Positions 1 through 64,000 of a stretch of 64,000 bases of DNA are shown here, one piece after another (positions within the stretch are counted from its first letter, which is position 1; each line of letters opens with the position of its first letter). A program made the position numbers and the translations under genes. Source of the DNA: Chryseobacterium cucumeris (GTDB lineage Bacteria > Bacteroidota > Bacteroidia > Flavobacteriales > Weeksellaceae); NCBI RefSeq assembly GCF_016775705.1, contig NZ_CP068760.1, forward strand, positions 1,302,001 to 1,366,000, in the 5' to 3' direction. Below the pieces are notes generated by a model. It saw nothing but the letters and a program-made list of their open reading frames with translations. It was not told where the DNA came from and made no database searches.

Positions 1-1065
1 AAGAAGAATAATAGCATAAGCCAAGGGTTTGAACCAGTCTTTCACCGCAGATTCAAGAGCCTGAAGCTGCTGTGTATCATGGTTTTCAACAAAAGAAACT
101 GAGAATACCGGTTTCTTCTCCAGGAAGCTTCCTTTTAAAATCCGGCTCATATCGTAGTCTTTACCATCCTGTGATGCTTTGAAGAAATTATAATGCAGCG
201 GAGCATCAAAACAAGAGATAAGATCAGACATTTTATCGGAAAAATACTCAATTTTTTCTGCCTCGTCTTTCCAGAATTCGCCCAAAACAAAACATTCAGG
301 ATTCACTTCTGTTTTAATATAGGAGATCCAGTCTTTCAAAAAGTCGGAGGAGATATGTTTTAAGGCATCCAATCTGATTCCGTCTACTTTCGTTGTTTCC
401 ATATACCATCTGATCCATTTTTTCATTTCCTCCACAACATAAGGATTACGGTACTCTATGTCAGCTCCCATCAGATAATCATAATTACCGAACTGATGAC
501 TTACGGCATCTGTCCACTCCTCACCATATTCATTATGGATTTTAAAAACACCCTTCATCTCCTCTCCTTCTCTGATCACATAATCAATACCGCTGAAACA
601 GTGATGATCCCATATAAAATCCGAATACACTCCTTTTCTTCCCGGAAAAGTAAATTTCGTATAGGCTGAAACCTCCATATTTTCAGAGATTCTTTCATTA
701 CGGTTTTCTTCATTCAGCTGATGTACCATAATCTTTTCTTCTTCATCTCCTCCCATCCTATGGTTTAAAACAATATCTGCATATACAGACATTCCCGCTT
801 CATGCGCTTTCTCTATAGCCATTAAATATTCAGCTTTCGTCCCGTACCGGGTTGGTATGCAACCTTTCTGATCAAATTCTCCCAAATCGTAAAGATCATA
901 GACATCATAGCCACGGCCTTCCCTATTGAGACTGCATTTATTGGCAGGAGGAAACCATACGGCAGTAAATCCCAAATCTCTTAAATATTCTGCTTTTTCA
1001 GCAAATTCATTCCATAGGTTCCCGGGATGATACCAATGGAAAAACTGAATAATAACTCCGTTCAT
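1..1065 (-). CDS. Cytoplasmic alpha-amylase, GH13 (partial, C-terminus outside window)
   Basis: Endo-acting hydrolase of alpha-1,4-glucan bonds. The frame is open from the ATG at 1065 to the window edge (355 codons). It begins directly with the first barrel strand (MNGVIIQFFHWY) and has no signal peptide, so it should act in the cytoplasm. The GH13 catalytic residues are visible: nucleophile Asp233 in DGIRLDALKH, acid/base Glu263 in VLGEFW, and Asp330 in FVENHDTQ. Spacing and length point to the liquefying Bacillus/AmyA type of about 480 residues, so roughly 125 residues are missing. It is the last visible gene of a minus-strand run; the SDR stop lies 11 bp upstream. The ATG is the first in frame at a well-aligned N-terminus. 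Confidence 0.93.
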   Translation of the reverse strand, partial: MNGVIIQFFHWYHPGNLWNEFAEKAEYLRDLGFTAVWFPPANKCSLNREGRGYDVYDLYDLGEFDQKGCIPTRYGTKAEYLMAIEKAHEAGMSVYADIVLNHRMGGDEEEKIMVHQLNEENRNERISENMEVSAYTKFTFPGRKGVYSDFIWDHHCFSGIDYVIREGEEMKGVFKIHNEYGEEWTDAVSHQFGNYDYLMGADIEYRNPYVVEEMKKWIRWYMETTKVDGIRLDALKHISSDFLKDWISYIKTEVNPECFVLGEFWKDEAEKIEYFSDKMSDLISCFDAPLHYNFFKASQDGKDYDMSRILKGSFLEKKPVFSVSFVENHDTQQLQALESAVKDWFKPLAYAIILL

Positions 1066-1076
1066 ATCCGTTAAGA

Positions 1077-1829
1077 TTAACCGTTAACAATTAAACCTCC
1101 ATTAGGATGAAGAACCTGTCCCGTTATCTGTGATGAAGCATCTGTGGCAAGAAATAGAAAACTTGCTGCCACTTCTTCGGTAGAAGCATTACGTTCTAGC
1201 GGCGGTTTATTCTGACCTTCATCTTCTTCCCCGAATGTTTTTTCCGTGAGCGGCGTAGCTACCGGTCCGGGTGCAACAGCATTCACCCGTATTCCTTTAG
1301 GTTTAGCCTGCAGTGCCAATGAACGGGTGAACGAAACGATAGCGCCTTTGGTGGCTGAATAATCCAGTAATTCTTCATGTCCCAGATAGGCAGTAGCTGA
1401 AGTAGTATTGATAATAGAATCCCCTTGTTTTAAATGAGGGAATACGATCTTTGTCAGAAGGATCATTCCAATAATGTTGGAATCGAAAGTCTTGCGGATA
1501 TCCTCCTCTTTAAGATTTTCTATACTTTCACAGGGAACCTGGGTTCCGGCATTATTGATCAGGATATCTATTCCGCCCAGTTTGGAAACGACTTCATTAA
1601 CAACAGATTCACAAAATTTGCTGTCATTAATATCTCCTTCAAACGAAAGAACTTTTCTTCCTGTTTTTTTTATTTCATCCACTGTTTTCATGGCATCTTT
1701 GGCATCATGATAGTGTATGAAGGCAATATCAGCTCCTTCTTTAGCAAATAAAAGAGCGATGGCTTTACCAATTCCGCTGTCTGCTCCTGTAATAAGAACA
1801 GATTTATTTTTCAGTTGTAAATCTTTCAT
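1077..1829 (-). CDS. SDR family NAD(P)-dependent oxidoreductase
   Basis: Classical short-chain dehydrogenase/reductase of 250 residues; substrate unknown. Visible motifs are the nucleotide-binding TGADSGIGKAIA near residues 13-24, the NNAG structural motif, a Ser plus YSATK active site, and a PGPVATPL segment after it. The frame stays open upstream to 1940, but the ATG at 1829 (MKDLQLKNKS) gives the normal family N-terminus, and the longer version would run into the preceding CinA gene. It sits 31 bp after the CinA-type gene and 11 bp before the amylase, so co-transcription is likely. The sequence resembles the glucose-1-dehydrogenase/YhdF-like group, but that assignment is a guess. Confidence 0.9.
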   Translation of the reverse strand: MKDLQLKNKSVLITGADSGIGKAIALLFAKEGADIAFIHYHDAKDAMKTVDEIKKTGRKVLSFEGDINDSKFCESVVNEVVSKLGGIDILINNAGTQVPCESIENLKEEDIRKTFDSNIIGMILLTKIVFPHLKQGDSIINTTSATAYLGHEELLDYSATKGAIVSFTRSLALQAKPKGIRVNAVAPGPVATPLTEKTFGEEDEGQNKPPLERNASTEEVAASFLFLATDASSQITGQVLHPNGGLIVNG

Positions 1830-1860
1830 AGTGTGATTATAGTTTATTATTGAAATAGTT

Positions 1861-2430
1861 TTATTCTTTGTTTTTCCGGTTCTTATCCAGTTCCAGCTTA
1901 AAACATCCCAGGATGAATTCACTGTAATAGAGCTGGGCATTAACAGGCTTGGTTCTGGAATGCAGATCTAATTTCTCTGAAAGAACCACTTTTCCTTTGT
2001 GCACAATGGCAAAGTAAGCGAAGAGCTTCCCTTCTGATTCTTCCACCGGAGTGGCATATCCTGTTACTCCAATAGACCAGTCGGTTTTGTATAGTTTACC
2101 TGCCTGCAACGCCATTGTCTCAGCAATATGAGGAGATACAGAGTTATATTGTCTGGCTTCCAGAGCATCTACATCAAGAAGATTTACCTTTTCTTCTAAA
2201 GTGTACGCTGTCATGCCGCCTTTAAAAAATTGAGAGGCATCCTTCATCTGGGAAAACGAAAACTGCAAAAATCCGGCTGTAACACTTTCAGCCGTTGAAA
2301 CGGTTTCCTGTCCGGAAAGAAGATACTCTCCGATACGTTTAAACAGTTTCTCGAGTTCTATGACGAAATACACCAGGGATTTCACTGACAGTGAATCAGC
2401 GTGGGCAATTTGAGAAGATTTTAAAATCAT
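1861..2430 (-). CDS. CinA C-terminal family nicotinamide-nucleotide amidohydrolase-like protein
   Basis: A stand-alone CinA-C domain (189 residues). Characterised members (PncC) deamidate nicotinamide mononucleotide in pyridine-nucleotide salvage. Family signatures are STAESVTAGFLQ near residues 45-56, the FKGGMTAYTLEEK segment, and SIGVTGYATP in the C-terminal half. It lacks the N-terminal molybdopterin-binding domain of full CinA. The first 25 or so residues are not obviously conserved, so a shorter start is possible; the ATG at 2430 lies 29 bp after the stop of the upstream iron-permease-like gene. Second gene in a minus-strand run of four. Confidence 0.85.
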   Translation of the reverse strand: MILKSSQIAHADSLSVKSLVYFVIELEKLFKRIGEYLLSGQETVSTAESVTAGFLQFSFSQMKDASQFFKGGMTAYTLEEKVNLLDVDALEARQYNSVSPHIAETMALQAGKLYKTDWSIGVTGYATPVEESEGKLFAYFAIVHKGKVVLSEKLDLHSRTKPVNAQLYYSEFILGCFKLELDKNRKNKE

Positions 2431-2459
2431 GCTATATATATATTATAATAGTATTAAGA

Positions 2460-2855
2460 CTATTTTTGCACGGGATCCTGTGAATGTTCTTTTTCTTGAG
2501 ATAGTTGTCCAAGTTTCTCATAATATTTGTGAAGCTTGTCCAGTTCTTCTTCCGTCAGATCTTCTATATCCACCAGCCTGTTGCTGGCCTTTTCATAGGA
2601 TGCTATCAATTCGTTGAGTTTTATCTGAATAGCCTTAGAGTCTTTATTCTGGGTTTTTTGAATCAGAAATACCATCAGGAAAGTAATAATAGTGGTACCG
2701 GTATTGATAACAAGCTGCCAGGTTTCTGAATAATTGAAAACAGGTCCGCAAACAGCCCACACAACTACCAGTAAACTGGCTCCCATAAAAGCACCCGGAC
2801 TTCCGGTTATACAGACAACACGATCTGAAAACCTTTCAAAAAAATTTTTTTTCAT
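2460..2855 (-). CDS. Low-affinity iron permease family small membrane protein
   Basis: Protein of 131 residues with two predicted membrane helices (about residues 15-35 and 45-65), followed by a charged, probably helical cytoplasmic tail rich in Glu and Lys. The N-terminus (FFERFSDRVVCITGSPGAFMGASLLVVVWAVCGP) followed by WQLVINTGTTIITFLMVFLIQ matches the bacterial low-affinity iron permease (FTR/Fet4-like) family; actual iron transport by these short bacterial members is not established. The ATG at 2855 is chosen over an upstream in-frame ATG at 3011 because the extra residues look like translated AT-rich leader. Likely first gene of the minus-strand run to the amylase. Confidence 0.8.
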   Translation of the reverse strand: MKKNFFERFSDRVVCITGSPGAFMGASLLVVVWAVCGPVFNYSETWQLVINTGTTIITFLMVFLIQKTQNKDSKAIQIKLNELIASYEKASNRLVDIEDLTEEELDKLHKYYEKLGQLSQEKEHSQDPVQK

Positions 2856-3229
2856 AAATAATACGATTTTGAATAAAATGGTAATACAAGTTATCAAAAC
2901 AACAGTATAAAAATTATGATTCAAGTCATCTCTGACTTTTAATACATAGCTATTATTATAGTATATTTTCCAAGAATATTTAGTTTTATTTAAAAATATG
3001 GAGAAGCACATAATTATTTTTATCCGTTAAAAACAAGGCCTTTTTTTGATCAATCTCTTTTGTAACAAATTGTAAACGAAAGATGTGGAATAATTAACAT
3101 ATTCAAAAAAGCGGGAAATAAAGCATATTCAAAAAACTGAATAAAATCACTTCGTTAAGATTTAATACTTAATTAAAAAATAATTATCCATCTTTGCAGC
3201 CTTAAAAATCAAACACGCTAGTTTATTTC
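2856..3229. other. Divergent intergenic region between iron-permease-like gene and TonB receptor
   Basis: About 370 bp, strongly AT-rich. The only signal seen is a near-consensus -7 element for the receptor gene at 3189-3196 (CATCTTTG against TAnnTTTG), 33 bp before its ATG. No clear -7 box for the leftward operon, no Fur-like palindrome and no ORF with coding character were seen. Confidence 0.5.
3189..3196 (+). promoter_or_regulatory. Putative -7 promoter element of the TonB receptor gene
   Basis: CATCTTTG matches the Bacteroidetes TAnnTTTG element at all but the first base. It would place the transcript start near 3201 with a leader of roughly 28 nt. No convincing -33 TTTG was found at the usual 19-20 nt spacing. 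Confidence 0.4.
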
Positions 3230-5839
3230 ATGAGCATTACTTTTAAAAAGCGACTTATTATAGCGCTTGTATTACCTACGGCCGCCATATATTATGGGCA
3301 GAATACGAAGGATTCTTTAGAGAAATCCAAATCTATTGATGAGGTTATGTTGGTAGGTAGAAACCTTTCCCAAACAGCCAAAGAGAGAAAAACACCTGTT
3401 GCGGTTTCCAACATTAAGGCTGCAGAAATTCAGGAGAAACTGGGAAACAGAGAATTCCCTGAAATTATGAAGTCTACTCCATCCGTTTACGTGACGAAAG
3501 TAGGTGGAGGATTCGGAGACAGCAGAATCAACATGAGAGGTTTTGATGGTGCCAACATTGCGGTAATCATCAACGGACAGCCGGTGAATGACATGCAGGG
3601 AGGTACCGTGTATTGGTCCAACTGGACCGGTTTGGCTGATATTGCCAGCAATATTCAGATCCAGAGAGGATTGGGTGCTTCTAAATTTGTAGTACCTTCT
3701 GTTGGAGGAACCATCAATATTGTAACCAAAGCTACCGATTCTGAGCAAAAAGCAATGATCAAAGGAGAAGTCGGAAACGATAACTACTCCAGAATTTCCG
3801 CCATGTACTCATCAGGGTTAAAAAACAAGTGGGGAACAACCGTATTGCTTTCCCGCTGGCAAGGTGACGGATACATCAACGGAACCAAAGGAGAAGGTTA
3901 TTCATGGTTTTTCTCAACAGGATTTAAGCCTAATGAAAAACATGCGTTCAATTTAATTGCAACCGGAGCACCACAGGTACACGATACGAGAAGATCTTCT
4001 GCAACTGGAGCCAATGTTGCCACTTTACAGCAATTTGAAACGTACGGAAGAAGATATAACCCTCAAACGGGAATGCTGAATGGTTCTCAATTCAATTTAG
4101 CTCCTAATTTCTATCATAAGCCTATCGCTTCTTTGAACTGGGACTGGACCATGAATGACAACCTGAAGTTATCTACAGTGGTTTACGGCTCATGGGGACG
4201 CGGCGGCGGCGGTACCGGACTTAACGGTTCTATCAAAAACGCTGCAGGACAAACCATGAATTTCATGAATTATGGTGCAGGAGGAGACGGTACCATCAAC
4301 TGGGATATGATTTACCGTTATAACAGAGGCGGTATGGTGACGGATTATAATGGAAATACCTTCCAGAAATCTACCTTTACGGCACCTGCAGGATCTCCCG
4401 GTGATTATAACGGCCAATATGTCTCTACTCTGAACGGAACCACTGGTATCGTGAGAAAGCAGAGTATCAATGCTCATGATTGGTATGGTGTAATTGCAGA
4501 CCTTAATTACAAAAAGAACAACTGGACTTTCAACGGAGGTATCGATCTTAAAACGTACAAAGGAGCATTGTATGACATTGTAACTGATATGTTAGGATCT
4601 GATGCGCTATTTGTTCCTTCTACAGCCAATGCGCCAAAAGGATATTATATTAATCAAACCGTAAAACCGGAACCGCTTACCAAGCTTAAAGATGCTCAGA
4701 AAGTATCCATACACAACGAAGGTCTTGTAAAATGGGCAGGGATCTACGGAATGGTTGAGTACAGCTCCGAAAAGTTAAGTGCATCCGTTCAGGGATCTGT
4801 TTCCGAGCAATATTACAAGAGACGAGATTATATGCTGTACACTCCAGGGAACCAGGAAACAAAATGGTATCACAAAACAGGTTATATTGTAAAAGGAGGT
4901 GCCAACTATAATATTGACGATCACCACAATGTATTTTTCAATACTGGAGTTATTTCAAGACAGCCTTTATTCAATGCTTTATTCCCTTCAAACCAGAATA
5001 TTTACAATGATGCCAAGAATGAAAGGATCTTCTCTGTGGAATTAGGTTACGGTTTCAAATCCCGTTATGTGGATGTGAACATCAATGCGTACAGAACACA
5101 GTGGGATGACCGATTCATTTCAAGAACATTCAATGCTACGGCTGCAGATGTTGCCAAATTCTCTCAGCTAACCCTTGGAAATGCTTATTTCTATAATGCA
5201 TTGAACGTTGGGCAACTACACCAGGGAATCGAATTGGAAGCAAAAGCAAGACCTTTCGCTAACCTTAGACTGAGAGGAATGGTATCATTGGGGAACTGGA
5301 AGTACAAAGGAAACGCTAACTTCAATATTCTTGATGTTCAGAACAACCAGGAAATAGCAGGAGCAACCGGAATGATCAATATCAAAGACCTGAAGGTTGG
5401 AGATGCGGCCCAGACAACAGCAAGCATCGGAGCAGATTACAATATTACCAAAGCTTTCAGTATCGATGCCAACTGGGAATATTATGACAAGCTGTATACT
5501 CAGTTCAACCCGATCAACTTCCTTACTGAAGCGGCAAGAGAAAAAGGAATTGTAAAACTGCCAAGCTATCATTTATTTGATGTAGGAGCTTCTTACAAAT
5601 TCACGCTTGATGCAAAAAAATCTTTGACATTGAGAGCAAACGTATACAACTTATTCAACAAATATTATATTTCTGAATTAAGCTCCAATATCTTTGCAGG
5701 CGATAAAATTGCCAATGGTCCGGATGCCGGAAAAACGTATCAGGAAGCTGGCAGAGTGTATCAGGGTGTTGCAGACGGGAATACAGGATTCCTTGGTTTC
5801 GGAAGAACCTGGTCTGTTGCAGCGACTTTGAGATTCTAA
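3230..5839 (+). CDS. TonB-dependent receptor
   Basis: Outer-membrane active transporter of 869 residues. A signal peptide (KKRLIIALVLPTAAIYYGQ) is followed by the plug domain: a TonB-box-like start (SIDEVMLVGR), TPSVYVTKVGGGFGDSRINMRGFDG, INGQPVNDMQGG, and VGGTINIVTK ending the plug near residue 165. A 22-strand barrel follows, ending in the aromatic terminus TWSVAATLRF. It lacks the N-terminal carboxypeptidase-D-like domain and has no adjacent SusD, which argues against a glycan-uptake pair; the substrate could be a siderophore, haem or another metal chelate but is not shown by the sequence. It is monocistronic: a strong hairpin terminator follows. Confidence 0.95.
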   Translation: MSITFKKRLIIALVLPTAAIYYGQNTKDSLEKSKSIDEVMLVGRNLSQTAKERKTPVAVSNIKAAEIQEKLGNREFPEIMKSTPSVYVTKVGGGFGDSRINMRGFDGANIAVIINGQPVNDMQGGTVYWSNWTGLADIASNIQIQRGLGASKFVVPSVGGTINIVTKATDSEQKAMIKGEVGNDNYSRISAMYSSGLKNKWGTTVLLSRWQGDGYINGTKGEGYSWFFSTGFKPNEKHAFNLIATGAPQVHDTRRSSATGANVATLQQFETYGRRYNPQTGMLNGSQFNLAPNFYHKPIASLNWDWTMNDNLKLSTVVYGSWGRGGGGTGLNGSIKNAAGQTMNFMNYGAGGDGTINWDMIYRYNRGGMVTDYNGNTFQKSTFTAPAGSPGDYNGQYVSTLNGTTGIVRKQSINAHDWYGVIADLNYKKNNWTFNGGIDLKTYKGALYDIVTDMLGSDALFVPSTANAPKGYYINQTVKPEPLTKLKDAQKVSIHNEGLVKWAGIYGMVEYSSEKLSASVQGSVSEQYYKRRDYMLYTPGNQETKWYHKTGYIVKGGANYNIDDHHNVFFNTGVISRQPLFNALFPSNQNIYNDAKNERIFSVELGYGFKSRYVDVNINAYRTQWDDRFISRTFNATAADVAKFSQLTLGNAYFYNALNVGQLHQGIELEAKARPFANLRLRGMVSLGNWKYKGNANFNILDVQNNQEIAGATGMINIKDLKVGDAAQTTASIGADYNITKAFSIDANWEYYDKLYTQFNPINFLTEAAREKGIVKLPSYHLFDVGASYKFTLDAKKSLTLRANVYNLFNKYYISELSSNIFAGDKIANGPDAGKTYQEAGRVYQGVADGNTGFLGFGRTWSVAATLRF

Positions 5840-5869
5840 TACAATATCATTTCAATAATGAAACTATTA

Positions 5870-5903
5870 AACAGGCTGCTCCTTTTTGGAACAGCCTGTT
5901 TTT
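5870..5903 (+). terminator. Bidirectional intrinsic terminator
   Basis: Inverted repeat 5870-5882 / 5888-5900 (AACAGGCTGCTCC with its near-perfect complement, one mismatch) around a TTTTT loop, followed by T residues. It lies between the convergent TonB receptor and YdeI-like genes. Confidence 0.85.
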
Positions 5904-5929
5904 ATATCTATTAATCATCAATAAGAAAA

Positions 5930-6511
5930 TTAAAAGTTTTTCGGCTTCCTGTTCTGAGCGGCCTGTCTCGCGATTTCATCTATACGGTTTTTTCTCGTTT
6001 CCGGTCTTTTGGCCAACACAATCCATTGCAGCATCATTTTTTTTACAGACTTGCTCAAACTTTGAAAAAAGGCTTCAGAACCTTCATGAATTTTAAATGC
6101 TTCATTCAGATCTTCCGGGATTATCAGGTCTTCCACACTGTCTAAAATAGTCCAGGAGCCGTTTTCTTTGGCAATTCTGATGGTTTCAAATCCCGCTTTC
6201 ATCATCAGATTACTTTTGATCAGCTTCTGAACCTTCTCTTTATTGATTTTAGACCATGTACTCTTCGGCTTGCGTCTGCTGAATAACTGCATAAACGAGC
6301 CTTCATCAATAGTCTTTCTTGTGCTGTCAATCCAGCCGAAACAAAGCGCTTCATCTACCAGTTCGCTCCAGGAAACATTGGGTAAATTGGATTTTCTGGT
6401 ATTGCAGATCAGCCATACCGATTGTTCTGTATGATGATTCTCTTCCAGCCATTGCCGCCATTCTGCCCTGGTATTAACATTGAAAGTTTGTTTCTCTGCA
6501 ATTTTTCCCAT
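5930..6511 (-). CDS. YdeI/OmpD-associated family protein
   Basis: Soluble protein of 193 residues in the family annotated as YdeI/OmpD-associated or bacteriocin-protection protein. Family marks are AEWRQWLEENH at the N-terminus, the VDEALCFGWIDSTRKTID segment, FSRRKPKSTWSKINKEKV in the centre, and a basic C-terminal stretch (AKRPETRKNRIDEI). Biochemical activity is not known for most members; E. coli YdeI is linked to peptide and polymyxin stress, and transfer of that role to this protein would be conjecture. It stands alone between two intergenic regions. Confidence 0.85.
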   Translation of the reverse strand: MGKIAEKQTFNVNTRAEWRQWLEENHHTEQSVWLICNTRKSNLPNVSWSELVDEALCFGWIDSTRKTIDEGSFMQLFSRRKPKSTWSKINKEKVQKLIKSNLMMKAGFETIRIAKENGSWTILDSVEDLIIPEDLNEAFKIHEGSEAFFQSLSKSVKKMMLQWIVLAKRPETRKNRIDEIARQAAQNRKPKNF

Positions 6512-6673
6512 AGCTTTTATTTTATTGATGATGTAAAATTAAAATACTTTAGTGACAATAGTTTGTCAGTATTAAATATTTAATTTCATAATACGCAAAC
6601 TTATCTTCAAGAAATAAATTATAAATTAGGCAAAATAAATCATTAAAAAACATTCTATTTTTTTCACTTGGAT

Positions 6674-7300
6674 ATGGACAGAGAAACTATAGATTATATT
6701 ATCAGATATTTTAGCAAATTAATGACCAAGGATGAAGCTTTAGCACTGAATCATCATATGTATACTTTGAAGAGCTCTGAAAATACACGTATGAGAAATA
6801 TAATGATTGAGCGAGGCTGGATAAATTCTGATCCTGAAGTCATACAACTATTAGAACATGGATATGAAGTTTTTGAACAAAATGTTGTAACCCGGATCAT
6901 GAAAGAAACTCCTGAAAAAGTTTTTTTCAACAATTGTCCTAAATGCCACAAACTAGCCCGTACTCCACGTGCAAAGCAATGCAGATATTGTGGATATAAC
7001 TGGCATCATTTAACGGTTGCTCAATTTCAACTCAATAATACATTTCAAGTTACAGGAAGAATTTTTTTCTTATTAGGACAAATTGCAGAAGGTAAAATAA
7101 AAGAAGGACAAAGAATAGATTTAAGAATATTGGGTCTTAATAAAAAGCCTAAAATTCAATCCATTGAATTTGCCCTTACACGTCAAGACGGAAAAGCATG
7201 GGAAGATATTGCACTGGGTATAGCTGAGTTAACTGCAGAAGATAAAGAATATTTAATAGGTATCACACCTGCCAGAGATCCGCTTGACATCATAGAATAA
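6674..7300 (+). CDS. Unknown protein: zinc ribbon followed by a translation-factor-like beta-barrel
   Basis: Protein of 208 residues with no close family I can name. The N-terminal third is helical and charged. A CxxC-x(n)-CxxC zinc ribbon follows at about residues 88-113 (CPKCHKLARTPRAKQCRYCGYNW). The C-terminal 85 residues (FQLNNTFQVTGRIFFLLGQIAEGKIKEGQRI...) resemble the domain-2 beta-barrel of EF-Tu-type GTPases (compare the GRG.V..GR...G.I..GD pattern), but no G domain is present. I use the ATG at 6674; a TTG two codons upstream would also be in frame. The stop abuts the stop of the convergent MarR gene with no spacer. Function unknown. Confidence 0.7.
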   Translation: MDRETIDYIIRYFSKLMTKDEALALNHHMYTLKSSENTRMRNIMIERGWINSDPEVIQLLEHGYEVFEQNVVTRIMKETPEKVFFNNCPKCHKLARTPRAKQCRYCGYNWHHLTVAQFQLNNTFQVTGRIFFLLGQIAEGKIKEGQRIDLRILGLNKKPKIQSIEFALTRQDGKAWEDIALGIAELTAEDKEYLIGITPARDPLDIIE

Positions 7301-7783
7301 TTATTTTTTCACATTCTTCACCTGCAACGCTCTCTGATAAAAAGACTGATTGGCAATTTTCTCTTCTGCTTCATCAATCGCAGCAAGCAGATTATTTTGA
7401 TTGTCTGCGATATCTCCCAAAACCTGTGACATCAGTTCCCAAACGGGTTTCATTTTTTCAATGAGCGCCTGCCCTTTTGAAGTGAGTTTAAAAAGCCTTT
7501 TGCGTTCGTCCTGTTTATCTTTTTCCCATTGGATCAACTCCTGCTTTTCAATTTCTTTGAGCAGTGTTATGGTGGACGGATGAGTATAACCGATCTCGTT
7601 GGCTATTTCTACTACACTTGCTATTTCTTTTTTATAAATGGTAAAAATAACCGGAAACCATTTCAGCTCAAAATCGATTCCAAATGCTTTATAGATCAAT
7701 GCTCCGTCTTTCCTCAATTGTTCACTGAGGCGGTGCAGCCTTGTGGATATGGCAAGAATTCCTGCTTCGTTGATTACATTCAT
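7301..7783 (-). CDS. MarR family transcriptional regulator
   Basis: Winged-helix regulator of 160 residues. The MarR fold is visible as VVEIANEIGYTHPSTITLLKEIEKQELI (helix-turn-helix) followed by the wing DKQDERKRLFKLTSKGQALIEKM. MarR proteins bind palindromes as dimers and usually repress their own operons. It is the second gene of a two-gene operon with the GNAT gene 2 bp upstream, a pairing that recurs in Bacteroidetes. The likely operator is the perfect palindrome at 8298-8309 inside the operon promoter. Ligand and wider targets are unknown. Confidence 0.9.
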   Translation of the reverse strand: MNVINEAGILAISTRLHRLSEQLRKDGALIYKAFGIDFELKWFPVIFTIYKKEIASVVEIANEIGYTHPSTITLLKEIEKQELIQWEKDKQDERKRLFKLTSKGQALIEKMKPVWELMSQVLGDIADNQNNLLAAIDEAEEKIANQSFYQRALQVKNVKK

Positions 7784-7785
7784 AT

Positions 7786-8274
7786 TCAGTCAAGATTTAA
7801 GTGGTAAAAAACATCATCGGCACTCATTAAAGGAAATTTTACGGGAAGATTGCTTTTCTCAATCTTTACAAATTCATTCCTTTCATAGAAACGCTGAGCT
7901 GCTTTCAGTACCGTTATGGTTCCCAGATATAGATCATCAATTCTGTTTTCACGGCAGAAAGAAATTAAAACTTCCAGTAATTTCTGGGCAATATTCAGTT
8001 CTTTTCCTCTGAATTCCTTTTTAACAAACATTTTTCTGATGGCTCCTGCCCTTTCGTCAAATTTAACCAATGCTATAGAACCTACCAGCTGATTATCTAC
8101 AAAAGCACCCCAAAAGTTGCCTCCGGCTTCCATGTAAAAACTTTCTATCTGCAAAAGATCAGGCTGATCTTCTATGGTAATCGGAATATTAAACTCTTTT
8201 TGCTGGATCGTCAAAATCAGATCAATAGCCTGTTCCGAATAAGAATTTCCGATGGGTTGTATTTCTAATTTCAT
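7786..8274 (-). CDS. GNAT family N-acetyltransferase
   Basis: Acetyl-CoA-dependent acyltransferase of 162 residues; acceptor unknown. The GNAT core is visible: beta4 GSIALVKFDERAGAIRKMFVKKEFRGKE supplies the acetyl-CoA pyrophosphate-binding loop (here KKEFRGKELNIAQKLLE, close to the Q/RxxGxG/A motif), and the C-terminal half has the LGTITVLKAAQRFYERNEF segment typical of the last motif. It is the first gene of an operon with a MarR regulator, separated by 2 bp. In related MarR-GNAT fusion and operon pairs the enzyme and regulator respond to a common small molecule; that is inference here. Confidence 0.88.
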   Translation of the reverse strand: MKLEIQPIGNSYSEQAIDLILTIQQKEFNIPITIEDQPDLLQIESFYMEAGGNFWGAFVDNQLVGSIALVKFDERAGAIRKMFVKKEFRGKELNIAQKLLEVLISFCRENRIDDLYLGTITVLKAAQRFYERNEFVKIEKSNLPVKFPLMSADDVFYHLNLD

Positions 8275-8294
8275 AGTGTTTACCTTTTAAAGTA

Positions 8295-8326
8295 CAAAAC
8301 TACGTAGTTGAATACATAAATACAAA
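8295..8326 (-). promoter_or_regulatory. Promoter of the GNAT-marR operon (TTTG-N20-TAGTTTTG)
   Basis: On the minus strand a -33 TTTG (8326-8323) is followed after 20 nt by TAGTTTTG (8302-8295), a perfect TAnnTTTG -7 box. The predicted start lies 15-20 nt before the ATG at 8274. It overlaps the palindrome at 8298-8309. Confidence 0.75.
8298..8309. promoter_or_regulatory. Candidate MarR operator palindrome
   Basis: AACTACGTAGTT is a perfect 12-bp palindrome that overlaps the -7 box of the GNAT-marR promoter. A dimer bound here would block RNA polymerase, as expected for autorepression. The link to this MarR protein is inferred from position. Confidence 0.6.
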
Positions 8327-8442
8327 TCAATTCTTCTTTTTAAAAAATTTTAACACTAAATTTTCAAAGCCGGAATTTCTACATGATGATATTTATGTAA
8401 TTTCCTCAAAAAAATAATACCATTCAAAACTTCACTTTAAAA

Positions 8443-9423
8443 ATGAAAATAGAAAACATAAAACCTTTTAATGGTCAGCATTGTGAAACGACCGCTACGG
8501 GAACATTATTACATCAAATCGGGATCGAACTTTCCGAACCAATGCTTTTCGGATTGGGTGAAGGGCTGGGTTTTATCTATTGGAACATGAAAACAATGGA
8601 CTTCCCTTTCATTGGAGGAAGGATAAAACCTGACCTGCTCACTCAAAATTTAGCCAGAAATCTGAATCTGGAATTAACCATAAAGGAAACTTCTTCACAA
8701 CAAAAGGCCTGGGATCAGGTAAAAGAACTTCTCGATGACGGACAGGCAGTAGGATTGAAAATGGATTGCTATCATCTGGAATATTTCTCAAATCCTTTCC
8801 ATTTTGCAGGACATTATGCCGCCATTTATGGTTATGATGATGAAAATGCTTTCCTGATTGATACCAGACAACAAGGCGGACAAGTACAAACATCTTTAAA
8901 AAGTCTGGCTATGGCCCGTTCTGAAAAAGGCCCGATGGCTTCCAAAAATATGTATTATACCCTCAGGAACACAGACAGAAAATTTGATCTGGAAAAAGCC
9001 ATATCCGCCGCAATCAGAAATAATGCGGCCGAATACCTAAATCCACCCATTACCAATATTTCTTACAAAGGGATTTTAAAAACAAGTACTGAAATTGTCA
9101 AATGGTTCAATACAAGTAAAGATATTGAAGGAGAATTTAAGCAAGCGGCTTTACTAATGGAAAAAGCAGGAACCGGAGGTGCATTGTTCAGAAATTTATA
9201 CCGTGATTTTTTGAAAGAAAGCTATGAACTCCTTCAGCTTGATCCTTTAAAATCAGGCTATGAAGCCTTCACTGAAATTGCCGGACTCTGGACAAATGTG
9301 TCTCAGCTGTTTGAAAAAGTAAGCCAGACAAAGGAAATTCAATATATTCATCAGGCTTCGGATATTTTAAAAGAGATATCTGGAAAAGAAAAAAGAACTA
9401 TGGAGATATTGACAACTTTATAG
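8443..9423 (+). CDS. BtrH-like protein (BtrH N-terminal domain plus DUF4872-like C-terminus)
   Basis: Protein of 326 residues. The N-terminal half resembles the cysteine-peptidase-like BtrH fold: Cys14 in GQHCETTATGTLL, the glycine-rich LFGLGEGLGFIYW, and His124 in FAGHYAAIYGYDDENAFLIDTR as the likely Cys-His pair. The C-terminal half fits the helical DUF4872-type domain that accompanies it. BtrH itself transfers an acyl group from a carrier protein to ribostamycin in butirosin synthesis, so an acyltransferase or peptidase-like reaction is plausible. There is no biosynthetic cluster, carrier protein or aminoglycoside gene around it. No clear promoter was seen. Confidence 0.75.
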   Translation: MKIENIKPFNGQHCETTATGTLLHQIGIELSEPMLFGLGEGLGFIYWNMKTMDFPFIGGRIKPDLLTQNLARNLNLELTIKETSSQQKAWDQVKELLDDGQAVGLKMDCYHLEYFSNPFHFAGHYAAIYGYDDENAFLIDTRQQGGQVQTSLKSLAMARSEKGPMASKNMYYTLRNTDRKFDLEKAISAAIRNNAAEYLNPPITNISYKGILKTSTEIVKWFNTSKDIEGEFKQAALLMEKAGTGGALFRNLYRDFLKESYELLQLDPLKSGYEAFTEIAGLWTNVSQLFEKVSQTKEIQYIHQASDILKEISGKEKRTMEILTTL

Positions 9424-9615
9424 CTGGAAAAGAAACGGGTACTCCTGTTATAATAAATTCACAAAATAATGAATAATATTAACACCCATCAACAAATCGA
9501 TAAATAAAAACATACAAACACATAAAAAAAGCTAAAACAATAGATTATTAGTAAATTATATCGCGATTATATGAAAATAATTTATATTTTTATATAATAA
9601 ATTTTAAATAATACA

Positions 9616-10506
9616 ATGATGAAAAATCTAAAATTAATTGCAATCGCATTAGGGATGCTATCTCTGTCTTCATGTAACAGAAATGAAGAAGAACAAAATA
9701 CTCAGCAGCCTAAGCAGGAAAATCAGGCAATGCGTTCCTTAGGAGCAATCCTGGTAGATGACAAAACTTACAGTTCATTTGCTAAAGCTGATATAGATGC
9801 ATTAGCTATGAAATTCAAAGGCAAATCGGCAGAAACGCTTATAGCTTCTATTCCATCAAGTTATACCATACCCAACACTCCTCCAATAGCAAATCAGGGA
9901 CAGGAAGGTTCATGCGTTGCATTTGCTACAGCTTATGCCGCTGCAAGTATTCTGGAATATAATTTTAAAGGAATAACAAACCCAAGAAGTCCTGAGTACG
10001 TATATAATCAGATAAAAGTAAATGGCTGTCCTAATGGAACCTATGCATCCAGTGGATTAAATTTAATAAAAGATCAGGGAGTTTGCAGCTGGGATGAAAT
10101 GCCCTACACAGATGTAGAGTGCTCTACACAGCCCAATGCAACACAAAAAAGTGCAGCAAGTACTCATAAATTTACAACCTGGGCTACTGTAGATAAGACC
10201 AATATCACCAATATAAAGACACTTTTAAGCATGAATTTACCAATAATTATTACGGTGACGGTAGATGGAAGCTTTGATAGTTTAAGCTCGGCAAACAATT
10301 GGATATGGAAAAGTCATTCTGGTGCTGTAAGAGGAGGACATGCCATTTGTGTAGTGGGTTATGACGATGCTAAACAAGCTTTTAAAGTACAAAATTCCTG
10401 GGGTACCACATGGGGAAACAATGGATTTTTCTGGATAGACTATGCATTTTTTGCCAAGGCTAGAAAAGGAGCTATAAATGAATCTTATGTAGCCTATGTT
10501 CAATAA
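9616..10506 (+). CDS. Papain-like C1 family cysteine peptidase, lipoprotein
   Basis: Lipid-anchored protease of 296 residues. The signal peptide ends in the lipobox LSSC with Cys20. The papain catalytic set is complete: Gln94 of the oxyanion hole and nucleophile Cys100 in NQGQEGSCVAFATAYAA, His242 in GGHAICVVGYDD, and Asn260 in VQNSWGTTWGNNGFF. There is a short prosegment of about 60 residues with no ERFNIN pattern, so the mode of inhibition and activation differs from plant papains. A second ATG (9619) follows the first directly and either may be used. The anchor suggests action in the periplasm or at the cell surface. A hairpin follows the stop. Confidence 0.9.
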   Translation: MMKNLKLIAIALGMLSLSSCNRNEEEQNTQQPKQENQAMRSLGAILVDDKTYSSFAKADIDALAMKFKGKSAETLIASIPSSYTIPNTPPIANQGQEGSCVAFATAYAAASILEYNFKGITNPRSPEYVYNQIKVNGCPNGTYASSGLNLIKDQGVCSWDEMPYTDVECSTQPNATQKSAASTHKFTTWATVDKTNITNIKTLLSMNLPIIITVTVDGSFDSLSSANNWIWKSHSGAVRGGHAICVVGYDDAKQAFKVQNSWGTTWGNNGFFWIDYAFFAKARKGAINESYVAYVQ

Positions 10507-10523
10507 AAATTAACTTTGAGTAA

Positions 10524-10557
10524 GTCTCCTATGTTTGTATTGTCAGATATAGGAGAC
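10524..10557 (+). terminator. Probable terminator of the C1 peptidase gene
   Basis: Inverted repeat GTCTCCTAT (10524-10532) and its complement (10549-10557) with a 16-nt loop, followed by a T-rich stretch around 10565-10575. The long loop makes it a weaker candidate. Confidence 0.5.
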
Positions 10558-10642
10558 AGTCTCATTTTTATACTTTTAAAACCTGATCATTTATTTTTTA
10601 CAAATAATAACACTGGTAAAATCAGATTAATATTGTCAATAA

Positions 10643-10674
10643 AAAAACGTATGCCATTCCTGACATACGTTTTT
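10643..10674 (-). terminator. Intrinsic terminator of the efflux operon
   Basis: Perfect 11-bp inverted repeat 10643-10653 / 10664-10674 around a CGTATG core. Flanking A and T runs allow it to act in both directions between the convergent peptidase and outer-membrane factor genes. Confidence 0.85.
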
Positions 10675-10697
10675 ATGATATTACATTGCTGAAGCGG

Positions 10698-12113
10698 TTA
10701 TTTCCAGCCTCCGCCCAAAGCCTGATAGAGCTCTACGGCTGCTTTCATTTTACTGTATCTTGCATTGGAAATGTTAAGTTCTGCATTCAATGAATTCACA
10801 CTTGCATTCAATACTTCAAGATAGTTGGCCATCCCATAGTTCACCAGCTCCTGGGAATAGTCAACTGATTTTTTGTAGGCATCAAGTTCTTTTTGTTTCA
10901 ATTCAATGAATGAATCCTGAACAGAGAAAACCCTGATGGCATCCGAAACTTCTTTTCCGGCAGTCAAAACTGTTTTTCTGAAGTTAAGATAAGCCGTTTC
11001 CTGATTGGCAAGACTTACGTCATAGTTGGTCTGAATCTGTCTTTTATTTAAAATCGGCTGAGCCAGTCCCGCCACTACATTTGCGAATAATGAATTTACA
11101 CTGAATAAGTGGTCAATATCCACAGACTGCAATCCGCCGCTTCCTGTCAGTTTTAAAGTAGGATAAAACTGAGCTTTGGCAGCATTCGTCAGTTGGAAAG
11201 CATTCATTAAGTTAAACTCTGCTCTCATTACATCCGGGCGGTTGGCCAGAAGCTGAGTCGGGTAACCCAGTTTTAAATCGATCGGAAGTTTCTGCCCTTC
11301 CAATGTAGATCTTTCTATAGAATGAGAAGGCTCTCCCATCAAAAGGCTCATTGTATTTTCGAGCAGCTGGATCTGTGTATCAATATCAATCAGTAATGAT
11401 TTGGCATTGAAAACAAGCGCTTCGCTTTGCTGAACTGCTACTTCAGTAAGAGACCCGGAAGCTTTTAAAGCTTTTGTGGCTTCAAGATTTTTCTCCCTTA
11501 CAGCAATTGTTTCCGTGATAATTCTTTTCTGGGCATCAAAAGTCAGCAACTGATAATACGCAGAAGCAATGGAAGACACCAAGCTGCTTTTAACGGCTTT
11601 ATGAGCGGCAACAGTTCCTAAATAAGTCGCAAGCTGGGCTTTTTCCTGTGCTTTCAATTTGCCCCAGATATCAGCTTCCCATCCGATACTTGCCGTAATG
11701 TCAAACTGGTTTACATAACGTCTTTCTCCGATGATCTGTCCAAACTGGGTATTGATAGACTGGGTCTGAAATGTATAGTTGGGTCCGATAGAAAGCGTCG
11801 GCTGATACGCTGCCTTACTCTGTTTAAGATAGGCTTCCGCAGAATTAATACTTTCCAAAGCAATTCTGATATCAAGATTGTTTTCCAGTGCCTTGGAAAT
11901 ATGCCCCTGCAATATCGGATCAGTGAATATTTCTTTCCATGAAATATCTGCAATATTCGTGCTGTCCGAAGGAAGCATGTCTGTACGAAAAAGCTTTTCG
12001 TCTACAACATTTTTCGGTCTTTCATATTCTTTTCTCGCCATACAGGATGAGATGGCTCCGAGTATGAAAACTGAAAAAGTGATCCCTTTTATGATGTTTA
12101 ATAAACTCTTCAT
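10698..12113 (-). CDS. RND efflux outer-membrane factor, lipoprotein (TolC/OprM/NodT family)
   Basis: Outer-membrane channel of 471 residues for the tripartite pump encoded upstream. The signal peptide ends in a lipobox at Cys24 (GAISSC). Two internally repeated outer-membrane-efflux domains follow, with the family segments SWKEIFTDPILQGHISKALENNLDIRIALESI and LLANRPDVMRAEFNLMNA. Last gene of the minus-strand operon, 91 bp after the AcrB-type gene, with an inverted repeat in the gap and a strong terminator downstream. It would connect the inner-membrane transporter to the exterior. Confidence 0.95.
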   Translation of the reverse strand: MKSLLNIIKGITFSVFILGAISSCMARKEYERPKNVVDEKLFRTDMLPSDSTNIADISWKEIFTDPILQGHISKALENNLDIRIALESINSAEAYLKQSKAAYQPTLSIGPNYTFQTQSINTQFGQIIGERRYVNQFDITASIGWEADIWGKLKAQEKAQLATYLGTVAAHKAVKSSLVSSIASAYYQLLTFDAQKRIITETIAVREKNLEATKALKASGSLTEVAVQQSEALVFNAKSLLIDIDTQIQLLENTMSLLMGEPSHSIERSTLEGQKLPIDLKLGYPTQLLANRPDVMRAEFNLMNAFQLTNAAKAQFYPTLKLTGSGGLQSVDIDHLFSVNSLFANVVAGLAQPILNKRQIQTNYDVSLANQETAYLNFRKTVLTAGKEVSDAIRVFSVQDSFIELKQKELDAYKKSVDYSQELVNYGMANYLEVLNASVNSLNAELNISNARYSKMKAAVELYQALGGGWK

Positions 12114-12120
12114 TATTTTT

Positions 12121-12189
12121 AATTAGAAGTTAGAGTTTAGAAGTTAGAAGTTAGTTTTTAGACTTATCTCTAATTGCTAACTTCTAATT
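12121..12189. repeat. Heptamer-like direct repeats forming an inverted repeat in the efflux operon
   Basis: The spacer between the AcrB-type gene and the outer-membrane factor holds several copies of TTAGAAG/TAGAAGT on one side and a perfect 13-bp complement on the other (AATTAGAAGTTAG at 12121-12133; complement 12177-12189). The RNA can form a long hairpin without a clear T-tract, so it may tune expression of the last gene rather than end transcription. Confidence 0.7.
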
Positions 12190-12204
12190 TCTTAAATCTT
12201 AATT

Positions 12205-15200
12205 TTATTCTGCTAAATTGATATCTTCTTTTTTGATAGGTTTGATTTTTTCCTGCAGTGTTTCAAAAATCACATACAGAACCGGAATTACAAATAATCC
12301 CAAAACAGTTCCTATCAATAGTCCGATGGCCGCTCCCGTAGCGATAGATCTGTTACCTACTGCTCCGATTCCGCTTGCCAGTACCAACGGCAATAAACCG
12401 AAAATAAAGGCGAATGAGGTCATCAAAATAGGTCTTACCCTGGCTTTCGCTGCATTAATGGCCGACATCACAATCGTTTCTCCATGATGCCTTCTCTGGA
12501 CAGCGAATTCAACAATAAGGATTGCGTTTTTCGCCAGTAGTCCCACGAGCATGATCAGGGCAATCTGGAAGTAAATATTATTTTCAAGTCCCATGATCTT
12601 CTGGCCGAAATAAGCTCCCATTACCCCAAGAGGAAGAGAAATAATAACAATCAGCGGAAGGATATAACTTTCATACTGTGCGGAAAGGATAAAGTAAACA
12701 AAGATCAAACTCAGTCCAAAAATCAAAAGCGTTTGAGATCCTGAATTTAATTCTTCTCTCGTTAACCCGGTAAATTCTACGGCATAGTTTTGATTCAGGG
12801 TTTCATCTGCCACCTGCTGCACCGCAGCAATGGCATCCCCAGAACTGTATCCGTCAGAGTTTGCTCCCGTTACCTTCACTGAAGTAAAGAGGTTGTAACG
12901 GCTTACGGATTGTGGTCCGTATGCTTTTGTCAATGTTACAAACTGTGAAATCGGAGTCATGATCCCTGATCCTGTTCTCACATAAAGCTGATTCAGGTTT
13001 TCAATATTCTTTCTGTTTTCAGGAAGAGCCTGAACCATCACTCTGAACTGCTTTCCATACTTGGTAAAGTCTGCAGTATAAATACCTCCGATATACCCCT
13101 GCATTGTAGCCAGAATTTCATTGACAGAAACTCCAAGCTGTTTGCTCAGAGGAACATTAATTTCCATCTGATACTGAGGATATTTGGTATTGAATGAAGT
13201 CTGTGCAAACTGAATTTCCGGTCTCTGCATCAGCTTACCGATGAATTCATTGGTTTTAGCATCCAGATCGGCATATTCTCCACCTGATTTATCAAGCAAT
13301 ACCATTTCAAAACCTGCACTGTTACCAAATCCCGGTACACTTGGCGGTTGGAAGAATACTACTTTAGCGTCAGGAACAGATCCTACAATTCCGAATAGTT
13401 TTTTGGTGATATCTTCAGAAGTCTGTCCGTCTTTTTTTCTTTCTTCGAATGGTTTCAGTTTAACAAAGGCAAGACCGTTGTTACTTCCGTTTCCGGACAA
13501 GAACCCTCTACCTGTTGAAATCGTTACGTTCTGTACGCCCGGAACTTTCAATGCTTTAGCCTGAAGAGTTTTCAATGCGTTGTAAGTTCTTTCCATAGAA
13601 GCTCCCGGAGGAAGCTGAACATCGGTAAAAATAATCCCTCTGTCTTCTGTAGGTACAAACCCTTTCTTCATGCTGCTGCTTGCCCAGAACAGAATACCTC
13701 CGGTAACAGCAAAAATTATCAGGGTTACCCATTTATGTCTCAACAGGAATACAAATCCTCTTCCGTAACGTTCAGTAGTTGTTTTAAAAGCAATATTAAA
13801 CTTATAGAAAAACTTCTGTAACAGGTTCAGATTTTTATATTCTGCATGATGCGCTTCGTGAGGTTTTAAGAATAATGAACATAAAACCGGACTCAGGGTC
13901 AATGCATTAATCGCAGAAATGATGATGGCTATAATCAGCGTAATACCAAACTGCTGATAGAATACCCCTGTAGGACCTGTAATGAACGTCACCGGAATAA
14001 ATACAGCTGCCATTACCAAAGTAATCGAAATAATAGCCCCTGTGATCTCATCCATTGCCTCTACGGTCGCTTTTTTAGCATCAGAAATACCATGTTCCAT
14101 CTTGGCATGAACGGCCTCGACGACGACGATGGCATCATCCACTACAATACCAATGGCCAGTACCAATGCAAATAAAGTCAAGAGGTTCAATGAATATCCG
14201 AAGAGATTCAGGAAGAAGAATGCCCCCACAATAGATACCGGAACCGCGATAGCCGGGATCAGTGTAGACCTGAAGTCCTGAAGGAAAATATATACTACGA
14301 TAAATACCAGAATGAAGGCTTCGATAAGGGTATGAACTACCTTTTCAATAGAAGCTTCCAGGAATTCGTTGGTATCGAAGTTGAAAGTATACTTGATTCC
14401 CTGTGGGAAAGTTCCCTCAGCAGATTTCAGATAGGCTTTGATATTTTTAATAATCTCCTGTGCGTTGGATCCCGGAGTCTGGAAGATCCCCATACTGATG
14501 GAAGGATTGTTTCCGTTCTCCCCGATTCCTGTGTAAGACTGTCCTGCAAGTTCCACTTTAGCAACGTCTTTCAGCATCAGGTTTTGTCCGTTTGCAAGAG
14601 ATTTGATGATGATATTATCGTATTGTTCCTTATCGTTGAATTTCCCTACGTATTTGATGATATATTCAAAAGAACTACCGCTGTTTTGGCCGATAGAACC
14701 TGCCGCCGCTTCTCTACTCTGCTCATTGATGGCATTGGTAACATCAGTAGGCGTTACACTGTAGGCAGCCATTTTTGCAGGATCAAGCCAGATTCTCATC
14801 GAGTAGTTTTTACCACCGAAAACGTTCGCATCTCCAACACCATTTACCCTTTTCAGGTTAGGAATAATATTGATATTCAAAAAGTTCTGAAGGTATACGT
14901 CATCCAGGTCTTTATTTTCAGAATAGAAGGACATATACATCAGGGCACTGGTCTGCTGCTTCTGGGTTACTACCCCTGAACGCGTTACTTCGGCAGGTAA
15001 AAGCGGCGTAGCTCTCGCTACACGGTTCTGTACGTTTACCGCTGCAATATCCGGATCTATTCCCTGTTTGAAGAAAACCTGGATCTGGGCAGAACCGTCG
15101 TTTCCGGCACTGGAAGTGATATAATCCATACCTTCCACCCCATTGATCTGTTCTTCCAAAGGTACTACTACACTTTTCATTACCGTCTCGGCATTGGCTC

Positions 15201-15351
15201 CCGTATAGTTTGCGGAGACACTTACCGTAGGCGGCGCAATGTCCGGATACTGTGTAACCGGTAACGAGATCAGTCCCAGCACACCGAGAATCACAATCAG
15301 GATTGAGATTACGGTGGATAAAACCGGTCTGTTAATAAAGTTTTTTATCAT
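12205..15351 (-). CDS. RND multidrug efflux permease, HAE1 type (AcrB/MexB family)
   Basis: Proton-driven inner-membrane pump of 1048 residues, the normal family length. It shows the usual 12-helix plan with two large periplasmic loops; the N-terminal helix (IKNFINRPVLSTVISILIVILG), the proton-relay Asp pair in IGIVVDDAIVVVEAV near residue 405, and the C-terminal half repeat (LLAKNAILIVEFA) are visible. Its ATG overlaps the stop of the adaptor gene by one base (TAATG), so the two are translationally coupled. Substrates of HAE1 pumps are typically hydrophobic drugs, dyes and detergents; the actual range is unknown. Confidence 0.97.
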   Translation of the reverse strand: MIKNFINRPVLSTVISILIVILGVLGLISLPVTQYPDIAPPTVSVSANYTGANAETVMKSVVVPLEEQINGVEGMDYITSSAGNDGSAQIQVFFKQGIDPDIAAVNVQNRVARATPLLPAEVTRSGVVTQKQQTSALMYMSFYSENKDLDDVYLQNFLNINIIPNLKRVNGVGDANVFGGKNYSMRIWLDPAKMAAYSVTPTDVTNAINEQSREAAAGSIGQNSGSSFEYIIKYVGKFNDKEQYDNIIIKSLANGQNLMLKDVAKVELAGQSYTGIGENGNNPSISMGIFQTPGSNAQEIIKNIKAYLKSAEGTFPQGIKYTFNFDTNEFLEASIEKVVHTLIEAFILVFIVVYIFLQDFRSTLIPAIAVPVSIVGAFFFLNLFGYSLNLLTLFALVLAIGIVVDDAIVVVEAVHAKMEHGISDAKKATVEAMDEITGAIISITLVMAAVFIPVTFITGPTGVFYQQFGITLIIAIIISAINALTLSPVLCSLFLKPHEAHHAEYKNLNLLQKFFYKFNIAFKTTTERYGRGFVFLLRHKWVTLIIFAVTGGILFWASSSMKKGFVPTEDRGIIFTDVQLPPGASMERTYNALKTLQAKALKVPGVQNVTISTGRGFLSGNGSNNGLAFVKLKPFEERKKDGQTSEDITKKLFGIVGSVPDAKVVFFQPPSVPGFGNSAGFEMVLLDKSGGEYADLDAKTNEFIGKLMQRPEIQFAQTSFNTKYPQYQMEINVPLSKQLGVSVNEILATMQGYIGGIYTADFTKYGKQFRVMVQALPENRKNIENLNQLYVRTGSGIMTPISQFVTLTKAYGPQSVSRYNLFTSVKVTGANSDGYSSGDAIAAVQQVADETLNQNYAVEFTGLTREELNSGSQTLLIFGLSLIFVYFILSAQYESYILPLIVIISLPLGVMGAYFGQKIMGLENNIYFQIALIMLVGLLAKNAILIVEFAVQRRHHGETIVMSAINAAKARVRPILMTSFAFIFGLLPLVLASGIGAVGNRSIATGAAIGLLIGTVLGLFVIPVLYVIFETLQEKIKPIKKEDINLAE

Positions 15352-16538
15352 TAGAATTTCGGTTTTATTGATTGAACAAGACTATCCATTTTAATTGGCT
15401 GCGGTTTCACGGCTGTTCCCGGTTTCAGACCTCCGATACCAGCTGCAATAACTCTTTCACCTTTATTAACTCCGGATTTGATAAGAGCCATATTGTCGAT
15501 TCTGTCGATAACATTCACAACAACGTTTCTGGCAGTATCTCCTTTTTCTACTTTGTAAACGTAAACAATACCCTGCTGCTCATAAGTAGCACTTTCAGGT
15601 ACTACAAGTACATTGTCATAATGCTGAGGGAACCTGATCGTTCCACTGTTCCCATTACTTAATAATTTCTGGGCATTCGAGAAAGCAACTCTGAACTGAA
15701 TGGTTCCGGTTGTAGGATCAATCTGGCCGGTAATGGCTTCAATTCTCCCTTTTTCAGGATAAAGACTTCCGTTGGCTAACTGAAGTTCAACCATAGGTAA
15801 GTTTTTGATTTTCTCAGGCATAGAAGCTCCCGGAGATTTTTCAAGGAAATCAAAATATTCTTTTTCATTCATGGCAAAGTAAGCATAGATCTCAGAGGTA
15901 TCAGAAATCGTTGTCAGAGGAGTCTGATCAGACGGCCCTACCAAACTTCCTACTTTCAATGGCAGTCTTCCGATTACCCCTGAAATAGGAGCACGGATAA
16001 TAGAATATTCGATGTTGGCTTCTACTCCTTTATAGTTGGCTTCTGCCTGTCTTTTAGCAGCATTGGCCTGCTGAAGCTGTGCCTGTGCCTGTGACAGCTG
16101 AGCCTGAGCGGTCTGTAACTGTACGTTACTGATGATATTTTTCTGAACCAGTGGTTTAAGTTTGTTGACTTCAACCTGAGCTGCATTTACAGAAGCCTGC
16201 GCTGCGGCAACGCTTGATGCTGCAGCACCGATTCCTGCTTTGGAAGCAGCTGCATTTTCGGTCAGGATATTGGTTTCCAGACGAAACAATGGCTGTCCTT
16301 TTGTAACATATTGTCCTTCATCTACCAATACCTGGGTAATATATCCCTGTATTTTTGCACGTACATCATTGTTTACTCTACCCTGGATGGTAGCCGGAAA
16401 CGTCTGATAACCCACTATATTTTTTGACTCCACTGAGATAACAGGATATGGCTTGGCACCATCCTGTTTCGGAGCTTCTTTTTTGCAGGCAGTCAGTGAA
16501 AGCGCTGCAATGGAAAGTATAACTAGCTTATTATTCAT
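15351..16538 (-). CDS. RND efflux periplasmic adaptor (AcrA/MexA family), lipoprotein
   Basis: Membrane-fusion protein of 395 residues linking permease and outer-membrane channel. The lipobox gives Cys18 (LSLTAC). A lipoyl half-motif (GYITQVLVDEGQYVTKGQPLFRLE), a long Ala/Gln-rich alpha-helical hairpin (about residues 75-170), the second lipoyl half (IRAPISGVIGRLPLKVGSLV), then beta-barrel and membrane-proximal domains follow. It starts 1 bp after the regulator stop and overlaps the permease ATG by one base. Confidence 0.96.
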   Translation of the reverse strand: MNNKLVILSIAALSLTACKKEAPKQDGAKPYPVISVESKNIVGYQTFPATIQGRVNNDVRAKIQGYITQVLVDEGQYVTKGQPLFRLETNILTENAAASKAGIGAAASSVAAAQASVNAAQVEVNKLKPLVQKNIISNVQLQTAQAQLSQAQAQLQQANAAKRQAEANYKGVEANIEYSIIRAPISGVIGRLPLKVGSLVGPSDQTPLTTISDTSEIYAYFAMNEKEYFDFLEKSPGASMPEKIKNLPMVELQLANGSLYPEKGRIEAITGQIDPTTGTIQFRVAFSNAQKLLSNGNSGTIRFPQHYDNVLVVPESATYEQQGIVYVYKVEKGDTARNVVVNVIDRIDNMALIKSGVNKGERVIAAGIGGLKPGTAVKPQPIKMDSLVQSIKPKF

Positions 16539-16539
16539 T

Positions 16540-16995
16540 TTATAGTTTATTAAGAGATTCCTGAATATTTTCTATGTTTTTATTTAAGAGTGCTTTGTAA
16601 ACTTCTATTCTTTCGTTGTATCCATCGTCTTTACTTTTTTTAAAATTGTTTAAATCATCTAATAGTCTTAGTTCGTCCTGCATTTTCTGGACAATTTTCT
16701 CGAATCGTATTTTTTTGTATTCATCATTGATGAAAAAATACCGTTTCCGCTCATCCATTTTGTTATGGTCTACGATAAGCTGAGCATTCAGTAGTAATGA
16801 AATACTGGTGGAAACAGAACTTTTGCTCGCGGAGAGCACTTCAACGAACTCGTCAAAAGTAATTCCTACTTTCTCATAGTCAAAAAGAAGGTAGGAATAA
16901 ATTTTTGATGCTAAAGGAGGTAAGCTGAACACAGTACCATAAAATTTTACGGCATCCTGAAAAATTTTTTCATCAATTTCTATACTTTGGTGCAT
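16540..16995 (-). CDS. GbsR/MarR family regulator of the efflux operon
   Basis: Winged-helix regulator of 151 residues, first gene of the pump operon and only 1 bp from the adaptor. The N-terminal FYGTVFSLPPLASKIYSYLLF is the hallmark of GbsR-type proteins. The helix-turn-helix is ITFDEFVEVLSASKSSVSTSISLLL, and the wing carries DERKRYFFI. The C-terminal third is a predicted coiled helix for dimerisation. It probably represses the operon; the palindrome at 17024-17038 in the promoter is the likely site. Confidence 0.9.
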   Translation of the reverse strand: MHQSIEIDEKIFQDAVKFYGTVFSLPPLASKIYSYLLFDYEKVGITFDEFVEVLSASKSSVSTSISLLLNAQLIVDHNKMDERKRYFFINDEYKKIRFEKIVQKMQDELRLLDDLNNFKKSKDDGYNERIEVYKALLNKNIENIQESLNKL

Positions 16996-17011
16996 AATAT
17001 AAAAATTTGAA

Positions 17012-17039
17012 CAAAAGTAGAAATTAGTTCAGAACCAAA
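17012..17039 (-). promoter_or_regulatory. Promoter of the gbsR-like/RND operon with candidate operator
   Basis: The minus strand carries TACTTTTG (17019-17012), a perfect -7 box, with a TTTG (17039-17036) upstream. The 16-nt spacer is shorter than usual. The spacer is filled by an imperfect palindrome at 17024-17038 with core GTTCnGAAC, placed where a repressor would exclude polymerase. Confidence 0.6.
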
Positions 17040-17111
17040 CGAACAAACCCGATAGAGTTTATAAATACTGGACGTTTTAAAAATTCAATGAAAGTTGATT
17101 TAACTTTTTGC

Positions 17112-17624
17112 CTAAATTATAATCTTCTCAAAAGCTTTCCTCATCCCGTCTCTTAAAAGAACCTCTCCACAATAGGAATACCCTCTGCCTTCAAGAATTT
17201 TCAGCATGGCGATATTATCATGGTTGGTATCTACTTTAATACTCTGAATTCCATGAGATTTGGTAAAATATTCAATCTGATCAAAAAGTTTCTTTACCAT
17301 TCCCTGTCCGGCAAATTTTTCATCTACGGCCACTCTGTGAACCACAACAAATTCACCGTCACTTAGCCATGCTCCTTCAATGGTACTGTAAGCCGGTTCA
17401 TCATTCAAAATCAGGGCTGCATATACTGCAATTTCTCCGTCTACGGTCAATACATGCCCGAATCCTTTCGCAATATCACTTTCTACCGTTCCTAGATTAG
17501 GGTATCCGTTCTGCCATTGGGTGCTTCCGTCCTGTCTTCTTCTTTCAATGGATTGCTGGATGATTTTCCAAATAATGTTTCTGTCTTCAATTTCCGCTTG
17601 TCTTAGTTTAATCTCTGGATTCAT
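17112..17624 (-). CDS. GNAT family N-acetyltransferase
   Basis: Acetyltransferase of 170 residues with unknown acceptor. Visible are the N-terminal motif KLRQAEIEDRNIIWKII, the central VVHRVAVDEKFAGQGMVKKLFDQIE (acetyl-CoA-binding loop FAGQGMVKKL), and the C-terminal KVDTNHDNIAMLKILEGRGYSYCGEV motif. The last is common in GNATs of the Firmicutes and Bacteroidetes that act on small molecules. It is separated from the efflux regulator by 116 bp with that operon's promoter in between, so it is a separate unit. Confidence 0.9.
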   Translation of the reverse strand: MNPEIKLRQAEIEDRNIIWKIIQQSIERRRQDGSTQWQNGYPNLGTVESDIAKGFGHVLTVDGEIAVYAALILNDEPAYSTIEGAWLSDGEFVVVHRVAVDEKFAGQGMVKKLFDQIEYFTKSHGIQSIKVDTNHDNIAMLKILEGRGYSYCGEVLLRDGMRKAFEKIII

Positions 17625-17732
17625 GTTATAAAATTTGATTAAAAGATTGAATGATTTAAGAATTTAAAATCAGAATTGCTGCTTTCCGTTCAATCTTTGA
17701 AATATTTATTTTTTGATGGGTTGCAATTAAAA

Positions 17733-17764
17733 AACCGAAAATTAATTAAAATTAATTTTCGGTT
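17733..17764 (-). terminator. Terminator of the DUF2007 gene
   Basis: Perfect 14-bp inverted repeat 17733-17746 / 17751-17764 with a 4-nt loop. On the minus strand it is followed by a T-run, and it lies 33 bp after the DUF2007 stop. Confidence 0.85.
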
Positions 17765-17796
17765 CGAAGTAGTAAAATTTAAAATTATGAAATTGT

Positions 17797-18027
17797 TTAT
17801 TGATTTTCACTTTGTTGAAGGTAAGCATCAATAATTTCAAATGCTTTGGATTCATCTTCTAGATCTACCATTACCTTCAGCGAAGTGGCTGTTGGCGTTG
17901 TAGTAAATGTAAGATAGTTATTTTCAACCGTGTTTGTAATCTGTGCGTCATCCAATTTAGATTTAACCAACTGAATTTCTGAAGGGTTATCACTTTCATA
18001 AACTGATACTCTCGTACTTCTTTCCAT
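17797..18027 (-). CDS. DUF2007 domain-containing small protein
   Basis: Acidic protein of 76 residues, a single DUF2007 domain (putative signal-transducing protein): an N-terminal strand (TRVSVYES), the helix PSEIQLVKSKLDDAQI followed by TVENN, and a second strand-helix repeat ending AFEIIDAYLQQ. The fold is ferredoxin-like, similar to PII and ACT domains, but members have no defined ligand. It lies 61 bp downstream of lat on the same strand and may be its distal co-transcribed gene; a terminator follows. Confidence 0.85.
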   Translation of the reverse strand: MERSTRVSVYESDNPSEIQLVKSKLDDAQITNTVENNYLTFTTTPTATSLKVMVDLEDESKAFEIIDAYLQQSENQ

Positions 18028-18088
18028 ATTCTAATTGTTTGAGTATCTAAATATACAATGTTTTTTTTAAAATTACAAATTCCGGATT

Positions 18089-19414
18089 TTAAATTTTATT
18101 AATATTGTTTTCAATTTTGTCTAAAGCAAGCTGGATTTCTTCTTTAGTAACATTCAAATGAGGTCTGAAACGAAGAGACTGATCCCCGCAAGGAAGAATA
18201 ATCAATCCGTCATTGAAAAGCTCATTCATCAGGTGGTTTCTCTGTTCTGCAGTTGGCAGATCGATCGCACACATAAGCCCTCTTCCTCTTGCATTTGAAA
18301 TTTTCTCAGGATATTTTTCTGCCAGAGCTTTTAAGCTTTCCAGTAAGAAATCTCCCACTACTCTTGCATTTTCTACAAGATTTTCTTTTTCGATCACCTC
18401 CATTACCAGCTGGAAACGAAGCATATCAATAAAGTTTCCTCCGAATGTTGAGTTGATTCTTGAACTTTCCCTGAAAACATTGTTTGGAACCTGATCAAAT
18501 TTTTCCTTATTAGCCAGCACACCACAAACCTGAGCTTTTTTCCCGAAAGAAATAATGTCCGGTTTTGCTGTAAAATGCTGGAATGCCCACATTTTCCCTG
18601 TAATGGCAATTCCCGTCTGAACTTCATCAAAAATAAGTAAGATTTCGTTATCATCACAGATTCTTCTTAATCCCAGCAGGAATTCGTCTCTGAAATGATT
18701 GTCACCGCCTTCAGCCTGAATAGGTTCGATGATGATACACGCCACTTTATCGGGGTTCATCAAAATAGCCTCTTCAATCTGAAGTAAAGCAAGGTTTTCG
18801 TTTTTGATAGTTTCTTCAAGGTTTTCTTCTGTAATCGGGAACTTTAATTTGGGATTTAAAATTCTCGGCCAGTTGAACATCGGGAAATATTGGTATTTTC
18901 TCGGATCAGCAGTGTTTGTTAAACTTAAAGTATAACCACTTCTTCCGTGGAAAGCCTGTTTGAAATGAATACAGATTCCTGCTTCAGTGTCTAATCCTTT
19001 TGCAAAGTTTTTGCGGGTTTTCCAGTCGAAGCATGCTTTCATTGCATTTTCAACGCCCATCGTTCCGCCTTCGATAAAGAAAGCATATTGTAATTCTTCA
19101 GGGATAACCACTCTTTCGAATACTTCAAGGAAGTGAGCGTACTCTTCTGAGTAAACATCCGCAAGAGTAGGTTTATTAACAGCCATTCTTCCTAACCATT
19201 CTGATCTTTCAACAAGATAAGGGTGGTTGTATCCGATGGATGCAGATGCAAACATAGAGAACATATCCAGGTATTCTCTGTCTGTCAGTTTATCATAAAG
19301 CCATGATCCGTGTGACTTTTCAATATCCATCACAAAATCGAAACCGTCTGCCAACACATGTTTTCCTACTGTTTCTTTTACTTTATTTGCTTTTATATCT
19401 AATGTGTGTTCCAT
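18089..19414 (-). CDS. lat: L-lysine 6-transaminase (lysine epsilon-aminotransferase)
   Basis: PLP enzyme (441 residues) moving the epsilon-amino group of lysine to 2-oxoglutarate, giving 2-aminoadipate 6-semialdehyde, which cyclises to piperideine-6-carboxylate. Class-III aminotransferase marks are FFIEGGTMGVENAMKACFDWK, the HGRSGYTLSLTNT segment, ACIIIEPIQAEGGDNHF, LLIFDEVQTG, and the PLP lysine in SFGKKAQVCG (Lys292 or 293). The sequence from FGKKAQVCG onward matches the Lat subgroup rather than ornithine or GABA aminotransferases. The partner dehydrogenase pcd lies 111 bp upstream on the same strand, which supports the assignment. Confidence 0.93.
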   Translation of the reverse strand: MEHTLDIKANKVKETVGKHVLADGFDFVMDIEKSHGSWLYDKLTDREYLDMFSMFASASIGYNHPYLVERSEWLGRMAVNKPTLADVYSEEYAHFLEVFERVVIPEELQYAFFIEGGTMGVENAMKACFDWKTRKNFAKGLDTEAGICIHFKQAFHGRSGYTLSLTNTADPRKYQYFPMFNWPRILNPKLKFPITEENLEETIKNENLALLQIEEAILMNPDKVACIIIEPIQAEGGDNHFRDEFLLGLRRICDDNEILLIFDEVQTGIAITGKMWAFQHFTAKPDIISFGKKAQVCGVLANKEKFDQVPNNVFRESSRINSTFGGNFIDMLRFQLVMEVIEKENLVENARVVGDFLLESLKALAEKYPEKISNARGRGLMCAIDLPTAEQRNHLMNELFNDGLIILPCGDQSLRFRPHLNVTKEEIQLALDKIENNINKI

Positions 19415-19525
19415 AATAAATTGTAGTGTGATTTAATAAATGAACGATTAAATGATCCAAAAATGAAGCCTTTAATCATTCAGGTTATTAAGTTTTATGT
19501 TTTTTGAGTGCTTTAAGTAAAGCTT

Positions 19526-21076
19526 TTATAAATCAAATTTAATTCCCTGTGCTAAAGGAAGTTGTGCGGTGTAATTGATAGTATTGGTTTGTCTTCTCAT
19601 ATAATACTTCCAGGCATCAGATCCTGACTCTCTTCCACCACCGGTTTCTTTTTCACCACCGAAAGCTCCACCAATTTCAGCACCGGATGTTCCGATATTG
19701 ACGTTGGCAATTCCACAGTCTGAACCAGCGTGAGAAAGGAACAATTCTGCCTCTCTTAGATTCTGGGTCATGATTGCAGAAGACAATCCCTGAGGAACAT
19801 CATTCTGAATAGCGATCGCTTCTTCTAATGTTTTGTATTTGATCAGATATAGGATTGGTGCAAAAGTTTCGTGCTGAACAATTTCATAAGAGTTTTTCAC
19901 TTCAGCCACACAAGGTTTCACATAGCATCCGGATTCGTAATCTTTACCAGATAAAACTCCGCCTTCAACAACGAATTTTCCACCTTCTTTTTTACATTTT
20001 TTGATGGCTTCTTCGTATTGGTTTACAGCATCAGTATCAATAAGCGGTCCTACATGGTTTTTCTCATCCAATGGATTTCCGATTTTCAACTGGCCATAAG
20101 CTTTTGCCAATCTTGTTTTCACTTCATCATACACACTTTCGTGGATAATCAGTCTTCTTGTCGAAGTACATCTCTGGCCTGCAGTTCCTACAGCTCCGAA
20201 AACAGCTCCGATAATTGACATATCAATATCAGCTTCTTTTGTAATAATGATCGCATTGTTTCCACCCAATTCAAGGATAGACTTTCCGAATCTTTCAGCT
20301 ACTTTAGAAGAAACCATTCTTCCAACTCTTGTAGATCCAGTGAAAGATACCAGCGCTACTCTTTTATCATCTACCAGTTTCTGCCCGATTTCGTGGTCCG
20401 ATACCAATACACTTGAAATTCCTTCAGGAAGATTATTTTCCTTCAAAACTTCCATCATGATATTCTGGCATGCAATAGCACAAAGCGGTGTTTTCTCAGA
20501 TGGCTTCCAAATGGTAACGTTACCACAGATCCATGCTAATGCAGTGTTCCAGGACCATACGGCTACCGGGAAGTTGAATGCGGTGATAATCCCAACAACT
20601 CCCAGCGGATGGTATTGCTCATACATTCTGTGTCCAGGTCTTTCAGAGTGCATAGTGTACCCCTGAAGCTGTCTTGAAAGTCCAACTGCAAAGTCACAGA
20701 TATCGATCATCTCCTGAACTTCTCCAAGACCTTCCTGTAATGATTTACCCATTTCATAAGAAACAAGTTTACCCAGGTCGTCTTTATATTCTCTTAATTT
20801 TAAGCCCAGCTGTCTTACCATCTCTCCTCTTTTGGGAGCCGGAATCAGCCTGAATTCATGAAATGCCTTTTGAGCAGTTTCAATTACTTTGTCATAATCA
20901 CTTTCTCCGGAAGTTTTTACTTTAGCAATCAACTTTCCGTCCACAGGAGAAATGCTTTCTATCACTTTTCCTGATGCGAAATATTTTCCGCCCACTGAAG
21001 TCCCTTTGTTCTCTTCTTTAATCCCAAGATTTCTGAGTGTTTTTTCGATTCCGAAATCTTTTACTTTTTTTGACAT
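19526..21076 (-). CDS. pcd: L-piperideine-6-carboxylate / aminoadipate-semialdehyde dehydrogenase (ALDH7 type)
   Basis: NAD(P)-dependent aldehyde dehydrogenase (516 residues) oxidising the lat product to L-2-aminoadipate. Visible are the cofactor segment VGIITAFNFPVAVWSWN, SFTGSTRVGR, the catalytic Glu in LELGGNNA, and catalytic Cys in GTAGQRCTSTRRL. The C-terminal GGAFGGEKETGGGRESGSDAWKYYMRR is characteristic of the ALDH7 (antiquitin) group. Together with lat it forms the route known from Flavobacterium lutescens. Clustering of lat with pcd makes the substrate assignment stronger than homology alone. Confidence 0.93.
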   Translation of the reverse strand: MSKKVKDFGIEKTLRNLGIKEENKGTSVGGKYFASGKVIESISPVDGKLIAKVKTSGESDYDKVIETAQKAFHEFRLIPAPKRGEMVRQLGLKLREYKDDLGKLVSYEMGKSLQEGLGEVQEMIDICDFAVGLSRQLQGYTMHSERPGHRMYEQYHPLGVVGIITAFNFPVAVWSWNTALAWICGNVTIWKPSEKTPLCAIACQNIMMEVLKENNLPEGISSVLVSDHEIGQKLVDDKRVALVSFTGSTRVGRMVSSKVAERFGKSILELGGNNAIIITKEADIDMSIIGAVFGAVGTAGQRCTSTRRLIIHESVYDEVKTRLAKAYGQLKIGNPLDEKNHVGPLIDTDAVNQYEEAIKKCKKEGGKFVVEGGVLSGKDYESGCYVKPCVAEVKNSYEIVQHETFAPILYLIKYKTLEEAIAIQNDVPQGLSSAIMTQNLREAELFLSHAGSDCGIANVNIGTSGAEIGGAFGGEKETGGGRESGSDAWKYYMRRQTNTINYTAQLPLAQGIKFDL

Positions 21077-21154
21077 AAAATCTTACTTTTCGTTCTCTCT
21101 AAAGATAAAAATATTATGTGAACCTCAAAACTTTAATTTTTAATAGGCTTTTTA

Positions 21155-21185
21155 TTTGGACTAATTATAAACATGCTTATCTTTG
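21155..21185 (+). promoter_or_regulatory. Consensus Bacteroidetes promoter TTTG-N19-TATCTTTG
   Basis: The -33 TTTG at 21155-21158 and the perfect -7 TATCTTTG at 21178-21185 are 19 nt apart, the textbook arrangement. It lies 27 bp before the ATG of the 49-residue protein at 21212. Confidence 0.8.
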
Positions 21186-21211
21186 TAAAGTAATCATTTT
21201 GATAATCACCA

Positions 21212-21361
21212 ATGGAAAATTCACAGGAAAACAACTCAAAGCTTAAAAAGTGGTTCAAGCGTGTGGGATGGGCAGGATTAGCTTTCTTTACCATTAAAGG
21301 CTTGATTTGGCTCGTCATATTCTACGTTGGAGCAGATAGTCTTCAAAGTTGTATACAATAA
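21212..21361 (+). CDS. Small single-pass membrane protein, 49 residues
   Basis: A short gene bracketed by a consensus promoter and a strong terminator. The product has a polar N-terminus (MENSQENNSKLKKWFKRVGW) and one membrane helix (AGLAFFTIKGLIWLVIFYVGA), with a short C-terminal tail containing one Cys. The basic KKWFKR patch before the helix predicts a cytoplasmic N-terminus. No family is recognised. The transcription signals on both sides argue that it is a real stand-alone gene, even though it is too short for many gene callers. Confidence 0.75.
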   Translation: MENSQENNSKLKKWFKRVGWAGLAFFTIKGLIWLVIFYVGADSLQSCIQ

Positions 21362-21362
21362 A

Positions 21363-21395
21363 AAAGCAGAGAAAATTTCTCTGCTTTCTTTTTTG
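21363..21395 (+). terminator. Terminator of the 49-residue membrane protein gene
   Basis: A 12-bp perfect inverted repeat (21363-21374 / 21376-21387) directly after the stop codon, followed by a T-run. Confidence 0.85.
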
Positions 21396-21551
21396 GTATA
21401 AGATTAACTGAATTGTTATTTTTTTATTGAAAAGCTAAAAAAGAAGGTCTTTTTTATATTTTCTGTAATTTTAGAAAAGGGGGATATCATCATTTTTTGT
21501 GGGTATACTTCCCCAAAATATTATCATTCCTTCTCTATTCTTTCCTTTCAT

Positions 21552-21740
21552 TTACTCTTTTTTCTTTCTCCCTGCGTTAACAAGACTCTGATGCAGCAGG
21601 TATTCTATCTGTCCGTTTACACTTCTGAATTCATCATTGGCCCACTTTTCAAGGAGTTTATAAGTAGACTCGTCTATTCTTATCACAAAGGATTTTTTGC
21701 CTTTGCTTTCTGAAGAGTTCTGAGCTTTTTCTGATTTCAT
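21552..21740 (-). CDS. Arc/ribbon-helix-helix-type small DNA-binding protein
   Basis: Basic protein of 62 residues. After a Ser/Lys-rich start, KKSFVIRIDESTYKLLEKWANDEFRSVNGQIEYLLHQSLVNAGR matches the Arc-like ribbon-helix-helix pattern: one strand with alternating residues (SFVIRID), then helices A and B (VNGQIEYLLHQSL is typical of helix B). It lies 78 bp after the SPFH gene on the same strand. Pairing of an Arc-like protein with an SPFH protein recurs in flavobacteria. It has no toxin partner here. Its target is unknown; regulation of the SPFH gene is a guess. Confidence 0.75.
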   Translation of the reverse strand: MKSEKAQNSSESKGKKSFVIRIDESTYKLLEKWANDEFRSVNGQIEYLLHQSLVNAGRKKKE

Positions 21741-21818
21741 TTTTTTAATTCTCTAACATTATTTACAGTTGCTGTCAGTATAGAAACTGTCTGTACCAAA
21801 AGCCCACTGTTAAATTTC

Positions 21819-22685
21819 TTAATTGTAAAGTGTTCCTGCATTTAGGATAGGTGTTGCCGCTTTTTCACCGCAAAGAACCACCATTAAATTGCTTACCATC
21901 GCCGCTTTTCTTTCATCATCCAGTTCAACGATATTATCTTCAGAAAGCTTTTTCAGGGCAAGGTCTACCATTCCTACCGCTCCTTCCACAATCTTGGTTC
22001 TTGCAGCAACAATCGCAGTAGCCTGCTGTCTCTGAAGCATTGCTCCCGCAATTTCTGAAGCATAAGCCAAATGGGTAATTCTCGCTTCCTGGATAATGAT
22101 TCCTGCCGGTGCCAGTCTTTCTAATAATTCCTGCTCGAGAATTTTGTTGACCTGATCCCCACCGTCCCTTAAGGTAATGTTCGCATGTTCATCTTCAAGG
22201 TTATCATAAGGAAAGCTTACCGCAAGGTGTCTTACTGCGGCCTCACTCTGCATTCTTACATAATCCGTATATCTTTCTACTTCATAAGCTGCTTTGTAAG
22301 TATCTCCTACTTTCCATACAATTACGGCTGCAATTTCAATAGGATTCCCCATCTTATCATTTACTTTTAAAGTCTGCCCCTGAAGGTTTTCGGAACGAAG
22401 ACTTATTTTCTGTGATGAATAAAGCGGGTTGATAAAGAAAAGTCCGTTTTCTTTTACCGTTCCAACATACTTTCCAAAAAAGTTAAGCACTCTTGAGTGG
22501 TTAGGCTGAATAATCATTAATCCTTTTAAGAAAAAGCATGATATCAGAAAACACAGCATAGCGAGCGCAACAAAAGTTATATTCTGGTCTACTCCGGTAA
22601 TAAAAAAGTAGACAGCTGCGATAAACAAAGCCAGGCAAATAACCAATGTAAGATAGCCGGACATAGGTTTTAAGATTTTTTCCAT
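21819..22685 (-). CDS. SPFH domain (band 7/prohibitin-like) membrane protein
   Basis: Protein of 288 residues with two N-terminal membrane helices (about residues 12-30 and 38-56) followed by an SPFH domain (IIQPNHSRVLNFFGKYVGTVKENGLFFINP, then the RSENLQGQTLKVNDKMGNPIEIAAVIVWKV strand set) and a helical, Ala-rich C-terminus (AYASEIAGAMLQRQQATAIVAARTKIVEGAVGM) typical of flotillin/HflK-like oligomers. Such proteins form rings that organise membrane domains or regulate FtsH-like proteases; no protease gene is adjacent. The RHH gene follows on the same strand. Confidence 0.88.
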   Translation of the reverse strand: MEKILKPMSGYLTLVICLALFIAAVYFFITGVDQNITFVALAMLCFLISCFFLKGLMIIQPNHSRVLNFFGKYVGTVKENGLFFINPLYSSQKISLRSENLQGQTLKVNDKMGNPIEIAAVIVWKVGDTYKAAYEVERYTDYVRMQSEAAVRHLAVSFPYDNLEDEHANITLRDGGDQVNKILEQELLERLAPAGIIIQEARITHLAYASEIAGAMLQRQQATAIVAARTKIVEGAVGMVDLALKKLSEDNIVELDDERKAAMVSNLMVVLCGEKAATPILNAGTLYN

Positions 22686-22730
22686 GATTGAATTTTAATT
22701 TGATATTATTTTGATATCATAAAGATAGTG

Positions 22731-22753
22731 ATGAATTATGAATTATGAATTAT
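22731..22753. repeat. Tandem heptamer repeat (ATGAATT x3)
   Basis: Three head-to-tail copies of a 7-bp unit, followed by a degenerate fourth, 46 bp upstream of the SPFH gene start. The unit differs from the TAGAAGT-type unit at 12121-12189 but has the same period. Confidence 0.7.
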
Positions 22754-22994
22754 AAATTTTGATTTTTTTGAGGTACGAGTTTCGGGATCCGGGAATTTTT
22801 AACTAATGCAAAGTTCGGAAGTTTAATTTATTAGGATGTCTTATATTTTTGTTCGCAAAGCCAATTCGTTTAGCTAAGACCGCTAGTTCTTTGCTGAGTG
22901 AAACGCCTTTGGGAGCAATATTTAGTATCCCAAAATCATTGCGATCCTTAGCGTTAAAACAGCTGACCCTAATGCTAAAAACAATAGAAATAAA

Positions 22995-23024
22995 AAAATC
23001 CCGGAAAGTGAATTCCGGGATTTT
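22995..23024 (-). terminator. Terminator of the CcsBA gene
   Basis: Perfect 12-bp inverted repeat (22995-23006 / 23013-23024) with AAAATCCCGGAA arms, 20 bp after the stop at 23044. A T-rich stretch follows on the minus strand. Confidence 0.85.
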
Positions 23025-23043
23025 AATTTATAGTTTCAGTATT

Positions 23044-26000
23044 TTATTTCTTTGTTAAAGCTTTAAACTTGATATAAGAAACAGCTGATAAAATAATCAT
23101 TGTTGAGATTCCGATGTATACCCAGGCTGGTACAGGTACCGGATCTCCCGCTGCGTATGAGTGAAGTCCGCTTAAGTAATAGTTTACTCCAAAATAGGTC
23201 ATTACCATTGAGCAGAATGCAAACATTGTTGCTACGTGGAATGCCCATCTGCTTCTCAATCCCGGTACTAATCGCATGTGCAGTACAAATGCATATACCA
23301 TGATAGAGATGAAAGCCCATGTTTCTTTCGGATCCCAGCTCCAGTATCTTCCCCATGATTCGTTCGCCCAGATTCCTCCTAAGAAGTTTCCTACTGTTAA
23401 AGCAAATAATCCGATGGTTAATGACATTTCAGAAACAATTACCAGTTCCTTCAATGTCGTATCGTGGTGAATTTTATACGTTTCTTTATTAGAGATAATA
23501 TAGAATACCAATGAGATTACAGCAATAATCATGGAGAGCGCGAAGAATCCGTAACTTGATGTAATAATAGCTACGTGAACAATTAACCAGTAAGATTTCA
23601 ATACCGGAACAAGTGGTGTAATCTGCGGATCAAGAGCTGAACCTCCATGGGCAAATCCCATCATGATAACAGCTACCATAAATCCTGCTGCAGGAATCAA
23701 TGCATTGGCATTTCTGTACAGGATCAAACCTGCCGTAATCCCTACCCAGGAGATAAAGATAATTGCTTCATATCCGTTACTCCAAGGTGCATGACCTGAA
23801 ATATACCATCTTGCAACAAGTCCTAGGAAATGACACAGATATCCAATTAAACCAATTGCAATAATTACTTTAATTGCTTTATTTAATACTTTATTTGATT
23901 TGAATAATTCAACAAATCCTAAGATCAGAAGAAGACCGCCGATAAGCGTGTAGAAGATCAATAATTTGAAGTTAATATCTACTTTATTCATAAATACTTC
24001 AAGATCTACTTTGGATTTAGCAGGAACGACTGCTTTACCCCATTTCTGCTGATAGTCTGAAAGCTTTTTCAATTCTGCATCTGCTTTGCTCCAGTCACCG
24101 GTTTTTTGTGCCGTAAGCGCTTCTGCAAAATAAGGTCCCATTACCTGCTGAGATTCCATATCCGGTTCGAATTTCTGATCCAGCCATGAATGCCATGTGT
24201 GATTGGCATCATTTTTCACAGGAACAATTCTCATAAACTGACCGCTGAAGAACTCATTGAAGATCTGTACTCTTTCGTTTACAGCAATTACTTCTTTATC
24301 ATAATTCGTTTGTTCAGCCGGTTTCTTACGGAATGCGGTATTGTAATCATGCTCAAGAATATAAGTAAGATTACCGTTTGCATCTGCCGGGAAAAGGTTC
24401 ATCAGAGAAGTATAACCATCTTCATCTGCTTTTGTTTTATTCTTCAGCTCATCCCCTCCTTTAGTTCCTACTTTAATAATCGGAACCATTGTCCAGCTTG
24501 GAGTATCTGTATTGATAGAAAGGAACCATTGGTTGGCTGTAAGAGATTTTCCGTCTGTTCCTTTAAATTCGTCTTTCTTGTATAATTTTCTTAAAATATC
24601 GATTGCCTCTGTATTGATAGGAACAATTCTTCCTTCAAAGTTCTGAACCAAAAGATATCCGAATTTATCAGCATGTTCTTTACTGATTTTGTTTCTTGCA
24701 ATGATCTCGTCCGGAGAAATAGTTCTCATTTTTCCCATTGGAGTTGCCAGAGAGTTCTGCTTCGGAGCAGCTCCATCAAGCGGCTGGGCAGACGGTGCCG
24801 GAGCATGGGAATGGTTGTCTCCTTCCACATGAATATGTTCTCTGCTTCCGTCGGTAGTTCCGTGAGTTTCGATTTTTTGTGCATGTAAACCTAAACTTAA
24901 GAACAATAAAAGTATACCTGCTGCTTTCTTTTTATTCACTTCAGCCAGCATTTTATTTAATTTCCAGAAATGTGTTCCTTTCCAGAAGAAAATGACAAAC
25001 ATTCCAAGGAATAAAAGTCCGTATCCGATGTAAGAAATCAAAGTTCCCCAGTAATCGTGGTTTACAGAAAGAACGGTTCCCATTCTGTCCGGATCAAAAC
25101 TCGACTGGAAGAAACGGTATCCTTTATGGTTAAGAACGTGGTTCATATAGATTTTATAAGGAGTTTCTTTACCTTCGTCAATGATTTTTACGTGGCTTTC
25201 ATAAGCACTTGGAGATGAACTTCCCGGATATGTTTCCATCACGAAATCATCCAGTTTCAATGCGAAAGGCGTGTTGTATACTTTAGGTCCGAAACCTACC
25301 ATGATGTTTAAACCGTCCATAGTAACCTGCTTGTAAGCATTCGGGTTTCCTTTTTCAACCGAAAGGTCTACAATTTGTTTTGTTTTTGGTCCCTGAAGCT
25401 CAATCTGAAGCATATCAGGAACATTAGCATCTTTCTTTCTGTCGCCTTCAATAGCCATCAGTCTTCCTTTTTTAAGACCTTCAGGTACTACCAGCTTCAG
25501 CTCGTTGATGGTATATAAACTTCTTAATGCCAAAGGCTGAAACGCATCTTTCACTGTAGTTCCTGTTGCTTGTGTAGCCATGGTCATATAGCTGGCATCT
25601 ACAGGAGTTTTGATGAATAATTTTCCGCCTTCATTTTTAAATTCAACAGCACCTTCAATAGCTCTGTTGAATGTCACCAAAGTACCGTTGATGGATTTTG
25701 TTTCTCCCGGTTTGATGTAAATATTCTGTCTTCCAGTATTTCCGGTAGAAACCAGATGAAGATACTCAGCACCATTTGGCTCAGCTACAAGGCTGTCTTT
25801 TTTTCTTTGGATGTATTCCTTGGCAAACACTTTCACTTCTTTTCCGTGGAAGTCATAAGTTGCTTTGAAATCTTTGTGTAACGGAGACATCAGATAAGGA
25901 ACATCCTGATAATTCAGTACATCACCCTTTTCTTCGATCTGAATTTTAAAGAAATTTTTATCGGTTACGATTTCGTTGGACGTTTCACCTTCTCTGATGT

Positions 26001-26313
26001 GCATTGTTCCTTCAAAACTGATGTATCTGGTGATGGCACCACCGATAAAAATAAAAACAAAGGCAAGGTGGAAAACAAGAACCGGCCACTTATCTTTTTT
26101 CCACAGTCTGTATCTTCCGATATTTCCTATGAAATTGAGAATCAGTAAGACCATGATCAGTTCGAACCATTTAGCCTCATAAATTAATGCTTTTGCTGTA
26201 GGAGTTCCGTAGTCGTTTTCTAAGAACGTTGCATAAGCCATCGCGAATGCGTACACCAGCAACAATACAGCCATTGTCCTGGTTGAGATAAGAATATCTT
26301 GGAGCTTCTTCAT
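23044..26313 (-). CDS. ccsBA: Fused ResB-CcsA cytochrome c synthetase (system II)
   Basis: Haem-export and cytochrome c lyase of 1089 residues. The N-terminal part is ResB-like, with membrane helices near residues 15-30, 50-65 and 75-95, a large periplasmic domain and a fourth helix near 430-450. The C-terminal third is CcsA, with HAPWSNGYEA, a His in WLIVHVAI, and the haem-binding WWD motif (WGRYWSWDPKETWAF, about residues 983-1000). Between them lies a signal-peptide-like helix (KAAGILLLFLSLGLHAQ) and a His-rich segment (REHIHVEGDNHSHAPAP). The fusion order matches the CcsBA proteins of Bacteroidetes and Epsilonproteobacteria. No cytochrome gene is adjacent. Confidence 0.93.
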   Translation of the reverse strand: MKKLQDILISTRTMAVLLLVYAFAMAYATFLENDYGTPTAKALIYEAKWFELIMVLLILNFIGNIGRYRLWKKDKWPVLVFHLAFVFIFIGGAITRYISFEGTMHIREGETSNEIVTDKNFFKIQIEEKGDVLNYQDVPYLMSPLHKDFKATYDFHGKEVKVFAKEYIQRKKDSLVAEPNGAEYLHLVSTGNTGRQNIYIKPGETKSINGTLVTFNRAIEGAVEFKNEGGKLFIKTPVDASYMTMATQATGTTVKDAFQPLALRSLYTINELKLVVPEGLKKGRLMAIEGDRKKDANVPDMLQIELQGPKTKQIVDLSVEKGNPNAYKQVTMDGLNIMVGFGPKVYNTPFALKLDDFVMETYPGSSSPSAYESHVKIIDEGKETPYKIYMNHVLNHKGYRFFQSSFDPDRMGTVLSVNHDYWGTLISYIGYGLLFLGMFVIFFWKGTHFWKLNKMLAEVNKKKAAGILLLFLSLGLHAQKIETHGTTDGSREHIHVEGDNHSHAPAPSAQPLDGAAPKQNSLATPMGKMRTISPDEIIARNKISKEHADKFGYLLVQNFEGRIVPINTEAIDILRKLYKKDEFKGTDGKSLTANQWFLSINTDTPSWTMVPIIKVGTKGGDELKNKTKADEDGYTSLMNLFPADANGNLTYILEHDYNTAFRKKPAEQTNYDKEVIAVNERVQIFNEFFSGQFMRIVPVKNDANHTWHSWLDQKFEPDMESQQVMGPYFAEALTAQKTGDWSKADAELKKLSDYQQKWGKAVVPAKSKVDLEVFMNKVDINFKLLIFYTLIGGLLLILGFVELFKSNKVLNKAIKVIIAIGLIGYLCHFLGLVARWYISGHAPWSNGYEAIIFISWVGITAGLILYRNANALIPAAGFMVAVIMMGFAHGGSALDPQITPLVPVLKSYWLIVHVAIITSSYGFFALSMIIAVISLVFYIISNKETYKIHHDTTLKELVIVSEMSLTIGLFALTVGNFLGGIWANESWGRYWSWDPKETWAFISIMVYAFVLHMRLVPGLRSRWAFHVATMFAFCSMVMTYFGVNYYLSGLHSYAAGDPVPVPAWVYIGISTMIILSAVSYIKFKALTKK

Positions 26314-26333
26314 GATTTATTGTACTTGACATG

Positions 26334-26341
26334 CAAAAATA
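26334..26341 (-). promoter_or_regulatory. -7 element of the ccsBA gene
   Basis: The minus strand reads TATTTTTG, a perfect TAnnTTTG, ending 21 nt before the ATG at 26313. No TTTG at 19-20 nt spacing was found. Confidence 0.5.
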
Positions 26342-26558
26342 AGCATGATAAACCACAAAGAGCTTAAAAAAAGCTGTTTTTTATCACTTTGGCCTTGGTT
26401 TTGCTTATTTTGAAACGTTCTTAATAAGCCCCAGAAACATTAAGAAAAATTCAATTTTTAAAAATGTAAATATCTGGATTTATATTGCCTATCCGACTGA
26501 TTGAGAAACTCTATAACCAATTCCATATTCTCAACATAATCAACTCATATAAAACATT

Positions 26559-27743
26559 TTACGTATCCAAAGTATGATTCACCTCCATTTTTAATTTCAG
26601 CTTATTGATTAAAGTATCAATTCCGGTGAATGATCCATCCATTTTCTTAGCTTTTAAAAACAAATCCATTGCTTCCTGATACTCCATTTTTTTCATATGG
26701 TAAATTCCTAAATTTTTATAGGCATCAGCATTTTGCGAATCAAGCTTTAATGAATCTTCAATATCTTTACGTCCTTCTTCACAAAGGTTTAATTTAATTT
26801 TTGCCAGTCCGCGGTTATTATAGGAATATGAAAACTTTTTATCCACTGAAATAGCTTTGTTTAATAAAGGGATAGACTCTTCGTATTTTTCGAGGAGAAT
26901 TAGTGTATACCCTTTATTATTTAAAGCAAATTTGTTGTCCGGATTTATTTTTAAGGCTTTATCATAATATTCAAGAGATTCTTCCAACGATCCTGTTTCA
27001 GTAAAGGTCAATGCAAAATTCGTCCAGTCATCCGTAGTCATGGAAGAATTATTTTCTTTGAATGTAATGGCTGTCTCTTTTGCTTTTTCAAAGTTCTTAG
27101 CATTAATATGAGATACTATTGCCATCCTGTAGATATCAAGATCTTTTGATTCCTGCAGTAAACTGTCAAAGATTGATGCCGCTTCACAATACTTCTTTTC
27201 GTTAAATTTATAGATTCCTTCTGTATATTCTTTAGGCAGTTTTTTCTGACGGATAAGATTGACAATAGCTTTTCCATCGTTAAATATTAATCTTCCATCA
27301 CTCATATAAATAGGTTTGTGGCTCGGAAAAATATTGATCAAAAAATCAATTGCTGAAGAAACCATTAAGATGATGAAAAACAAAGTAAGAAATTGAGTAT
27401 TTGAAATGATTAAATAAGAGAGTAAAGCCAGTAATAATGATGCAGCCGGCCCTCCAAATACATATAAAATATGCTTATTGACAGAAAATCTTTTTTCTTC
27501 ACTTTCACAGAGTCCTCTTCCCCATTTAAGGGGATTTTTAAAAATATAAAAAGAAAAATCTTTGAAATTGATGAGAAAACTGTTATCCTTATCTCCGTAA
27601 GAACCCATAAAGACATGTACTTTCTTTCTTGTCACCAGCCAGGCGGTAACGGCATGCCCCATTTCATGAAAAAAGACTGTTAAAGGTCTGATCAATATTA
27701 AAAAGATGAAAATAAAAATTCCGGGGACACCAAAAAATTCCAT
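26559..27743 (-). CDS. M50 family metallopeptidase with C-terminal TPR repeats
   Basis: Protein of 394 residues joining an intramembrane-type zinc protease to a TPR array. The zinc motif His26-Glu27-x-x-His30 (FFHEMGHAV) sits in the first hydrophobic segment. Further membrane helices lie near residues 90-135, with an Asp-containing segment (SSAIDFLINIFPSH) that may supply the third ligand. From about residue 190 on, TPR repeats are evident (EYTEGIYKFNEKKYCEAASIF, ESLEYYDKALKINPDNKFALNNKGYTLI, ESIPLLNKAISVDKKFSYSYNNRGLA). TPRs would recruit protein partners. Related to M50 proteins annotated as M50B-like; substrate unknown. Stand-alone gene. Confidence 0.83.
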   Translation of the reverse strand: MEFFGVPGIFIFIFLILIRPLTVFFHEMGHAVTAWLVTRKKVHVFMGSYGDKDNSFLINFKDFSFYIFKNPLKWGRGLCESEEKRFSVNKHILYVFGGPAASLLLALLSYLIISNTQFLTLFFIILMVSSAIDFLINIFPSHKPIYMSDGRLIFNDGKAIVNLIRQKKLPKEYTEGIYKFNEKKYCEAASIFDSLLQESKDLDIYRMAIVSHINAKNFEKAKETAITFKENNSSMTTDDWTNFALTFTETGSLEESLEYYDKALKINPDNKFALNNKGYTLILLEKYEESIPLLNKAISVDKKFSYSYNNRGLAKIKLNLCEEGRKDIEDSLKLDSQNADAYKNLGIYHMKKMEYQEAMDLFLKAKKMDGSFTGIDTLINKLKLKMEVNHTLDT

Positions 27744-27832
27744 TAAAAAGTCTTCAATCGGTTATTAATTATCATTCTTTATCCTAATCGGATACAAATC
27801 CTGATATGATAAAGAAAACTGTTGCAATATAC

Positions 27833-28414
27833 TTATTTTTCCAATGACATTTTCCTCCTGATTTTGCTTAAAAACTCATGGGTAATTCCCAGATAGGATG
27901 CTACCTGCTGCTGGGTAATCCGTTGTTCCAATCCAGGATACTTTTCAAGGAATTCAAGATATCGTTTGTCTGCTGTTTTGCCCGTTAAGGAAAGAATTCT
28001 TCTCTGCAACGCTACCGAAGATTTCTGGTTCATGATTCTGAAAAGCTTTTCTATCTGCGGCATTGTTTTATACAGATTTTCTTTATCTTTTCTAGAAATC
28101 ATCAAAACTTCACTGTCTTCAAGGGCTTCAATATTGAGAATACTGGGAACGGTATTGATGAGGCTGTCAATATCAGTAATCCACCAGCCTTCAACCGCAA
28201 AATATAAGGTTTGCTCCAATCCGTTTTCATTGAGATAATAGATTTTAAAACACCCGTTCAGAACAAATCCTTCAAAGAAACAATAATCTCCTTCTTTGAG
28301 CACCACCTCTTTCTTTTTAAATGTTTTGCGTTCAAAAGGCTTTGCAAACTTTTGAAAATCCTCTTCTGGAAGATTGATATATTGACTGATATTTTTAAAA
28401 AGTAAATCGGACAT
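27833..28414 (-). CDS. Crp/Fnr family transcriptional regulator
   Basis: Regulator of 193 residues with an N-terminal cyclic-nucleotide-binding-like beta-roll (FKKKEVVLKEGDYCFFEGFVLNGCFKIYYL) and a C-terminal winged helix (LEQRITQQQVASYLGITHEFLSKIRRKMS). It lacks the canonical RS phosphate-binding cassette of CRP and the N-terminal Cys set of FNR, like many Bacteroidetes members with unknown ligand. The ATG at 28414 (MSDLLFKNIS) is preferred over an in-frame ATG 51 bp upstream because family members begin there. It may regulate the isochorismatase-like gene upstream, but only proximity suggests this. Confidence 0.88.
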   Translation of the reverse strand: MSDLLFKNISQYINLPEEDFQKFAKPFERKTFKKKEVVLKEGDYCFFEGFVLNGCFKIYYLNENGLEQTLYFAVEGWWITDIDSLINTVPSILNIEALEDSEVLMISRKDKENLYKTMPQIEKLFRIMNQKSSVALQRRILSLTGKTADKRYLEFLEKYPGLEQRITQQQVASYLGITHEFLSKIRRKMSLEK

Positions 28415-28775
28415 CGGATTATTTAAGCAAAATAAAGGTATCAAAATTATTGGCACCTTTATCAAATTAAGTTATGTTAAGCTGTTTTTATATTAAGCAA
28501 ATGATCTTTTTAAATAAGTTTATTAGAAATCTTCGGTATTTGCTAAATAAAAAATATTAGAAAACGCAATGGCGCCAAGATTTTTTTGAAATATCAGCAG
28601 TTTTTAAGGCGCAAGGATTTTATCTATGATAAAATTTATTAGATTCATTTTGCTGGAAATCTTCGATTTCCTTGCGTCTTAAATTAAACAATACGTATGA
28701 TAAAACTTTGCACCTTTGCGTTTACCCAACAAAAATTGAAGTTCATTGTACACGTTCCCTATCTAAAAAATAGCC
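28415..28775. other. Intergenic region carrying a MITE-like repeat
   Basis: About 360 bp with no credible gene. The right half is the palindromic repeat described at 28561-28730; the left part (28415-28560) is plain AT-rich leader of the Crp/Fnr gene. Confidence 0.6.
28561..28730. repeat. MITE-like imperfect palindromic repeat, copy A
   Basis: About 170 bp with terminal inverted similarity: the left end reads AAAACGCAATGGCGCCAAG and the right end CACCTTTGCGTTTACCCAAC. Internal words TTTTTAAGGCGCAAGGATTTTATC and TCGATTTCCTTGCGTCTTAA form a second, inner pair of arms. It aligns over most of its length with 52701-52901. No ORF lies inside, so it would be a non-autonomous element. Confidence 0.75.
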
Positions 28776-29411
28776 TTATTTTAAAAGTTCATCAGTATTT
28801 ATTACACGGGCATAAAGATTTCCAAGAGCAGAAATCCCGGCCAAAAAGGATCTTTGAACTTCTTCAGCCTTTATCACTTCCCCATTCAGTTCACGGTTTC
28901 TGGTTGCTGTAGCATCTCCGATAATGGTATTGGTAAACCCGAAATCAAAAGCAGCTCTGGTTGTAGATTCCACACAGACATCTGTCATCATTCCTGTAAT
29001 CACCAGATTTTTAATTTTCTTTGACTGAAGATAACCTAGAAGATCCGTCTCTCTGAAGCTGTTGGGAAAATGCTTAACGATAACTTTTTCATCTTCCCTC
29101 GGTAAAACCAGATGATTGATTTTAGTGCCCTCTGTACCCGGAAGGAAAAACGTTGCACCATCATTGGTAGAAATATGCTGAATGTGAATGACAGGAAGAT
29201 GATTGTTCCTGAAATATTCTAAAATTCTTCTGGTGTTTTCAGCGGCCTGTACGCTTTTTTCCAGTGTCATTTTTCCGCCCGGGAAATAATCGTTTTGTAC
29301 GTCGATAATTAATAGCGCCGTGTGTTCCGTTTTTTGTTGTTGTGCGTTCATTGTAATCATTGAAATTAATATCAGACAAGAGGTCAGAATAGTTTTAAAT
29401 TTATTTTTCAT
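28776..29411 (-). CDS. Secreted cysteine hydrolase, isochorismatase family
   Basis: Protein of 211 residues with a cleavable signal peptide (MKNKFKTILTSCLILISMITMNAQ). The isochorismatase-like fold shows the catalytic triad motifs: Asp in LLIIDVQNDYFPGG, Lys in VIVKHFPNSF, and the nucleophilic Cys in ITGMMTDVCVESTTRAAFDFG. Members hydrolyse amides such as nicotinamide, N-carbamoylsarcosine or isochorismate; export makes a cytoplasmic siderophore-pathway role unlikely. The ATG at 29411 is preferred over the one at 29480 because it begins the signal peptide. It is followed by a spacer holding the repeat copy A. Confidence 0.88.
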   Translation of the reverse strand: MKNKFKTILTSCLILISMITMNAQQQKTEHTALLIIDVQNDYFPGGKMTLEKSVQAAENTRRILEYFRNNHLPVIHIQHISTNDGATFFLPGTEGTKINHLVLPREDEKVIVKHFPNSFRETDLLGYLQSKKIKNLVITGMMTDVCVESTTRAAFDFGFTNTIIGDATATRNRELNGEVIKAEEVQRSFLAGISALGNLYARVINTDELLK

Positions 29412-29773
29412 GAGTAAAATTGTATTGGCCAAAATTACAGAGGCTTTACGTCCTGACCTTTGAACTAGTTCAAAAAACACTGTTGCTATCTAAAAACTTT
29501 AATATTGTTAATTTTTTTCATCTCTGTCCGATTAAATCAAAAATTTTATTACCTTTTTAAAGAAAAACAACTCATAAACAGTTAATATAATTTAACGGTA
29601 TCAGATTTGGATAAGCCAAAAAAATAACCTTATTTTATTCTGTCATAAGAGAAAATATTCTTAAAGTAAAAATTTTAAATACCCTTTATAAAAGCGGGAT
29701 TACCAAAATGTTTTTTGGATAAAAAAGATTTATTTAGTGTTGAATAAAACATTAAATTTGCGACATTGATATT
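29412..29773. other. Intergenic region upstream of ftsK
   Basis: About 360 bp, AT-rich, between divergent genes. The only signal recognised is TAAATTTG at 29753-29760, a perfect -7 box 13 bp before the ftsK ATG, which implies a very short leader. No ORF, repeat or structured RNA was seen. Confidence 0.5.
29753..29760 (+). promoter_or_regulatory. -7 element of ftsK
   Basis: TAAATTTG matches TAnnTTTG perfectly and lies 13 bp before the start codon. No -33 TTTG is found at standard spacing. Confidence 0.5.
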
Positions 29774-32353
29774 ATGGATAAAAAGACACAAAAAAAACCG
29801 ACTGAATCGCCTGAGAAAGGCAGAATCTTATCTAAGCCACGTATTTTTTTCGGGCTTACTTTTATACTTTTATCGGCTGTTCTTGCACTCTCATTCGTCT
29901 CTTATCTGATGAACTGGAAAGCAGATCAAAGCCAGGCCGGAACCATGCTGGACAAAAGCATAAAATCTTCCAATATCTTTGGCAAGGTAGGTGACTGGCT
30001 TGGAAATATTTTCATTTTTGAAAGTATTGGTATTGCTTCATTTATCATTGCATTTTTATTCCTTGTAGTGGGGACTCTGATCCTTAAGAAGAAAATCTTC
30101 AAACCGTGGAAAACGATCGGCCACTCTTTATTTTTCATCTGCTGGCTTCCTATTTTTATGGGGGCACTTACGAAAGGCCAGGGTGTTTTAGGCGGTGTTT
30201 ATGGATATCAGATCATGGACTATCTTAACTCTATCATCGGAGCAGTAGGTCTGTGGACGGTATTAGCTGCAAGCATTCTTCTCTATTTTATTCTTGAATT
30301 CAATCTTCGTCCAAGTTCTATCAAAGCGAAACTGGATAAAATCAATGAAAATACGATTGGAAAAGTAAAATCTATGATGCCGGACTCCAATGATGATTTC
30401 GAAGCTGATGAGGAATTGAAAGAGGAAGCAGAGGAAGCGGAAGAAGAGACGCTTTCCAGAGTTACGGTGAGTGATGTTGCCAACAAGCCCGTTACAACTC
30501 CTGTCAATACAATGAAAGAACCAGAACCTGTAAGTGCTCCGAAAGGATTTCCTGAGGTTCCGGTTTCCAACGAAATAGAAACCATTTCTACGCCCAACCA
30601 TACTTCTTTTGAAGCAGAGCCAAGAGATGTTTCTCAACAGGTAAGCTTAAACCTTTCTACCAAGCCCATTGTTCCGGTTTCAAGCCCGGAGGAAGCATTT
30701 GATATCAGACCTTCTACTCCGTCTCCGGCAGTAACCACTGCTTCGGCACAGGAAAATATTAAATTCAATGTAGAAGTGGCACAGGTGGTTGATGTTTTGG
30801 ATGATTCTGATAAAAAGTCTCAGGAACTGGTAGAAAAGCATGGTTTATATGACCACAAGCTAGATCTGGCCAACTTCCAGATGCCACCTGTAGATTTGCT
30901 GAAAGATTACGGTAATGAAGAAATTTCTATCAATAAGGAAGAATTAGAAGAAAATAAAAACAAGATTGTCGGACTTCTTAAGAATTTCAATGTTGGAATC
31001 GCAGAGATTAAAGCAACAATCGGTCCTACAGTTACGCTGTATGAAATTGTTCCTGAAGCAGGAATCAGAGTAGCAGCGATTAAAAAACTGCAGGATGATA
31101 TTGCGCTGAACCTTTCCGCATTAGGAATCAGAATTATAGCGCCAATGCCAGGAAAGGGAACAATCGGTATTGAAGTGCCAAGAAAGAATCCTACCATGGT
31201 TTCTATGCGTTCTGTTATCGCTTCCCAGAAATTCCAGAATACGGATATGGATCTTCCGGTAGTTTTCGGAAAGACCATTTCCAACGAAATCTTTATGGCT
31301 GACCTTTCAAAAATGCCTCACTTATTGATGGCAGGAGCAACAGGTCAGGGTAAGTCTGTTGGTATTAATGCTATCCTTACTTCCCTTCTTTATAAAAAAC
31401 ATCCGAGCGAACTGAAATTCGTCATGGTAGACCCTAAAAAAGTGGAACTTTCATTATATTCTAAAATTGAAAGACACTATCTGGCAAAACTACCGGATGC
31501 AGAAGAAGCCATCATCACAGACACCAATAAAGTAATCAATACACTGAACTCTCTTTGTATTGAAATGGATACCCGATATGATCTTCTGAAAAATGCTTTT
31601 TGTAAAAACTTAAAAGAGTATAATAAAAAGTTTACGGAAAGAAAATTAAATCCTGAAAACGGACATCGTTATTTACCGTATATCGTATTGGTAGTAGATG
31701 AGTTTGCAGATTTGATCATGACGGCAGGAAAAGAGGTTGAATTACCGATTGCCAGACTTGCACAGCTTGCAAGAGCCGTAGGAATCCACCTTATTGTAGC
31801 TACACAGAGACCTTCCGTTAATGTTATTACAGGTATGATCAAGGCTAACTTCCCTGCAAGAGCTGCCTTCAGGGTAATTTCCAGTGTTGACTCCAGAACC
31901 ATCCTTGATTCTCCGGGAGCAGATCAGCTGATTGGTAAAGGAGATATGCTTTATTTCAACGGAAACGAGATCCTGAGACTTCAGTGTGCTTTCGTGGATA
32001 CTCCGGAAGTGGAAAGATTGGCAGAGTTTATCGGAGAACAGAAAGGGTATTCTTCAGCATTATTACTTCCTGAATACGTATCTGAAGATTCATCAAGTAC
32101 AGTAGGTGCTTTTGACCCGAACGAAAAAGATGCTTTATTTGAAGAAGCCGCAAGAATAATCGTTTCTACCCAGCAGGGATCTACTTCAATGCTTCAGAGA
32201 CAATTGAAACTGGGCTATAACAGAGCCGGAAGAATTATGGATCAGCTGGAAGCAAGTGGTATTGTGGGAGGATTCAATGGTGCTAAAGCAAGAGAGGTTC
32301 TGATCAGTGATCTTCATTCTCTGGAACAGTTTCTTGAAGATTTAAGAAACTAA
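29774..32353 (+). CDS. ftsK: DNA translocase FtsK
   Basis: Septal DNA pump of 859 residues that segregates chromosome termini at division. Four N-terminal membrane helices span about residues 22-180. A variable acidic, Ser/Pro-rich linker runs to about residue 340. The motor domain follows, with Walker A GATGQGKSVG near residue 523, Walker B YIVLVVDEFADLI and the RPSVNVITGMIKANFPARAAFRV segment. The C-terminal gamma winged helix (FEEAARIIVSTQQGSTSMLQRQLKLGYNRAGRIMDQLE) reads KOPS-type polar sequences. Length and domain order are normal. Downstream lipoprotein, LolA-like and LptF/G-like genes give the locus an envelope theme. Confidence 0.97.
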   Translation: MDKKTQKKPTESPEKGRILSKPRIFFGLTFILLSAVLALSFVSYLMNWKADQSQAGTMLDKSIKSSNIFGKVGDWLGNIFIFESIGIASFIIAFLFLVVGTLILKKKIFKPWKTIGHSLFFICWLPIFMGALTKGQGVLGGVYGYQIMDYLNSIIGAVGLWTVLAASILLYFILEFNLRPSSIKAKLDKINENTIGKVKSMMPDSNDDFEADEELKEEAEEAEEETLSRVTVSDVANKPVTTPVNTMKEPEPVSAPKGFPEVPVSNEIETISTPNHTSFEAEPRDVSQQVSLNLSTKPIVPVSSPEEAFDIRPSTPSPAVTTASAQENIKFNVEVAQVVDVLDDSDKKSQELVEKHGLYDHKLDLANFQMPPVDLLKDYGNEEISINKEELEENKNKIVGLLKNFNVGIAEIKATIGPTVTLYEIVPEAGIRVAAIKKLQDDIALNLSALGIRIIAPMPGKGTIGIEVPRKNPTMVSMRSVIASQKFQNTDMDLPVVFGKTISNEIFMADLSKMPHLLMAGATGQGKSVGINAILTSLLYKKHPSELKFVMVDPKKVELSLYSKIERHYLAKLPDAEEAIITDTNKVINTLNSLCIEMDTRYDLLKNAFCKNLKEYNKKFTERKLNPENGHRYLPYIVLVVDEFADLIMTAGKEVELPIARLAQLARAVGIHLIVATQRPSVNVITGMIKANFPARAAFRVISSVDSRTILDSPGADQLIGKGDMLYFNGNEILRLQCAFVDTPEVERLAEFIGEQKGYSSALLLPEYVSEDSSSTVGAFDPNEKDALFEEAARIIVSTQQGSTSMLQRQLKLGYNRAGRIMDQLEASGIVGGFNGAKAREVLISDLHSLEQFLEDLRN

Positions 32354-32381
32354 TTATAAAAAATCATCAATACAAAGATTA

Positions 32382-32412
32382 ATCCCGGATACTCCTGATT
32401 GGAGACCGGGAT
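32382..32412 (+). repeat. Hairpin between ftsK and the lipoprotein gene
   Basis: ATCCCGG (32382-32388) pairs with CCGGGAT (32406-32412), and an inner CTCC pairs with GGAG. No T-run follows. It could be a weak terminator or an mRNA-processing structure. Confidence 0.5.
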
Positions 32413-32438
32413 ATAAAAAATTCACTAAAACTATTACC

Positions 32439-32900
32439 ATGAAAATTACAGTAAAACAAACTATTGCATTGAGTCTTTTAGCATGTACATTAACATTCTC
32501 TTCATGCGCCTTAAGAACTGTTCCCAGTGATTATGCTTCTGTGAAACTGGACGTTATTGATAATAACACGCTGGGAAATGGCAAAGTCCTTATTTATAAT
32601 GGTGCCGGAATTCTTCATAAAATGGATAACACGGCAAGACTCAATATCGGACTTGATGGCAAATCATTAGGACAAATCAGACCGAAAGAATATGTTATTG
32701 TTGATTTAGAGAAAGGAAAACATGAGTTTACGGTTCTTCATATAGATATGGTGAATATGAGAAGTAAACATCCGGTTGAAATCGATGAAAATACCAAAGT
32801 AATTAAAATTGAACCTACCATTACTTCCAATAAATTAACTGTCACCAATATGCTCCCTGAAAAATTTGATCAGTACATTGAAAGACCGGAGACAAGGTAA
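32439..32900 (+). CDS. Hypothetical lipoprotein
   Basis: Protein of 153 residues with a lipoprotein signal (IALSLLACTLTFSSC, acylated Cys23). The mature part is rich in beta-strands (KVLIYNGAGILHKMDNTARLNIGLDGKSLGQIRPKEYVIVDLEKGKHEFTVLHIDMVNM), a layout similar to small PEGA/DUF2846-like domains in which a ligand-free beta-sandwich caps an envelope protein; that similarity is a visual impression only. It lies 85 bp after ftsK and 145 bp before the LolA-like gene, on the same strand. Function unknown. Confidence 0.75.
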   Translation: MKITVKQTIALSLLACTLTFSSCALRTVPSDYASVKLDVIDNNTLGNGKVLIYNGAGILHKMDNTARLNIGLDGKSLGQIRPKEYVIVDLEKGKHEFTVLHIDMVNMRSKHPVEIDENTKVIKIEPTITSNKLTVTNMLPEKFDQYIERPETR

Positions 32901-33045
32901 TCTGTAAACAATATCTGCCAAACAGTATCCGGCATTGAAAGGTGGATTTTGGAACAGTTTTTGGAAGATCTGCGTAGTTAAAGGAAAAACACATCGTTTT
33001 AACCTTAAGAATTAAAGAAAATCTAACGATTATTAAATTAAGAAA

Positions 33046-33693
33046 ATGAAAAATATTATTTCAAAAGTTATATTGGGAAGTTTTGTTGTAGGTGCAGTAG
33101 GTATGGCCAACGCTCAGAAGATTGATGCAAAAGCTAAAAAGATATTGGATGATATTACAGCCAACTACAATTCTAAAAAGAATTCTTACTTCAAATTTTC
33201 TTTTGGAAGCGGCCTTAACGGACAGGTGACCAAAACAGAACCTGGTATTTATTATGTTGCCGGAGAGAAATACAAACTGAAGATCATGGATACGGAACAG
33301 ATCTTTGACGGAAATAAAATTTACAACATCAACGCCGATGATATGGAAGTTACCATTGCCAAGCCCAACGGAACCAGCACCATGTTCTCCCCTATCAACT
33401 ACCTTACAACGTATAGAAACGATTATAATGTAACATACAACGGTAAGAAAATAGTGAATGGCGTGAATGCCGATTTTATTAAACTGACTCCAGTAAAAGC
33501 CAACGGAATAAAGTATGTATACCTTTTTGTCGATTCAGCGAAAAAGCAGATGGTAAAACTGGAACAGCACGGAAACAATAAAGATGTTGCAGTAATTGCT
33601 ATTAAAGAATATAAAGAAAACCAGGAACTGGATCCTAATATGTTTGTTTTTGACAAAAATAAGTTTAAAAACTACATCGTTACAGAACTTTAA
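33046..33693 (+). CDS. LolA-like outer-membrane lipoprotein carrier
   Basis: Periplasmic protein of 215 residues with a signal peptide (KVILGSFVVGAVGMANAQ). The mature sequence follows the LolA pattern: KAKKILDDITANYNSKKNSYFKFSFGS, a central YYVAGEKYKLKIMDTEQIFDGNKIYNINADDMEVTIAKP with the DG(K)xx(Y) turn typical of the family, and SPINYLTTYRNDYNVTY. LolA shuttles lipoproteins from LolCDE to the outer membrane; Bacteroidetes often lack LolB. Its place after ftsK and before an LptF/G permease is consistent with envelope biogenesis. A strong terminator follows. Confidence 0.87.
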   Translation: MKNIISKVILGSFVVGAVGMANAQKIDAKAKKILDDITANYNSKKNSYFKFSFGSGLNGQVTKTEPGIYYVAGEKYKLKIMDTEQIFDGNKIYNINADDMEVTIAKPNGTSTMFSPINYLTTYRNDYNVTYNGKKIVNGVNADFIKLTPVKANGIKYVYLFVDSAKKQMVKLEQHGNNKDVAVIAIKEYKENQELDPNMFVFDKNKFKNYIVTEL

Positions 33694-33757
33694 AAAGCTG
33701 AAAGTGAATCCGCAACTAAGTAAATTTACTTTTATCGTTAAAAAAATAAGAAAATAT

Positions 33758-33788
33758 AAAAAGCCACAAGTAAACTTTGTGGCTTTTT
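33758..33788 (+). terminator. Terminator of the LolA-like gene
   Basis: Perfect 12-bp inverted repeat (33758-33769 / 33777-33788) with AAAAAGCCACAA arms; the right arm ends in TTTTT. Confidence 0.88.
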
Positions 33789-33791
33789 GAT

Positions 33792-33799
33792 TAATTTTG
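33792..33799 (+). promoter_or_regulatory. -7-like element directly before the LptF/G gene
   Basis: TAATTTTG is a perfect TAnnTTTG and ends only 4 bp before the ATG at 33804. If used, the mRNA would be leaderless or nearly so. No -33 TTTG at normal spacing. Confidence 0.35.
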
Positions 33800-33803
33800 G
33801 CGC

Positions 33804-35261
33804 ATGTTAAAAATACTAGACCGATATATCATAAAAACCTTCTTTGGACCGTTTTTCTTTATATTCAGCGTATTGTTTTTCATTTTTATTGTAAACATTA
33901 TCTGGGTACAGTTGGGACAGTTTATGGGAAAAGGATTAAGCTACTGGCAGATCCTCAAACTTCTTTTTTATCTTGGGGTAAACGTCATCAGTATGGTGCT
34001 TCCGCTTACCATCCTCCTGGCCAGTATTATGTCGTTCGGTGAATTTGGAGAACGGTACGAGCTTGCAGCCATGAAAGCCGCAGGAATTCCACTGACCCGT
34101 GTAATGACTCCTCTTCTTGGAATTTCAACAGCCCTTGCTATCATGTTGTTTTTCTTTTCCAACAATATTATTCCGGATTTTCAGAAAAAAGCCAAGAATA
34201 TGCTTTTTAATATTGCTCAGACCAAACCGGCCATCAACTTTACTCCGGGACAGTTTATTGATCAGATTCCCGGCTATATGGTAAAATTTGATAAAATATA
34301 CGGAGAAAACGGAGAAAATATTGAAGGGGTTTTTGTTCATAAAAAAGCCAATGCTTACGAAAACCAGCAGTCTGTTGTTGCAGAAAAAGGAAAATTTGTT
34401 CCGGCAGTCAACAAGAACTTTCTAAAGCTGGTACTGTATAACGGCTATGTATTTGAAGATGCTTTTGCCGGAAAAGGTGATAATGTAAGACTGAAACAAC
34501 CTGACCAGGCGATCAAATTCGATACACTGGTTTCCCACTTTGACATCAGCGAGATCATCAATAAAGCGATCGAAAAAGAACAGATTACGGATGACTACCG
34601 TTTCCAGACCTACAACCAGCTTGACGGAACGATTACCAAAACCAAAAAAGACAATAAACAGTTCTTTGACAATATAGGTTCGGAAGTTCTTAACCAGACC
34701 AATTCTGTGATTACCTATATGGATAAAGGGAATAAACATAAAGCTGCTCCGAAAACCCAGATCAAACTGGATACGGTAAAAGGTGAAAGAAAAATGGAAA
34801 TCATTTATAATTCCTACACCAGGCTGGACAACCTGAAATCAACACTGGAATCCAAAAAGAATGAATACAGTTCTAATGTAAAATACTTCAGTAAGGTAGT
34901 GATTTACCAGCAGAGAATTGTTGCCTATTCTGTGACCTGTATCATCTTCTTTTTGATTGGATCAAGTTTAGGTTCTATCATCAGAAAAGGAGGAATGGGG
35001 CTTCCGGTCATCATCGCTATCGTTATTTTCATCATCTTTTATGTCATGAATGTCGGGGTGGAAAATATGTCATGGAGCGGGAAAATGAATCCTTATCTTG
35101 CAGCATGGCTTCCCAACCTGATCCTTCTTCCCTTTGGAGTCTGGATGACTTATAAAGCACTTACAGATTCGCAACTGTTTGATGCAGAAAAATACAAAGC
35201 ATTGTTCAAACCTATCACCAAAAGGTTTACCAAAAGTAAGGAACATCAGAGATACCAATAA
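33804..35261 (+). CDS. LptF/LptG (YjgP/YjgQ) family permease
   Basis: Inner-membrane subunit of the lipopolysaccharide exporter, 485 residues. Three N-terminal helices (FFGPFFFIFSVLFFIFIVNIIWVQ, the LFYLGVNVISMVLPLTILLASIMSFG segment and LLGISTALAIMLFFFS) are followed by a periplasmic beta-jellyroll (residues about 140-370) and three C-terminal helices ending near LLPFGVWMTYKAL. The EYELAAMKAAGIPLTRV-like segment (ERYELAAMKAAGIPLTRV) is the coupling region to LptB. It is longer than the roughly 360-residue E. coli proteins because the periplasmic part is extended. Whether it is LptF or LptG cannot be told from sequence. Confidence 0.92.
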   Translation: MLKILDRYIIKTFFGPFFFIFSVLFFIFIVNIIWVQLGQFMGKGLSYWQILKLLFYLGVNVISMVLPLTILLASIMSFGEFGERYELAAMKAAGIPLTRVMTPLLGISTALAIMLFFFSNNIIPDFQKKAKNMLFNIAQTKPAINFTPGQFIDQIPGYMVKFDKIYGENGENIEGVFVHKKANAYENQQSVVAEKGKFVPAVNKNFLKLVLYNGYVFEDAFAGKGDNVRLKQPDQAIKFDTLVSHFDISEIINKAIEKEQITDDYRFQTYNQLDGTITKTKKDNKQFFDNIGSEVLNQTNSVITYMDKGNKHKAAPKTQIKLDTVKGERKMEIIYNSYTRLDNLKSTLESKKNEYSSNVKYFSKVVIYQQRIVAYSVTCIIFFLIGSSLGSIIRKGGMGLPVIIAIVIFIIFYVMNVGVENMSWSGKMNPYLAAWLPNLILLPFGVWMTYKALTDSQLFDAEKYKALFKPITKRFTKSKEHQRYQ

Positions 35262-35282
35262 TTCTGATTTTAAAATAAAATT

Positions 35283-35313
35283 AAAAGCTTCGGAGAAATT
35301 CCGGAGCTTTTTT
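35283..35313 (+). terminator. Terminator of the LptF/G-like gene
   Basis: Stem AAAAGCTTCGGA (35283-35294) pairs with 35299-35310 with one G-T wobble and is followed by a T-run. Confidence 0.85.
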
Positions 35314-35364
35314 GTTGATTATTATTACAATATTTAATTGATAATGATTTTGAATTTAAAAATT

Positions 35365-35372
35365 TATATTTG
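35365..35372 (+). promoter_or_regulatory. -7 element of the secreted unknown gene at 35393
   Basis: TATATTTG, a perfect TAnnTTTG, 20 bp before the ATG; the nearest TTG at an acceptable -33 distance (35338-35340) is 24 nt away. Confidence 0.5.
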
Positions 35373-35392
35373 TGGGAATTTAAAACAAAACC

Positions 35393-36184
35393 ATGAAGAA
35401 ATTACTACTTATTGGCCTGTTCGGTCTTGTGTCACTCAATGCCCATGCTCAGGATCAGGATGAAACCGGAACCTACAACGGTGAAAAATACGGCTACATC
35501 ATTGACAAATCCGGAAAGAAAATTGAAGGTGTTGTACATCTGCACGGCGGCTATTCAAGTCCGTGGCAAAATCAGTTAAAAGTAAAATTTGCGGCCATTG
35601 CTGATATTGACAAAGTAAAGAATAAGATAAAATTCAAAACCTACGACACAGACGATATCAAAGAATATATGTTGTATGAAGGTGACACTCCGAGGGTTTT
35701 CAAGTCTGTAAAATACTCAAACATGAGAGAAGCCTTGAACAGCTCTGAAAGTTCAACAGGATTATCGGCCGGCTTTAAGGCAATCAACAATCTGTCAAGA
35801 ACAGAACAGTTTGCAGAAGTCGTAACGGAGGGCAAAATTACAGTTTATAAGCTTTATGGCTACCCTACGGCTCTTTCTGCAAACAGTACTCAGGCCATCA
35901 CGCAGAGAGAAACAGACCGGTTAAGAGAGAATCCCAATTATATTTTTTCAAAGAAAGGAGGAAAAGCTGAAGAATTAACGCCCGCAAAAGCCAAAATTAT
36001 CCTGGCAGACTGCCCTTACGTAAAAGCAAAAATAACAAAGGGAGAATATGGTTCCCTGAAAAACGAAGAGAAGAAAAGAAGCGGTCTTGGAAAATTCATC
36101 CGGGATGAAATCAACAATTCAACGGTGGATAAACTTTCAATTATCAATGAAGTGATCTATGATTACAATGAGAACTGTAAATAG
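35393..36184 (+). CDS. Hypothetical secreted protein
   Basis: Protein of 263 residues with a clear signal peptide (KKLLLIGLFGLVSLNAHAQ). The mature part begins with a YGYIIDKSGKKIEGVVHLHGGYSSPWQNQLKVKF segment, in which a strand pattern suggests a small beta-domain recurrent in Bacteroidetes secreted proteins, and ends in a Lys-rich helical stretch with a Cys pair (LADCPYVKAKI and YNENCK). I do not recognise a family. It has its own promoter and terminator and is therefore a single-gene unit. Confidence 0.75.
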   Translation: MKKLLLIGLFGLVSLNAHAQDQDETGTYNGEKYGYIIDKSGKKIEGVVHLHGGYSSPWQNQLKVKFAAIADIDKVKNKIKFKTYDTDDIKEYMLYEGDTPRVFKSVKYSNMREALNSSESSTGLSAGFKAINNLSRTEQFAEVVTEGKITVYKLYGYPTALSANSTQAITQRETDRLRENPNYIFSKKGGKAEELTPAKAKIILADCPYVKAKITKGEYGSLKNEEKKRSGLGKFIRDEINNSTVDKLSIINEVIYDYNENCK

Positions 36185-36191
36185 AATATAC

Positions 36192-36223
36192 AAAAAGAGG
36201 TTTCCGGTTGGAAACCTCTTTTT
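36192..36223 (+). terminator. Bidirectional terminator between convergent genes
   Basis: Perfect 14-bp inverted repeat (36192-36205 / 36210-36223) with a GGTT loop. A- and T-runs flank it on both sides, serving the secreted protein gene and the KAS III gene. Confidence 0.9.
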
Positions 36224-36227
36224 ATTT

Positions 36228-37289
36228 TTAAAACTGATACACAAAAGCATTGATATTCATCCCTGCTCCTACTGAAGCAAATAACACAATATCATTTTTT
36301 TTGATTTTATGATGTTCAAGTTCATCCTGCAAAATCATCGTCAGCAAAGAAGGAATCGTAGCCACACTGCTGTTACCTAATTTATGAATAACCATAGGCA
36401 TGATATTTTCCGGAACCGGTTTTCCATACAGCTGATAAAACCTGTTAACGATGGCTTCGTCCATTTTTTCATTCGCCTGATGAATAATAATCTTATTCAA
36501 CTGATCAATGGAATATCCACTGTTGTCCAGACATTTTTTCATCGCATCCGGAACATTCACGAGAGCGAATTCATATATTTTACGACCATCCATCTTAATA
36601 TACCGGGTATCCGGGCATCTTTCGTTGTTGTAAGATTTTCCAAAATACAGATAGTCTTTTTCTTCAAGGGTATAAGAAGCTGACAAATGGGATTTGATCC
36701 CGGCATCATCATCCTGATTTACTTCCAGAACAGCCGCCCCGGCACCGTCGGCATAGATCATACTGTCTCTGTCGTGGATATCTACCACACGGGAAAGTGT
36801 TTCTGCTCCAATAACCAGACATCGCTTCGCTATACCGGATTTGATAAACGCGTGAGCCTGTATTACCCCTTCAATCCATCCCGGACATCCGAAAAGCACA
36901 TCATAGGCCACACAGAAATTATTTCTGATTCCCAATACATGTTTCACCCTTGCTGCAAGGCTGGGCACCGTATCAGACTGAACCGTTCCGAAGCGAACAT
37001 CCCCAAAATTATGGGCAAATATAATATAGTCCAATGTTTCAGGATCGATCCCTGCATTTTCTATGGCTGCACGCGCCGCAATGACGCCCAGATCTGAAGT
37101 GACCTGTGTACTATGTGCATATCTCCTTTCTTCAATACCTGTAATCTTTTTAAGCTTATCCGTAATGGAAGCGTTATTCTCCTTTAATAAAATCCCTTCT
37201 TCATTAAGAAAAATATGTTTATCAAAAAATAAATTGGTTATGGTTTCCGATGGGATATAATTTCCTACCCCGATTATTTTTGTCATCAT
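36228..37289 (-). CDS. 3-oxoacyl-ACP synthase III family protein (KAS III-like)
   Basis: Thiolase-fold condensing enzyme of 353 residues. The catalytic triad is present: Cys135 in LFGCPGWIEG, His in IIIHQANEKM, and Asn in KLGNSSVATIPSLL. A canonical FabH is about 320 residues; this one carries an insert near FFDKHIFLNEEGILLKENN. It stands alone, away from acpP or fabD/F genes, so it may prime a special chain (for example for lipid or pigment synthesis) rather than be the housekeeping FabH; that is inference. The second codon is also ATG and could be the true start. Confidence 0.88.
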   Translation of the reverse strand: MMTKIIGVGNYIPSETITNLFFDKHIFLNEEGILLKENNASITDKLKKITGIEERRYAHSTQVTSDLGVIAARAAIENAGIDPETLDYIIFAHNFGDVRFGTVQSDTVPSLAARVKHVLGIRNNFCVAYDVLFGCPGWIEGVIQAHAFIKSGIAKRCLVIGAETLSRVVDIHDRDSMIYADGAGAAVLEVNQDDDAGIKSHLSASYTLEEKDYLYFGKSYNNERCPDTRYIKMDGRKIYEFALVNVPDAMKKCLDNSGYSIDQLNKIIIHQANEKMDEAIVNRFYQLYGKPVPENIMPMVIHKLGNSSVATIPSLLTMILQDELEHHKIKKNDIVLFASVGAGMNINAFVYQF

Positions 37290-37436
37290 TATAGTATCTG
37301 TTTCCTGTTTTTTAATTAAACGTCAGGAATAATTCATTAAATATAATGAATGAACGTAAATACTTCACAATATAGTATAGAATAAGAATGCATTGCATTA
37401 TAAAAAGTTTAAGCAATAGCTGAAAAGTAATAAAAA

Positions 37437-37464
37437 AAAGAGGTCTCACATCGGAAACCTCTTT
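37437..37464 (-). terminator. Terminator of frr
   Basis: AAAGAGGT (37437-37444) pairs with ACCTCTTT (37457-37464); on the minus strand a run of T follows. It lies 24 bp after the frr stop codon. Confidence 0.75.
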
Positions 37465-37487
37465 ACAAATATTTTAAAAACTGAAAA

Positions 37488-38042
37488 TTATACTTTCATA
37501 ATTTCAGCTTCTTTTGTCTTAAGATGCTCATCGCAAAGCTTAACGTATTTATCAGTGTAAGCCTGGATTTCTTCTTCCACGCCTTTTACGACATCTTCAG
37601 AAACTCCTTCCAGTTTTTTAAGTTCTTTCAAACCGTCCTGTCTTGCATTTCTTACCGTTACTTTAGTGTTCTCAGTTTCCACTTTAGCCTGTTTTGCAAG
37701 CTCCTTTCTTCTTTCCTCTGTTAAAGGCGGAACATTAAGGATAATGTTTTCTCCGTTGTTAGAAGGTGCAAAACCTAAGTTGGAATTAATGATTGCTTTT
37801 TCAATCGCATTGATTGCTGTTCTGTCCCAAGGTTGAATAGAGATTGTCATTGCATCCGGAACAGAAACATTCGCAACCTGGTTGATAGGAGTCATTGCTC
37901 CGTAGTATTCTACCATTACATCCTGAACCATTGTCGTAGAAGCACGTCCTGCTCTAATTCTTTGAAATGCGTGATCCAGGTGCTTTACCGCTGCATCCAT
38001 ATCCTGTTTTACAGATTCTAATATAAGATCTAATTCTTCCAT
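37488..38042 (-). CDS. frr: Ribosome recycling factor
   Basis: Releases ribosomes from mRNA after termination, together with EF-G. 184 residues, the normal length. Conserved segments are the RIRAGRAS motif, VEYYGAMTPINQVANVSVPDA, ISIQPWDRTAINAIEKAI, NLGFAPSNNGENIILNVPPLTEERRKEL and NARQDGLKELKKL. The ATG at 38042 is chosen because MEELDLILESVKQDM aligns with the family start; an ATG 30 bp upstream is in the leader. Normally directly downstream of pyrH in bacteria; here about 4 kb of accessory genes lie between them. A -7 box (38171-38178, minus) gives it its own promoter. Confidence 0.97.
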   Translation of the reverse strand: MEELDLILESVKQDMDAAVKHLDHAFQRIRAGRASTTMVQDVMVEYYGAMTPINQVANVSVPDAMTISIQPWDRTAINAIEKAIINSNLGFAPSNNGENIILNVPPLTEERRKELAKQAKVETENTKVTVRNARQDGLKELKKLEGVSEDVVKGVEEEIQAYTDKYVKLCDEHLKTKEAEIMKV

Positions 38043-38170
38043 TATTATAGTATAGTTTGATAAATTACACATCTATTAATCCATCTGAATATCAATCAAT
38101 TAAAACTAAAAACACTGTAAACATCAGGGTTTTCTTATTATTTTAAATTATTTTTTACTATTCAGTGCTG

Positions 38171-38178
38171 CAAAAATA
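38171..38178 (-). promoter_or_regulatory. -7 element of frr
   Basis: Minus strand TATTTTTG, a perfect TAnnTTTG, about 130 bp before the frr ATG. No TTTG at normal -33 spacing. It would uncouple frr from genes upstream. Confidence 0.4.
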
Positions 38179-38302
38179 ATGATTATTTCCATATTCTGGT
38201 AAGACTGCATTCTGTATTTTGTGAAAACGTTGATATTTTTGAATAGGACCCAATATAAAATTGTTTTATTGCAAGTCGTGATTTGTTGCTTGTTTTATTT
38301 AA

Positions 38303-39061
38303 TTAGAATACAAATGCATATTTCTCGTACAATTCCTTATCATTAGTAACTAATTCTTCATTAATATATTCAAATAAACAATTCATTTCAGCTAAACATT
38401 TATAGTGCCTGTCTTCCAAATACAAAAAATGATAAAAAATCATTGCTGTTTCATATTCAGACAATTGTGATTTTATAAGATCAAAATATAACTTTTTATA
38501 ATAAAATTCCTTATTGGTCGAAAGTTTAAATCGATCAACATAATCAAGAATCGACTGTATACCTCTATAATAATGCCCTAAAACATCCCAATTTTGTTTG
38601 TAGATATAGTGATAAACTTGCCTATTGAATTTTTTATCTTCAGGTAAAGCTTCAAGATATTCTCCATATATTCTTCCCATTAACTGAACACCTTTTACAT
38701 TGTATTCTTCTGTTGTTCTTTGTACCCCTTTTTGAACTAACTTTTTATATGTCTTTTCTAAAGAAACTACTGTTTCTCTATGTAATTTAAGTAAATTAAA
38801 AAAGATTGCTTCAAAATTTTGGATTTTAGTATCTTCCTTCTGATTATTTATATCTTGTCTTTGTAATAAAATCGCGATTATAACACCCACAAATGATAAT
38901 CCCGTAAAAAGGGCATTTGAAGCACCAAACATATCTCCAAACAATCCTTGATAGTCTTTTCCTAGATTTGATGCATAAACGTAATTTCTCCATAATACAA
39001 AGCTCATAAATGCCATAGATCCTAACCCAATAAGCCAGAAAACCAAATTATTCTTTTTCAT
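38303..39061 (-). CDS. putAbiC-type phage abortive infection protein
   Basis: Membrane protein of 252 residues resembling the putative phage abortive infection family (putAbiC, related to lactococcal AbiC). Two N-terminal helices (LVFWLIGLGSMAFMSFVLW and ALFTGLSFVGVIIAILLQRQDI) are followed by the family core: NFEAIFFNLLKLHRETV, a variable middle, YYRGIQSILDYVD, and FDLIKSQLSEYETAMIFYHFLY. It abuts the upstream coiled-coil gene with no spacer, so the two are co-transcribed. The A/T-rich codon use and position between pyrH and frr suggest acquisition. Defence activity is inferred from family annotation only. Confidence 0.8.
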   Translation of the reverse strand: MKKNNLVFWLIGLGSMAFMSFVLWRNYVYASNLGKDYQGLFGDMFGASNALFTGLSFVGVIIAILLQRQDINNQKEDTKIQNFEAIFFNLLKLHRETVVSLEKTYKKLVQKGVQRTTEEYNVKGVQLMGRIYGEYLEALPEDKKFNRQVYHYIYKQNWDVLGHYYRGIQSILDYVDRFKLSTNKEFYYKKLYFDLIKSQLSEYETAMIFYHFLYLEDRHYKCLAEMNCLFEYINEELVTNDKELYEKYAFVF

Positions 39062-39790
39062 TTATTTATTGTTTTTTGAGTGTCCAAAAAAATAACCTAG
39101 AATAAGCAAGAAAGCACTCTGTACAATTTGAATCGGATTTATTTTGTAAAACATCATTATGATTAAACTAATACCCATTAATAACAATAGGATTGCACCA
39201 ACTATAGAGGCTACTGATTCTTTATCCAAAAATTTTAGAAAAATATTATACTTTTTTTCCATCATTTCTGTTCTATGCTTACTAAATTCAATTTCTTCAG
39301 CAAATAACACTTTTTTCTCCCCTATACTTGACAACTCGTCTTCTAGCCTTTTATTTGCTTCCTTTAATTCATTTATCTGATCTTCAAATCTTTCTTTCAA
39401 GTCTGAATCATTGATTTCTTCTACCAATTTTTCGATACTTTTAACAGATTGAGTTTGTTCGAGTTCAGTAATCCTCTTCATTATATAATCATGAGGTTTT
39501 TTAAGTTGATGAAAGATAGTAAACTTAAATCCAACAACACTGTCGTCCTCTCTAACTGTGTAATGAATATCTCTATCAAAATGTAGTTGGTGTGTTTGCA
39601 GGAATTCTTGGTTTAGAAATAATTCTCGAATTCGAATTTTAGACTCCTTTAACTCGTCTAAATCCATTTTTTCTAAAGACTTATCATCTAATTTATAGTA
39701 CTCCAAAACAAATTGAAATGTTTCATAACTTTTATGTTTGAAATATTTTCTTGCTTCCGCCGAGGTGCCAAAAGCTATTAAATTTGTCAT
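39062..39790 (-). CDS. Unknown coiled-coil protein with two C-terminal membrane helices
   Basis: Protein of 242 residues, no family recognised. The N-terminal 100 residues form a globular part with a cluster of charged residues (KLDDKSLEKMDLDELKESKIRIRELF). A long coiled coil spans about residues 105-185 (LVEEINDSDLKERFEDQINELKEANKRLEDEL). Two C-terminal helices (IVGAILLLLMGISLIIMMFY and QIVQSAFLLILGYFFGH) anchor it. The ATG at 39790 is used because it follows a perfect -7 box; an earlier in-frame ATG would extend through a hairpin. Its stop touches the start of the putAbiC gene. It may be the sensor or partner of that protein. Confidence 0.75.
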   Translation of the reverse strand: MTNLIAFGTSAEARKYFKHKSYETFQFVLEYYKLDDKSLEKMDLDELKESKIRIRELFLNQEFLQTHQLHFDRDIHYTVREDDSVVGFKFTIFHQLKKPHDYIMKRITELEQTQSVKSIEKLVEEINDSDLKERFEDQINELKEANKRLEDELSSIGEKKVLFAEEIEFSKHRTEMMEKKYNIFLKFLDKESVASIVGAILLLLMGISLIIMMFYKINPIQIVQSAFLLILGYFFGHSKNNK

Positions 39791-39807
39791 TAGATATAGT
39801 TTTCCGG

Positions 39808-39815
39808 CAAATATA
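39808..39815 (-). promoter_or_regulatory. -7 element of the coiled-coil/putAbiC operon
   Basis: Minus strand TATATTTG, a perfect TAnnTTTG, 17 bp before the ATG at 39790. A TTTG at 39833-39830 is only 14 nt upstream, closer than usual. Confidence 0.5.
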
Positions 39816-39817
39816 AC

Positions 39818-39844
39818 AAAAAGCCCTCTCAAAGAGAAGGCTTT
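39818..39844 (-). terminator. Terminator between the 91-residue gene and the putAbiC operon
   Basis: Stem AAAGCCCTCTC with its complement 39834-39844 (one mismatch), loop AAA; a T-run follows on the minus strand. It separates the upstream small gene from the two-gene operon. Confidence 0.75.
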
Positions 39845-39863
39845 AAACTTAAACAATGTAACA

Positions 39864-40139
39864 TTAATTTTCCCAATCAATTTCTAATCTTACATTACAA
39901 GTTGGTATAAATTCTAGATCTTCATTGATTCTACAATAAGCACTTTTGTAATCAGTACCTGTTTTTGTAGAAACACTCAACAAGTCTATTTTACACACAT
40001 CGGGTATGCTAATTTTTAGACCTTCTAAAGGAATTAACACTTTACTTAATAACTCTCCTAGCTTACTTATTTCAGCTCCTGCTTTTAAAATTTTCTCCAT
40101 TTCAGGTTTTGTCATTAATACATTTATATCCTGCTTCAT
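39864..40139 (-). CDS. Hypothetical protein, 91 residues
   Basis: Small protein with no family recognised. The N-terminal half is helical (KPEMEKILKAGAEISKLGELLSKVL); the rest appears to be strands (GLKISIPDVCKIDLLS, LEFIPTCNVRLEIDWEN) with three Cys residues. It lies on the same strand just upstream of the coiled-coil/putAbiC pair, but a hairpin terminator and a new promoter separate them. Low GC and lone position are consistent with accessory DNA. Whether it belongs to the same system is unknown. Confidence 0.55.
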   Translation of the reverse strand: MKQDINVLMTKPEMEKILKAGAEISKLGELLSKVLIPLEGLKISIPDVCKIDLLSVSTKTGTDYKSAYCRINEDLEFIPTCNVRLEIDWEN

Positions 40140-40580
40140 AACCCATATGCCATTTGGTTAGATGGCCTTATCTCTAATATGATGAATTTATTTTAGTTAT
40201 GCAATAATTACATGATATTTTTTCCAATCTATTTTTCCAAAGCATGTATTTATTTCTTAATCTGTGCCTACATATTAATCCATGTGCTTGATACTTATTT
40301 TCTTCATTATATTATACACTTATCTCCTCTTTGAAACAAGAAACTTGTTTTTACCTAAAATCCAACTTCTAGCAAAAACTTCAGGTACAAATACCTACCG
40401 AATATTTTGGTTATTTCTACTTAGTGTGATATCATTTTTAATAACGTCCTTTACTCTATTCTTTTAAACGAAACGTCGGCAGGTATTTCAAACGGAAAAC
40501 TTGCCGTAACAAACGGAAAGTCCTGGATAAGACATTTTGCAGAAATGAACAATTATAAACTAATTTAAACCCATCACATC
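40140..40580. other. AT-rich spacer between accessory genes and lipase
   Basis: About 440 bp without a confident gene. A 61-codon frame at 40282-40467 (+) would encode a very hydrophobic peptide with two possible membrane helices but lacks a visible promoter or terminator; AT-rich DNA often yields such frames. A short hairpin-like GCCAT/ATGGC pair lies near 40149-40167. No attachment-site repeat was recognised. Confidence 0.4.
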
Positions 40581-41936
40581 ATGACAAATCCATCTTTAGA
40601 TGCCTATCAACAAGTTTTCGGTATGGCAGGTCTTGCCAACCGTGCCGGAGGCTACAACGGTTTTGGTATCCAACTGCAGCAACAGCTTCAGTATGATTTA
40701 TCCTATTATTTTAACAATGTTCCTCCGGTTAAAATAATGGATCAGAAAACACCTTCCATAGCTAATCCTTCAGCAGTAGCGGAATTAGGAAACTGGGATC
40801 TGGTCTGGGGACCTGCCCTGATCGAAGAAAAAAATGAAAAGGGAGTTCCTACCGGAGTTGCAGATAATGCATTATATGTTGTTAAATCTGATGCTGTCGC
40901 ATTTCCGGGAGGTCCTACATTGCCTACCTACGTTGTGGCTATTGCTGCCACTAATCCTTCCTCTCTTTACGATTGGGAAACAGAAGATTTCTCAGTGGCA
41001 GAAGTAGTAAACTGGACCACTTATAATCCTTCCAACTTTGCTCCATCAGCCTTTAACGGCATTGACCCTTATATTTCAAAAGGAACGGCTACCGGAGTCG
41101 GTATACTTCTGGGACTTATAAGTCCGGGTGATGCAGCCGCACCCAATACCACGCTTCAACAGTTTCTTGCCAGCTTAAGTCCGGATCCGGATACAGCCAT
41201 CATATTCTGTGGACATAGCCTTGCCGGAGCATTATCTCCTACCCTTGCCCTTTATCTGAAAGAAAATAAAGATCTGGATGCTTTCGGGGTAACGCTTGTA
41301 TATCCTACTGCCGGGCCAACGCCAGGTGAGGCAGCATTCGCCAATCTGTTCAATAGTAAATTCCCACCATTACCTCCGGGATGGCAGCAACAGACAGGTA
41401 CTTATCAAAGCTGGAATACCATGCACTGGAACGATCTGGACGTTGTTCCTCATGCATGGCCGGTATCGGAACTGGGGAAAATTGCAACGATTTATGGCCA
41501 GGCTCCTACCTATATGACGGCAGCCTTATTAAACGCTTTACAAAAGATTGCAATTGCTGATTCTTCAAATTCAGGAGCCAGTTATACAAGAATACAGAAC
41601 CAATCGCTGCCAGGCCGGCTCCAACACTCAAGTGCCTCCTCGGTGAGCATTAAGACACCTCCTGAGTCTTTGCAGGACTATATGCTGCAGCTATCCGTAC
41701 AGCATGTAGGAATGTATAATGGCATTCCTGCGGAAGGATCCAATCCACAGGTAGAAGGACTTATTTTATCACAGCCATTACCAAAACCAGAGGTGAAGCT
41801 GGTACCGGGAGTAACTGCTGTCACGGAATTGGAGATGATTCTTAAAATAATAAATCAGATCATCGGATGGATTTCTTCCCGTTATGTTTTGGTTGAAAAG
41901 GAAAATGCCACACAGAATGTTGAAGCAGACAAATAA
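40581..41936 (+). CDS. Lipase class 3-like alpha/beta-hydrolase
   Basis: Protein of 451 residues. The nucleophile elbow GHSLAGALSPTLALYL places Ser213; NDLDVVPHAW supplies the probable catalytic Asp, and QHVGMYNGIP the probable His. These motifs and the order Ser-Asp-His fit class 3 lipases of the fungal type. No signal peptide is seen, so the enzyme may be cytoplasmic or exported by an unrecognised route. The gene stands between the putAbiC segment and pyrH, and its GC and codon use look closer to the chromosome than those of the AT-rich genes to its left. Substrate unknown. Confidence 0.85.
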   Translation: MTNPSLDAYQQVFGMAGLANRAGGYNGFGIQLQQQLQYDLSYYFNNVPPVKIMDQKTPSIANPSAVAELGNWDLVWGPALIEEKNEKGVPTGVADNALYVVKSDAVAFPGGPTLPTYVVAIAATNPSSLYDWETEDFSVAEVVNWTTYNPSNFAPSAFNGIDPYISKGTATGVGILLGLISPGDAAAPNTTLQQFLASLSPDPDTAIIFCGHSLAGALSPTLALYLKENKDLDAFGVTLVYPTAGPTPGEAAFANLFNSKFPPLPPGWQQQTGTYQSWNTMHWNDLDVVPHAWPVSELGKIATIYGQAPTYMTAALLNALQKIAIADSSNSGASYTRIQNQSLPGRLQHSSASSVSIKTPPESLQDYMLQLSVQHVGMYNGIPAEGSNPQVEGLILSQPLPKPEVKLVPGVTAVTELEMILKIINQIIGWISSRYVLVEKENATQNVEADK

Positions 41937-41959
41937 ATACTTAAAACAATCATTAATAA

Positions 41960-41995
41960 AAAACACCTGTCACAATTACTGTAACAGGTGTTTTT
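41960..41995. terminator. Bidirectional terminator between lipase and pyrH
   Basis: AAAACACCTGT (41960-41970) pairs with its complement (41984-41994); A- and T-runs flank it. It serves both converging genes. Confidence 0.85.
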
Positions 41996-42017
41996 ATATT
42001 TTAAACGGTTAAACTGA

Positions 42018-42728
<711 letters not shown>

Positions 42729-42779
42729 TTATTTTTAATAACTTTTTATTAGTACCGGTTTCCCCGGAATTTGATTTTG

Positions 42780-42787
42780 CAAATATA
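42780..42787 (-). promoter_or_regulatory. -7 element of pyrH
   Basis: Minus strand TATATTTG, a perfect TAnnTTTG, 55 bp before the pyrH ATG. No matching -33 TTTG. Confidence 0.45.
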
Positions 42788-42844
42788 ATCATTAAAGATA
42801 TTGATGAAAGAAAAATATTTAAATAGAAATAATGTCAGAAATAT

Positions 42845-42874
42845 TTTGAAAAGTACGAAAAAGGATTATTTTTG
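42845..42874 (+). promoter_or_regulatory. Promoter of porQ-cmk (TTTG-N18-TATTTTTG)
   Basis: The -33 TTTG at 42845-42848 and the perfect -7 TATTTTTG at 42867-42874 are 18 nt apart. The -7 box ends 18 bp before the porQ start. Confidence 0.75.
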
Positions 42875-42892
42875 CATTAATTATAAATTGAG

Positions 42893-43885
42893 TTGAAGAA
42901 AATTATCATTTTTTCATTATTTCTATCAGGAATTGTTTCTTATGCGCAAACAGGAACAAATGTTTATCCGTTCTTAAATGTACCTGTATCTGCAAGGCAG
43001 GCTGCTTTGGGCGGAGATGCAATTTCGGTAAGAGATTATGATGTTTCCTTTGCTATTGCAAACCCTGCCCTGTTAAATAAAGATTCTGACAAACAGCTTT
43101 CTGTAAACGCAACGGCTTACCTTGCCGACTCGAAATATGGAACGATTGCTTATGCCAAAGACTTTGAGAATGGCCATATGGCTACCATCAATGCAAGGTA
43201 TATGAGCTATGGAAGTATTCCGAGGACGGATGAAAGCGGTTTCGAAAACGGAGAATTCAAAGCTTCAGATGTAGCGATTGGTGCAGGCTATGCCTACCAG
43301 TTTGAAGAAGACTGGACGATTGGTGGAGGACTTAATTTTATTACCTCAAAAATTGACAACTATACTTCTTCCGCGATCTCAGGAACAGCGGGAATTACCT
43401 ATCATAATAAAAAGAGCAAGGAAGTCGTTTCACTGGTCATGAGAAACTTTGGGTTTCAGCTGAAATCCTTTAACGGGACAAGAGAAAATCTTCCTTTCAG
43501 AATCGATCTTGGATATACCAAAATCATCAAGAACTTCCCTCTTGCCATTACTATTACCGCACATGACCTTCAGAAGTTTGATATTTCTTCAGAAGAAAAC
43601 CTGGACGGGCAGAAAGTGGGTGCCGGCAGAAAGATTGCCGATCACTTTTCTTTGGGAGCCGAATTGTTTCCGGAAAAGAATTTCAATATCAGGCTGGGAT
43701 ATAATGTAAAAAGAGGAAATGAGCTGGCGGTTTCGGATCAAAGAAATTTCTCGGGACTTTCTGCAGGATTTGGAGTTAAAGTTTCCAGATTCCGTATTGA
43801 TTATGCCCACGTGAGATATCACAACTCTTCGAACGTCAATCAGATAGGAATTTCTATGGACCTTTCCAGCCACAGAGGAGAATAA
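42893..43885 (+). CDS. porQ: Type IX secretion system protein PorQ
   Basis: Outer-membrane beta-barrel protein of 330 residues in the PorV/FadL-like group. PorQ works with PorZ, PorU and PorV in the cell-surface attachment complex of the type IX system. Signs are the signal peptide (IIIFSLFLSGIVSYAQ), the motif FLNVPVSARQAALGGDAISVRDYDVSFAIANPALLN, and a strand-rich remainder ending in ISMDLS. The start codon is TTG: no in-frame ATG precedes the signal peptide, and the TTG lies 18 bp after the promoter -7 box. cmk follows 84 bp later, the conserved porQ-cmk pair of Bacteroidetes. Confidence 0.9.
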   Translation: MKKIIIFSLFLSGIVSYAQTGTNVYPFLNVPVSARQAALGGDAISVRDYDVSFAIANPALLNKDSDKQLSVNATAYLADSKYGTIAYAKDFENGHMATINARYMSYGSIPRTDESGFENGEFKASDVAIGAGYAYQFEEDWTIGGGLNFITSKIDNYTSSAISGTAGITYHNKKSKEVVSLVMRNFGFQLKSFNGTRENLPFRIDLGYTKIIKNFPLAITITAHDLQKFDISSEENLDGQKVGAGRKIADHFSLGAELFPEKNFNIRLGYNVKRGNELAVSDQRNFSGLSAGFGVKVSRFRIDYAHVRYHNSSNVNQIGISMDLSSHRGE

Positions 43886-43969
43886 TCTTCCTGGCCGGAA
43901 ATTTCTTAATTATTCCGAAAATTTCTTACTTCCTCTTGATTTTCTAAAAAAAATCTTGAAATTTGCAGT

Positions 43970-44644
43970 ATGAAAAAACCTGTAATTGCTATCGATGGGT
44001 ACTCGTCTACCGGAAAAAGTTCTATCTCTAAAATCATTGCTGATCAACTGGGACTTATTCATATGGATACAGGGGCACTTTACAGAGGAGTTACCTGGTA
44101 TGCTTTGCAGCATTGTCTGAATGAAAACGGTGAGATTGATCTGAATACATTGTTCTCTTCTTTTAATCAGATCAAACTTGAATTTAAAAATAACGACGGC
44201 ACCCTTATTCTTTTCCTGAATGACACAGATATCTCTACGGAAATCCGTACCAATATCGTATCAGACAACGTAAGTCTTGTTGCCAAGCAAAAAGAGGTGA
44301 GAGATTTCCTCCTGCAGTCACAGCGCACTTTGGCAGAAAAAGGTGGCGTTATTATGGACGGGCGTGACATCGGGACAGTAGTTCTGCCAGATGCAGACTA
44401 TAAATTCTTTCTTACTGCCAGTATTGATGAAAGAACCAACAGAAGATTTCTGGAACTGAAAGGACTGGGAATTGAGGCGGATAAGGAACAGGTAAAGCAA
44501 AACCTTGTAGAACGCGATAAAATCGATAGTGAGCGTGAAATAGCCCCTTTGAAGCAGGCTGACGACGCTATTGTCATTGATAATTCGGCACTCACCAAAG
44601 AGGAAACCATACAGCTTATTTTATCTCACATCCAAAAGATTTAA
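43970..44644 (+). CDS. cmk: Cytidylate kinase
   Basis: CMP/dCMP kinase of 224 residues. The P-loop is AIDGYSSTGKSS (a Ser/Thr variant of the usual GPSGSGKS). HMDTGALYRGVTW, VIMDGRDIGTVVLPDADYKFFLTAS, RRFLEL and ERDKIDSERE follow the cytidylate kinase pattern, including the Asp-Gly-Arg-Asp-Ile-Gly motif and the lid. The gene follows porQ, the usual flavobacterial pairing. pyrH lies on the other side of porQ on the opposite strand, so two nucleotide kinases flank it. Confidence 0.96.
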   Translation: MKKPVIAIDGYSSTGKSSISKIIADQLGLIHMDTGALYRGVTWYALQHCLNENGEIDLNTLFSSFNQIKLEFKNNDGTLILFLNDTDISTEIRTNIVSDNVSLVAKQKEVRDFLLQSQRTLAEKGGVIMDGRDIGTVVLPDADYKFFLTASIDERTNRRFLELKGLGIEADKEQVKQNLVERDKIDSEREIAPLKQADDAIVIDNSALTKEETIQLILSHIQKI

Positions 44645-44739
44645 CAATTTTTAATAGGCTTCAGGCCTCCTTTGGTATACAAATTGTAAGTTTTATTACT
44701 GTAAAAACTAATCTATTATTAATTATTAAAAAACTTAAA

Positions 44740-45090
44740 ATGTCTAGAAAAGGAAATAATACAGCAGGTATATTGGCAGGACTTCTTGCAGGTGCTGCGG
44801 CAGGTGTAATCTTAGGAATGTTATACGCACCGGAAGAAGGTAAAGAAACCAGAAAAAAAATCAAAACAAAGGCTAATGATCTTAAAGATCAGGCAAAAAA
44901 CAAATACGGTGAGGTTTCTGAAAAAGTGAAAGACCAGTACAGCAATATTTCTTCTACTTTCAAGGAAACGGCGAACAGCGTAGCACATACTGTGAAAGAC
45001 GGATATGACAAATACAAAGATCAGATTGTTTCTAAAACTGCAGATTTGGCAAAAGATGTAGAAGCAGAACTGAATGATCTGAAAAAATAA
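44740..45090 (+). CDS. YtxH domain-containing protein
   Basis: Protein of 116 residues. An N-terminal glycine-rich membrane helix (GILAGLLAGAAAGVILGMLYAPEEGKETRKKI) is the YtxH/GvpP-like signature. The remainder is a highly charged helix (KANDLKDQAKNKYGEVSEKVKDQYSNISSTFKETANSVAHTVKDGYDKYKDQI), similar to LEA-like or apolipoprotein-like repeats of 11 residues. Such proteins are general-stress induced in Firmicutes. It begins a three-gene set with the Holin-X-like and 166-residue proteins, a recurrent order in flavobacteria. Confidence 0.87.
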   Translation: MSRKGNNTAGILAGLLAGAAAGVILGMLYAPEEGKETRKKIKTKANDLKDQAKNKYGEVSEKVKDQYSNISSTFKETANSVAHTVKDGYDKYKDQIVSKTADLAKDVEAELNDLKK

Positions 45091-45118
45091 GTAATTTATC
45101 TTTTTAAGTAAATTACAG

Positions 45119-45150
45119 AAAGGAACTTTTGTGCGAAAGTTCCTTTTTTT
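45119..45150 (+). terminator. Terminator after the YtxH gene
   Basis: Perfect 11-bp inverted repeat (45119-45129 / 45136-45146) with a T-run to 45150. It may partly uncouple the next genes. Confidence 0.85.
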
Positions 45151-45169
45151 GTAACTTTAAAAAAAAACA

Positions 45170-45478
45170 ATGATAGAAACTATTAAAGAATACGCCTCCA
45201 AGAGAATCGATCTTCTGAAAATTGAAGCGACTGAAAAGTCGTCACTTTCTGCCGGGCTCATTACTTACTTTGTAGTACTGCTTGTTGCTTTTGCTTTTTT
45301 TATTATCCTTTTCAACTTTGGAATTGCTTTCCTTATCGGAAAAGCATTGGATAATTATTCCTATGGATTCTTAATTGTAGCTGCATTTTATGCGCTGATA
45401 ATGGCTTTTGTGGTTGCCTTCAAAACAAAAATTGTGAATACTGTTGCAGATCAGGTTATTAAATTTTTAAATCATTAA
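45170..45478 (+). CDS. Phage holin family / Holin-X-like membrane protein
   Basis: Protein of 102 residues with a short amphipathic N-terminus (IKEYASKRIDLLKIEATEKSS) and two long membrane helices (AGLITYFVVLLVAFAFFIILFNFGIAFLIG and YGFLIVAAFYALIMAFVVAF). This is the Holin-X/YqjE layout. Despite the family name, no phage genes surround it; in flavobacteria it sits next to YtxH-type genes and is thought to be an envelope-stress protein. It is 3 bp upstream of the next gene and probably translationally linked to it. Confidence 0.82.
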   Translation: MIETIKEYASKRIDLLKIEATEKSSLSAGLITYFVVLLVAFAFFIILFNFGIAFLIGKALDNYSYGFLIVAAFYALIMAFVVAFKTKIVNTVADQVIKFLNH

Positions 45479-45481
45479 ACT

Positions 45482-45982
45482 ATGGGTAGAAAATACGAGA
45501 GCATAGAAGAATTAAGAAGAAAGAAAAAACTGCTTCAGGGTGAAATAAGTGATCTTGAAAATCTTCTGACCTTCAAAAATACAAAAGAAAGCCTGAGTGC
45601 ATTTACCAATGGTTTAACTGATCAGTATCTTCAGGAAAAGATTGATGAAGACGGTGATGAAAAAGTAGTCCTAAGGAAGGATGTCATTGCCAAACAGCTT
45701 ACTTCAGAGGTGAAAGACCTTTTGATCAGCAAAAATACAGCTGTAGGAATTGCCAGCTCTGCTTTCAAAGGAGGAAATCTTACAGACGGGCTTGTAAAAC
45801 TGGGGGTTACTGCTATCGTAGGGAATTATGCCAAAAAGAATATGAAAAGTTCCAACTGGAAGAAAAAACTGATTGGTGCTGCATTGATTTACCTTGCTCC
45901 TATTGCGCTGAAATATGTCAGAAAAAAAATAGAAGTATACCAGAAAAACAAAAGTGTTTCAAGTATGGAACAATTGATTTAA
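45482..45982 (+). CDS. Hypothetical membrane-associated protein, third gene of the YtxH set
   Basis: Protein of 166 residues, family not recognised. An N-terminal charged helix (YESIEELRRKKKLLQGEISDLENLLTF) is followed by KNTAVGIASSAFKGGNLTDGLVKLGVTAIVGNYAKKNMKSSNWKKKLIGAALIYLAPIALKYVRKKI, in which two weakly hydrophobic helices may insert in the membrane. The start is 3 bp after the Holin-X-like stop. It completes a small envelope module whose role is unknown. Confidence 0.8.
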   Translation: MGRKYESIEELRRKKKLLQGEISDLENLLTFKNTKESLSAFTNGLTDQYLQEKIDEDGDEKVVLRKDVIAKQLTSEVKDLLISKNTAVGIASSAFKGGNLTDGLVKLGVTAIVGNYAKKNMKSSNWKKKLIGAALIYLAPIALKYVRKKIEVYQKNKSVSSMEQLI

Positions 45983-45983
45983 G

Positions 45984-46043
45984 GAATTAGGGCTTAGGAT
46001 TTAGAAAATAGTTTTACATTTTCACTTCCTGGGCCCTAATTTC
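45984..46043. terminator. Bidirectional hairpin between convergent genes
   Basis: GAATTAGGGC-type left arm (45984-46000) and GCCCTAATT-type right arm (46027-46043), 14 of 17 positions complementary, between the genes ending at 45982 and 46050. The large loop and lack of a clear T-run make the terminator call tentative. Confidence 0.5.
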
Positions 46044-46049
46044 TGAATC

Positions 46050-46775
46050 TTATTTTGAAAATAACTGTCCTAAAATAATCCCGGCAGCCATTGACACATT
46101 GAGGCTTTCTGTAGACTGGGATTTTCCAAATCTAGGAATACTGATACTTTTTTGTACCAGTTTTTCCGTCTCAGGTCTCATTCCGTTTCCTTCATTTCCT
46201 AAAATAAGGTTTAGCTTTTCGGGTTTCTGGAAAGTATAAATATTCTCCCCTTCCATATCCGTTCCGATATTTACATTCTCTGTTTTGGAAAGATATTCCA
46301 CCAGATCAGTATACACCACATTCACTCTGGTAAAAGATCCCATGGTTGCCTGAATGACTTTCGGATTGTACACATCTACGGTATCTTCACTACAGATGAT
46401 CTGTTCAATACCAAACCAGTCTGCAAGACGTATAATGGTTCCCAGGTTTCCGGGATCCTGTATTCCATCCAAAACCAATTGTATATTCTTATCTTCCCAT
46501 TTTTCTTCCTCGGCAAGATAACATACCGCCACGGAATCTTTTGGAGTTTTAAGAAAACTTATTTTTTTTAATTCATTTTCAGAGATATGGGTAACAGGAA
46601 CGTCAGTACGGTCCAATTTTTGTGGATCGGTTGACAATATTTCTTTAACTTTAAAGTTAGAATTAGAAAGTTCACAAATGATTTTATTACCTTCAACCAA
46701 AAACAAATTGTATTTTTGTCTGAACTTCTTTTTATCTAAAGATTGTAAAACTTTTATTGTATGAGCTGTAAGCAT
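46050..46775 (-). CDS. TrmH/SpoU family RNA 2'-O-methyltransferase
   Basis: SPOUT methyltransferase of 241 residues. The substrate-binding N-terminal domain (KKFRQKYNLFLVEGNKIICEL) precedes the knotted catalytic domain with motif 1 QDPGNLGTIIRLADWFG, motif 2 LILGNEGNGM, and motif 3 SIPRFGKSQSTESLNVSMAAGIIL. The target (tRNA G18 or 23S rRNA) is not predictable. The ATG at 46775 is chosen over 46793 because MLTAHTIKVLQSL aligns with the family. Its start overlaps the divergent Omp85 gene start by 15 bp. Confidence 0.92.
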   Translation of the reverse strand: MLTAHTIKVLQSLDKKKFRQKYNLFLVEGNKIICELSNSNFKVKEILSTDPQKLDRTDVPVTHISENELKKISFLKTPKDSVAVCYLAEEEKWEDKNIQLVLDGIQDPGNLGTIIRLADWFGIEQIICSEDTVDVYNPKVIQATMGSFTRVNVVYTDLVEYLSKTENVNIGTDMEGENIYTFQKPEKLNLILGNEGNGMRPETEKLVQKSISIPRFGKSQSTESLNVSMAAGIILGQLFSK

Positions 46776-49370
46776 TATAAGAATTCTCCTCAAAAATATT
46801 ATAAAATTATCTCATTTGCAACATTTGTTGGTCTCCTTTATGCTTGTAGTACGACAAAAAAAGTTCCTGACGGCGAATATCTGCTTACCAAGAACAATTT
46901 AGAGTTCGAGGATAAGAAAGTATTTTTCGATGAGGAACTTAAAGATTATATTCAGCAGAAGCCCAATAAAAAGCAGTTTCTTTTCATGCCATTAAGTCTC
47001 CTTCTGTACAATATGGCGGATCCGAAATACGACACCATACTTAATGAATATATGACCTATCCCGGTGAGATGAGAAATCAGAAGCTGAGAGATTCTTTAT
47101 TCCTTAAATATAATATGAAAAGCAGTGTCGGAAAAAGTCTTCTTTTCGACCGTTTACTGCACAACTGGGGAACACCGCCGGTTATTCTTGATCAGACAAG
47201 AAGTGAAAAAAGTGCTGAATCTATCAAGAAAAGACTTACCTACAGGGGATATTGGGATGCTGATGTCAATTTTAAACATACACTGGATTCAGCTTCCAAA
47301 AAAGCATCGGTTAATTATTCCATCAAACATAATGATCCTACACGTATCAAGGATTACTTCTATAATATTCCGGATCAGGGGATCAAAGGGTATTACAACT
47401 ATAATCTGAACAGAAGTCTTGTAAGATCCGGACAGATCCTTGACCAGACCGTTCTGGAAAGAGAGGTTACCAGAATCACCGATCTGATGAGAGAGTTTGG
47501 TTTCTACAGGTTCAATGCTTCCAATGATGAAGTTTATTTCGTTGCAGATTCCCTTAAAAGTAGAAAACAGGTTCCTTTAACCCTGGAAATTCATAAAGAT
47601 TCTCTGGATACTCCCTATAAAATAGCCACTTTTGGAAATATTGACGTTGCTATTGTGGATGAACCCGGTGATTATCCTAAAAATACCAAAAAAGACAGCT
47701 TAAGGAGAATAAGATTTCATACGATGAATGACAAATACAAACTTTCATCGGTTTGGAGAGCGATTATTCCGGACAGTAAAAAGGTTTTTGACCAAACGAA
47801 ACTGGACGTAACCAAGAGAAATCTTTTATCGATGAATAACTTCAGCATCGTTAAAGCGAGAGACTCACTGAGACAAGGCGGAATGACCTCTCCTAACGAC
47901 AGTATTGTTGATGTTTTGTATGTACTGAAACCACTTCCGAAATACGAACTTAAAGTGGGAACAGATATTAACTATTCTCAGGTTTTAAACCTGGGGATCT
48001 CTCCTTCTGTGGACCTTACCACCCGAAATGTTTTTAGAGGAGCGGAAAACCTTTCTACCAGTCTTTCAGGAACATTTGGTTCTATCAGAAGTACAAAAGA
48101 TATCAGTAAAAGAGTTGCAGCCTACGAAATATCGGCTCAGGCATCCCTGAACTTCCCAAGACTGCTGCTTCCTTTTAATTATTATAAATTCATTCCAAAA
48201 CGATACACACCTACATCATCTATTTTGCTGGGGGCGTCGATACAGAACAACATCGGTTTGGGAAGGTTGATTTTCAATACGGGACTGAATTATCAGGCAA
48301 GTGTTAATGATCAGGTGTATCACAAGCTTACTTTATTCAATACTCAGGTCAGTCTGACAAAAAATAAAGATGCGTACTATGACTACTTTGTGAATGACGG
48401 AAGGGTAAAAGATGAAGTTTTCGGAAATTATTTTATGTTTAGCCCGGAAACCGCGCAGACCGGACAAGATTACAAAGATGGAAAACTGAATGTAGATGAA
48501 GTTTCCAAAATGATTATTGAGAACGATGCTTACCGTGGAAGTCTTAATCAGCAGGGAAGAGATCTTTTAACGGCCTTTACCGGAACATTGGTCAACAAAG
48601 ACAGACAGACCCAAGATGTCCTTATCTCTTCTATGATCTATAATTTTGTTTATAGTGAAATTGGAAAAAAGGAATATCCAAATGCCTTTTATTTTAACGG
48701 AAAAGTTGAGCTTGCGGGAAATATATTGAGTATATTCAATAAAAAGGATAACGGCGGAGGTATTGTTACCGGCCCGCAAGGAACTATTTTCGGACTGCCT
48801 TACGCACAGTTTGTAAAATTTGATATTGATACAAGAAAATATTTCAAGTTTAACGGAAACCAGACATTGGTGCTGCGCCAGTTTATCGGAGTTGGAATAC
48901 CTTACGGAAACTCTCAGGATATGCCCATCATCAAGTCTTATTTCAACGGAGGTTCCAACGATATCAGAGCCTGGGTAGCCTTTGGAGGATTAGGTCCTGC
49001 AGATTCCCAGGTGGATGAAAGAGTTCGTACCTATATGACAGACAATCTAAAGCTTACCACTAATATTGAATATCGAATTCCTTTCAATAAAACTTATGAA
49101 GGCGCTTTATTTACCGATATCGGAAATACATGGAGTCTTCGTAACTATAACGATGGATATGGAGATGAATTTAAGTTCGGTAAGTTCTGGAAACAGGTGG
49201 GTATCGGAAGTGGATTCGGATTAAGATTAAATATTGCTTATGTAACGGCGAGAATTGACCTTGCGTATAAGATCTATGACCCGAATAAACCTGAAGGCGA
49301 CCGATGGAGATTCAAATTCATCCAGCCTTTCAAACCAACAGTTAATATCGCGTTCGGATATCCTTTCTAA
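46761..49370 (+). CDS. BamA/TamA-like (Omp85) outer-membrane lipoprotein
   Basis: Outer-membrane protein of 869 residues. The N-terminus has a lipobox (LLYAC, Cys29), unusual for BamA but common for the Bacteroidetes TamL type. Three POTRA-like domains follow (for example IKKRLTYRGYWDADVNFKH and FGFYRFNASNDEVYFVADS). The C-terminal 16-strand barrel ends in the canonical TVNIAFGYPF with a terminal aromatic. The GSNDIRAWVAFGGLGP segment matches the VRGF/Y loop region of Omp85. TamL is thought to form an essential complex with a TamB-like protein in Bacteroidetes. Its stop overlaps the stop of the next gene by 4 bp. Confidence 0.9.
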   Translation: MSCKHYKNSPQKYYKIISFATFVGLLYACSTTKKVPDGEYLLTKNNLEFEDKKVFFDEELKDYIQQKPNKKQFLFMPLSLLLYNMADPKYDTILNEYMTYPGEMRNQKLRDSLFLKYNMKSSVGKSLLFDRLLHNWGTPPVILDQTRSEKSAESIKKRLTYRGYWDADVNFKHTLDSASKKASVNYSIKHNDPTRIKDYFYNIPDQGIKGYYNYNLNRSLVRSGQILDQTVLEREVTRITDLMREFGFYRFNASNDEVYFVADSLKSRKQVPLTLEIHKDSLDTPYKIATFGNIDVAIVDEPGDYPKNTKKDSLRRIRFHTMNDKYKLSSVWRAIIPDSKKVFDQTKLDVTKRNLLSMNNFSIVKARDSLRQGGMTSPNDSIVDVLYVLKPLPKYELKVGTDINYSQVLNLGISPSVDLTTRNVFRGAENLSTSLSGTFGSIRSTKDISKRVAAYEISAQASLNFPRLLLPFNYYKFIPKRYTPTSSILLGASIQNNIGLGRLIFNTGLNYQASVNDQVYHKLTLFNTQVSLTKNKDAYYDYFVNDGRVKDEVFGNYFMFSPETAQTGQDYKDGKLNVDEVSKMIIENDAYRGSLNQQGRDLLTAFTGTLVNKDRQTQDVLISSMIYNFVYSEIGKKEYPNAFYFNGKVELAGNILSIFNKKDNGGGIVTGPQGTIFGLPYAQFVKFDIDTRKYFKFNGNQTLVLRQFIGVGIPYGNSQDMPIIKSYFNGGSNDIRAWVAFGGLGPADSQVDERVRTYMTDNLKLTTNIEYRIPFNKTYEGALFTDIGNTWSLRNYNDGYGDEFKFGKFWKQVGIGSGFGLRLNIAYVTARIDLAYKIYDPNKPEGDRWRFKFIQPFKPTVNIAFGYPF

Positions 49371-49984
49371 TCCGGAGAAACGCCTAAAATAAAATAGACT
49401 ACAGCAATCACACGGGCGAGGATTTCCCTCGTCTGGTTTCTGTAGAAACTCTCGGGTTTTGTGACATCCTGCGCATCAAACCCCAGGGCATTCATATCAT
49501 TATTTCTTGCAAAAAACAATGCTCTCAGGTTGTGATATCCCTGAGATACAATAATGACATTCTTCTTCTTATAAACATCCTTACAACGCAGAATGCTTTT
49601 ATAGGTATTGAACCCTTTCGGATCTTCTACAATAATATCTTCCGGAACACCTTCCTGGTTAACCAGATAATTTCTCATAGCTCCCGGCTCGTTATAACCT
49701 TTGCTTTTTTCCCCGCTTACTATAATTTTCTTGATTTTTCCATGATGGTAAAGAAGGGCAGTCGCATCCATTCTTTTGGTGAAATAAGGGTTTGATTTTC
49801 CTGATCTCATTTTTGGAGATGTCCCCAGAACCAGTGCAATTTCCCTTGGCGGAATTTTTGAGATTTTGGTATAAGTTCTTCCGTTGGTAAGCCCGAAAAC
49901 CCACACATTACAGAAGCATATCATCAGAATTCCCAATTCCAGTGATATAAATCCAAGGTTAAATATGTTCCTAATAATTCTCAA
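49367..49984 (-). CDS. SanA/YdcF (ElyC) family DUF218 protein
   Basis: Inner-membrane-anchored protein of 205 residues: one N-terminal helix (LGFISLELGILMICFCNVWVFGL) and a periplasmic DUF218 domain (EIALVLGTSPKMRSG, KKIIVSGEKSKGYNEPGAM, FNTYKSILRCKDVYKKKNVIIVSQGYHNLRALFFARN). SanA of E. coli affects outer-membrane permeability to vancomycin at high temperature. The start is TTG, overlapping the stop of the upstream FNR-like gene by 4 bp (TTGA); the next ATG is 21 codons in and would cut the membrane helix, so TTG is preferred. Coupled translation with the upstream gene is likely. Confidence 0.85.
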   Translation of the reverse strand: MRIIRNIFNLGFISLELGILMICFCNVWVFGLTNGRTYTKISKIPPREIALVLGTSPKMRSGKSNPYFTKRMDATALLYHHGKIKKIIVSGEKSKGYNEPGAMRNYLVNQEGVPEDIIVEDPKGFNTYKSILRCKDVYKKKNVIIVSQGYHNLRALFFARNNDMNALGFDAQDVTKPESFYRNQTREILARVIAVVYFILGVSPD

Positions 49985-51105
49985 CTAAGATCAAAGTTAA
50001 GCTTTATTTTTTTACTTTTCACAATAGACATACAAGCTAAAATATGTCCCTGCTCCTCCTCTTTTTCGGTAAGATACTCATTCTCCAGCAGTTCTACTTC
50101 CCCTTCCTCCAGAGAACATTCACAGCTTCCACAGATTCCTGACTTGCAGGAATAAGGAACAGGGAATTTCTGCATCAAAAGCTGCTGTAAGATTTTATCC
50201 TTATTATCAGGCAGATAAGTGGTGTATTTCTTTCCAAGCATGGTAAATTCAACCTCTATATTTTCAATAAGAGGAAATTCTCTTTCCACAGGATAAATAT
50301 CGTCATTAAATTCTTCAAAAAGTTCAAAATGGATATTCTTTTTCGGAATTCCGTGATGATAGCAGGCATTAGCCAAAGTTTTGATCATTTCACCTTTTCC
50401 ACAGATCAGCACTTCGTCTACAGCATCCCAGATGGTAGATTCCTCGTCTGTATCATCCAAATGAAGGATCTGATTGATGATAAGATTCAGCTTTTTTTCA
50501 TCAAGTCTTCCATAAAAAAACTGATCTGCCGTTTTCTCCTGAGAAAAAAAGTAAAATATCTGAAGTCTGTCACCACATGTTCTGGCAAGATTATCCAGCT
50601 GTTCGCGATAGACTAAATCTTCTGAACTTTTATTTCCAAAAAATAAGAACAGCCGTGTTCTGGGTTCGTTGTGGAGAATATTTTTAAAATGACTCAAAAT
50701 GGGCGTAATCCCAATACCAGCAGCAAAAGCAACAATAGTTCTGAATTCGCTGGGCTTGGATACAATGGTAAATCTTCCGGCAGGTTCACTTACCCACAGT
50801 TCATCACCTTCGTTATAATTCTGAAATAACTGAGAAGTAGCTCCTTCAGAGGAATTCACCTTTATCCCCAGACATATTTTCCCTTCATAAGGAGCCGAAG
50901 TCATTGAATAATCATTAATAACCTCTTCCCCATGTGATTGAAATCGTATACTGACGAACTGCCCGGCTTCAAACCTGAAATTTTCTCTTAAATTCTCAGG
51001 AATTTCGAATTCCAGAGAAAAAGTATTTTTGGTCAGCTCTTCCTTTTTCGCTATTTTTAACGGATGAAACTGTATCAGTTTCCCTTTATAGATTTGTTGT
51101 TCCAT
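49981..51105 (-). CDS. Ferredoxin-NADP reductase-like flavoprotein with C-terminal 2Fe-2S domain
   Basis: Electron-transfer protein of 374 residues in the PaaE/Hcr-like group. FAD-binding domain (VINDYSMTSAPYEG, where the usual Arg of RxYSxxS is Asn), NAD(P)-binding domain (FAAGIGITPILSHF, FGNKSSEDLVYREQL, EVLICGKGEMIKTL) and a plant-type ferredoxin domain with Cys ligands in YSCKSGICGSCEC and ILACMS. The order FNR then ferredoxin is that of phenylacetyl-CoA epoxidase reductase, but no paa genes are nearby. It passes electrons from NAD(P)H to an unidentified oxygenase or desaturase. Its stop overlaps the TTG of the SanA-like gene. Confidence 0.9.
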   Translation of the reverse strand: MEQQIYKGKLIQFHPLKIAKKEELTKNTFSLEFEIPENLRENFRFEAGQFVSIRFQSHGEEVINDYSMTSAPYEGKICLGIKVNSSEGATSQLFQNYNEGDELWVSEPAGRFTIVSKPSEFRTIVAFAAGIGITPILSHFKNILHNEPRTRLFLFFGNKSSEDLVYREQLDNLARTCGDRLQIFYFFSQEKTADQFFYGRLDEKKLNLIINQILHLDDTDEESTIWDAVDEVLICGKGEMIKTLANACYHHGIPKKNIHFELFEEFNDDIYPVEREFPLIENIEVEFTMLGKKYTTYLPDNKDKILQQLLMQKFPVPYSCKSGICGSCECSLEEGEVELLENEYLTEKEEEQGHILACMSIVKSKKIKLNFDLS

Positions 51106-51138
51106 AACTTCAATTCAAAAATAGATAAAAAATAATTT

Positions 51139-51699
51139 ATGAAGAAGATAATTTTTTCCACGTTACTTCTTACTGCTCTCTACAGCTGTAAAAAAGAAGG
51201 TCAGAAAACTGAAGACACAGCTGGCACAGACCCTGTTTCTGTATCTCAAACTACAGAATCTGAAGGAAGTACAGCTATCCCCCAAGAACTTTCTCCTGAA
51301 AATGTAAGCCAGCATTTGGCCAAAAATAATGATACTTTATATGTAACCAATTTTTTTGCAACCTGGTGTGGTCCATGTATGAGAGAAATTCCAAGTTTTA
51401 AAAGTAAAATGGAAGAATTGAAAGGGAAACCTGTAAAATTCACTTTCGTCAACCTTGATGATAAGGCAGATTGGGCTGGTGCTGTTAAGAATTTTGCTGC
51501 AGAAAATAAATTGGGAGGCAGCATTATATTACTGGATGGACAAAAATTAGATCCAAACTTCTTTCACAACAACTTCAAACAATGGGACGGAGGTTCTATT
51601 CCTTTTACTTTCATGAGAAAAGGTGATAAAACCGACGAATATCTGGGAATGATGACGGAAGATGTTTTGAATTCTAAAATCGATTCTTTCCTAAAATAA
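51139..51699 (+). CDS. TlpA-like thioredoxin family lipoprotein
   Basis: Lipid-anchored thiol-disulfide oxidoreductase of 186 residues. The lipobox (LYSC, Cys17) is followed by a Thr/Ser/Glu-rich linker of about 35 residues and a thioredoxin fold with the active site FFATWCGPCMREIPSF, the VNLDDKADW strand and the cis-Pro segment GSIPFTFM. TlpA proteins typically reduce cytochrome c or copper-site thiols in the periplasm. It starts 33 bp after the divergent FNR-like gene and 23 bp before the iron-transport permease, and could be its operon mate. Confidence 0.9.
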   Translation: MKKIIFSTLLLTALYSCKKEGQKTEDTAGTDPVSVSQTTESEGSTAIPQELSPENVSQHLAKNNDTLYVTNFFATWCGPCMREIPSFKSKMEELKGKPVKFTFVNLDDKADWAGAVKNFAAENKLGGSIILLDGQKLDPNFFHNNFKQWDGGSIPFTFMRKGDKTDEYLGMMTEDVLNSKIDSFLK

Positions 51700-51722
51700 A
51701 TAGACTGAACTCTTTCTGAATC

Positions 51723-52694
51723 ATGTCAAAAAGATTTAAAATCCTGTGTTTATTATTCGTGATTGCTATTATTGCAAGCGCAATTATTAATCTGAACACA
51801 GGATTTTTAAGTTTAAGCTTCCAGGATTTCTTTCAGGATTCTGCTCAGAATCAAATTGCTGAAATCCGTATCAACCGTGTTCTGGTGATGATGCTGGCTG
51901 GGATTTCCATTCCTACTTCTGGTTTCCTGATGCAGGAATATTTTCAAAACCCGCTAGCTGGGCCTGATATATTGGGGATAACATCAGTCGCCAGTTTATC
52001 AGTTGCCTTTTATATTTTCTTTTCCCATACTATTTCCCTTCCTGAATTTTTACAGAACAGTTTCCTGAGTTTATCAGCTATTGGGGGAAGTTTACTGCTA
52101 ATGTTGATCCTGCTGTCAATGTCTAACAGATTTCAGGACAAATCATATCTTATTATCTTTGGATTTCTTGTCTCTGCTTTTGCCGGAGCTATTGTTTCTC
52201 TGCTTCAGTTTTATGCAGAAAATCAGAGTCTTAAAAACTATATTTTATGGTCTTTCGGAGCGAATAATATGGTAACGAGGAATCAGATCTATGTACTTTC
52301 CGTCCTGGTTTTAACCGGAATGTTGATCTGCTTCAGAGCGATAAAACCGCTCATTGGAAATTCTCTGGGCAATTCCTATGCACAAAGTTTAGGGGTCAAT
52401 CTGAAACAGCTGAAACTCTTAATCATAGCAGCATCTTCTCTCCTATCTGCTTCTGTTACTGCATTTTTAGGACCTATTCTGTTTATTGGAATCATTGTGC
52501 CGCACTTTTGCAGACTTGTTTATAATCCATCCAGATTATGGCAGCAATGGATTCTTAATATGTTTCTGGGAATGCTGATTATGTTATTTTTCTCTGTCAT
52601 TGCCGAAAAAACACAGATTCCTTTGAATGTAATAAGCTCTGTATTCGGAATTCCTGTGATTCTGATGATGCTGTTGAAACAGAATAAAGTGTGA
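51723..52694 (+). CDS. FecCD family ABC transporter permease (iron/haem/cobalamin type)
   Basis: Multi-spanning permease of 323 residues, shaped like BtuC/FhuB: about 10 helices, with GISIPTSGFLMQEYFQNPLAGPDILGITSVASL as the conserved N-terminal motif and GNSYAQSLGVNLKQLKLLIIAAS and IVPHFCRLVYNP in the C-terminal half. It pairs with the ATPase at 53479-54402, but a GxxExxY gene and repeats lie between them. No substrate-binding lipoprotein gene is in view, so the third part must be elsewhere. The substrate (siderophore, haem or vitamin B12) cannot be told from sequence. Confidence 0.92.
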   Translation: MSKRFKILCLLFVIAIIASAIINLNTGFLSLSFQDFFQDSAQNQIAEIRINRVLVMMLAGISIPTSGFLMQEYFQNPLAGPDILGITSVASLSVAFYIFFSHTISLPEFLQNSFLSLSAIGGSLLLMLILLSMSNRFQDKSYLIIFGFLVSAFAGAIVSLLQFYAENQSLKNYILWSFGANNMVTRNQIYVLSVLVLTGMLICFRAIKPLIGNSLGNSYAQSLGVNLKQLKLLIIAASSLLSASVTAFLGPILFIGIIVPHFCRLVYNPSRLWQQWILNMFLGMLIMLFFSVIAEKTQIPLNVISSVFGIPVILMMLLKQNKV

Positions 52695-53002
52695 TTTTTT
52701 GTTGGATAAACGCAAAGGCGCAAAAAACTTTTAAAAATTTTATATTTTTAAGACGCAAAGATTTTATCTCCGATAAAATTGAGCACCTCATATTCTAAAC
52801 AAAAAATTTCTCCAATATCTTGCTGAAAATCTTCGATTTTATCGCGCCTTAAAATATTACACAAAATATTAAAAGCCTTTGCGTCTTCGCGTTTACCCAA
52901 CATTTCGCATCAATAGGCATACTATGTTCCAAAATCATTAGTAACAGTCTTTGTAATTATTAAGCAACTATTCATATATTTAAGTCCAACAAAACACCAC
53001 AA
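52695..53002. other. Spacer between permease and GxxExxY genes
   Basis: About 310 bp, two thirds of which is the MITE-like copy B (52701-52901). The rest is the plain AT-rich leader of the GxxExxY gene. The repeat interrupts what should be a compact transporter operon. Confidence 0.6.
52701..52901. repeat. MITE-like imperfect palindromic repeat, copy B
   Basis: About 200 bp. Terminal arms GTTGGATAAACGCAAAGG and GCGTCTTCGCGTTTACCCAAC are inverted with respect to each other (about 26 of 32 positions over the wider arms), and an inner pair (AGACGCAAAGATTTTATC and ATTTTATCGCGCCTTAAAAT) repeats the plan. The same segments occur in the same order in copy A (28561-28730). It contains no ORF. Confidence 0.8.
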
Positions 53003-53380
53003 ATGACAGAAAATGAATTATCAAAAGTAGTTTTTGAAACAGGTTTAAAGATTCACAGAAAACTTGGAGCAGGATTATTTGAGCATGTGTACGAAGAATG
53101 CATGTTCTATGAGTTAACAAAAGCAGGATTTTTAGTAGAAAAGCAAAAGCTGCTTCCAATCATTTATGAAGATTTGAAAATAGAGAACGCTTTCAGACTC
53201 GATATGATTATTGAAAACAAAGTAATTCTGGAAATAAAAACAGTTGAGTATATATCACCTACTCATAAAGCGCAGCTTTTAACTTACTTAAAAATGACAA
53301 ACTGTAAATTGGGATTATTACTTAACTTTCAATCTGATGTCTTCAAAAACGGAGTAACAAGAATTGTGAACAACTTATAA
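53003..53380 (+). CDS. GxxExxY family protein (PD-(D/E)XK-like)
   Basis: Small protein of 125 residues. The family signature Gly24-x-x-Glu27-x-x-Tyr30 lies in GAGLFEHVYEE. The core RLDMIIENKVILEIKTVE reproduces the Asp and Glu-x-Lys pattern of the PD-(D/E)XK nuclease fold (Pfam PDDEXK_3 group). Members are widespread in flavobacteria, but their DNA or RNA substrate is unknown. This gene sits between copy B and the partial copy C of the palindromic repeats, splitting an ABC operon. The setting suggests it was inserted, possibly together with the repeats. Confidence 0.85.
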   Translation: MTENELSKVVFETGLKIHRKLGAGLFEHVYEECMFYELTKAGFLVEKQKLLPIIYEDLKIENAFRLDMIIENKVILEIKTVEYISPTHKAQLLTYLKMTNCKLGLLLNFQSDVFKNGVTRIVNNL

Positions 53381-53390
53381 AATAAAACAT

Positions 53391-53472
53391 GATAAAAATT
53401 TGACAAAGTCAAATTCCTTGCGTCTTAAAACATTATTTTTGTAAAAAACTTTGCGTCTTCGCGAAAACGAAC
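53391..53472. repeat. Partial MITE-like repeat, copy C
   Basis: It matches the right half of copies A and B: TTCCTTGCGTCTTAAAAC followed by AACTTTGCGTCTTCGCG. A small hairpin (AATTTGAC/GTCAAATT) lies at its left end. Its outer part is inverted relative to the left arm of copy B, so copies B and C face each other across the GxxExxY gene. It ends 6 bp before the ABC ATPase start. Confidence 0.7.
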
Positions 53473-53478
53473 AAAAAC

Positions 53479-54402
53479 ATGCATCTACAGATCAAACAGG
53501 CAGATATCGGCTACAATACAACTTTAATCTCCAATGCCAATGCAGATTTAAAGCTTGGTGATGTATGCCTGCTGATTGGTAATAACGGTGTAGGAAAAAC
53601 AACATTAATCAAATCTATCCTGCATCAGCTCCCTTTACTGAATGGGGAAATTTCTATTAATGGAAAAAATGTAAAAAATCTTTCGGTAAAAGAGATTGCG
53701 GAGAATATTGCCATTGTCTTCTCAAAATCGGTAATTCCGCAGCATTATACTGTTGAAGATCTCATTTCTCTGGGAAAGTATATCTACTACCCTTTTTATT
53801 TTGAACTTAGAAAAGAGGATCGCGAAGAGGTTCGTCATATTATTGAAGAACTGGATCTTAATCAGTACCGATATACTCTTTTGAAAAACCTTTCTGACGG
53901 AAATCTTCAAAAAGCATTTATCGGACGGGCTATCACCCAAAATTCGCCTATTATCATTCTGGATGAGCCTACTACCCATCTGGATGAAAAAAATAAAATT
54001 ATTATTCTTAAAACTTTAAGAAAGCTGGCTAAGGAACAGAACAAGCTTATCCTTTTTTCTTCCCATGACTGGCGACTGGCTAAAGAATTCGCAGACAAAA
54101 TATGGTATGTAAAGGAAAATCATTTGTATTCCGGAATTGTTGAGGACATTTTGCTTCAGCATAATGAACTTACAAATGCTTCCTTATTTCAAATCAATGA
54201 GACCTTTATTCCGCCAGTAATCTCTGCACCGCAGTTTCACAAGGAAATGCTGTATTCTCTGCTTCAAAAAAACTTCCAAAAAGACCTGTCTGACCTGAAT
54301 TTCGAATTTCAGAACCCATTTTGGGTAATTGCTAAGGATTCCTCCACCTATCAATGTGAATCTTTTGAAGAAATCATCATTTTAGTCTCAAACATTCATT
54401 AA
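53479..54402 (+). CDS. ABC transporter ATP-binding protein (iron/haem type)
   Basis: ATPase of 307 residues for the FecCD permease upstream. Walker A is GNNGVGKTT near residue 36, the Q-loop region IAIVFSKSVIP, Walker B IIILDEPT, the D-loop HLDEKNK and the H-loop SSHD. The signature is LSDGNLQK where LSGGQ or LSDGQ is usual (Asn for Gln). A C-terminal extension of about 60 residues (SLLQKNFQKDLSDLNFEFQ...) goes beyond the usual 250-residue FepC/BtuD length and is common in Bacteroidetes relatives. The start is close behind repeat copy C, so transcription from the permease promoter has to cross the inserted DNA. Confidence 0.9.
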   Translation: MHLQIKQADIGYNTTLISNANADLKLGDVCLLIGNNGVGKTTLIKSILHQLPLLNGEISINGKNVKNLSVKEIAENIAIVFSKSVIPQHYTVEDLISLGKYIYYPFYFELRKEDREEVRHIIEELDLNQYRYTLLKNLSDGNLQKAFIGRAITQNSPIIILDEPTTHLDEKNKIIILKTLRKLAKEQNKLILFSSHDWRLAKEFADKIWYVKENHLYSGIVEDILLQHNELTNASLFQINETFIPPVISAPQFHKEMLYSLLQKNFQKDLSDLNFEFQNPFWVIAKDSSTYQCESFEEIIILVSNIH

Positions 54403-54428
54403 TACTTAATTTTCTTTGATTTATCCAC

Positions 54429-54448
54429 ATACTATGCATGCATAGTAT
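54429..54448. promoter_or_regulatory. Distal candidate MarR operator: 20-bp perfect palindrome
   Basis: A perfect palindrome with core TATGCATGCATA, centred near 54438.5. The same core occurs in the longer palindrome at 54505-54538; the two centres are 83 bp apart, close to eight helical turns. Confidence 0.7.
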
Positions 54449-54504
54449 TATGCTAATCATACAATTTAATCCATTTATTTACAGCCTATTAACAAAATTT
54501 AACG

Positions 54505-54538
54505 TTAATAAATATTATGCATGCATAATATTTATTAA
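54505..54538. promoter_or_regulatory. Proximal candidate MarR operator: 34-bp perfect palindrome
   Basis: Perfect inverted repeat centred between 54521 and 54522, with core TATGCATGCATA flanked by AT arms. It overlaps the first bases of the -7 element TAAATTTG (54536-54543). A bound regulator would cover the promoter of the MarR/beta-oxidation operon. Confidence 0.75.
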
Positions 54539-54543
54539 ATTTG
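54536..54543 (+). promoter_or_regulatory. -7 element of the marR-fadNAE operon
   Basis: TAAATTTG, a perfect TAnnTTTG, 21 bp before the ATG at 54565. No -33 TTTG is recognised; the palindrome fills that space. It also argues against a TTG start at 54541, which would lie inside the promoter. Confidence 0.65.
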
Positions 54544-54564
54544 GGTAAAACCATTGGCGCAAAA

Positions 54565-55020
54565 ATGATGGATCATAATAAGGAAAAAATAGAAAACGTA
54601 GATTTAATTTTAAAACAGACCTGGTTGGCTGTTTCTAAAATGTACACAGAATTAGCCCAGGAACATGATTCCACAGCGGTACAGGCACTCACACTTTTAA
54701 AAATAGATCCTAAAGAAGGAACCCGAAGTACCAATCTTGGACCGAAGATGGCTATTGAACCCACTTCTTTAACAAGAATCATCAAACTTCTTGAAGATAA
54801 CGGATACATCTATAAGGAGAAGACCACCACTGATAAAAGAGAGGTGATCATCAAACTTACAGATAAAGGATTAAACTCCAGAAATATGTCTAAGGAAGTC
54901 GTTGTGAATTTCAACAAGAAGGTGATGGAAAAAATTTCTCCGGAAAAACTGGAGGCTTTCAAAGATGTGATGGGTGAAATCATGAAAATAGCCAACGAAT
55001 TATTAAATAACAGAAAATAA
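54565..55020 (+). CDS. MarR family transcriptional regulator of the fatty-acid oxidation operon
   Basis: Winged-helix regulator of 151 residues. KEGTRSTNLGPKMAIEPTSLTRIIKLLEDNGYIYKEKTTTDKREVIIKLTDKG gives the MarR helix-turn-helix and wing, with the DKRE turn. First gene of the operon, 53 bp before fadN, with a small hairpin between. The ATG at 54565 is used; the next codon is also ATG. By position it should respond to acyl-CoA or fatty acid and act at the two palindromes upstream; this is inference. Bacillus uses a TetR-type FadR for the same operon layout, so the control protein differs. Confidence 0.88.
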   Translation: MMDHNKEKIENVDLILKQTWLAVSKMYTELAQEHDSTAVQALTLLKIDPKEGTRSTNLGPKMAIEPTSLTRIIKLLEDNGYIYKEKTTTDKREVIIKLTDKGLNSRNMSKEVVVNFNKKVMEKISPEKLEAFKDVMGEIMKIANELLNNRK

Positions 55021-55023
55021 ATT

Positions 55024-55050
55024 ATGATGAAGCCTTCGGGTTCATATCAT
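55024..55050 (+). other. Small hairpin with TTCG loop between marR and fadN
   Basis: ATGAAGCC and GGTTCAT pair around a TTCG tetraloop with one bulged G. A cUUCGg loop is very stable in RNA. It lacks a T-run, so it may modulate rather than end the transcript. Confidence 0.4.
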
Positions 55051-55073
55051 CTTATACAAATAAAAATTTACAT

Positions 55074-57467
55074 ATGAAAAGAAGAATCAAACATGTAACG
55101 GTTCTTGGTTCAGGAATTATGGGAAGCGGAATCGCTGCTCACTTCGCCAACATCGGCGTTGAAGTATCACTTTTGGATATTGTTCCTTTTGAACTTACTG
55201 AAGCTGAACAGAAAAAAGGTTTGACCAAAGATGACAAAGCAGTAAGAAACAGAATTGCTTCCGAAAACTTTGAAAAACTTAAAAAAGCAAGTCCTGCACT
55301 TCTTTATTCACCAAAGTTTGCAGACAGAATCAAAATCGGAAATTTCGATGATGATTTGCCGAAAATAAAAAATACCGACTGGATCATTGAAGTAGTCGTT
55401 GAAAGACTTGATATCAAGAAGTCTGTGTACGAAAAAATTGAACAGTTCAGAAAACCGGGGACATTAATTTCTTCCAATACATCCGGTATTCCTATTCATC
55501 TCCTTACAGAAGGGAGAAGCGAGGATTTCAAGAAGTACTTTGCGGGAACACACTTCTTCAACCCGGTAAGATATCTTCCCCTTTTAGAGATTATCCCAAC
55601 CAACGATACAGCTCCTGAAATTATCGATTTCTACATGAATTACGGAGCAAAATTCTTAGGTAAAACGACTGTTTTAGCCAAAGATACACCAGCCTTCATC
55701 GCCAACAGAATCGGGGTGTTCTCCATGATGGATCTTCTTCACAATGTACAAAAATTAGGACTTACCGTTTCTGATGTTGATAAATTAACAGGTCCTGTAA
55801 TCGGACGTCCAAAATCTGCTACATTCAGAACAGCCGACGTTGTAGGTCTTGATACTTTGGTAATGGTAGCCAATGGAGTTCGTCAAAGCGGTGCAGAAGC
55901 GAACGACTTTAATGATGTATTTGCCCTTCCTCCCTATATCCAGAAGATGATGGATAATAAATGGCTAGGTTCAAAAACAGAACAAGGTTTCTATAAAAAA
56001 GTGAAAAATGCAGAAGGAAAATCTGAAATTCACGGATTAAACCTTGATACTTTGGAGTATGAACTTCAAGGAAAATCATCCTTCCCTACTCTGGAATTAA
56101 CAAAATCTATAGATAAACCGATTGACAGATTTAAAGTATTAATTGGTGGTAAAGATAAAGCTGGTGAATTGTACAGAAAGTCTTTAGGGGCATTATTCGC
56201 TTACGTTTCGCACAAAGTACCTGAAATCTCTGACGAGGTCTATAAAATTGACGATGCGATGAGAGCCGGTTTCGGATGGGAAAACGGTCCATTTGAAATC
56301 TGGGATGCCGTAGGTGTTCAGAAAGGTATTGAACTGGCAAAAGATGCAGGATACGAAGTTTCTGACTGGGTGAAAAATGTAGAAACCTTCTATAAAGTTA
56401 ATGATGAAGGACAAAGTATCTATGTTGATAAAAATTCAGGAGAATACAACAAGATCCCTGGTCAGGATGCATTCATAATCTTAGATAATATCAGAAAAAA
56501 TAAAACGCTTTGGAGTAATTCAGGGGCTGCAATTCAAGATTTAGGAGACGGAATTATCAACTTTGAGATCCGTTCAAAAATGAACTCTCTTGGAGGCGAA
56601 GTTCTTGACGGATTGAACAGAGCGATTGATTTGGCAGAAAAAGAATATGACGGATTAGTAGTTGGTAACCAGGGAGCTAATTTCTCTGTAGGTGCCAATC
56701 TTGCGATGATTCTTATGATGGCAATCGAACAGGATTGGGATGATCTGAATATGGCGATCGCTTACTTCCAGAAATCAATGATGAGAGTACGCTACTCTTC
56801 TATTCCTGTAGTAGTTGCTCCTCACGGAATGACTTTAGGTGGAGGATGCGAAATGACGATGCATGCAGACCGGGTGGTTGCCGCTGCAGAAACCTATATC
56901 GGACTTGTTGAAACCGGAGTTGGAGTAATTCCTGGTGGTGGAGGTACTAAAGAATTGACTTTAAGAACTTCCAGAGAATTCCACAACGATGATGTTAAAA
57001 ATAACAGACTTCGTGATGCATTTATGAACATCGCCATGGGTAAAGTAGCTACTTCTGCCTACGAAGCTTACGATATGGGAATCCTTGAAAAAGGGAAAGA
57101 CATCGTTTCCGTAAGCAAAAACAGACAGATTGCCGAGGCTAAAAAAGTAGCAAAACTATTAGCGGAACAAGGCTATACCCAGCCGATCGAGCAAAAAGTA
57201 AAAGTTCTTGGTAAAGACGCATTAGGAATGTTCTATGTAGGAACAGACCAGATGCTAACCGGAAATTTCATCTCTGCACACGATAAGAAAATTGCTGATA
57301 AACTAGCCAACGTGATGGTAGGTGGAAATCTATCAGAGCCAACAGTTGTAACGGAACAATATCTATTGAACCTTGAAAGAGAAACTTTCCTTCAGCTTTG
57401 TGGGGAAAGAAAAACTTTAGAGAGAATCCAGTACATGTTACAGAACGGAAAACCATTAAGAAACTAA
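55074..57467 (+). CDS. fadN: 3-hydroxyacyl-CoA dehydrogenase/enoyl-CoA hydratase, FadN type
   Basis: Bifunctional beta-oxidation enzyme of 797 residues. The order is dehydrogenase first: Rossmann motif VLGSGIMGSGIAAHFAN near residues 10-26, then SSNTSGIPIHLLTEGRSEDFKKYFAGTHFFNPVRYLPLLEI with the catalytic His, and ANRIGVFSMMDLL. The hydratase/isomerase domain follows (residues about 500-720) with VGNQGANFSVGANLAMI and APHGMTLGGGCEMTMHADRVVAAAETYIGLVETGVGVIPGGGGTKEL. This is reversed from E. coli FadB and matches Bacillus FadN. It precedes fadA and fadE, as in the fadNAE operon. Confidence 0.95.
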   Translation: MKRRIKHVTVLGSGIMGSGIAAHFANIGVEVSLLDIVPFELTEAEQKKGLTKDDKAVRNRIASENFEKLKKASPALLYSPKFADRIKIGNFDDDLPKIKNTDWIIEVVVERLDIKKSVYEKIEQFRKPGTLISSNTSGIPIHLLTEGRSEDFKKYFAGTHFFNPVRYLPLLEIIPTNDTAPEIIDFYMNYGAKFLGKTTVLAKDTPAFIANRIGVFSMMDLLHNVQKLGLTVSDVDKLTGPVIGRPKSATFRTADVVGLDTLVMVANGVRQSGAEANDFNDVFALPPYIQKMMDNKWLGSKTEQGFYKKVKNAEGKSEIHGLNLDTLEYELQGKSSFPTLELTKSIDKPIDRFKVLIGGKDKAGELYRKSLGALFAYVSHKVPEISDEVYKIDDAMRAGFGWENGPFEIWDAVGVQKGIELAKDAGYEVSDWVKNVETFYKVNDEGQSIYVDKNSGEYNKIPGQDAFIILDNIRKNKTLWSNSGAAIQDLGDGIINFEIRSKMNSLGGEVLDGLNRAIDLAEKEYDGLVVGNQGANFSVGANLAMILMMAIEQDWDDLNMAIAYFQKSMMRVRYSSIPVVVAPHGMTLGGGCEMTMHADRVVAAAETYIGLVETGVGVIPGGGGTKELTLRTSREFHNDDVKNNRLRDAFMNIAMGKVATSAYEAYDMGILEKGKDIVSVSKNRQIAEAKKVAKLLAEQGYTQPIEQKVKVLGKDALGMFYVGTDQMLTGNFISAHDKKIADKLANVMVGGNLSEPTVVTEQYLLNLERETFLQLCGERKTLERIQYMLQNGKPLRN

Positions 57468-57493
57468 TACTTTCAAAAGTAATTAACAAACAC

Positions 57494-57546
57494 TTTGTCA
57501 TTCTGAAGGAATCCAAACATTGAATAGATGCTTCCAGCATGACAAA
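57494..57546. repeat. REP-like imperfect palindrome between fadN and fadA
   Basis: TTTGTCAT (57494-57501) and ATGACAAA (57539-57546) bound an imperfect hairpin; over the inner 17 positions, GTCATTCTGAAGGAATC pairs with about 13 complementary positions on the right arm. The GTCATTCTGAAGGAATC word looks like a dispersed intergenic repeat of Bacteroidetes genomes. It separates two genes that should be co-transcribed and could act as an mRNA stabiliser or attenuator. Confidence 0.65.
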
Positions 57547-57585
57547 CAGTATGGTTAATTTTTATAACAATTAATTAATAAAACA

Positions 57586-58767
57586 ATGTCAAAGACAGCA
57601 TATATAGTAAAAGGTTTTAGAACTGCCGTTGGAAAAGCTCCAAAAGGAAGTTTAAGATTTACAAGACCTGATGTCATGGCGGCTACCGTTATTGAAAAAT
57701 TAATGGCTGAGCTACCCCAATTAGATAAAAACAGAATTGATGACCTTATCGTAGGAAATGCAATGCCGGAAGCTGAACAAGGGCTTAATGTGGCGCGTCT
57801 GATCTCTTTGATGGGGTTAAATACCGATAAAGTTCCGGGAGTTACCGTGAACAGATACTGTGCATCAGGAAGTGAGGCAATTGCTATTGCTTCTGCGAAA
57901 ATTCAGGCTGGTATGGCAGATTGTATCATCGCTGGTGGTACAGAATCTATGTCATATATTCCTATGGGAGGTTATAAGCCGGTTCCTGAAACGGATATCG
58001 CAAAAACAAACCCTGATTACTACTGGGGAATGGGCTACACTGCGGAAGAAGTTGCAAAACAATATAATATTACAAGAGAAGAACAGGATCAGTTTGCTTT
58101 TGAATCTCATATGAAAGCTTTAAAGGCTAATCAGGAAGGTAAATTTGCCAACCAGATTGTTCCGATTCCTGTAGAGTATAATTTCCTGGACGAAAATCAG
58201 AAACTGCAGACTAAAAAGTTTGATTTTTCAGTAGATGAGGGGCCTAGAGCAGATACTTCTTTAGCAGGTTTAGCAAAACTAAGACCTGTATTTGCCAACG
58301 GAGGAAGCGTAACTGCCGGAAACTCTTCTCAAATGAGTGACGGAGCGGCTTTCGTAATGGTAATGAGTGAGGAAATGGTAAAAGAATTAGGACTGGAGCC
58401 TGAGGCAAGATTAGTGGCTTATGCTGCAGCCGGATTAGAACCAAGAATCATGGGAATGGGGCCAATTTATGCTATTCCAAAAGCATTGAAACAAGCTGGT
58501 TTAGAATTAAAAGATATCGATTTGATCGAGCTTAACGAAGCTTTCGCCTCTCAATCGGTTGCAATCAAAAAAGAATTAGGCTTAAATCCTGATATCTTAA
58601 ACGTAAACGGAGGAGCAATCGCCCTTGGACACCCGCTTGGATGTACAGGAACAAAACTAACGGTACAACTTCTTGACGAAATGAGAAGACGCGGCAACAA
58701 GTACGGAATGGTTTCTATGTGCGTGGGAACAGGTCAAGGAGCGGCTTCTATTTTTGAACTTTTATAG
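57586..58767 (+). CDS. fadA: Acetyl-CoA C-acyltransferase (3-ketoacyl-CoA thiolase)
   Basis: Thiolase of 393 residues that cleaves 3-ketoacyl-CoA in beta-oxidation. The active-site Cys is in VNRYCASGSEAIAIA, the Cys/His pair in the C-terminal half is GGAIALGHPLGCTGTKL and the terminal catalytic Cys is SMCVGTGQG. It follows fadN by 118 bp, with the REP-like hairpin in the gap. The preceding dehydrogenase/hydratase and the following acyl-CoA dehydrogenase make up the full cycle, so degradative rather than biosynthetic function is likely. Confidence 0.95.
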   Translation: MSKTAYIVKGFRTAVGKAPKGSLRFTRPDVMAATVIEKLMAELPQLDKNRIDDLIVGNAMPEAEQGLNVARLISLMGLNTDKVPGVTVNRYCASGSEAIAIASAKIQAGMADCIIAGGTESMSYIPMGGYKPVPETDIAKTNPDYYWGMGYTAEEVAKQYNITREEQDQFAFESHMKALKANQEGKFANQIVPIPVEYNFLDENQKLQTKKFDFSVDEGPRADTSLAGLAKLRPVFANGGSVTAGNSSQMSDGAAFVMVMSEEMVKELGLEPEARLVAYAAAGLEPRIMGMGPIYAIPKALKQAGLELKDIDLIELNEAFASQSVAIKKELGLNPDILNVNGGAIALGHPLGCTGTKLTVQLLDEMRRRGNKYGMVSMCVGTGQGAASIFELL

Positions 58768-58783
58768 TTGTATAATGTCCGTT

Positions 58784-58863
58784 GTACAATGTATAAAGTA
58801 TTAAAACTTACATAATAATAATTTCATAAAAAAGTACAATGTACATTTTACATTATACTTTTT
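58784..58863. repeat. ACAATGTA-rich spacer between fadA and fadE
   Basis: GTACAATGTA occurs at 58784-58793 and 58834-58843, and related words in inverted orientation lie between them and at 58849-58863. No protein-coding content. Confidence 0.5.
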
Positions 58864-58885
58864 ACAAAAAATAAAAAAAACAAAT

Positions 58886-60661
58886 ATGGCTACATTAAAA
58901 GGCGGGGAATTCCTGATCAAACAGATTCCTGCAAATGAAATTTTCAGTATTGAAGAACTGAATGAAGAACAAAAGATGCTTCGTGATTCTGCGAAGGAAT
59001 TTATAGATAGAGAAGTAGTTCCTCAAAGAGAGCGTTTTGAGAAGAAAGATTACGCATTTACTGAAGAGACCATGCGTAAACTGGGAGAAATGGGAATGTT
59101 GGGAATTGCCGTTCCTGAAGAGTACGGAGGCCTTGGAATGGGCTTTGTGACTACAATGCTTGCTTGTGATTATCTATCAGGAACTACAGGTTCATTGGCT
59201 ACAGCTTATGGAGCCCATACGGGAATCGGTACGCTTCCTATCGTTCTTTACGGAACTGAAGAACAGAAGAAAAAATACCTTCCGGATTTAGCAACAGGAA
59301 CAAAATTCGGAGCTTACTGTCTGACAGAGCCTGATGCCGGTTCTGATGCCAATTCAGGAAAAACAAAAGCAAAACTCTCCGAAGACGGAAAACATTATAT
59401 CATCAACGGTCAGAAAATGTGGATCTCTAATGCAGGATTTGCAGATACATTTACATTATTCGCTAAAATTGATGATGATAAAAATATCACTGGATTTGTC
59501 ATCAACAGATCTGAACTTGAAAACCCTGAAAGCTTAACTTTCGGTGAGGAAGAGCATAAACTGGGTATCCGTGCTTCTTCTACCCGTCAGGTTTTCTTCA
59601 ATGATATGAAGATTCCTGTGGAAAATCTTTTAGGAGAAAGAAACAATGGTTTCAAGATCGCTTTAAATGCATTAAACGTAGGCCGTATCAAATTGGCTGC
59701 CGCTTGTCTTGATGCACAAAGAAGAATCTTAAACCACTCTATCCAGTACTCTAACGAAAGAAAACAGTTTGGTGTTTCAATCGCTACTTTTGGAGCGATC
59801 AGAAAGAAACTGGCAGAAATGGCAACCGGAGTTTTCGTAAGTGAAGCAGGTTCTTACAGAGCCGCTAAAAATGTTCAGGATAAAATTGATGAGCTTGTTG
59901 CAGCAGGATTAAGCCATCAGGAAGCAGAATTAAAAGGTGTAGAAGAATTCGCTGTTGAATGTTCAATCCTTAAAGTTTTCGTTTCTGATCTAGCACAACA
60001 CACCGCAGACGAAGGAATTCAGGTGTACGGAGGAATGGGATTCTCTGAAGACACTCCTATGGAAGCGGCTTGGAGGGATTCAAGAATTTCAAGAATCTAT
60101 GAAGGTACCAACGAAATCAACAGATTGCTGGCTGTAGGAATGCTTATTAAGAGAGCCATGAAAGGTGAGCTGGATCTTTTATCTCCTGCAATGGCGATCA
60201 GCAAAGAATTGATGGGCATCCCTTCATTTGAAGTTCCTGATTATTCAGAATTCATGAGCGAAGAAAAAGCAATTATCGCCAATCTTAAGAAAGTATTCTT
60301 AATGGTTTCCGGAGCAGCTCTTCAGAAATATATGATGGATATTGAAAAACAGCAGCATTTATTACTGAATGCATCTGAAATCCTAAACCAGATCTATATG
60401 GCAGAATCCGCAGTATTAAGAGCAGAAAAACACTTCTCTCCTGAATCTGTAGAAGCAGCTATGGCTCAGTTAAACCTTTACAAAGCTGTGGAGAAAATCA
60501 TTACTGCAGCTAAAGAAGGAATTGTTTCTTTTGCTGAAGGAGATGAGCAGAGAATGATGCTTTCAGGACTAAGAAGATTCACAAAATATACCAACCATCC
60601 AAATGTGGTAGCCCTTACTGAAAAAGTAGCAGCTCACTATATTGAGAAAGGAGCTTATTAG
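58886..60661 (+). CDS. fadE: Acyl-CoA dehydrogenase
   Basis: Flavoenzyme of 591 residues for the first step of beta-oxidation. The core is a standard acyl-CoA dehydrogenase: VPEEYGGLGMGFVTTML, AYCLTEPDAGSDANSGKTKA (FAD-binding), KMWISNAGFADTFTLFAKI, LNVGRIKLAAACLDAQRRILN and VYGGMGFSEDTPMEAAWRDSRISRIYEGTNEINRLL with the catalytic Glu in YEGTNEIN. About 150 additional C-terminal residues beyond the usual 380-400 match the long FadE type of Bacillus and Bacteroidetes. It is the last gene of the operon, followed by a hairpin terminator. Confidence 0.95.
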   Translation: MATLKGGEFLIKQIPANEIFSIEELNEEQKMLRDSAKEFIDREVVPQRERFEKKDYAFTEETMRKLGEMGMLGIAVPEEYGGLGMGFVTTMLACDYLSGTTGSLATAYGAHTGIGTLPIVLYGTEEQKKKYLPDLATGTKFGAYCLTEPDAGSDANSGKTKAKLSEDGKHYIINGQKMWISNAGFADTFTLFAKIDDDKNITGFVINRSELENPESLTFGEEEHKLGIRASSTRQVFFNDMKIPVENLLGERNNGFKIALNALNVGRIKLAAACLDAQRRILNHSIQYSNERKQFGVSIATFGAIRKKLAEMATGVFVSEAGSYRAAKNVQDKIDELVAAGLSHQEAELKGVEEFAVECSILKVFVSDLAQHTADEGIQVYGGMGFSEDTPMEAAWRDSRISRIYEGTNEINRLLAVGMLIKRAMKGELDLLSPAMAISKELMGIPSFEVPDYSEFMSEEKAIIANLKKVFLMVSGAALQKYMMDIEKQQHLLLNASEILNQIYMAESAVLRAEKHFSPESVEAAMAQLNLYKAVEKIITAAKEGIVSFAEGDEQRMMLSGLRRFTKYTNHPNVVALTEKVAAHYIEKGAY

Positions 60662-60685
60662 TCTTTAATAATATAAATTTGATTC

Positions 60686-60717
60686 AGCGTCCCAATTTTT
60701 GGGGCGCTTTTGTTTTT
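60686..60717 (+). terminator. Terminator of the fad operon
   Basis: AGCGTCCC (60686-60693) pairs with GGGGCGCT (60701-60708), one G-T wobble, followed by a T-rich run. Confidence 0.8.
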
Positions 60718-60810
60718 CACCCTTATTTATGATGATGATCATTGGATTTATTGACAGCCAATAAGTATATTCAAAAAAAATTATTATTTTTATTCTAAAT
60801 TAAATAACAC

Positions 60811-61125
60811 ATGAAGAAATTATTATTTCCCCTGGTCCTCATTTCGGCTATGGTTACGGCACAAAAAAAAGACAATTTAGTCCCTGCTCCAAAGATTGAT
60901 ACAACAAAGATCATTTCTAAAGGAAAATTCCCGGGATATTCTGCTGTGAAGCCCGAGCATCCTCAAAAAGAATTTTACAGGATATTGACGTATATGCCTA
61001 AAGATACTGCCCTTTATCTGGCCTTAAAAGAGCCTTCAAAGGATTATTCACAATATAAAATTCTAAATTCGGTTACTCCTGATAAGCTTCAGGTAAGCCG
61101 AAAAAAGATAATACCGTCAAAATAA
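60811..61125 (+). CDS. Hypothetical secreted protein, 104 residues
   Basis: Small basic protein with a signal peptide (KKLLFPLVLISAMVTAQ). The mature part has no Cys and no recognisable domain; YSAVKPEHPQKEFYRILTYMPKDTALYLALKEP includes aromatic and proline-rich stretches. It lies 149 bp after fadE and its terminator and 27 bp before yegP, on the same strand. Function unknown. Confidence 0.7.
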   Translation: MKKLLFPLVLISAMVTAQKKDNLVPAPKIDTTKIISKGKFPGYSAVKPEHPQKEFYRILTYMPKDTALYLALKEPSKDYSQYKILNSVTPDKLQVSRKKIIPSK

Positions 61126-61152
61126 ACACAATACAACCTAAAAACTATCACC

Positions 61153-61488
61153 ATGGGAAAATTTATTATCTCTAAAAGAACAAACGGAGACTTCCAGTTT
61201 AATCTTAAAGCAGGAAACGGACAGGTCATTTTAACCAGTCAGGGATACAGTACCAAACCTTCCTGTGAAAGCGGAATCGGATCCGTAAAACTCAATGCAC
61301 AGGAAGATGCAAAATTTGAAAGAAATACGGCCAATGACGGCAGATGCTATTTTAATCTAAAAGCCGGAAACGGGCAGATCATCGGAACCAGCCAGATGTA
61401 TGAATCTGACAATGGTATGGAAAACGGAATAGAATCTGTAAAAAACAATGCTCCGCATGCTCATATAGAGGATGAAACAAACCTGTAA
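61153..61488 (+). CDS. yegP: YegP family protein (two DUF1508 repeats)
   Basis: Protein of 111 residues made of two DUF1508 units: KFIISKRTNGDFQFNLKAGNGQVILTSQGYSTKPSCESGIGSVKLNA and FERNTANDGRCYFNLKAGNGQIIGTSQMYESDNGMENGIESVKNNA. Each is a beta-beta-beta-alpha fold with the NLKAGNGQ(V/I)I motif. The family is very widespread, and function is not established. It is 27 bp after the small secreted protein gene and has a terminator after it. Confidence 0.92.
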   Translation: MGKFIISKRTNGDFQFNLKAGNGQVILTSQGYSTKPSCESGIGSVKLNAQEDAKFERNTANDGRCYFNLKAGNGQIIGTSQMYESDNGMENGIESVKNNAPHAHIEDETNL

Positions 61489-61511
61489 AATCATCTGAAA
61501 ATATTCTTCAT

Positions 61512-61542
61512 AAAAAATGCCTTAGTTCTTAAGGCATTTTTT
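61512..61542 (+). terminator. Terminator after yegP
   Basis: Perfect 13-bp inverted repeat with AAAAAATGCCTTA arms and a 5-nt loop, followed by a T-run. Confidence 0.88.
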
Positions 61543-61549
61543 ATTTTTG
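61542..61549 (+). promoter_or_regulatory. -7 element of the HD hydrolase gene
   Basis: TATTTTTG, a perfect TAnnTTTG, overlapping the T-run of the preceding terminator, 20 bp before the ATG at 61570. No -33 TTTG. Confidence 0.5.
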
Positions 61550-61569
61550 TACTCTATTTTTCATTAGCA

Positions 61570-62016
61570 ATGACAAAAGAAGAATTACTGAATAAAGCAA
61601 TCAAAATCGCCGATAAGGCTCATAAAGGACAAACCGATAAATACCATGCTCCATACATTGCCCACGTAATGCGTGTGATGAACTATGGTAAAACACTGGA
61701 TGAAAAAATCGTTGGAGTACTTCACGATGTTGTAGAAGACCATCCACAGGAGTTTAGTCTGGATTATTTAAGATCTGAGGGATTCCCTGAATATATTATT
61801 TTTGCCATCAGCTGCCTTACAAAGCTTGATCCGGAAGAAGATTATGATGAATTCATCAAAAGAACGGAACGATCTCTCCTTTCTGTAGCTGTAAAACTAA
61901 ATGACCTTCGTGATAATATGGATCTCAGAAGAGTAAACAGAGAGCTTACTCCTAAAGATATCAAAAGATTCAATAAATATCTGAAAGCCTATCGTTATCT
62001 GATAGAGAAATACTAA
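61570..62016 (+). CDS. HD-domain phosphohydrolase (MESH1/SpoT hydrolase-like)
   Basis: Compact protein of 148 residues consisting of one HD domain. KAIKIADKAHKGQTDKYHAPYIAHVMRVM supplies the first His, GVLHDVVEDHPQ the HD and Glu-Asp motif, and VAVKLNDLRDNMD the distal Asp-x-x-Asp of the SpoT hydrolase domain. Small single-domain members (small alarmone hydrolases, MESH1) hydrolyse (p)ppGpp; other related enzymes act on different nucleotides. The synthetase domain is absent. Alarmone hydrolysis is therefore plausible but not shown. Confidence 0.85.
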   Translation: MTKEELLNKAIKIADKAHKGQTDKYHAPYIAHVMRVMNYGKTLDEKIVGVLHDVVEDHPQEFSLDYLRSEGFPEYIIFAISCLTKLDPEEDYDEFIKRTERSLLSVAVKLNDLRDNMDLRRVNRELTPKDIKRFNKYLKAYRYLIEKY

Positions 62017-62050
62017 TCTGATAGAGAAATACTAAATAAAAAAAACACAC

Positions 62051-64000
62051 ATGACTAATAACCTACCCAAAATTTCATCAGCTTATCAATCTAAGCTGGT
62101 TTCTGCTATTGTATCCATTTCAGTTTTTTTCCTGATCTATCTGATACTTATACTCGCCTCACTCCTGATGATATTCTTATTAGGATACGGAGCAATAAAA
62201 CTGTTAAGCATTTCTCTCAATTACTTTACCGTTTTTGGTGCAGCAGGATTATTAAGTGTTGGAATTTTTGTTTTTATTTTCCTTGTCAAATTTATTTTCA
62301 GAAAAAACCATTACAGTACGCGTCATTTGCTGGAGGTTAACAAATCCCATCAGCCTCAGCTTTTTGCTATTATTGATGAAATTGTGGCTGAAACAGGAGT
62401 GAAAGCTCCTCAAAAAGTTTTTCTTTCTCCGGACGTAAACGCCAGTGTAAGCTATAATTCTATTTTCTGGAGCATGTTTTTGCCGGTAAAGAAAAATCTG
62501 ACGATTGGAGTTGGGTTGATCAATACTACAAGTGTAGGAGAATTGCGGACAATTCTGGCTCACGAATTTGGACATTTCTCTCAAAAAAGCATGAAAGTCG
62601 GCGGCTATGTAAGCCAGGCAGAAAAAATTATTTTTGAAACCGTTTACAATAACAAAGACTACGAAAACTTTATCATGGAATTTTCCGGAGGAAATGCTAT
62701 CTTTAAAATTTTTGGTTTGATTTCAGTTAGTTTTATTAATGCATTTCAGTCCGTTCTTAAAGGCATGTCCAGTTTTCTTTTCAAAAATCATGCTTCCCTG
62801 CAAAGAGAAATGGAATATCATGCAGATGCTATTTCAACCTATATAACCAATCCTGATGAGCAGACATCATCTTTATTAAGACTGGAATTAAGTGATGTTG
62901 CTTTTATTGGTTCTTTTAATTTTTATATTGAAAATAATCAGAAATATCTTCCAAAGGATCTGTACAAGAATCAGATTTCTTTAATGAAAATTCTCTCCGA
63001 AAGGAATAACCATCCTTATATCAACGGACTTCCAAAAATAGATACTGAAGATCTTACACGTTATAATAAATCAAAAATAGAAATTGAAGATCAATGGACT
63101 TCACATCCGGATATTTTAAAAAGAATTGAAAGGATTAAAACAAACAAAACCAGAAATACAGCTGCAGACCACAGATATGCAAAGGAAATTATCAGCGGAT
63201 TTGATAAAATTTGTGAAATTATGACCTCAAAATACCTGACATTACGCACGGTAAAAAATGTAGGTGAAGTGATAGAGGATGAAGCGTTCGTCAGACTGTA
63301 TCTGGATCATAATATCTATCAGACCTTCAGTTCAGATTTTAACGGATATTACGAAAGACATAATCCTGTTATAGAAAACATTGAATCTGTTATTTCTGAT
63401 ATTCCAGCTCATCAGGGCGAAGATTTTTTCAGTGACAGAAAGGTATCTTTAGTTTACGAAAAATCAGGGATAGAAGGTGATATACAGATTTTGCATTATC
63501 TGGTTTCCCATCCTAAAGAAATAAAAACATTCAGATTTGACGGCACTTTATACAAAGCAAAAGATGCTGCAGGCCTCATCCCTCAACTGGAAAATAAACT
63601 GGCGAGAGTAAAAGAAGAACTTTTGGAAAATGACAAAGCTATTTTTCAGCATTACTATCATATCTCCAATGAAAACCTGAAAAAAGACCTTCTTAACAAA
63701 TACAAAAAGTTTGCGTTAATCGATAAGGAATTCGATGATTTTCAAAAAGGCCTTAATGACTTTACACCCTATCTTCAGTTTATGGCTGTTACCTTACCTT
63801 TTGAAGAAATACGTAAACACAGGGCCAAACTATTGAAAGCAGAAGAACCTTTTAAACTGATAACCAAGCAACTGATTGAAAACTCGGCTTACCAGGATGC
63901 TTTAAAAGCTGAAGATAAAAACCTCTTACAGGAATTTGTAAACTCTGAATATATCTATTTCAACAAAGATAAATACCTTGAACATGAAGTAAATGCCATA
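62051..64000 (+). CDS. M48 family metalloprotease (partial, C-terminus outside window)
   Basis: Membrane protease; 650 codons lie in the window and the frame stays open at its edge. Two N-terminal helices (about residues 20-48 and 58-82) precede the zinc motif His171-Glu-Phe-Gly-His175 (LAHEFGHFSQKS); the probable third ligand is Glu255 in the REMEYHADAIS segment. Later sequence is a long, mostly helical region with no domain recognised. Family members include HtpX and BepA-like quality-control proteases, but the long C-terminal part sets this Bacteroidetes type apart. It starts 34 bp after the HD hydrolase gene. Confidence 0.9.
   Translation, partial: MTNNLPKISSAYQSKLVSAIVSISVFFLIYLILILASLLMIFLLGYGAIKLLSISLNYFTVFGAAGLLSVGIFVFIFLVKFIFRKNHYSTRHLLEVNKSHQPQLFAIIDEIVAETGVKAPQKVFLSPDVNASVSYNSIFWSMFLPVKKNLTIGVGLINTTSVGELRTILAHEFGHFSQKSMKVGGYVSQAEKIIFETVYNNKDYENFIMEFSGGNAIFKIFGLISVSFINAFQSVLKGMSSFLFKNHASLQREMEYHADAISTYITNPDEQTSSLLRLELSDVAFIGSFNFYIENNQKYLPKDLYKNQISLMKILSERNNHPYINGLPKIDTEDLTRYNKSKIEIEDQWTSHPDILKRIERIKTNKTRNTAADHRYAKEIISGFDKICEIMTSKYLTLRTVKNVGEVIEDEAFVRLYLDHNIYQTFSSDFNGYYERHNPVIENIESVISDIPAHQGEDFFSDRKVSLVYEKSGIEGDIQILHYLVSHPKEIKTFRFDGTLYKAKDAAGLIPQLENKLARVKEELLENDKAIFQHYYHISNENLKKDLLNKYKKFALIDKEFDDFQKGLNDFTPYLQFMAVTLPFEEIRKHRAKLLKAEEPFKLITKQLIENSAYQDALKAEDKNLLQEFVNSEYIYFNKDKYLEHEVNAI

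Follow-up and report, generated by a model that had tools for sequence, protein, structure and literature searches.

Between the permease and ATPase genes of an iron ABC transport operon in Chryseobacterium cucumeris lies a short gene bracketed by palindromic repeats, and the question that this locus raises is whether the gene and the repeats belong together and, if so, as what kind of genetic system. We examined the locus within a window (that is, the whole stretch of 64,000 nucleotides analysed, in whose coordinates positions are given) and compared it with related genes and repeats elsewhere. A preliminary description had proposed that the encoded GxxExxY protein may act on, or spread with, the repeats.

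The gene (53003–53380) lies, as that description had it, between a complete element, copy B (52700–52902), and a partial one, copy C (53397–53472), and profile matches to the FecCD permease upstream (51723–52694, plus strand) and the FecE-like ATPase downstream (53479–54402, plus strand) bear out its view that the segment splits the permease from its ATPase. On the basis of sequence, folding and copy alignment, copy B is a ~200-bp palindromic member of a dispersed family and comprises a left end and a right end, arranged as outer arm, inner arm, hairpin 1, centre, hairpin 2, inner arm and outer arm, with GTTGG at 52701 and CCAAC at 52901. The outer left arm GTTGGATAAACGCAAAGGCGCAAAAA (also given as GTTGGATAAACGCAAAGGCGCAAA; 52701–52726, minus strand; sequence and folding) is followed by the inner left arm AAGACGCAAAG with hairpin 1, ATTTTATC-tcc-GATAAAAT (52750–52779, minus strand; sequence and copy alignment), by hairpin 2, GAAAATC-ttc-GATTTT, with the inner right arm GCGCCTTAAAA (52825–52854, plus strand; sequence, folding and copy alignment), and by the outer right arm CCTTTGCGTCTTCGCGTTTACCCAAC (also given as TTTGCGTCTTCGCGTTTACCCAAC; 52876–52901, plus strand; sequence and folding). 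As single-stranded DNA, copy B folds at −34.5 kcal/mol (z = −6.0), with none of 200 shuffles as good. Copy C is a right half only, in which a hairpin of its own (53397–53415), AATTTGAC-aaa-GTCAAATT, and the inner arm CCTTGCGTCTTAAAA (together 53397–53430, plus strand; sequence) precede the outer right arm CTTTGCGTCTTCGCGAAAACGAAC (53449–53472, plus strand; sequence and motif orientation). This last arm and the left arm of copy B face each other from opposite sides of the gene, in keeping with the inversion reported between the two. As the right arm of copy B and the arm of copy C point in the same direction, the order at the locus is left end, right end, gene, right end, and it is this unit that separates the permease from its ATPase.

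The gene (plus strand) encodes a protein of 125 amino acids that matches both TIGR04256 (E = 6e-40; 136 bits against a cut-off of 35) and PF13366 (E = 2e-38; 132 bits against 22). The GxxExxY motif is present, with G24, E27 and Y30 invariant in the aligned family, and among 54 diverse sequences 12 positions are invariant, including D67, E77, K79 and Q91, with Y95 nearly so; the Asp and Glu-x-Lys of a PDDEXK_3-type protein, noticed earlier by eye, are therefore family-wide features. D67, E77 and K79 place a D..ExK site on a PD-(D/E)XK fold, and the conserved residues (E27, Y30, D67, E77, K79, Q91 and Y95) yield the pattern D..ExK..QxxxY, which is typical of the RecB/Cas4/lambda-exonuclease branch. 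A sequence search of the PDB with the protein gave no match; the predicted structure (pLDDT 96.6) is closest among solved folds to SSO0001 (4ic1), which we take to be a Cas4, and then to lambda-type exonucleases (for example, 1avq), and Cas4 models give weak sequence matches in agreement with the fold. From the profile matches, alignment and predicted structure, the protein is probably a minimal Cas4/lambda-exonuclease-like nuclease, differing from those enzymes in its small size and in having repeat arms of its own, and from CRISPR-associated Cas4 in that the window locus carries transport genes as neighbours and no CRISPR genes. In line with this likeness, an annotation pipeline has labelled a gene expected to be cas4 as GxxExxY (PMC8934634). 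Pfam matched PDDEXK_3 only, with no HUH Y1 transposase domain in the gene. Pairwise dN/dS among 12 orthologues is ~0.05, a sign of strong purifying selection, and the function of the protein has thus been kept.

If gene and repeats are partners, arms should be commoner beside such genes than beside others, as the preliminary description had anticipated, and they are. In relatives, sites of the motif around 80 GxxExxY loci cluster less than 700 bp from the gene and are almost lacking beyond 1 kb, with a density of 0.3–0.6 per kb within 300 bp upstream compared with ~0 beyond 1 kb; its orientation near the genes is strict (the reversed control gave 0, and downstream copies within 700 bp all run in the same direction). 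Because these 80 loci collapse to 22 independent neighbourhoods, the test was repeated per neighbourhood and without an assumed motif, scoring flank-to-flank inverted similarity, one value per neighbourhood, against 314 control open reading frames (ORFs). Ordinary ORFs of the same loci served as the main controls, since the planned control, the S23 four-helix-bundle family, was not a clean negative. The flanks scored above the controls in the 22 neighbourhoods (p = 5e-10), in a wide set of about 78–80 loci from named genomes (p = 6e-21; found by searching contigs with a seven-sequence alignment; chiefly Bacteroidota, plus isolated loci under the labels Melioribacter, Chloroherpeton, Planctomycetota, Pyrinomonadaceae, Methylobacter and Rhizobium) and in a phylum-wide sample of 96 genes drawn from the better-scoring matches (p = 4e-37). 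Chained CRCNRAK-type units faced the gene from both sides in 55% of the 96 phylum-wide genes, 47% of the wide set and 36% of the relatives' set, compared with ~0% of 494 control ORFs. With each of 71 independent neighbourhoods represented by a single gene, both arms were present in 34 and one or both in 56, and about a fifth of independent loci had no arm by the motif test. The GxxExxY gene and the arms are thus associated across Bacteroidota and, in isolated cases, in other lineages; most of these genes carry arms, and other ORFs almost never have facing ones.

The repeats also occur without the gene. The motif TTTGCGTCTTTGCG (at most one mismatch) has 32 sites in the 4.8-Mb source genome compared with none for the reversed control, and some 30 further copies of the copy B family lie elsewhere in the genome, nearly all of them intergenic and gene-free, most adjoining unrelated genes, a preponderance of gene-free repeats that REP/RAYT systems share; one complete gene-free copy falls within the window (28560–28730). 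Seventeen copies from the source genome and congeners (~196–284 nt) can be aligned with copy B over its full length; their ends and hairpins are conserved, their centre varies, and there is no conserved GTAG or CGTC tag. In a comparison that ignores kinship, the family's repeat count has a median of 10 in genomes with the permease-locus gene and 2 in those lacking it (p = 0.002). A tandem array of about four gene-free copies was also seen in the source genome (C1:684400–685050, near 684 kb). Gene and arms thus form one genetic unit across Bacteroidota, and gene-free copies of its left and right ends are dispersed in intergenic sites. We consider it probable that the GxxExxY gene and its flanking arms are a nuclease–repeat system that works like a REPtron with an unrelated enzyme.

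The strongest rival, which we nevertheless regard as unlikely, is a classical small mobile element, in which left end, gene and right end transpose together as an insertion sequence, the GxxExxY protein is transposase-like and the gene-free copies are MITEs. Its case rests on gene and arms being found at 71 independent neighbourhoods sampled, on occurrences in Methylobacter, Rhizobium, Planctomycetota and Acidobacteria-type contigs, and on the variety of states at the murC–ftsQ junction of one genus, where full elements (609–643 bp) and left end–right end–gene arrangements (618–621 bp) coexist with a gene-free 218-bp derivative, left ends on their own and empty junctions (24–88 bp); as exceptions, two genomes there have a gene with different arms and one has a decayed gene without arms. 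Of the congeners compared at the permease–ATPase junction, at least 12 keep an intact unit, others have a decayed one, and many lack gene and repeats alike, two of these having a permease that is 94% identical. Gene and arms are therefore usually gained or lost together at both junctions, which speaks for the nuclease–repeat system, and the insertion between permease and ATPase, being common to at least 12 congeners, is not recent. Against transposition, GxxExxY paralogues in the same genome share at most ~75% nucleotide identity apart from tandem copies, and near-identical dispersed gene-bearing copies were absent from all genomes compared, gene-rich ones included. The gene occurs in 122 of 248 sampled Bacteroidota genomes (up to 12 matches per genome, several diverged paralogues being common), on only 8 of 72,556 plasmids and, among 50,697 phage records, in none; it behaves as a chromosomal gene, mostly single copy per locus type. 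Nor did comparison of orthologous sites in divergent species resolve a clean target-site duplication, several 'empty' sites being collapsed remnants or not alignable. At the permease–ATPase locus of one congener, the permease 3′ end and the palindromic element form a unit of ~460 bp, present in about three copies in front of a decaying GxxExxY gene, and other congeners have repeated units of ~270–310 bp there. The Methylobacter and Rhizobium contigs carry GxxExxY genes with typical Bacteroidota-like arms in proteobacterial bins, which suggests horizontal transfer or contaminated bins.

Alternatively, the repeats may be MITEs of an unrelated transposase, or tolerated hairpins, with the GxxExxY protein either taking no part or serving, as a housekeeping nuclease, to trim or maintain them. 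We hold this to be improbable: most genomic copies do adjoin unrelated genes, and activity of the protein on the arms is something that we infer, but facing arms are found at about half of GxxExxY loci phylum-wide compared with ~0% of other ORFs, and the type of arm follows the protein. Arms consist of iterated units of 7–9 nt (~9 nt) whose sequence differs by locus (CGCAAAG, CACAGATT, CACAAAAG, TTAAG and others), and mapping arm type onto the GxxExxY protein tree required 12 changes compared with 21.3 for shuffled labels (0 of 200 shuffles as good). Arm type thus tracks protein phylogeny; inheritance of the arms with the gene would suffice to give the same pattern. The source genome has three other GxxExxY genes at unrelated loci, with arms of types CACAAAAG, CACAAAT and CACAGATT, and the CACAGATT-type repeat is itself dispersed there (25 sites compared with none for the reversed control).

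Very improbable in our estimate is a role of the arms in RNA, whereby they would pair in the transcript and enclose the ORF in a long stem that serves its processing or autoregulation, as at the S23 ORF of 23S rRNA intervening sequences. The long imperfect stem, and the inverted flanks that four-helix-bundle S23 genes also have, would suit such a role; however, gene-free copies lie between many unrelated genes, an Rfam scan gave no match above the curated cut-off, and the 17 aligned copies have no compensatory base changes, so the conservation seen in the copy B family may be one of sequence alone. Finally, the idea that the gene has since ancestral times been a stable component of the iron ABC operon and serves transport, to which retention of the gene at the permease–ATPase locus in at least 12 congeners might point, was rejected because of the empty permease–ATPase sites that the preliminary description had suggested looking for and that exist among many congeners (other GxxExxY copies also sit at murC–ftsQ and further unrelated loci), and is practically untenable.

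For the REPtron-like system that we favour, the following course can be envisioned. The cognate arms, probably folded into hairpin or branched DNA, would be recognised by the GxxExxY protein, which may cut at or near them; host repair or replication might then copy or lose left-end/right-end elements, thereby dispersing gene-free copies, while the gene would stay mostly single copy per locus type and be inherited with its arms. Several of the results above count against this reading: no near-identical dispersed gene-bearing copies, clean target-site duplication or compensatory base changes emerged, about a fifth of independent loci lack an arm by the motif test, and murC–ftsQ has its exceptions. 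Of the two possibilities proposed at the outset, that the protein spreads with the repeats is well supported over evolutionary time, whereas that it acts on them is what we infer. More broadly, GxxExxY proteins may constitute a large class of chromosomal Cas4-like repeat-dispersing nucleases, each with a cognate family of inverted iterated-unit arms, that are the source of many CRCAAAG/CACAGATT-type intergenic repeats of Bacteroidota and are unrelated to any known transposase–repeat pair, a proposal that we judge evenly balanced between true and false.

TnpA-REP (RAYT) genes, the partners of REP sequences in REPtrons, are single copy, without evidence of mobility and unlike transposases in their presence on plasmids, and they lie close to, and correlate with, dispersed palindromes (PMC8266576). 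Like the gene of a REPtron, the GxxExxY gene is chromosomal, mostly in single copy, seldom found on plasmids and without visible mobility, and its cognate palindromic repeats lie beside it, are dispersed intergenically and correlate in number with its presence. It differs in its enzyme (PD-(D/E)XK rather than an HUH Y1 recombinase) and in its repeats (iterated ~9-nt units in ~200-bp elements rather than GTAG-tagged palindromes of 20–40 bp). Given the absence of an HUH domain and the different size and make-up of the repeats, the system is REPtron-like and not a REPtron. MITEs such as BrickBuilt of Porphyromonas gingivalis (cited in PMC5771137) are likewise short, gene-free intergenic elements with inverted ends; here, a partner gene lies between the arms, and the unit has no DDE transposase. 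The S23 ORF of 23S rRNA intervening sequences (PMC4990558) is similarly a very small ORF whose role is unclear, within a short selfish element, but its protein has another fold and its element sits inside rRNA.

In the literature searched we found no description of GxxExxY/PDDEXK_3 function and no stated source of the CGCAAAG-type and CACAGATT-type scattered repeats, and in openly accessible literature no earlier account of their partnership, which we provisionally regard as new and previously unrecognised. With gene and repeats linked, a substrate for the protein and an origin for the scattered repeats both become testable. If the REPtron-like reading is true, it would represent a second, independent invention of such a partnership, from a Cas4-type nuclease, and would bear on how Cas4-type nucleases came to handle repeats and hairpins.

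Two further observations were made. S23 (TIGR02436) genes also have inverted flanks (loci L148–L177), some with TTAGA-type units (L162 and L176), significant compared with swapped flanks but weak compared with control ORFs; these genes and flanks may represent another such system. Beyond the ATPase gene, two near-identical palindromes, at 54429–54449 (ATACTATGCATGCATAGTATT) and 54512–54532 (ATATTATGCATGCATAATATT), lie upstream of a MarR-type regulator gene (54571–55020) and are possibly its operator sites.
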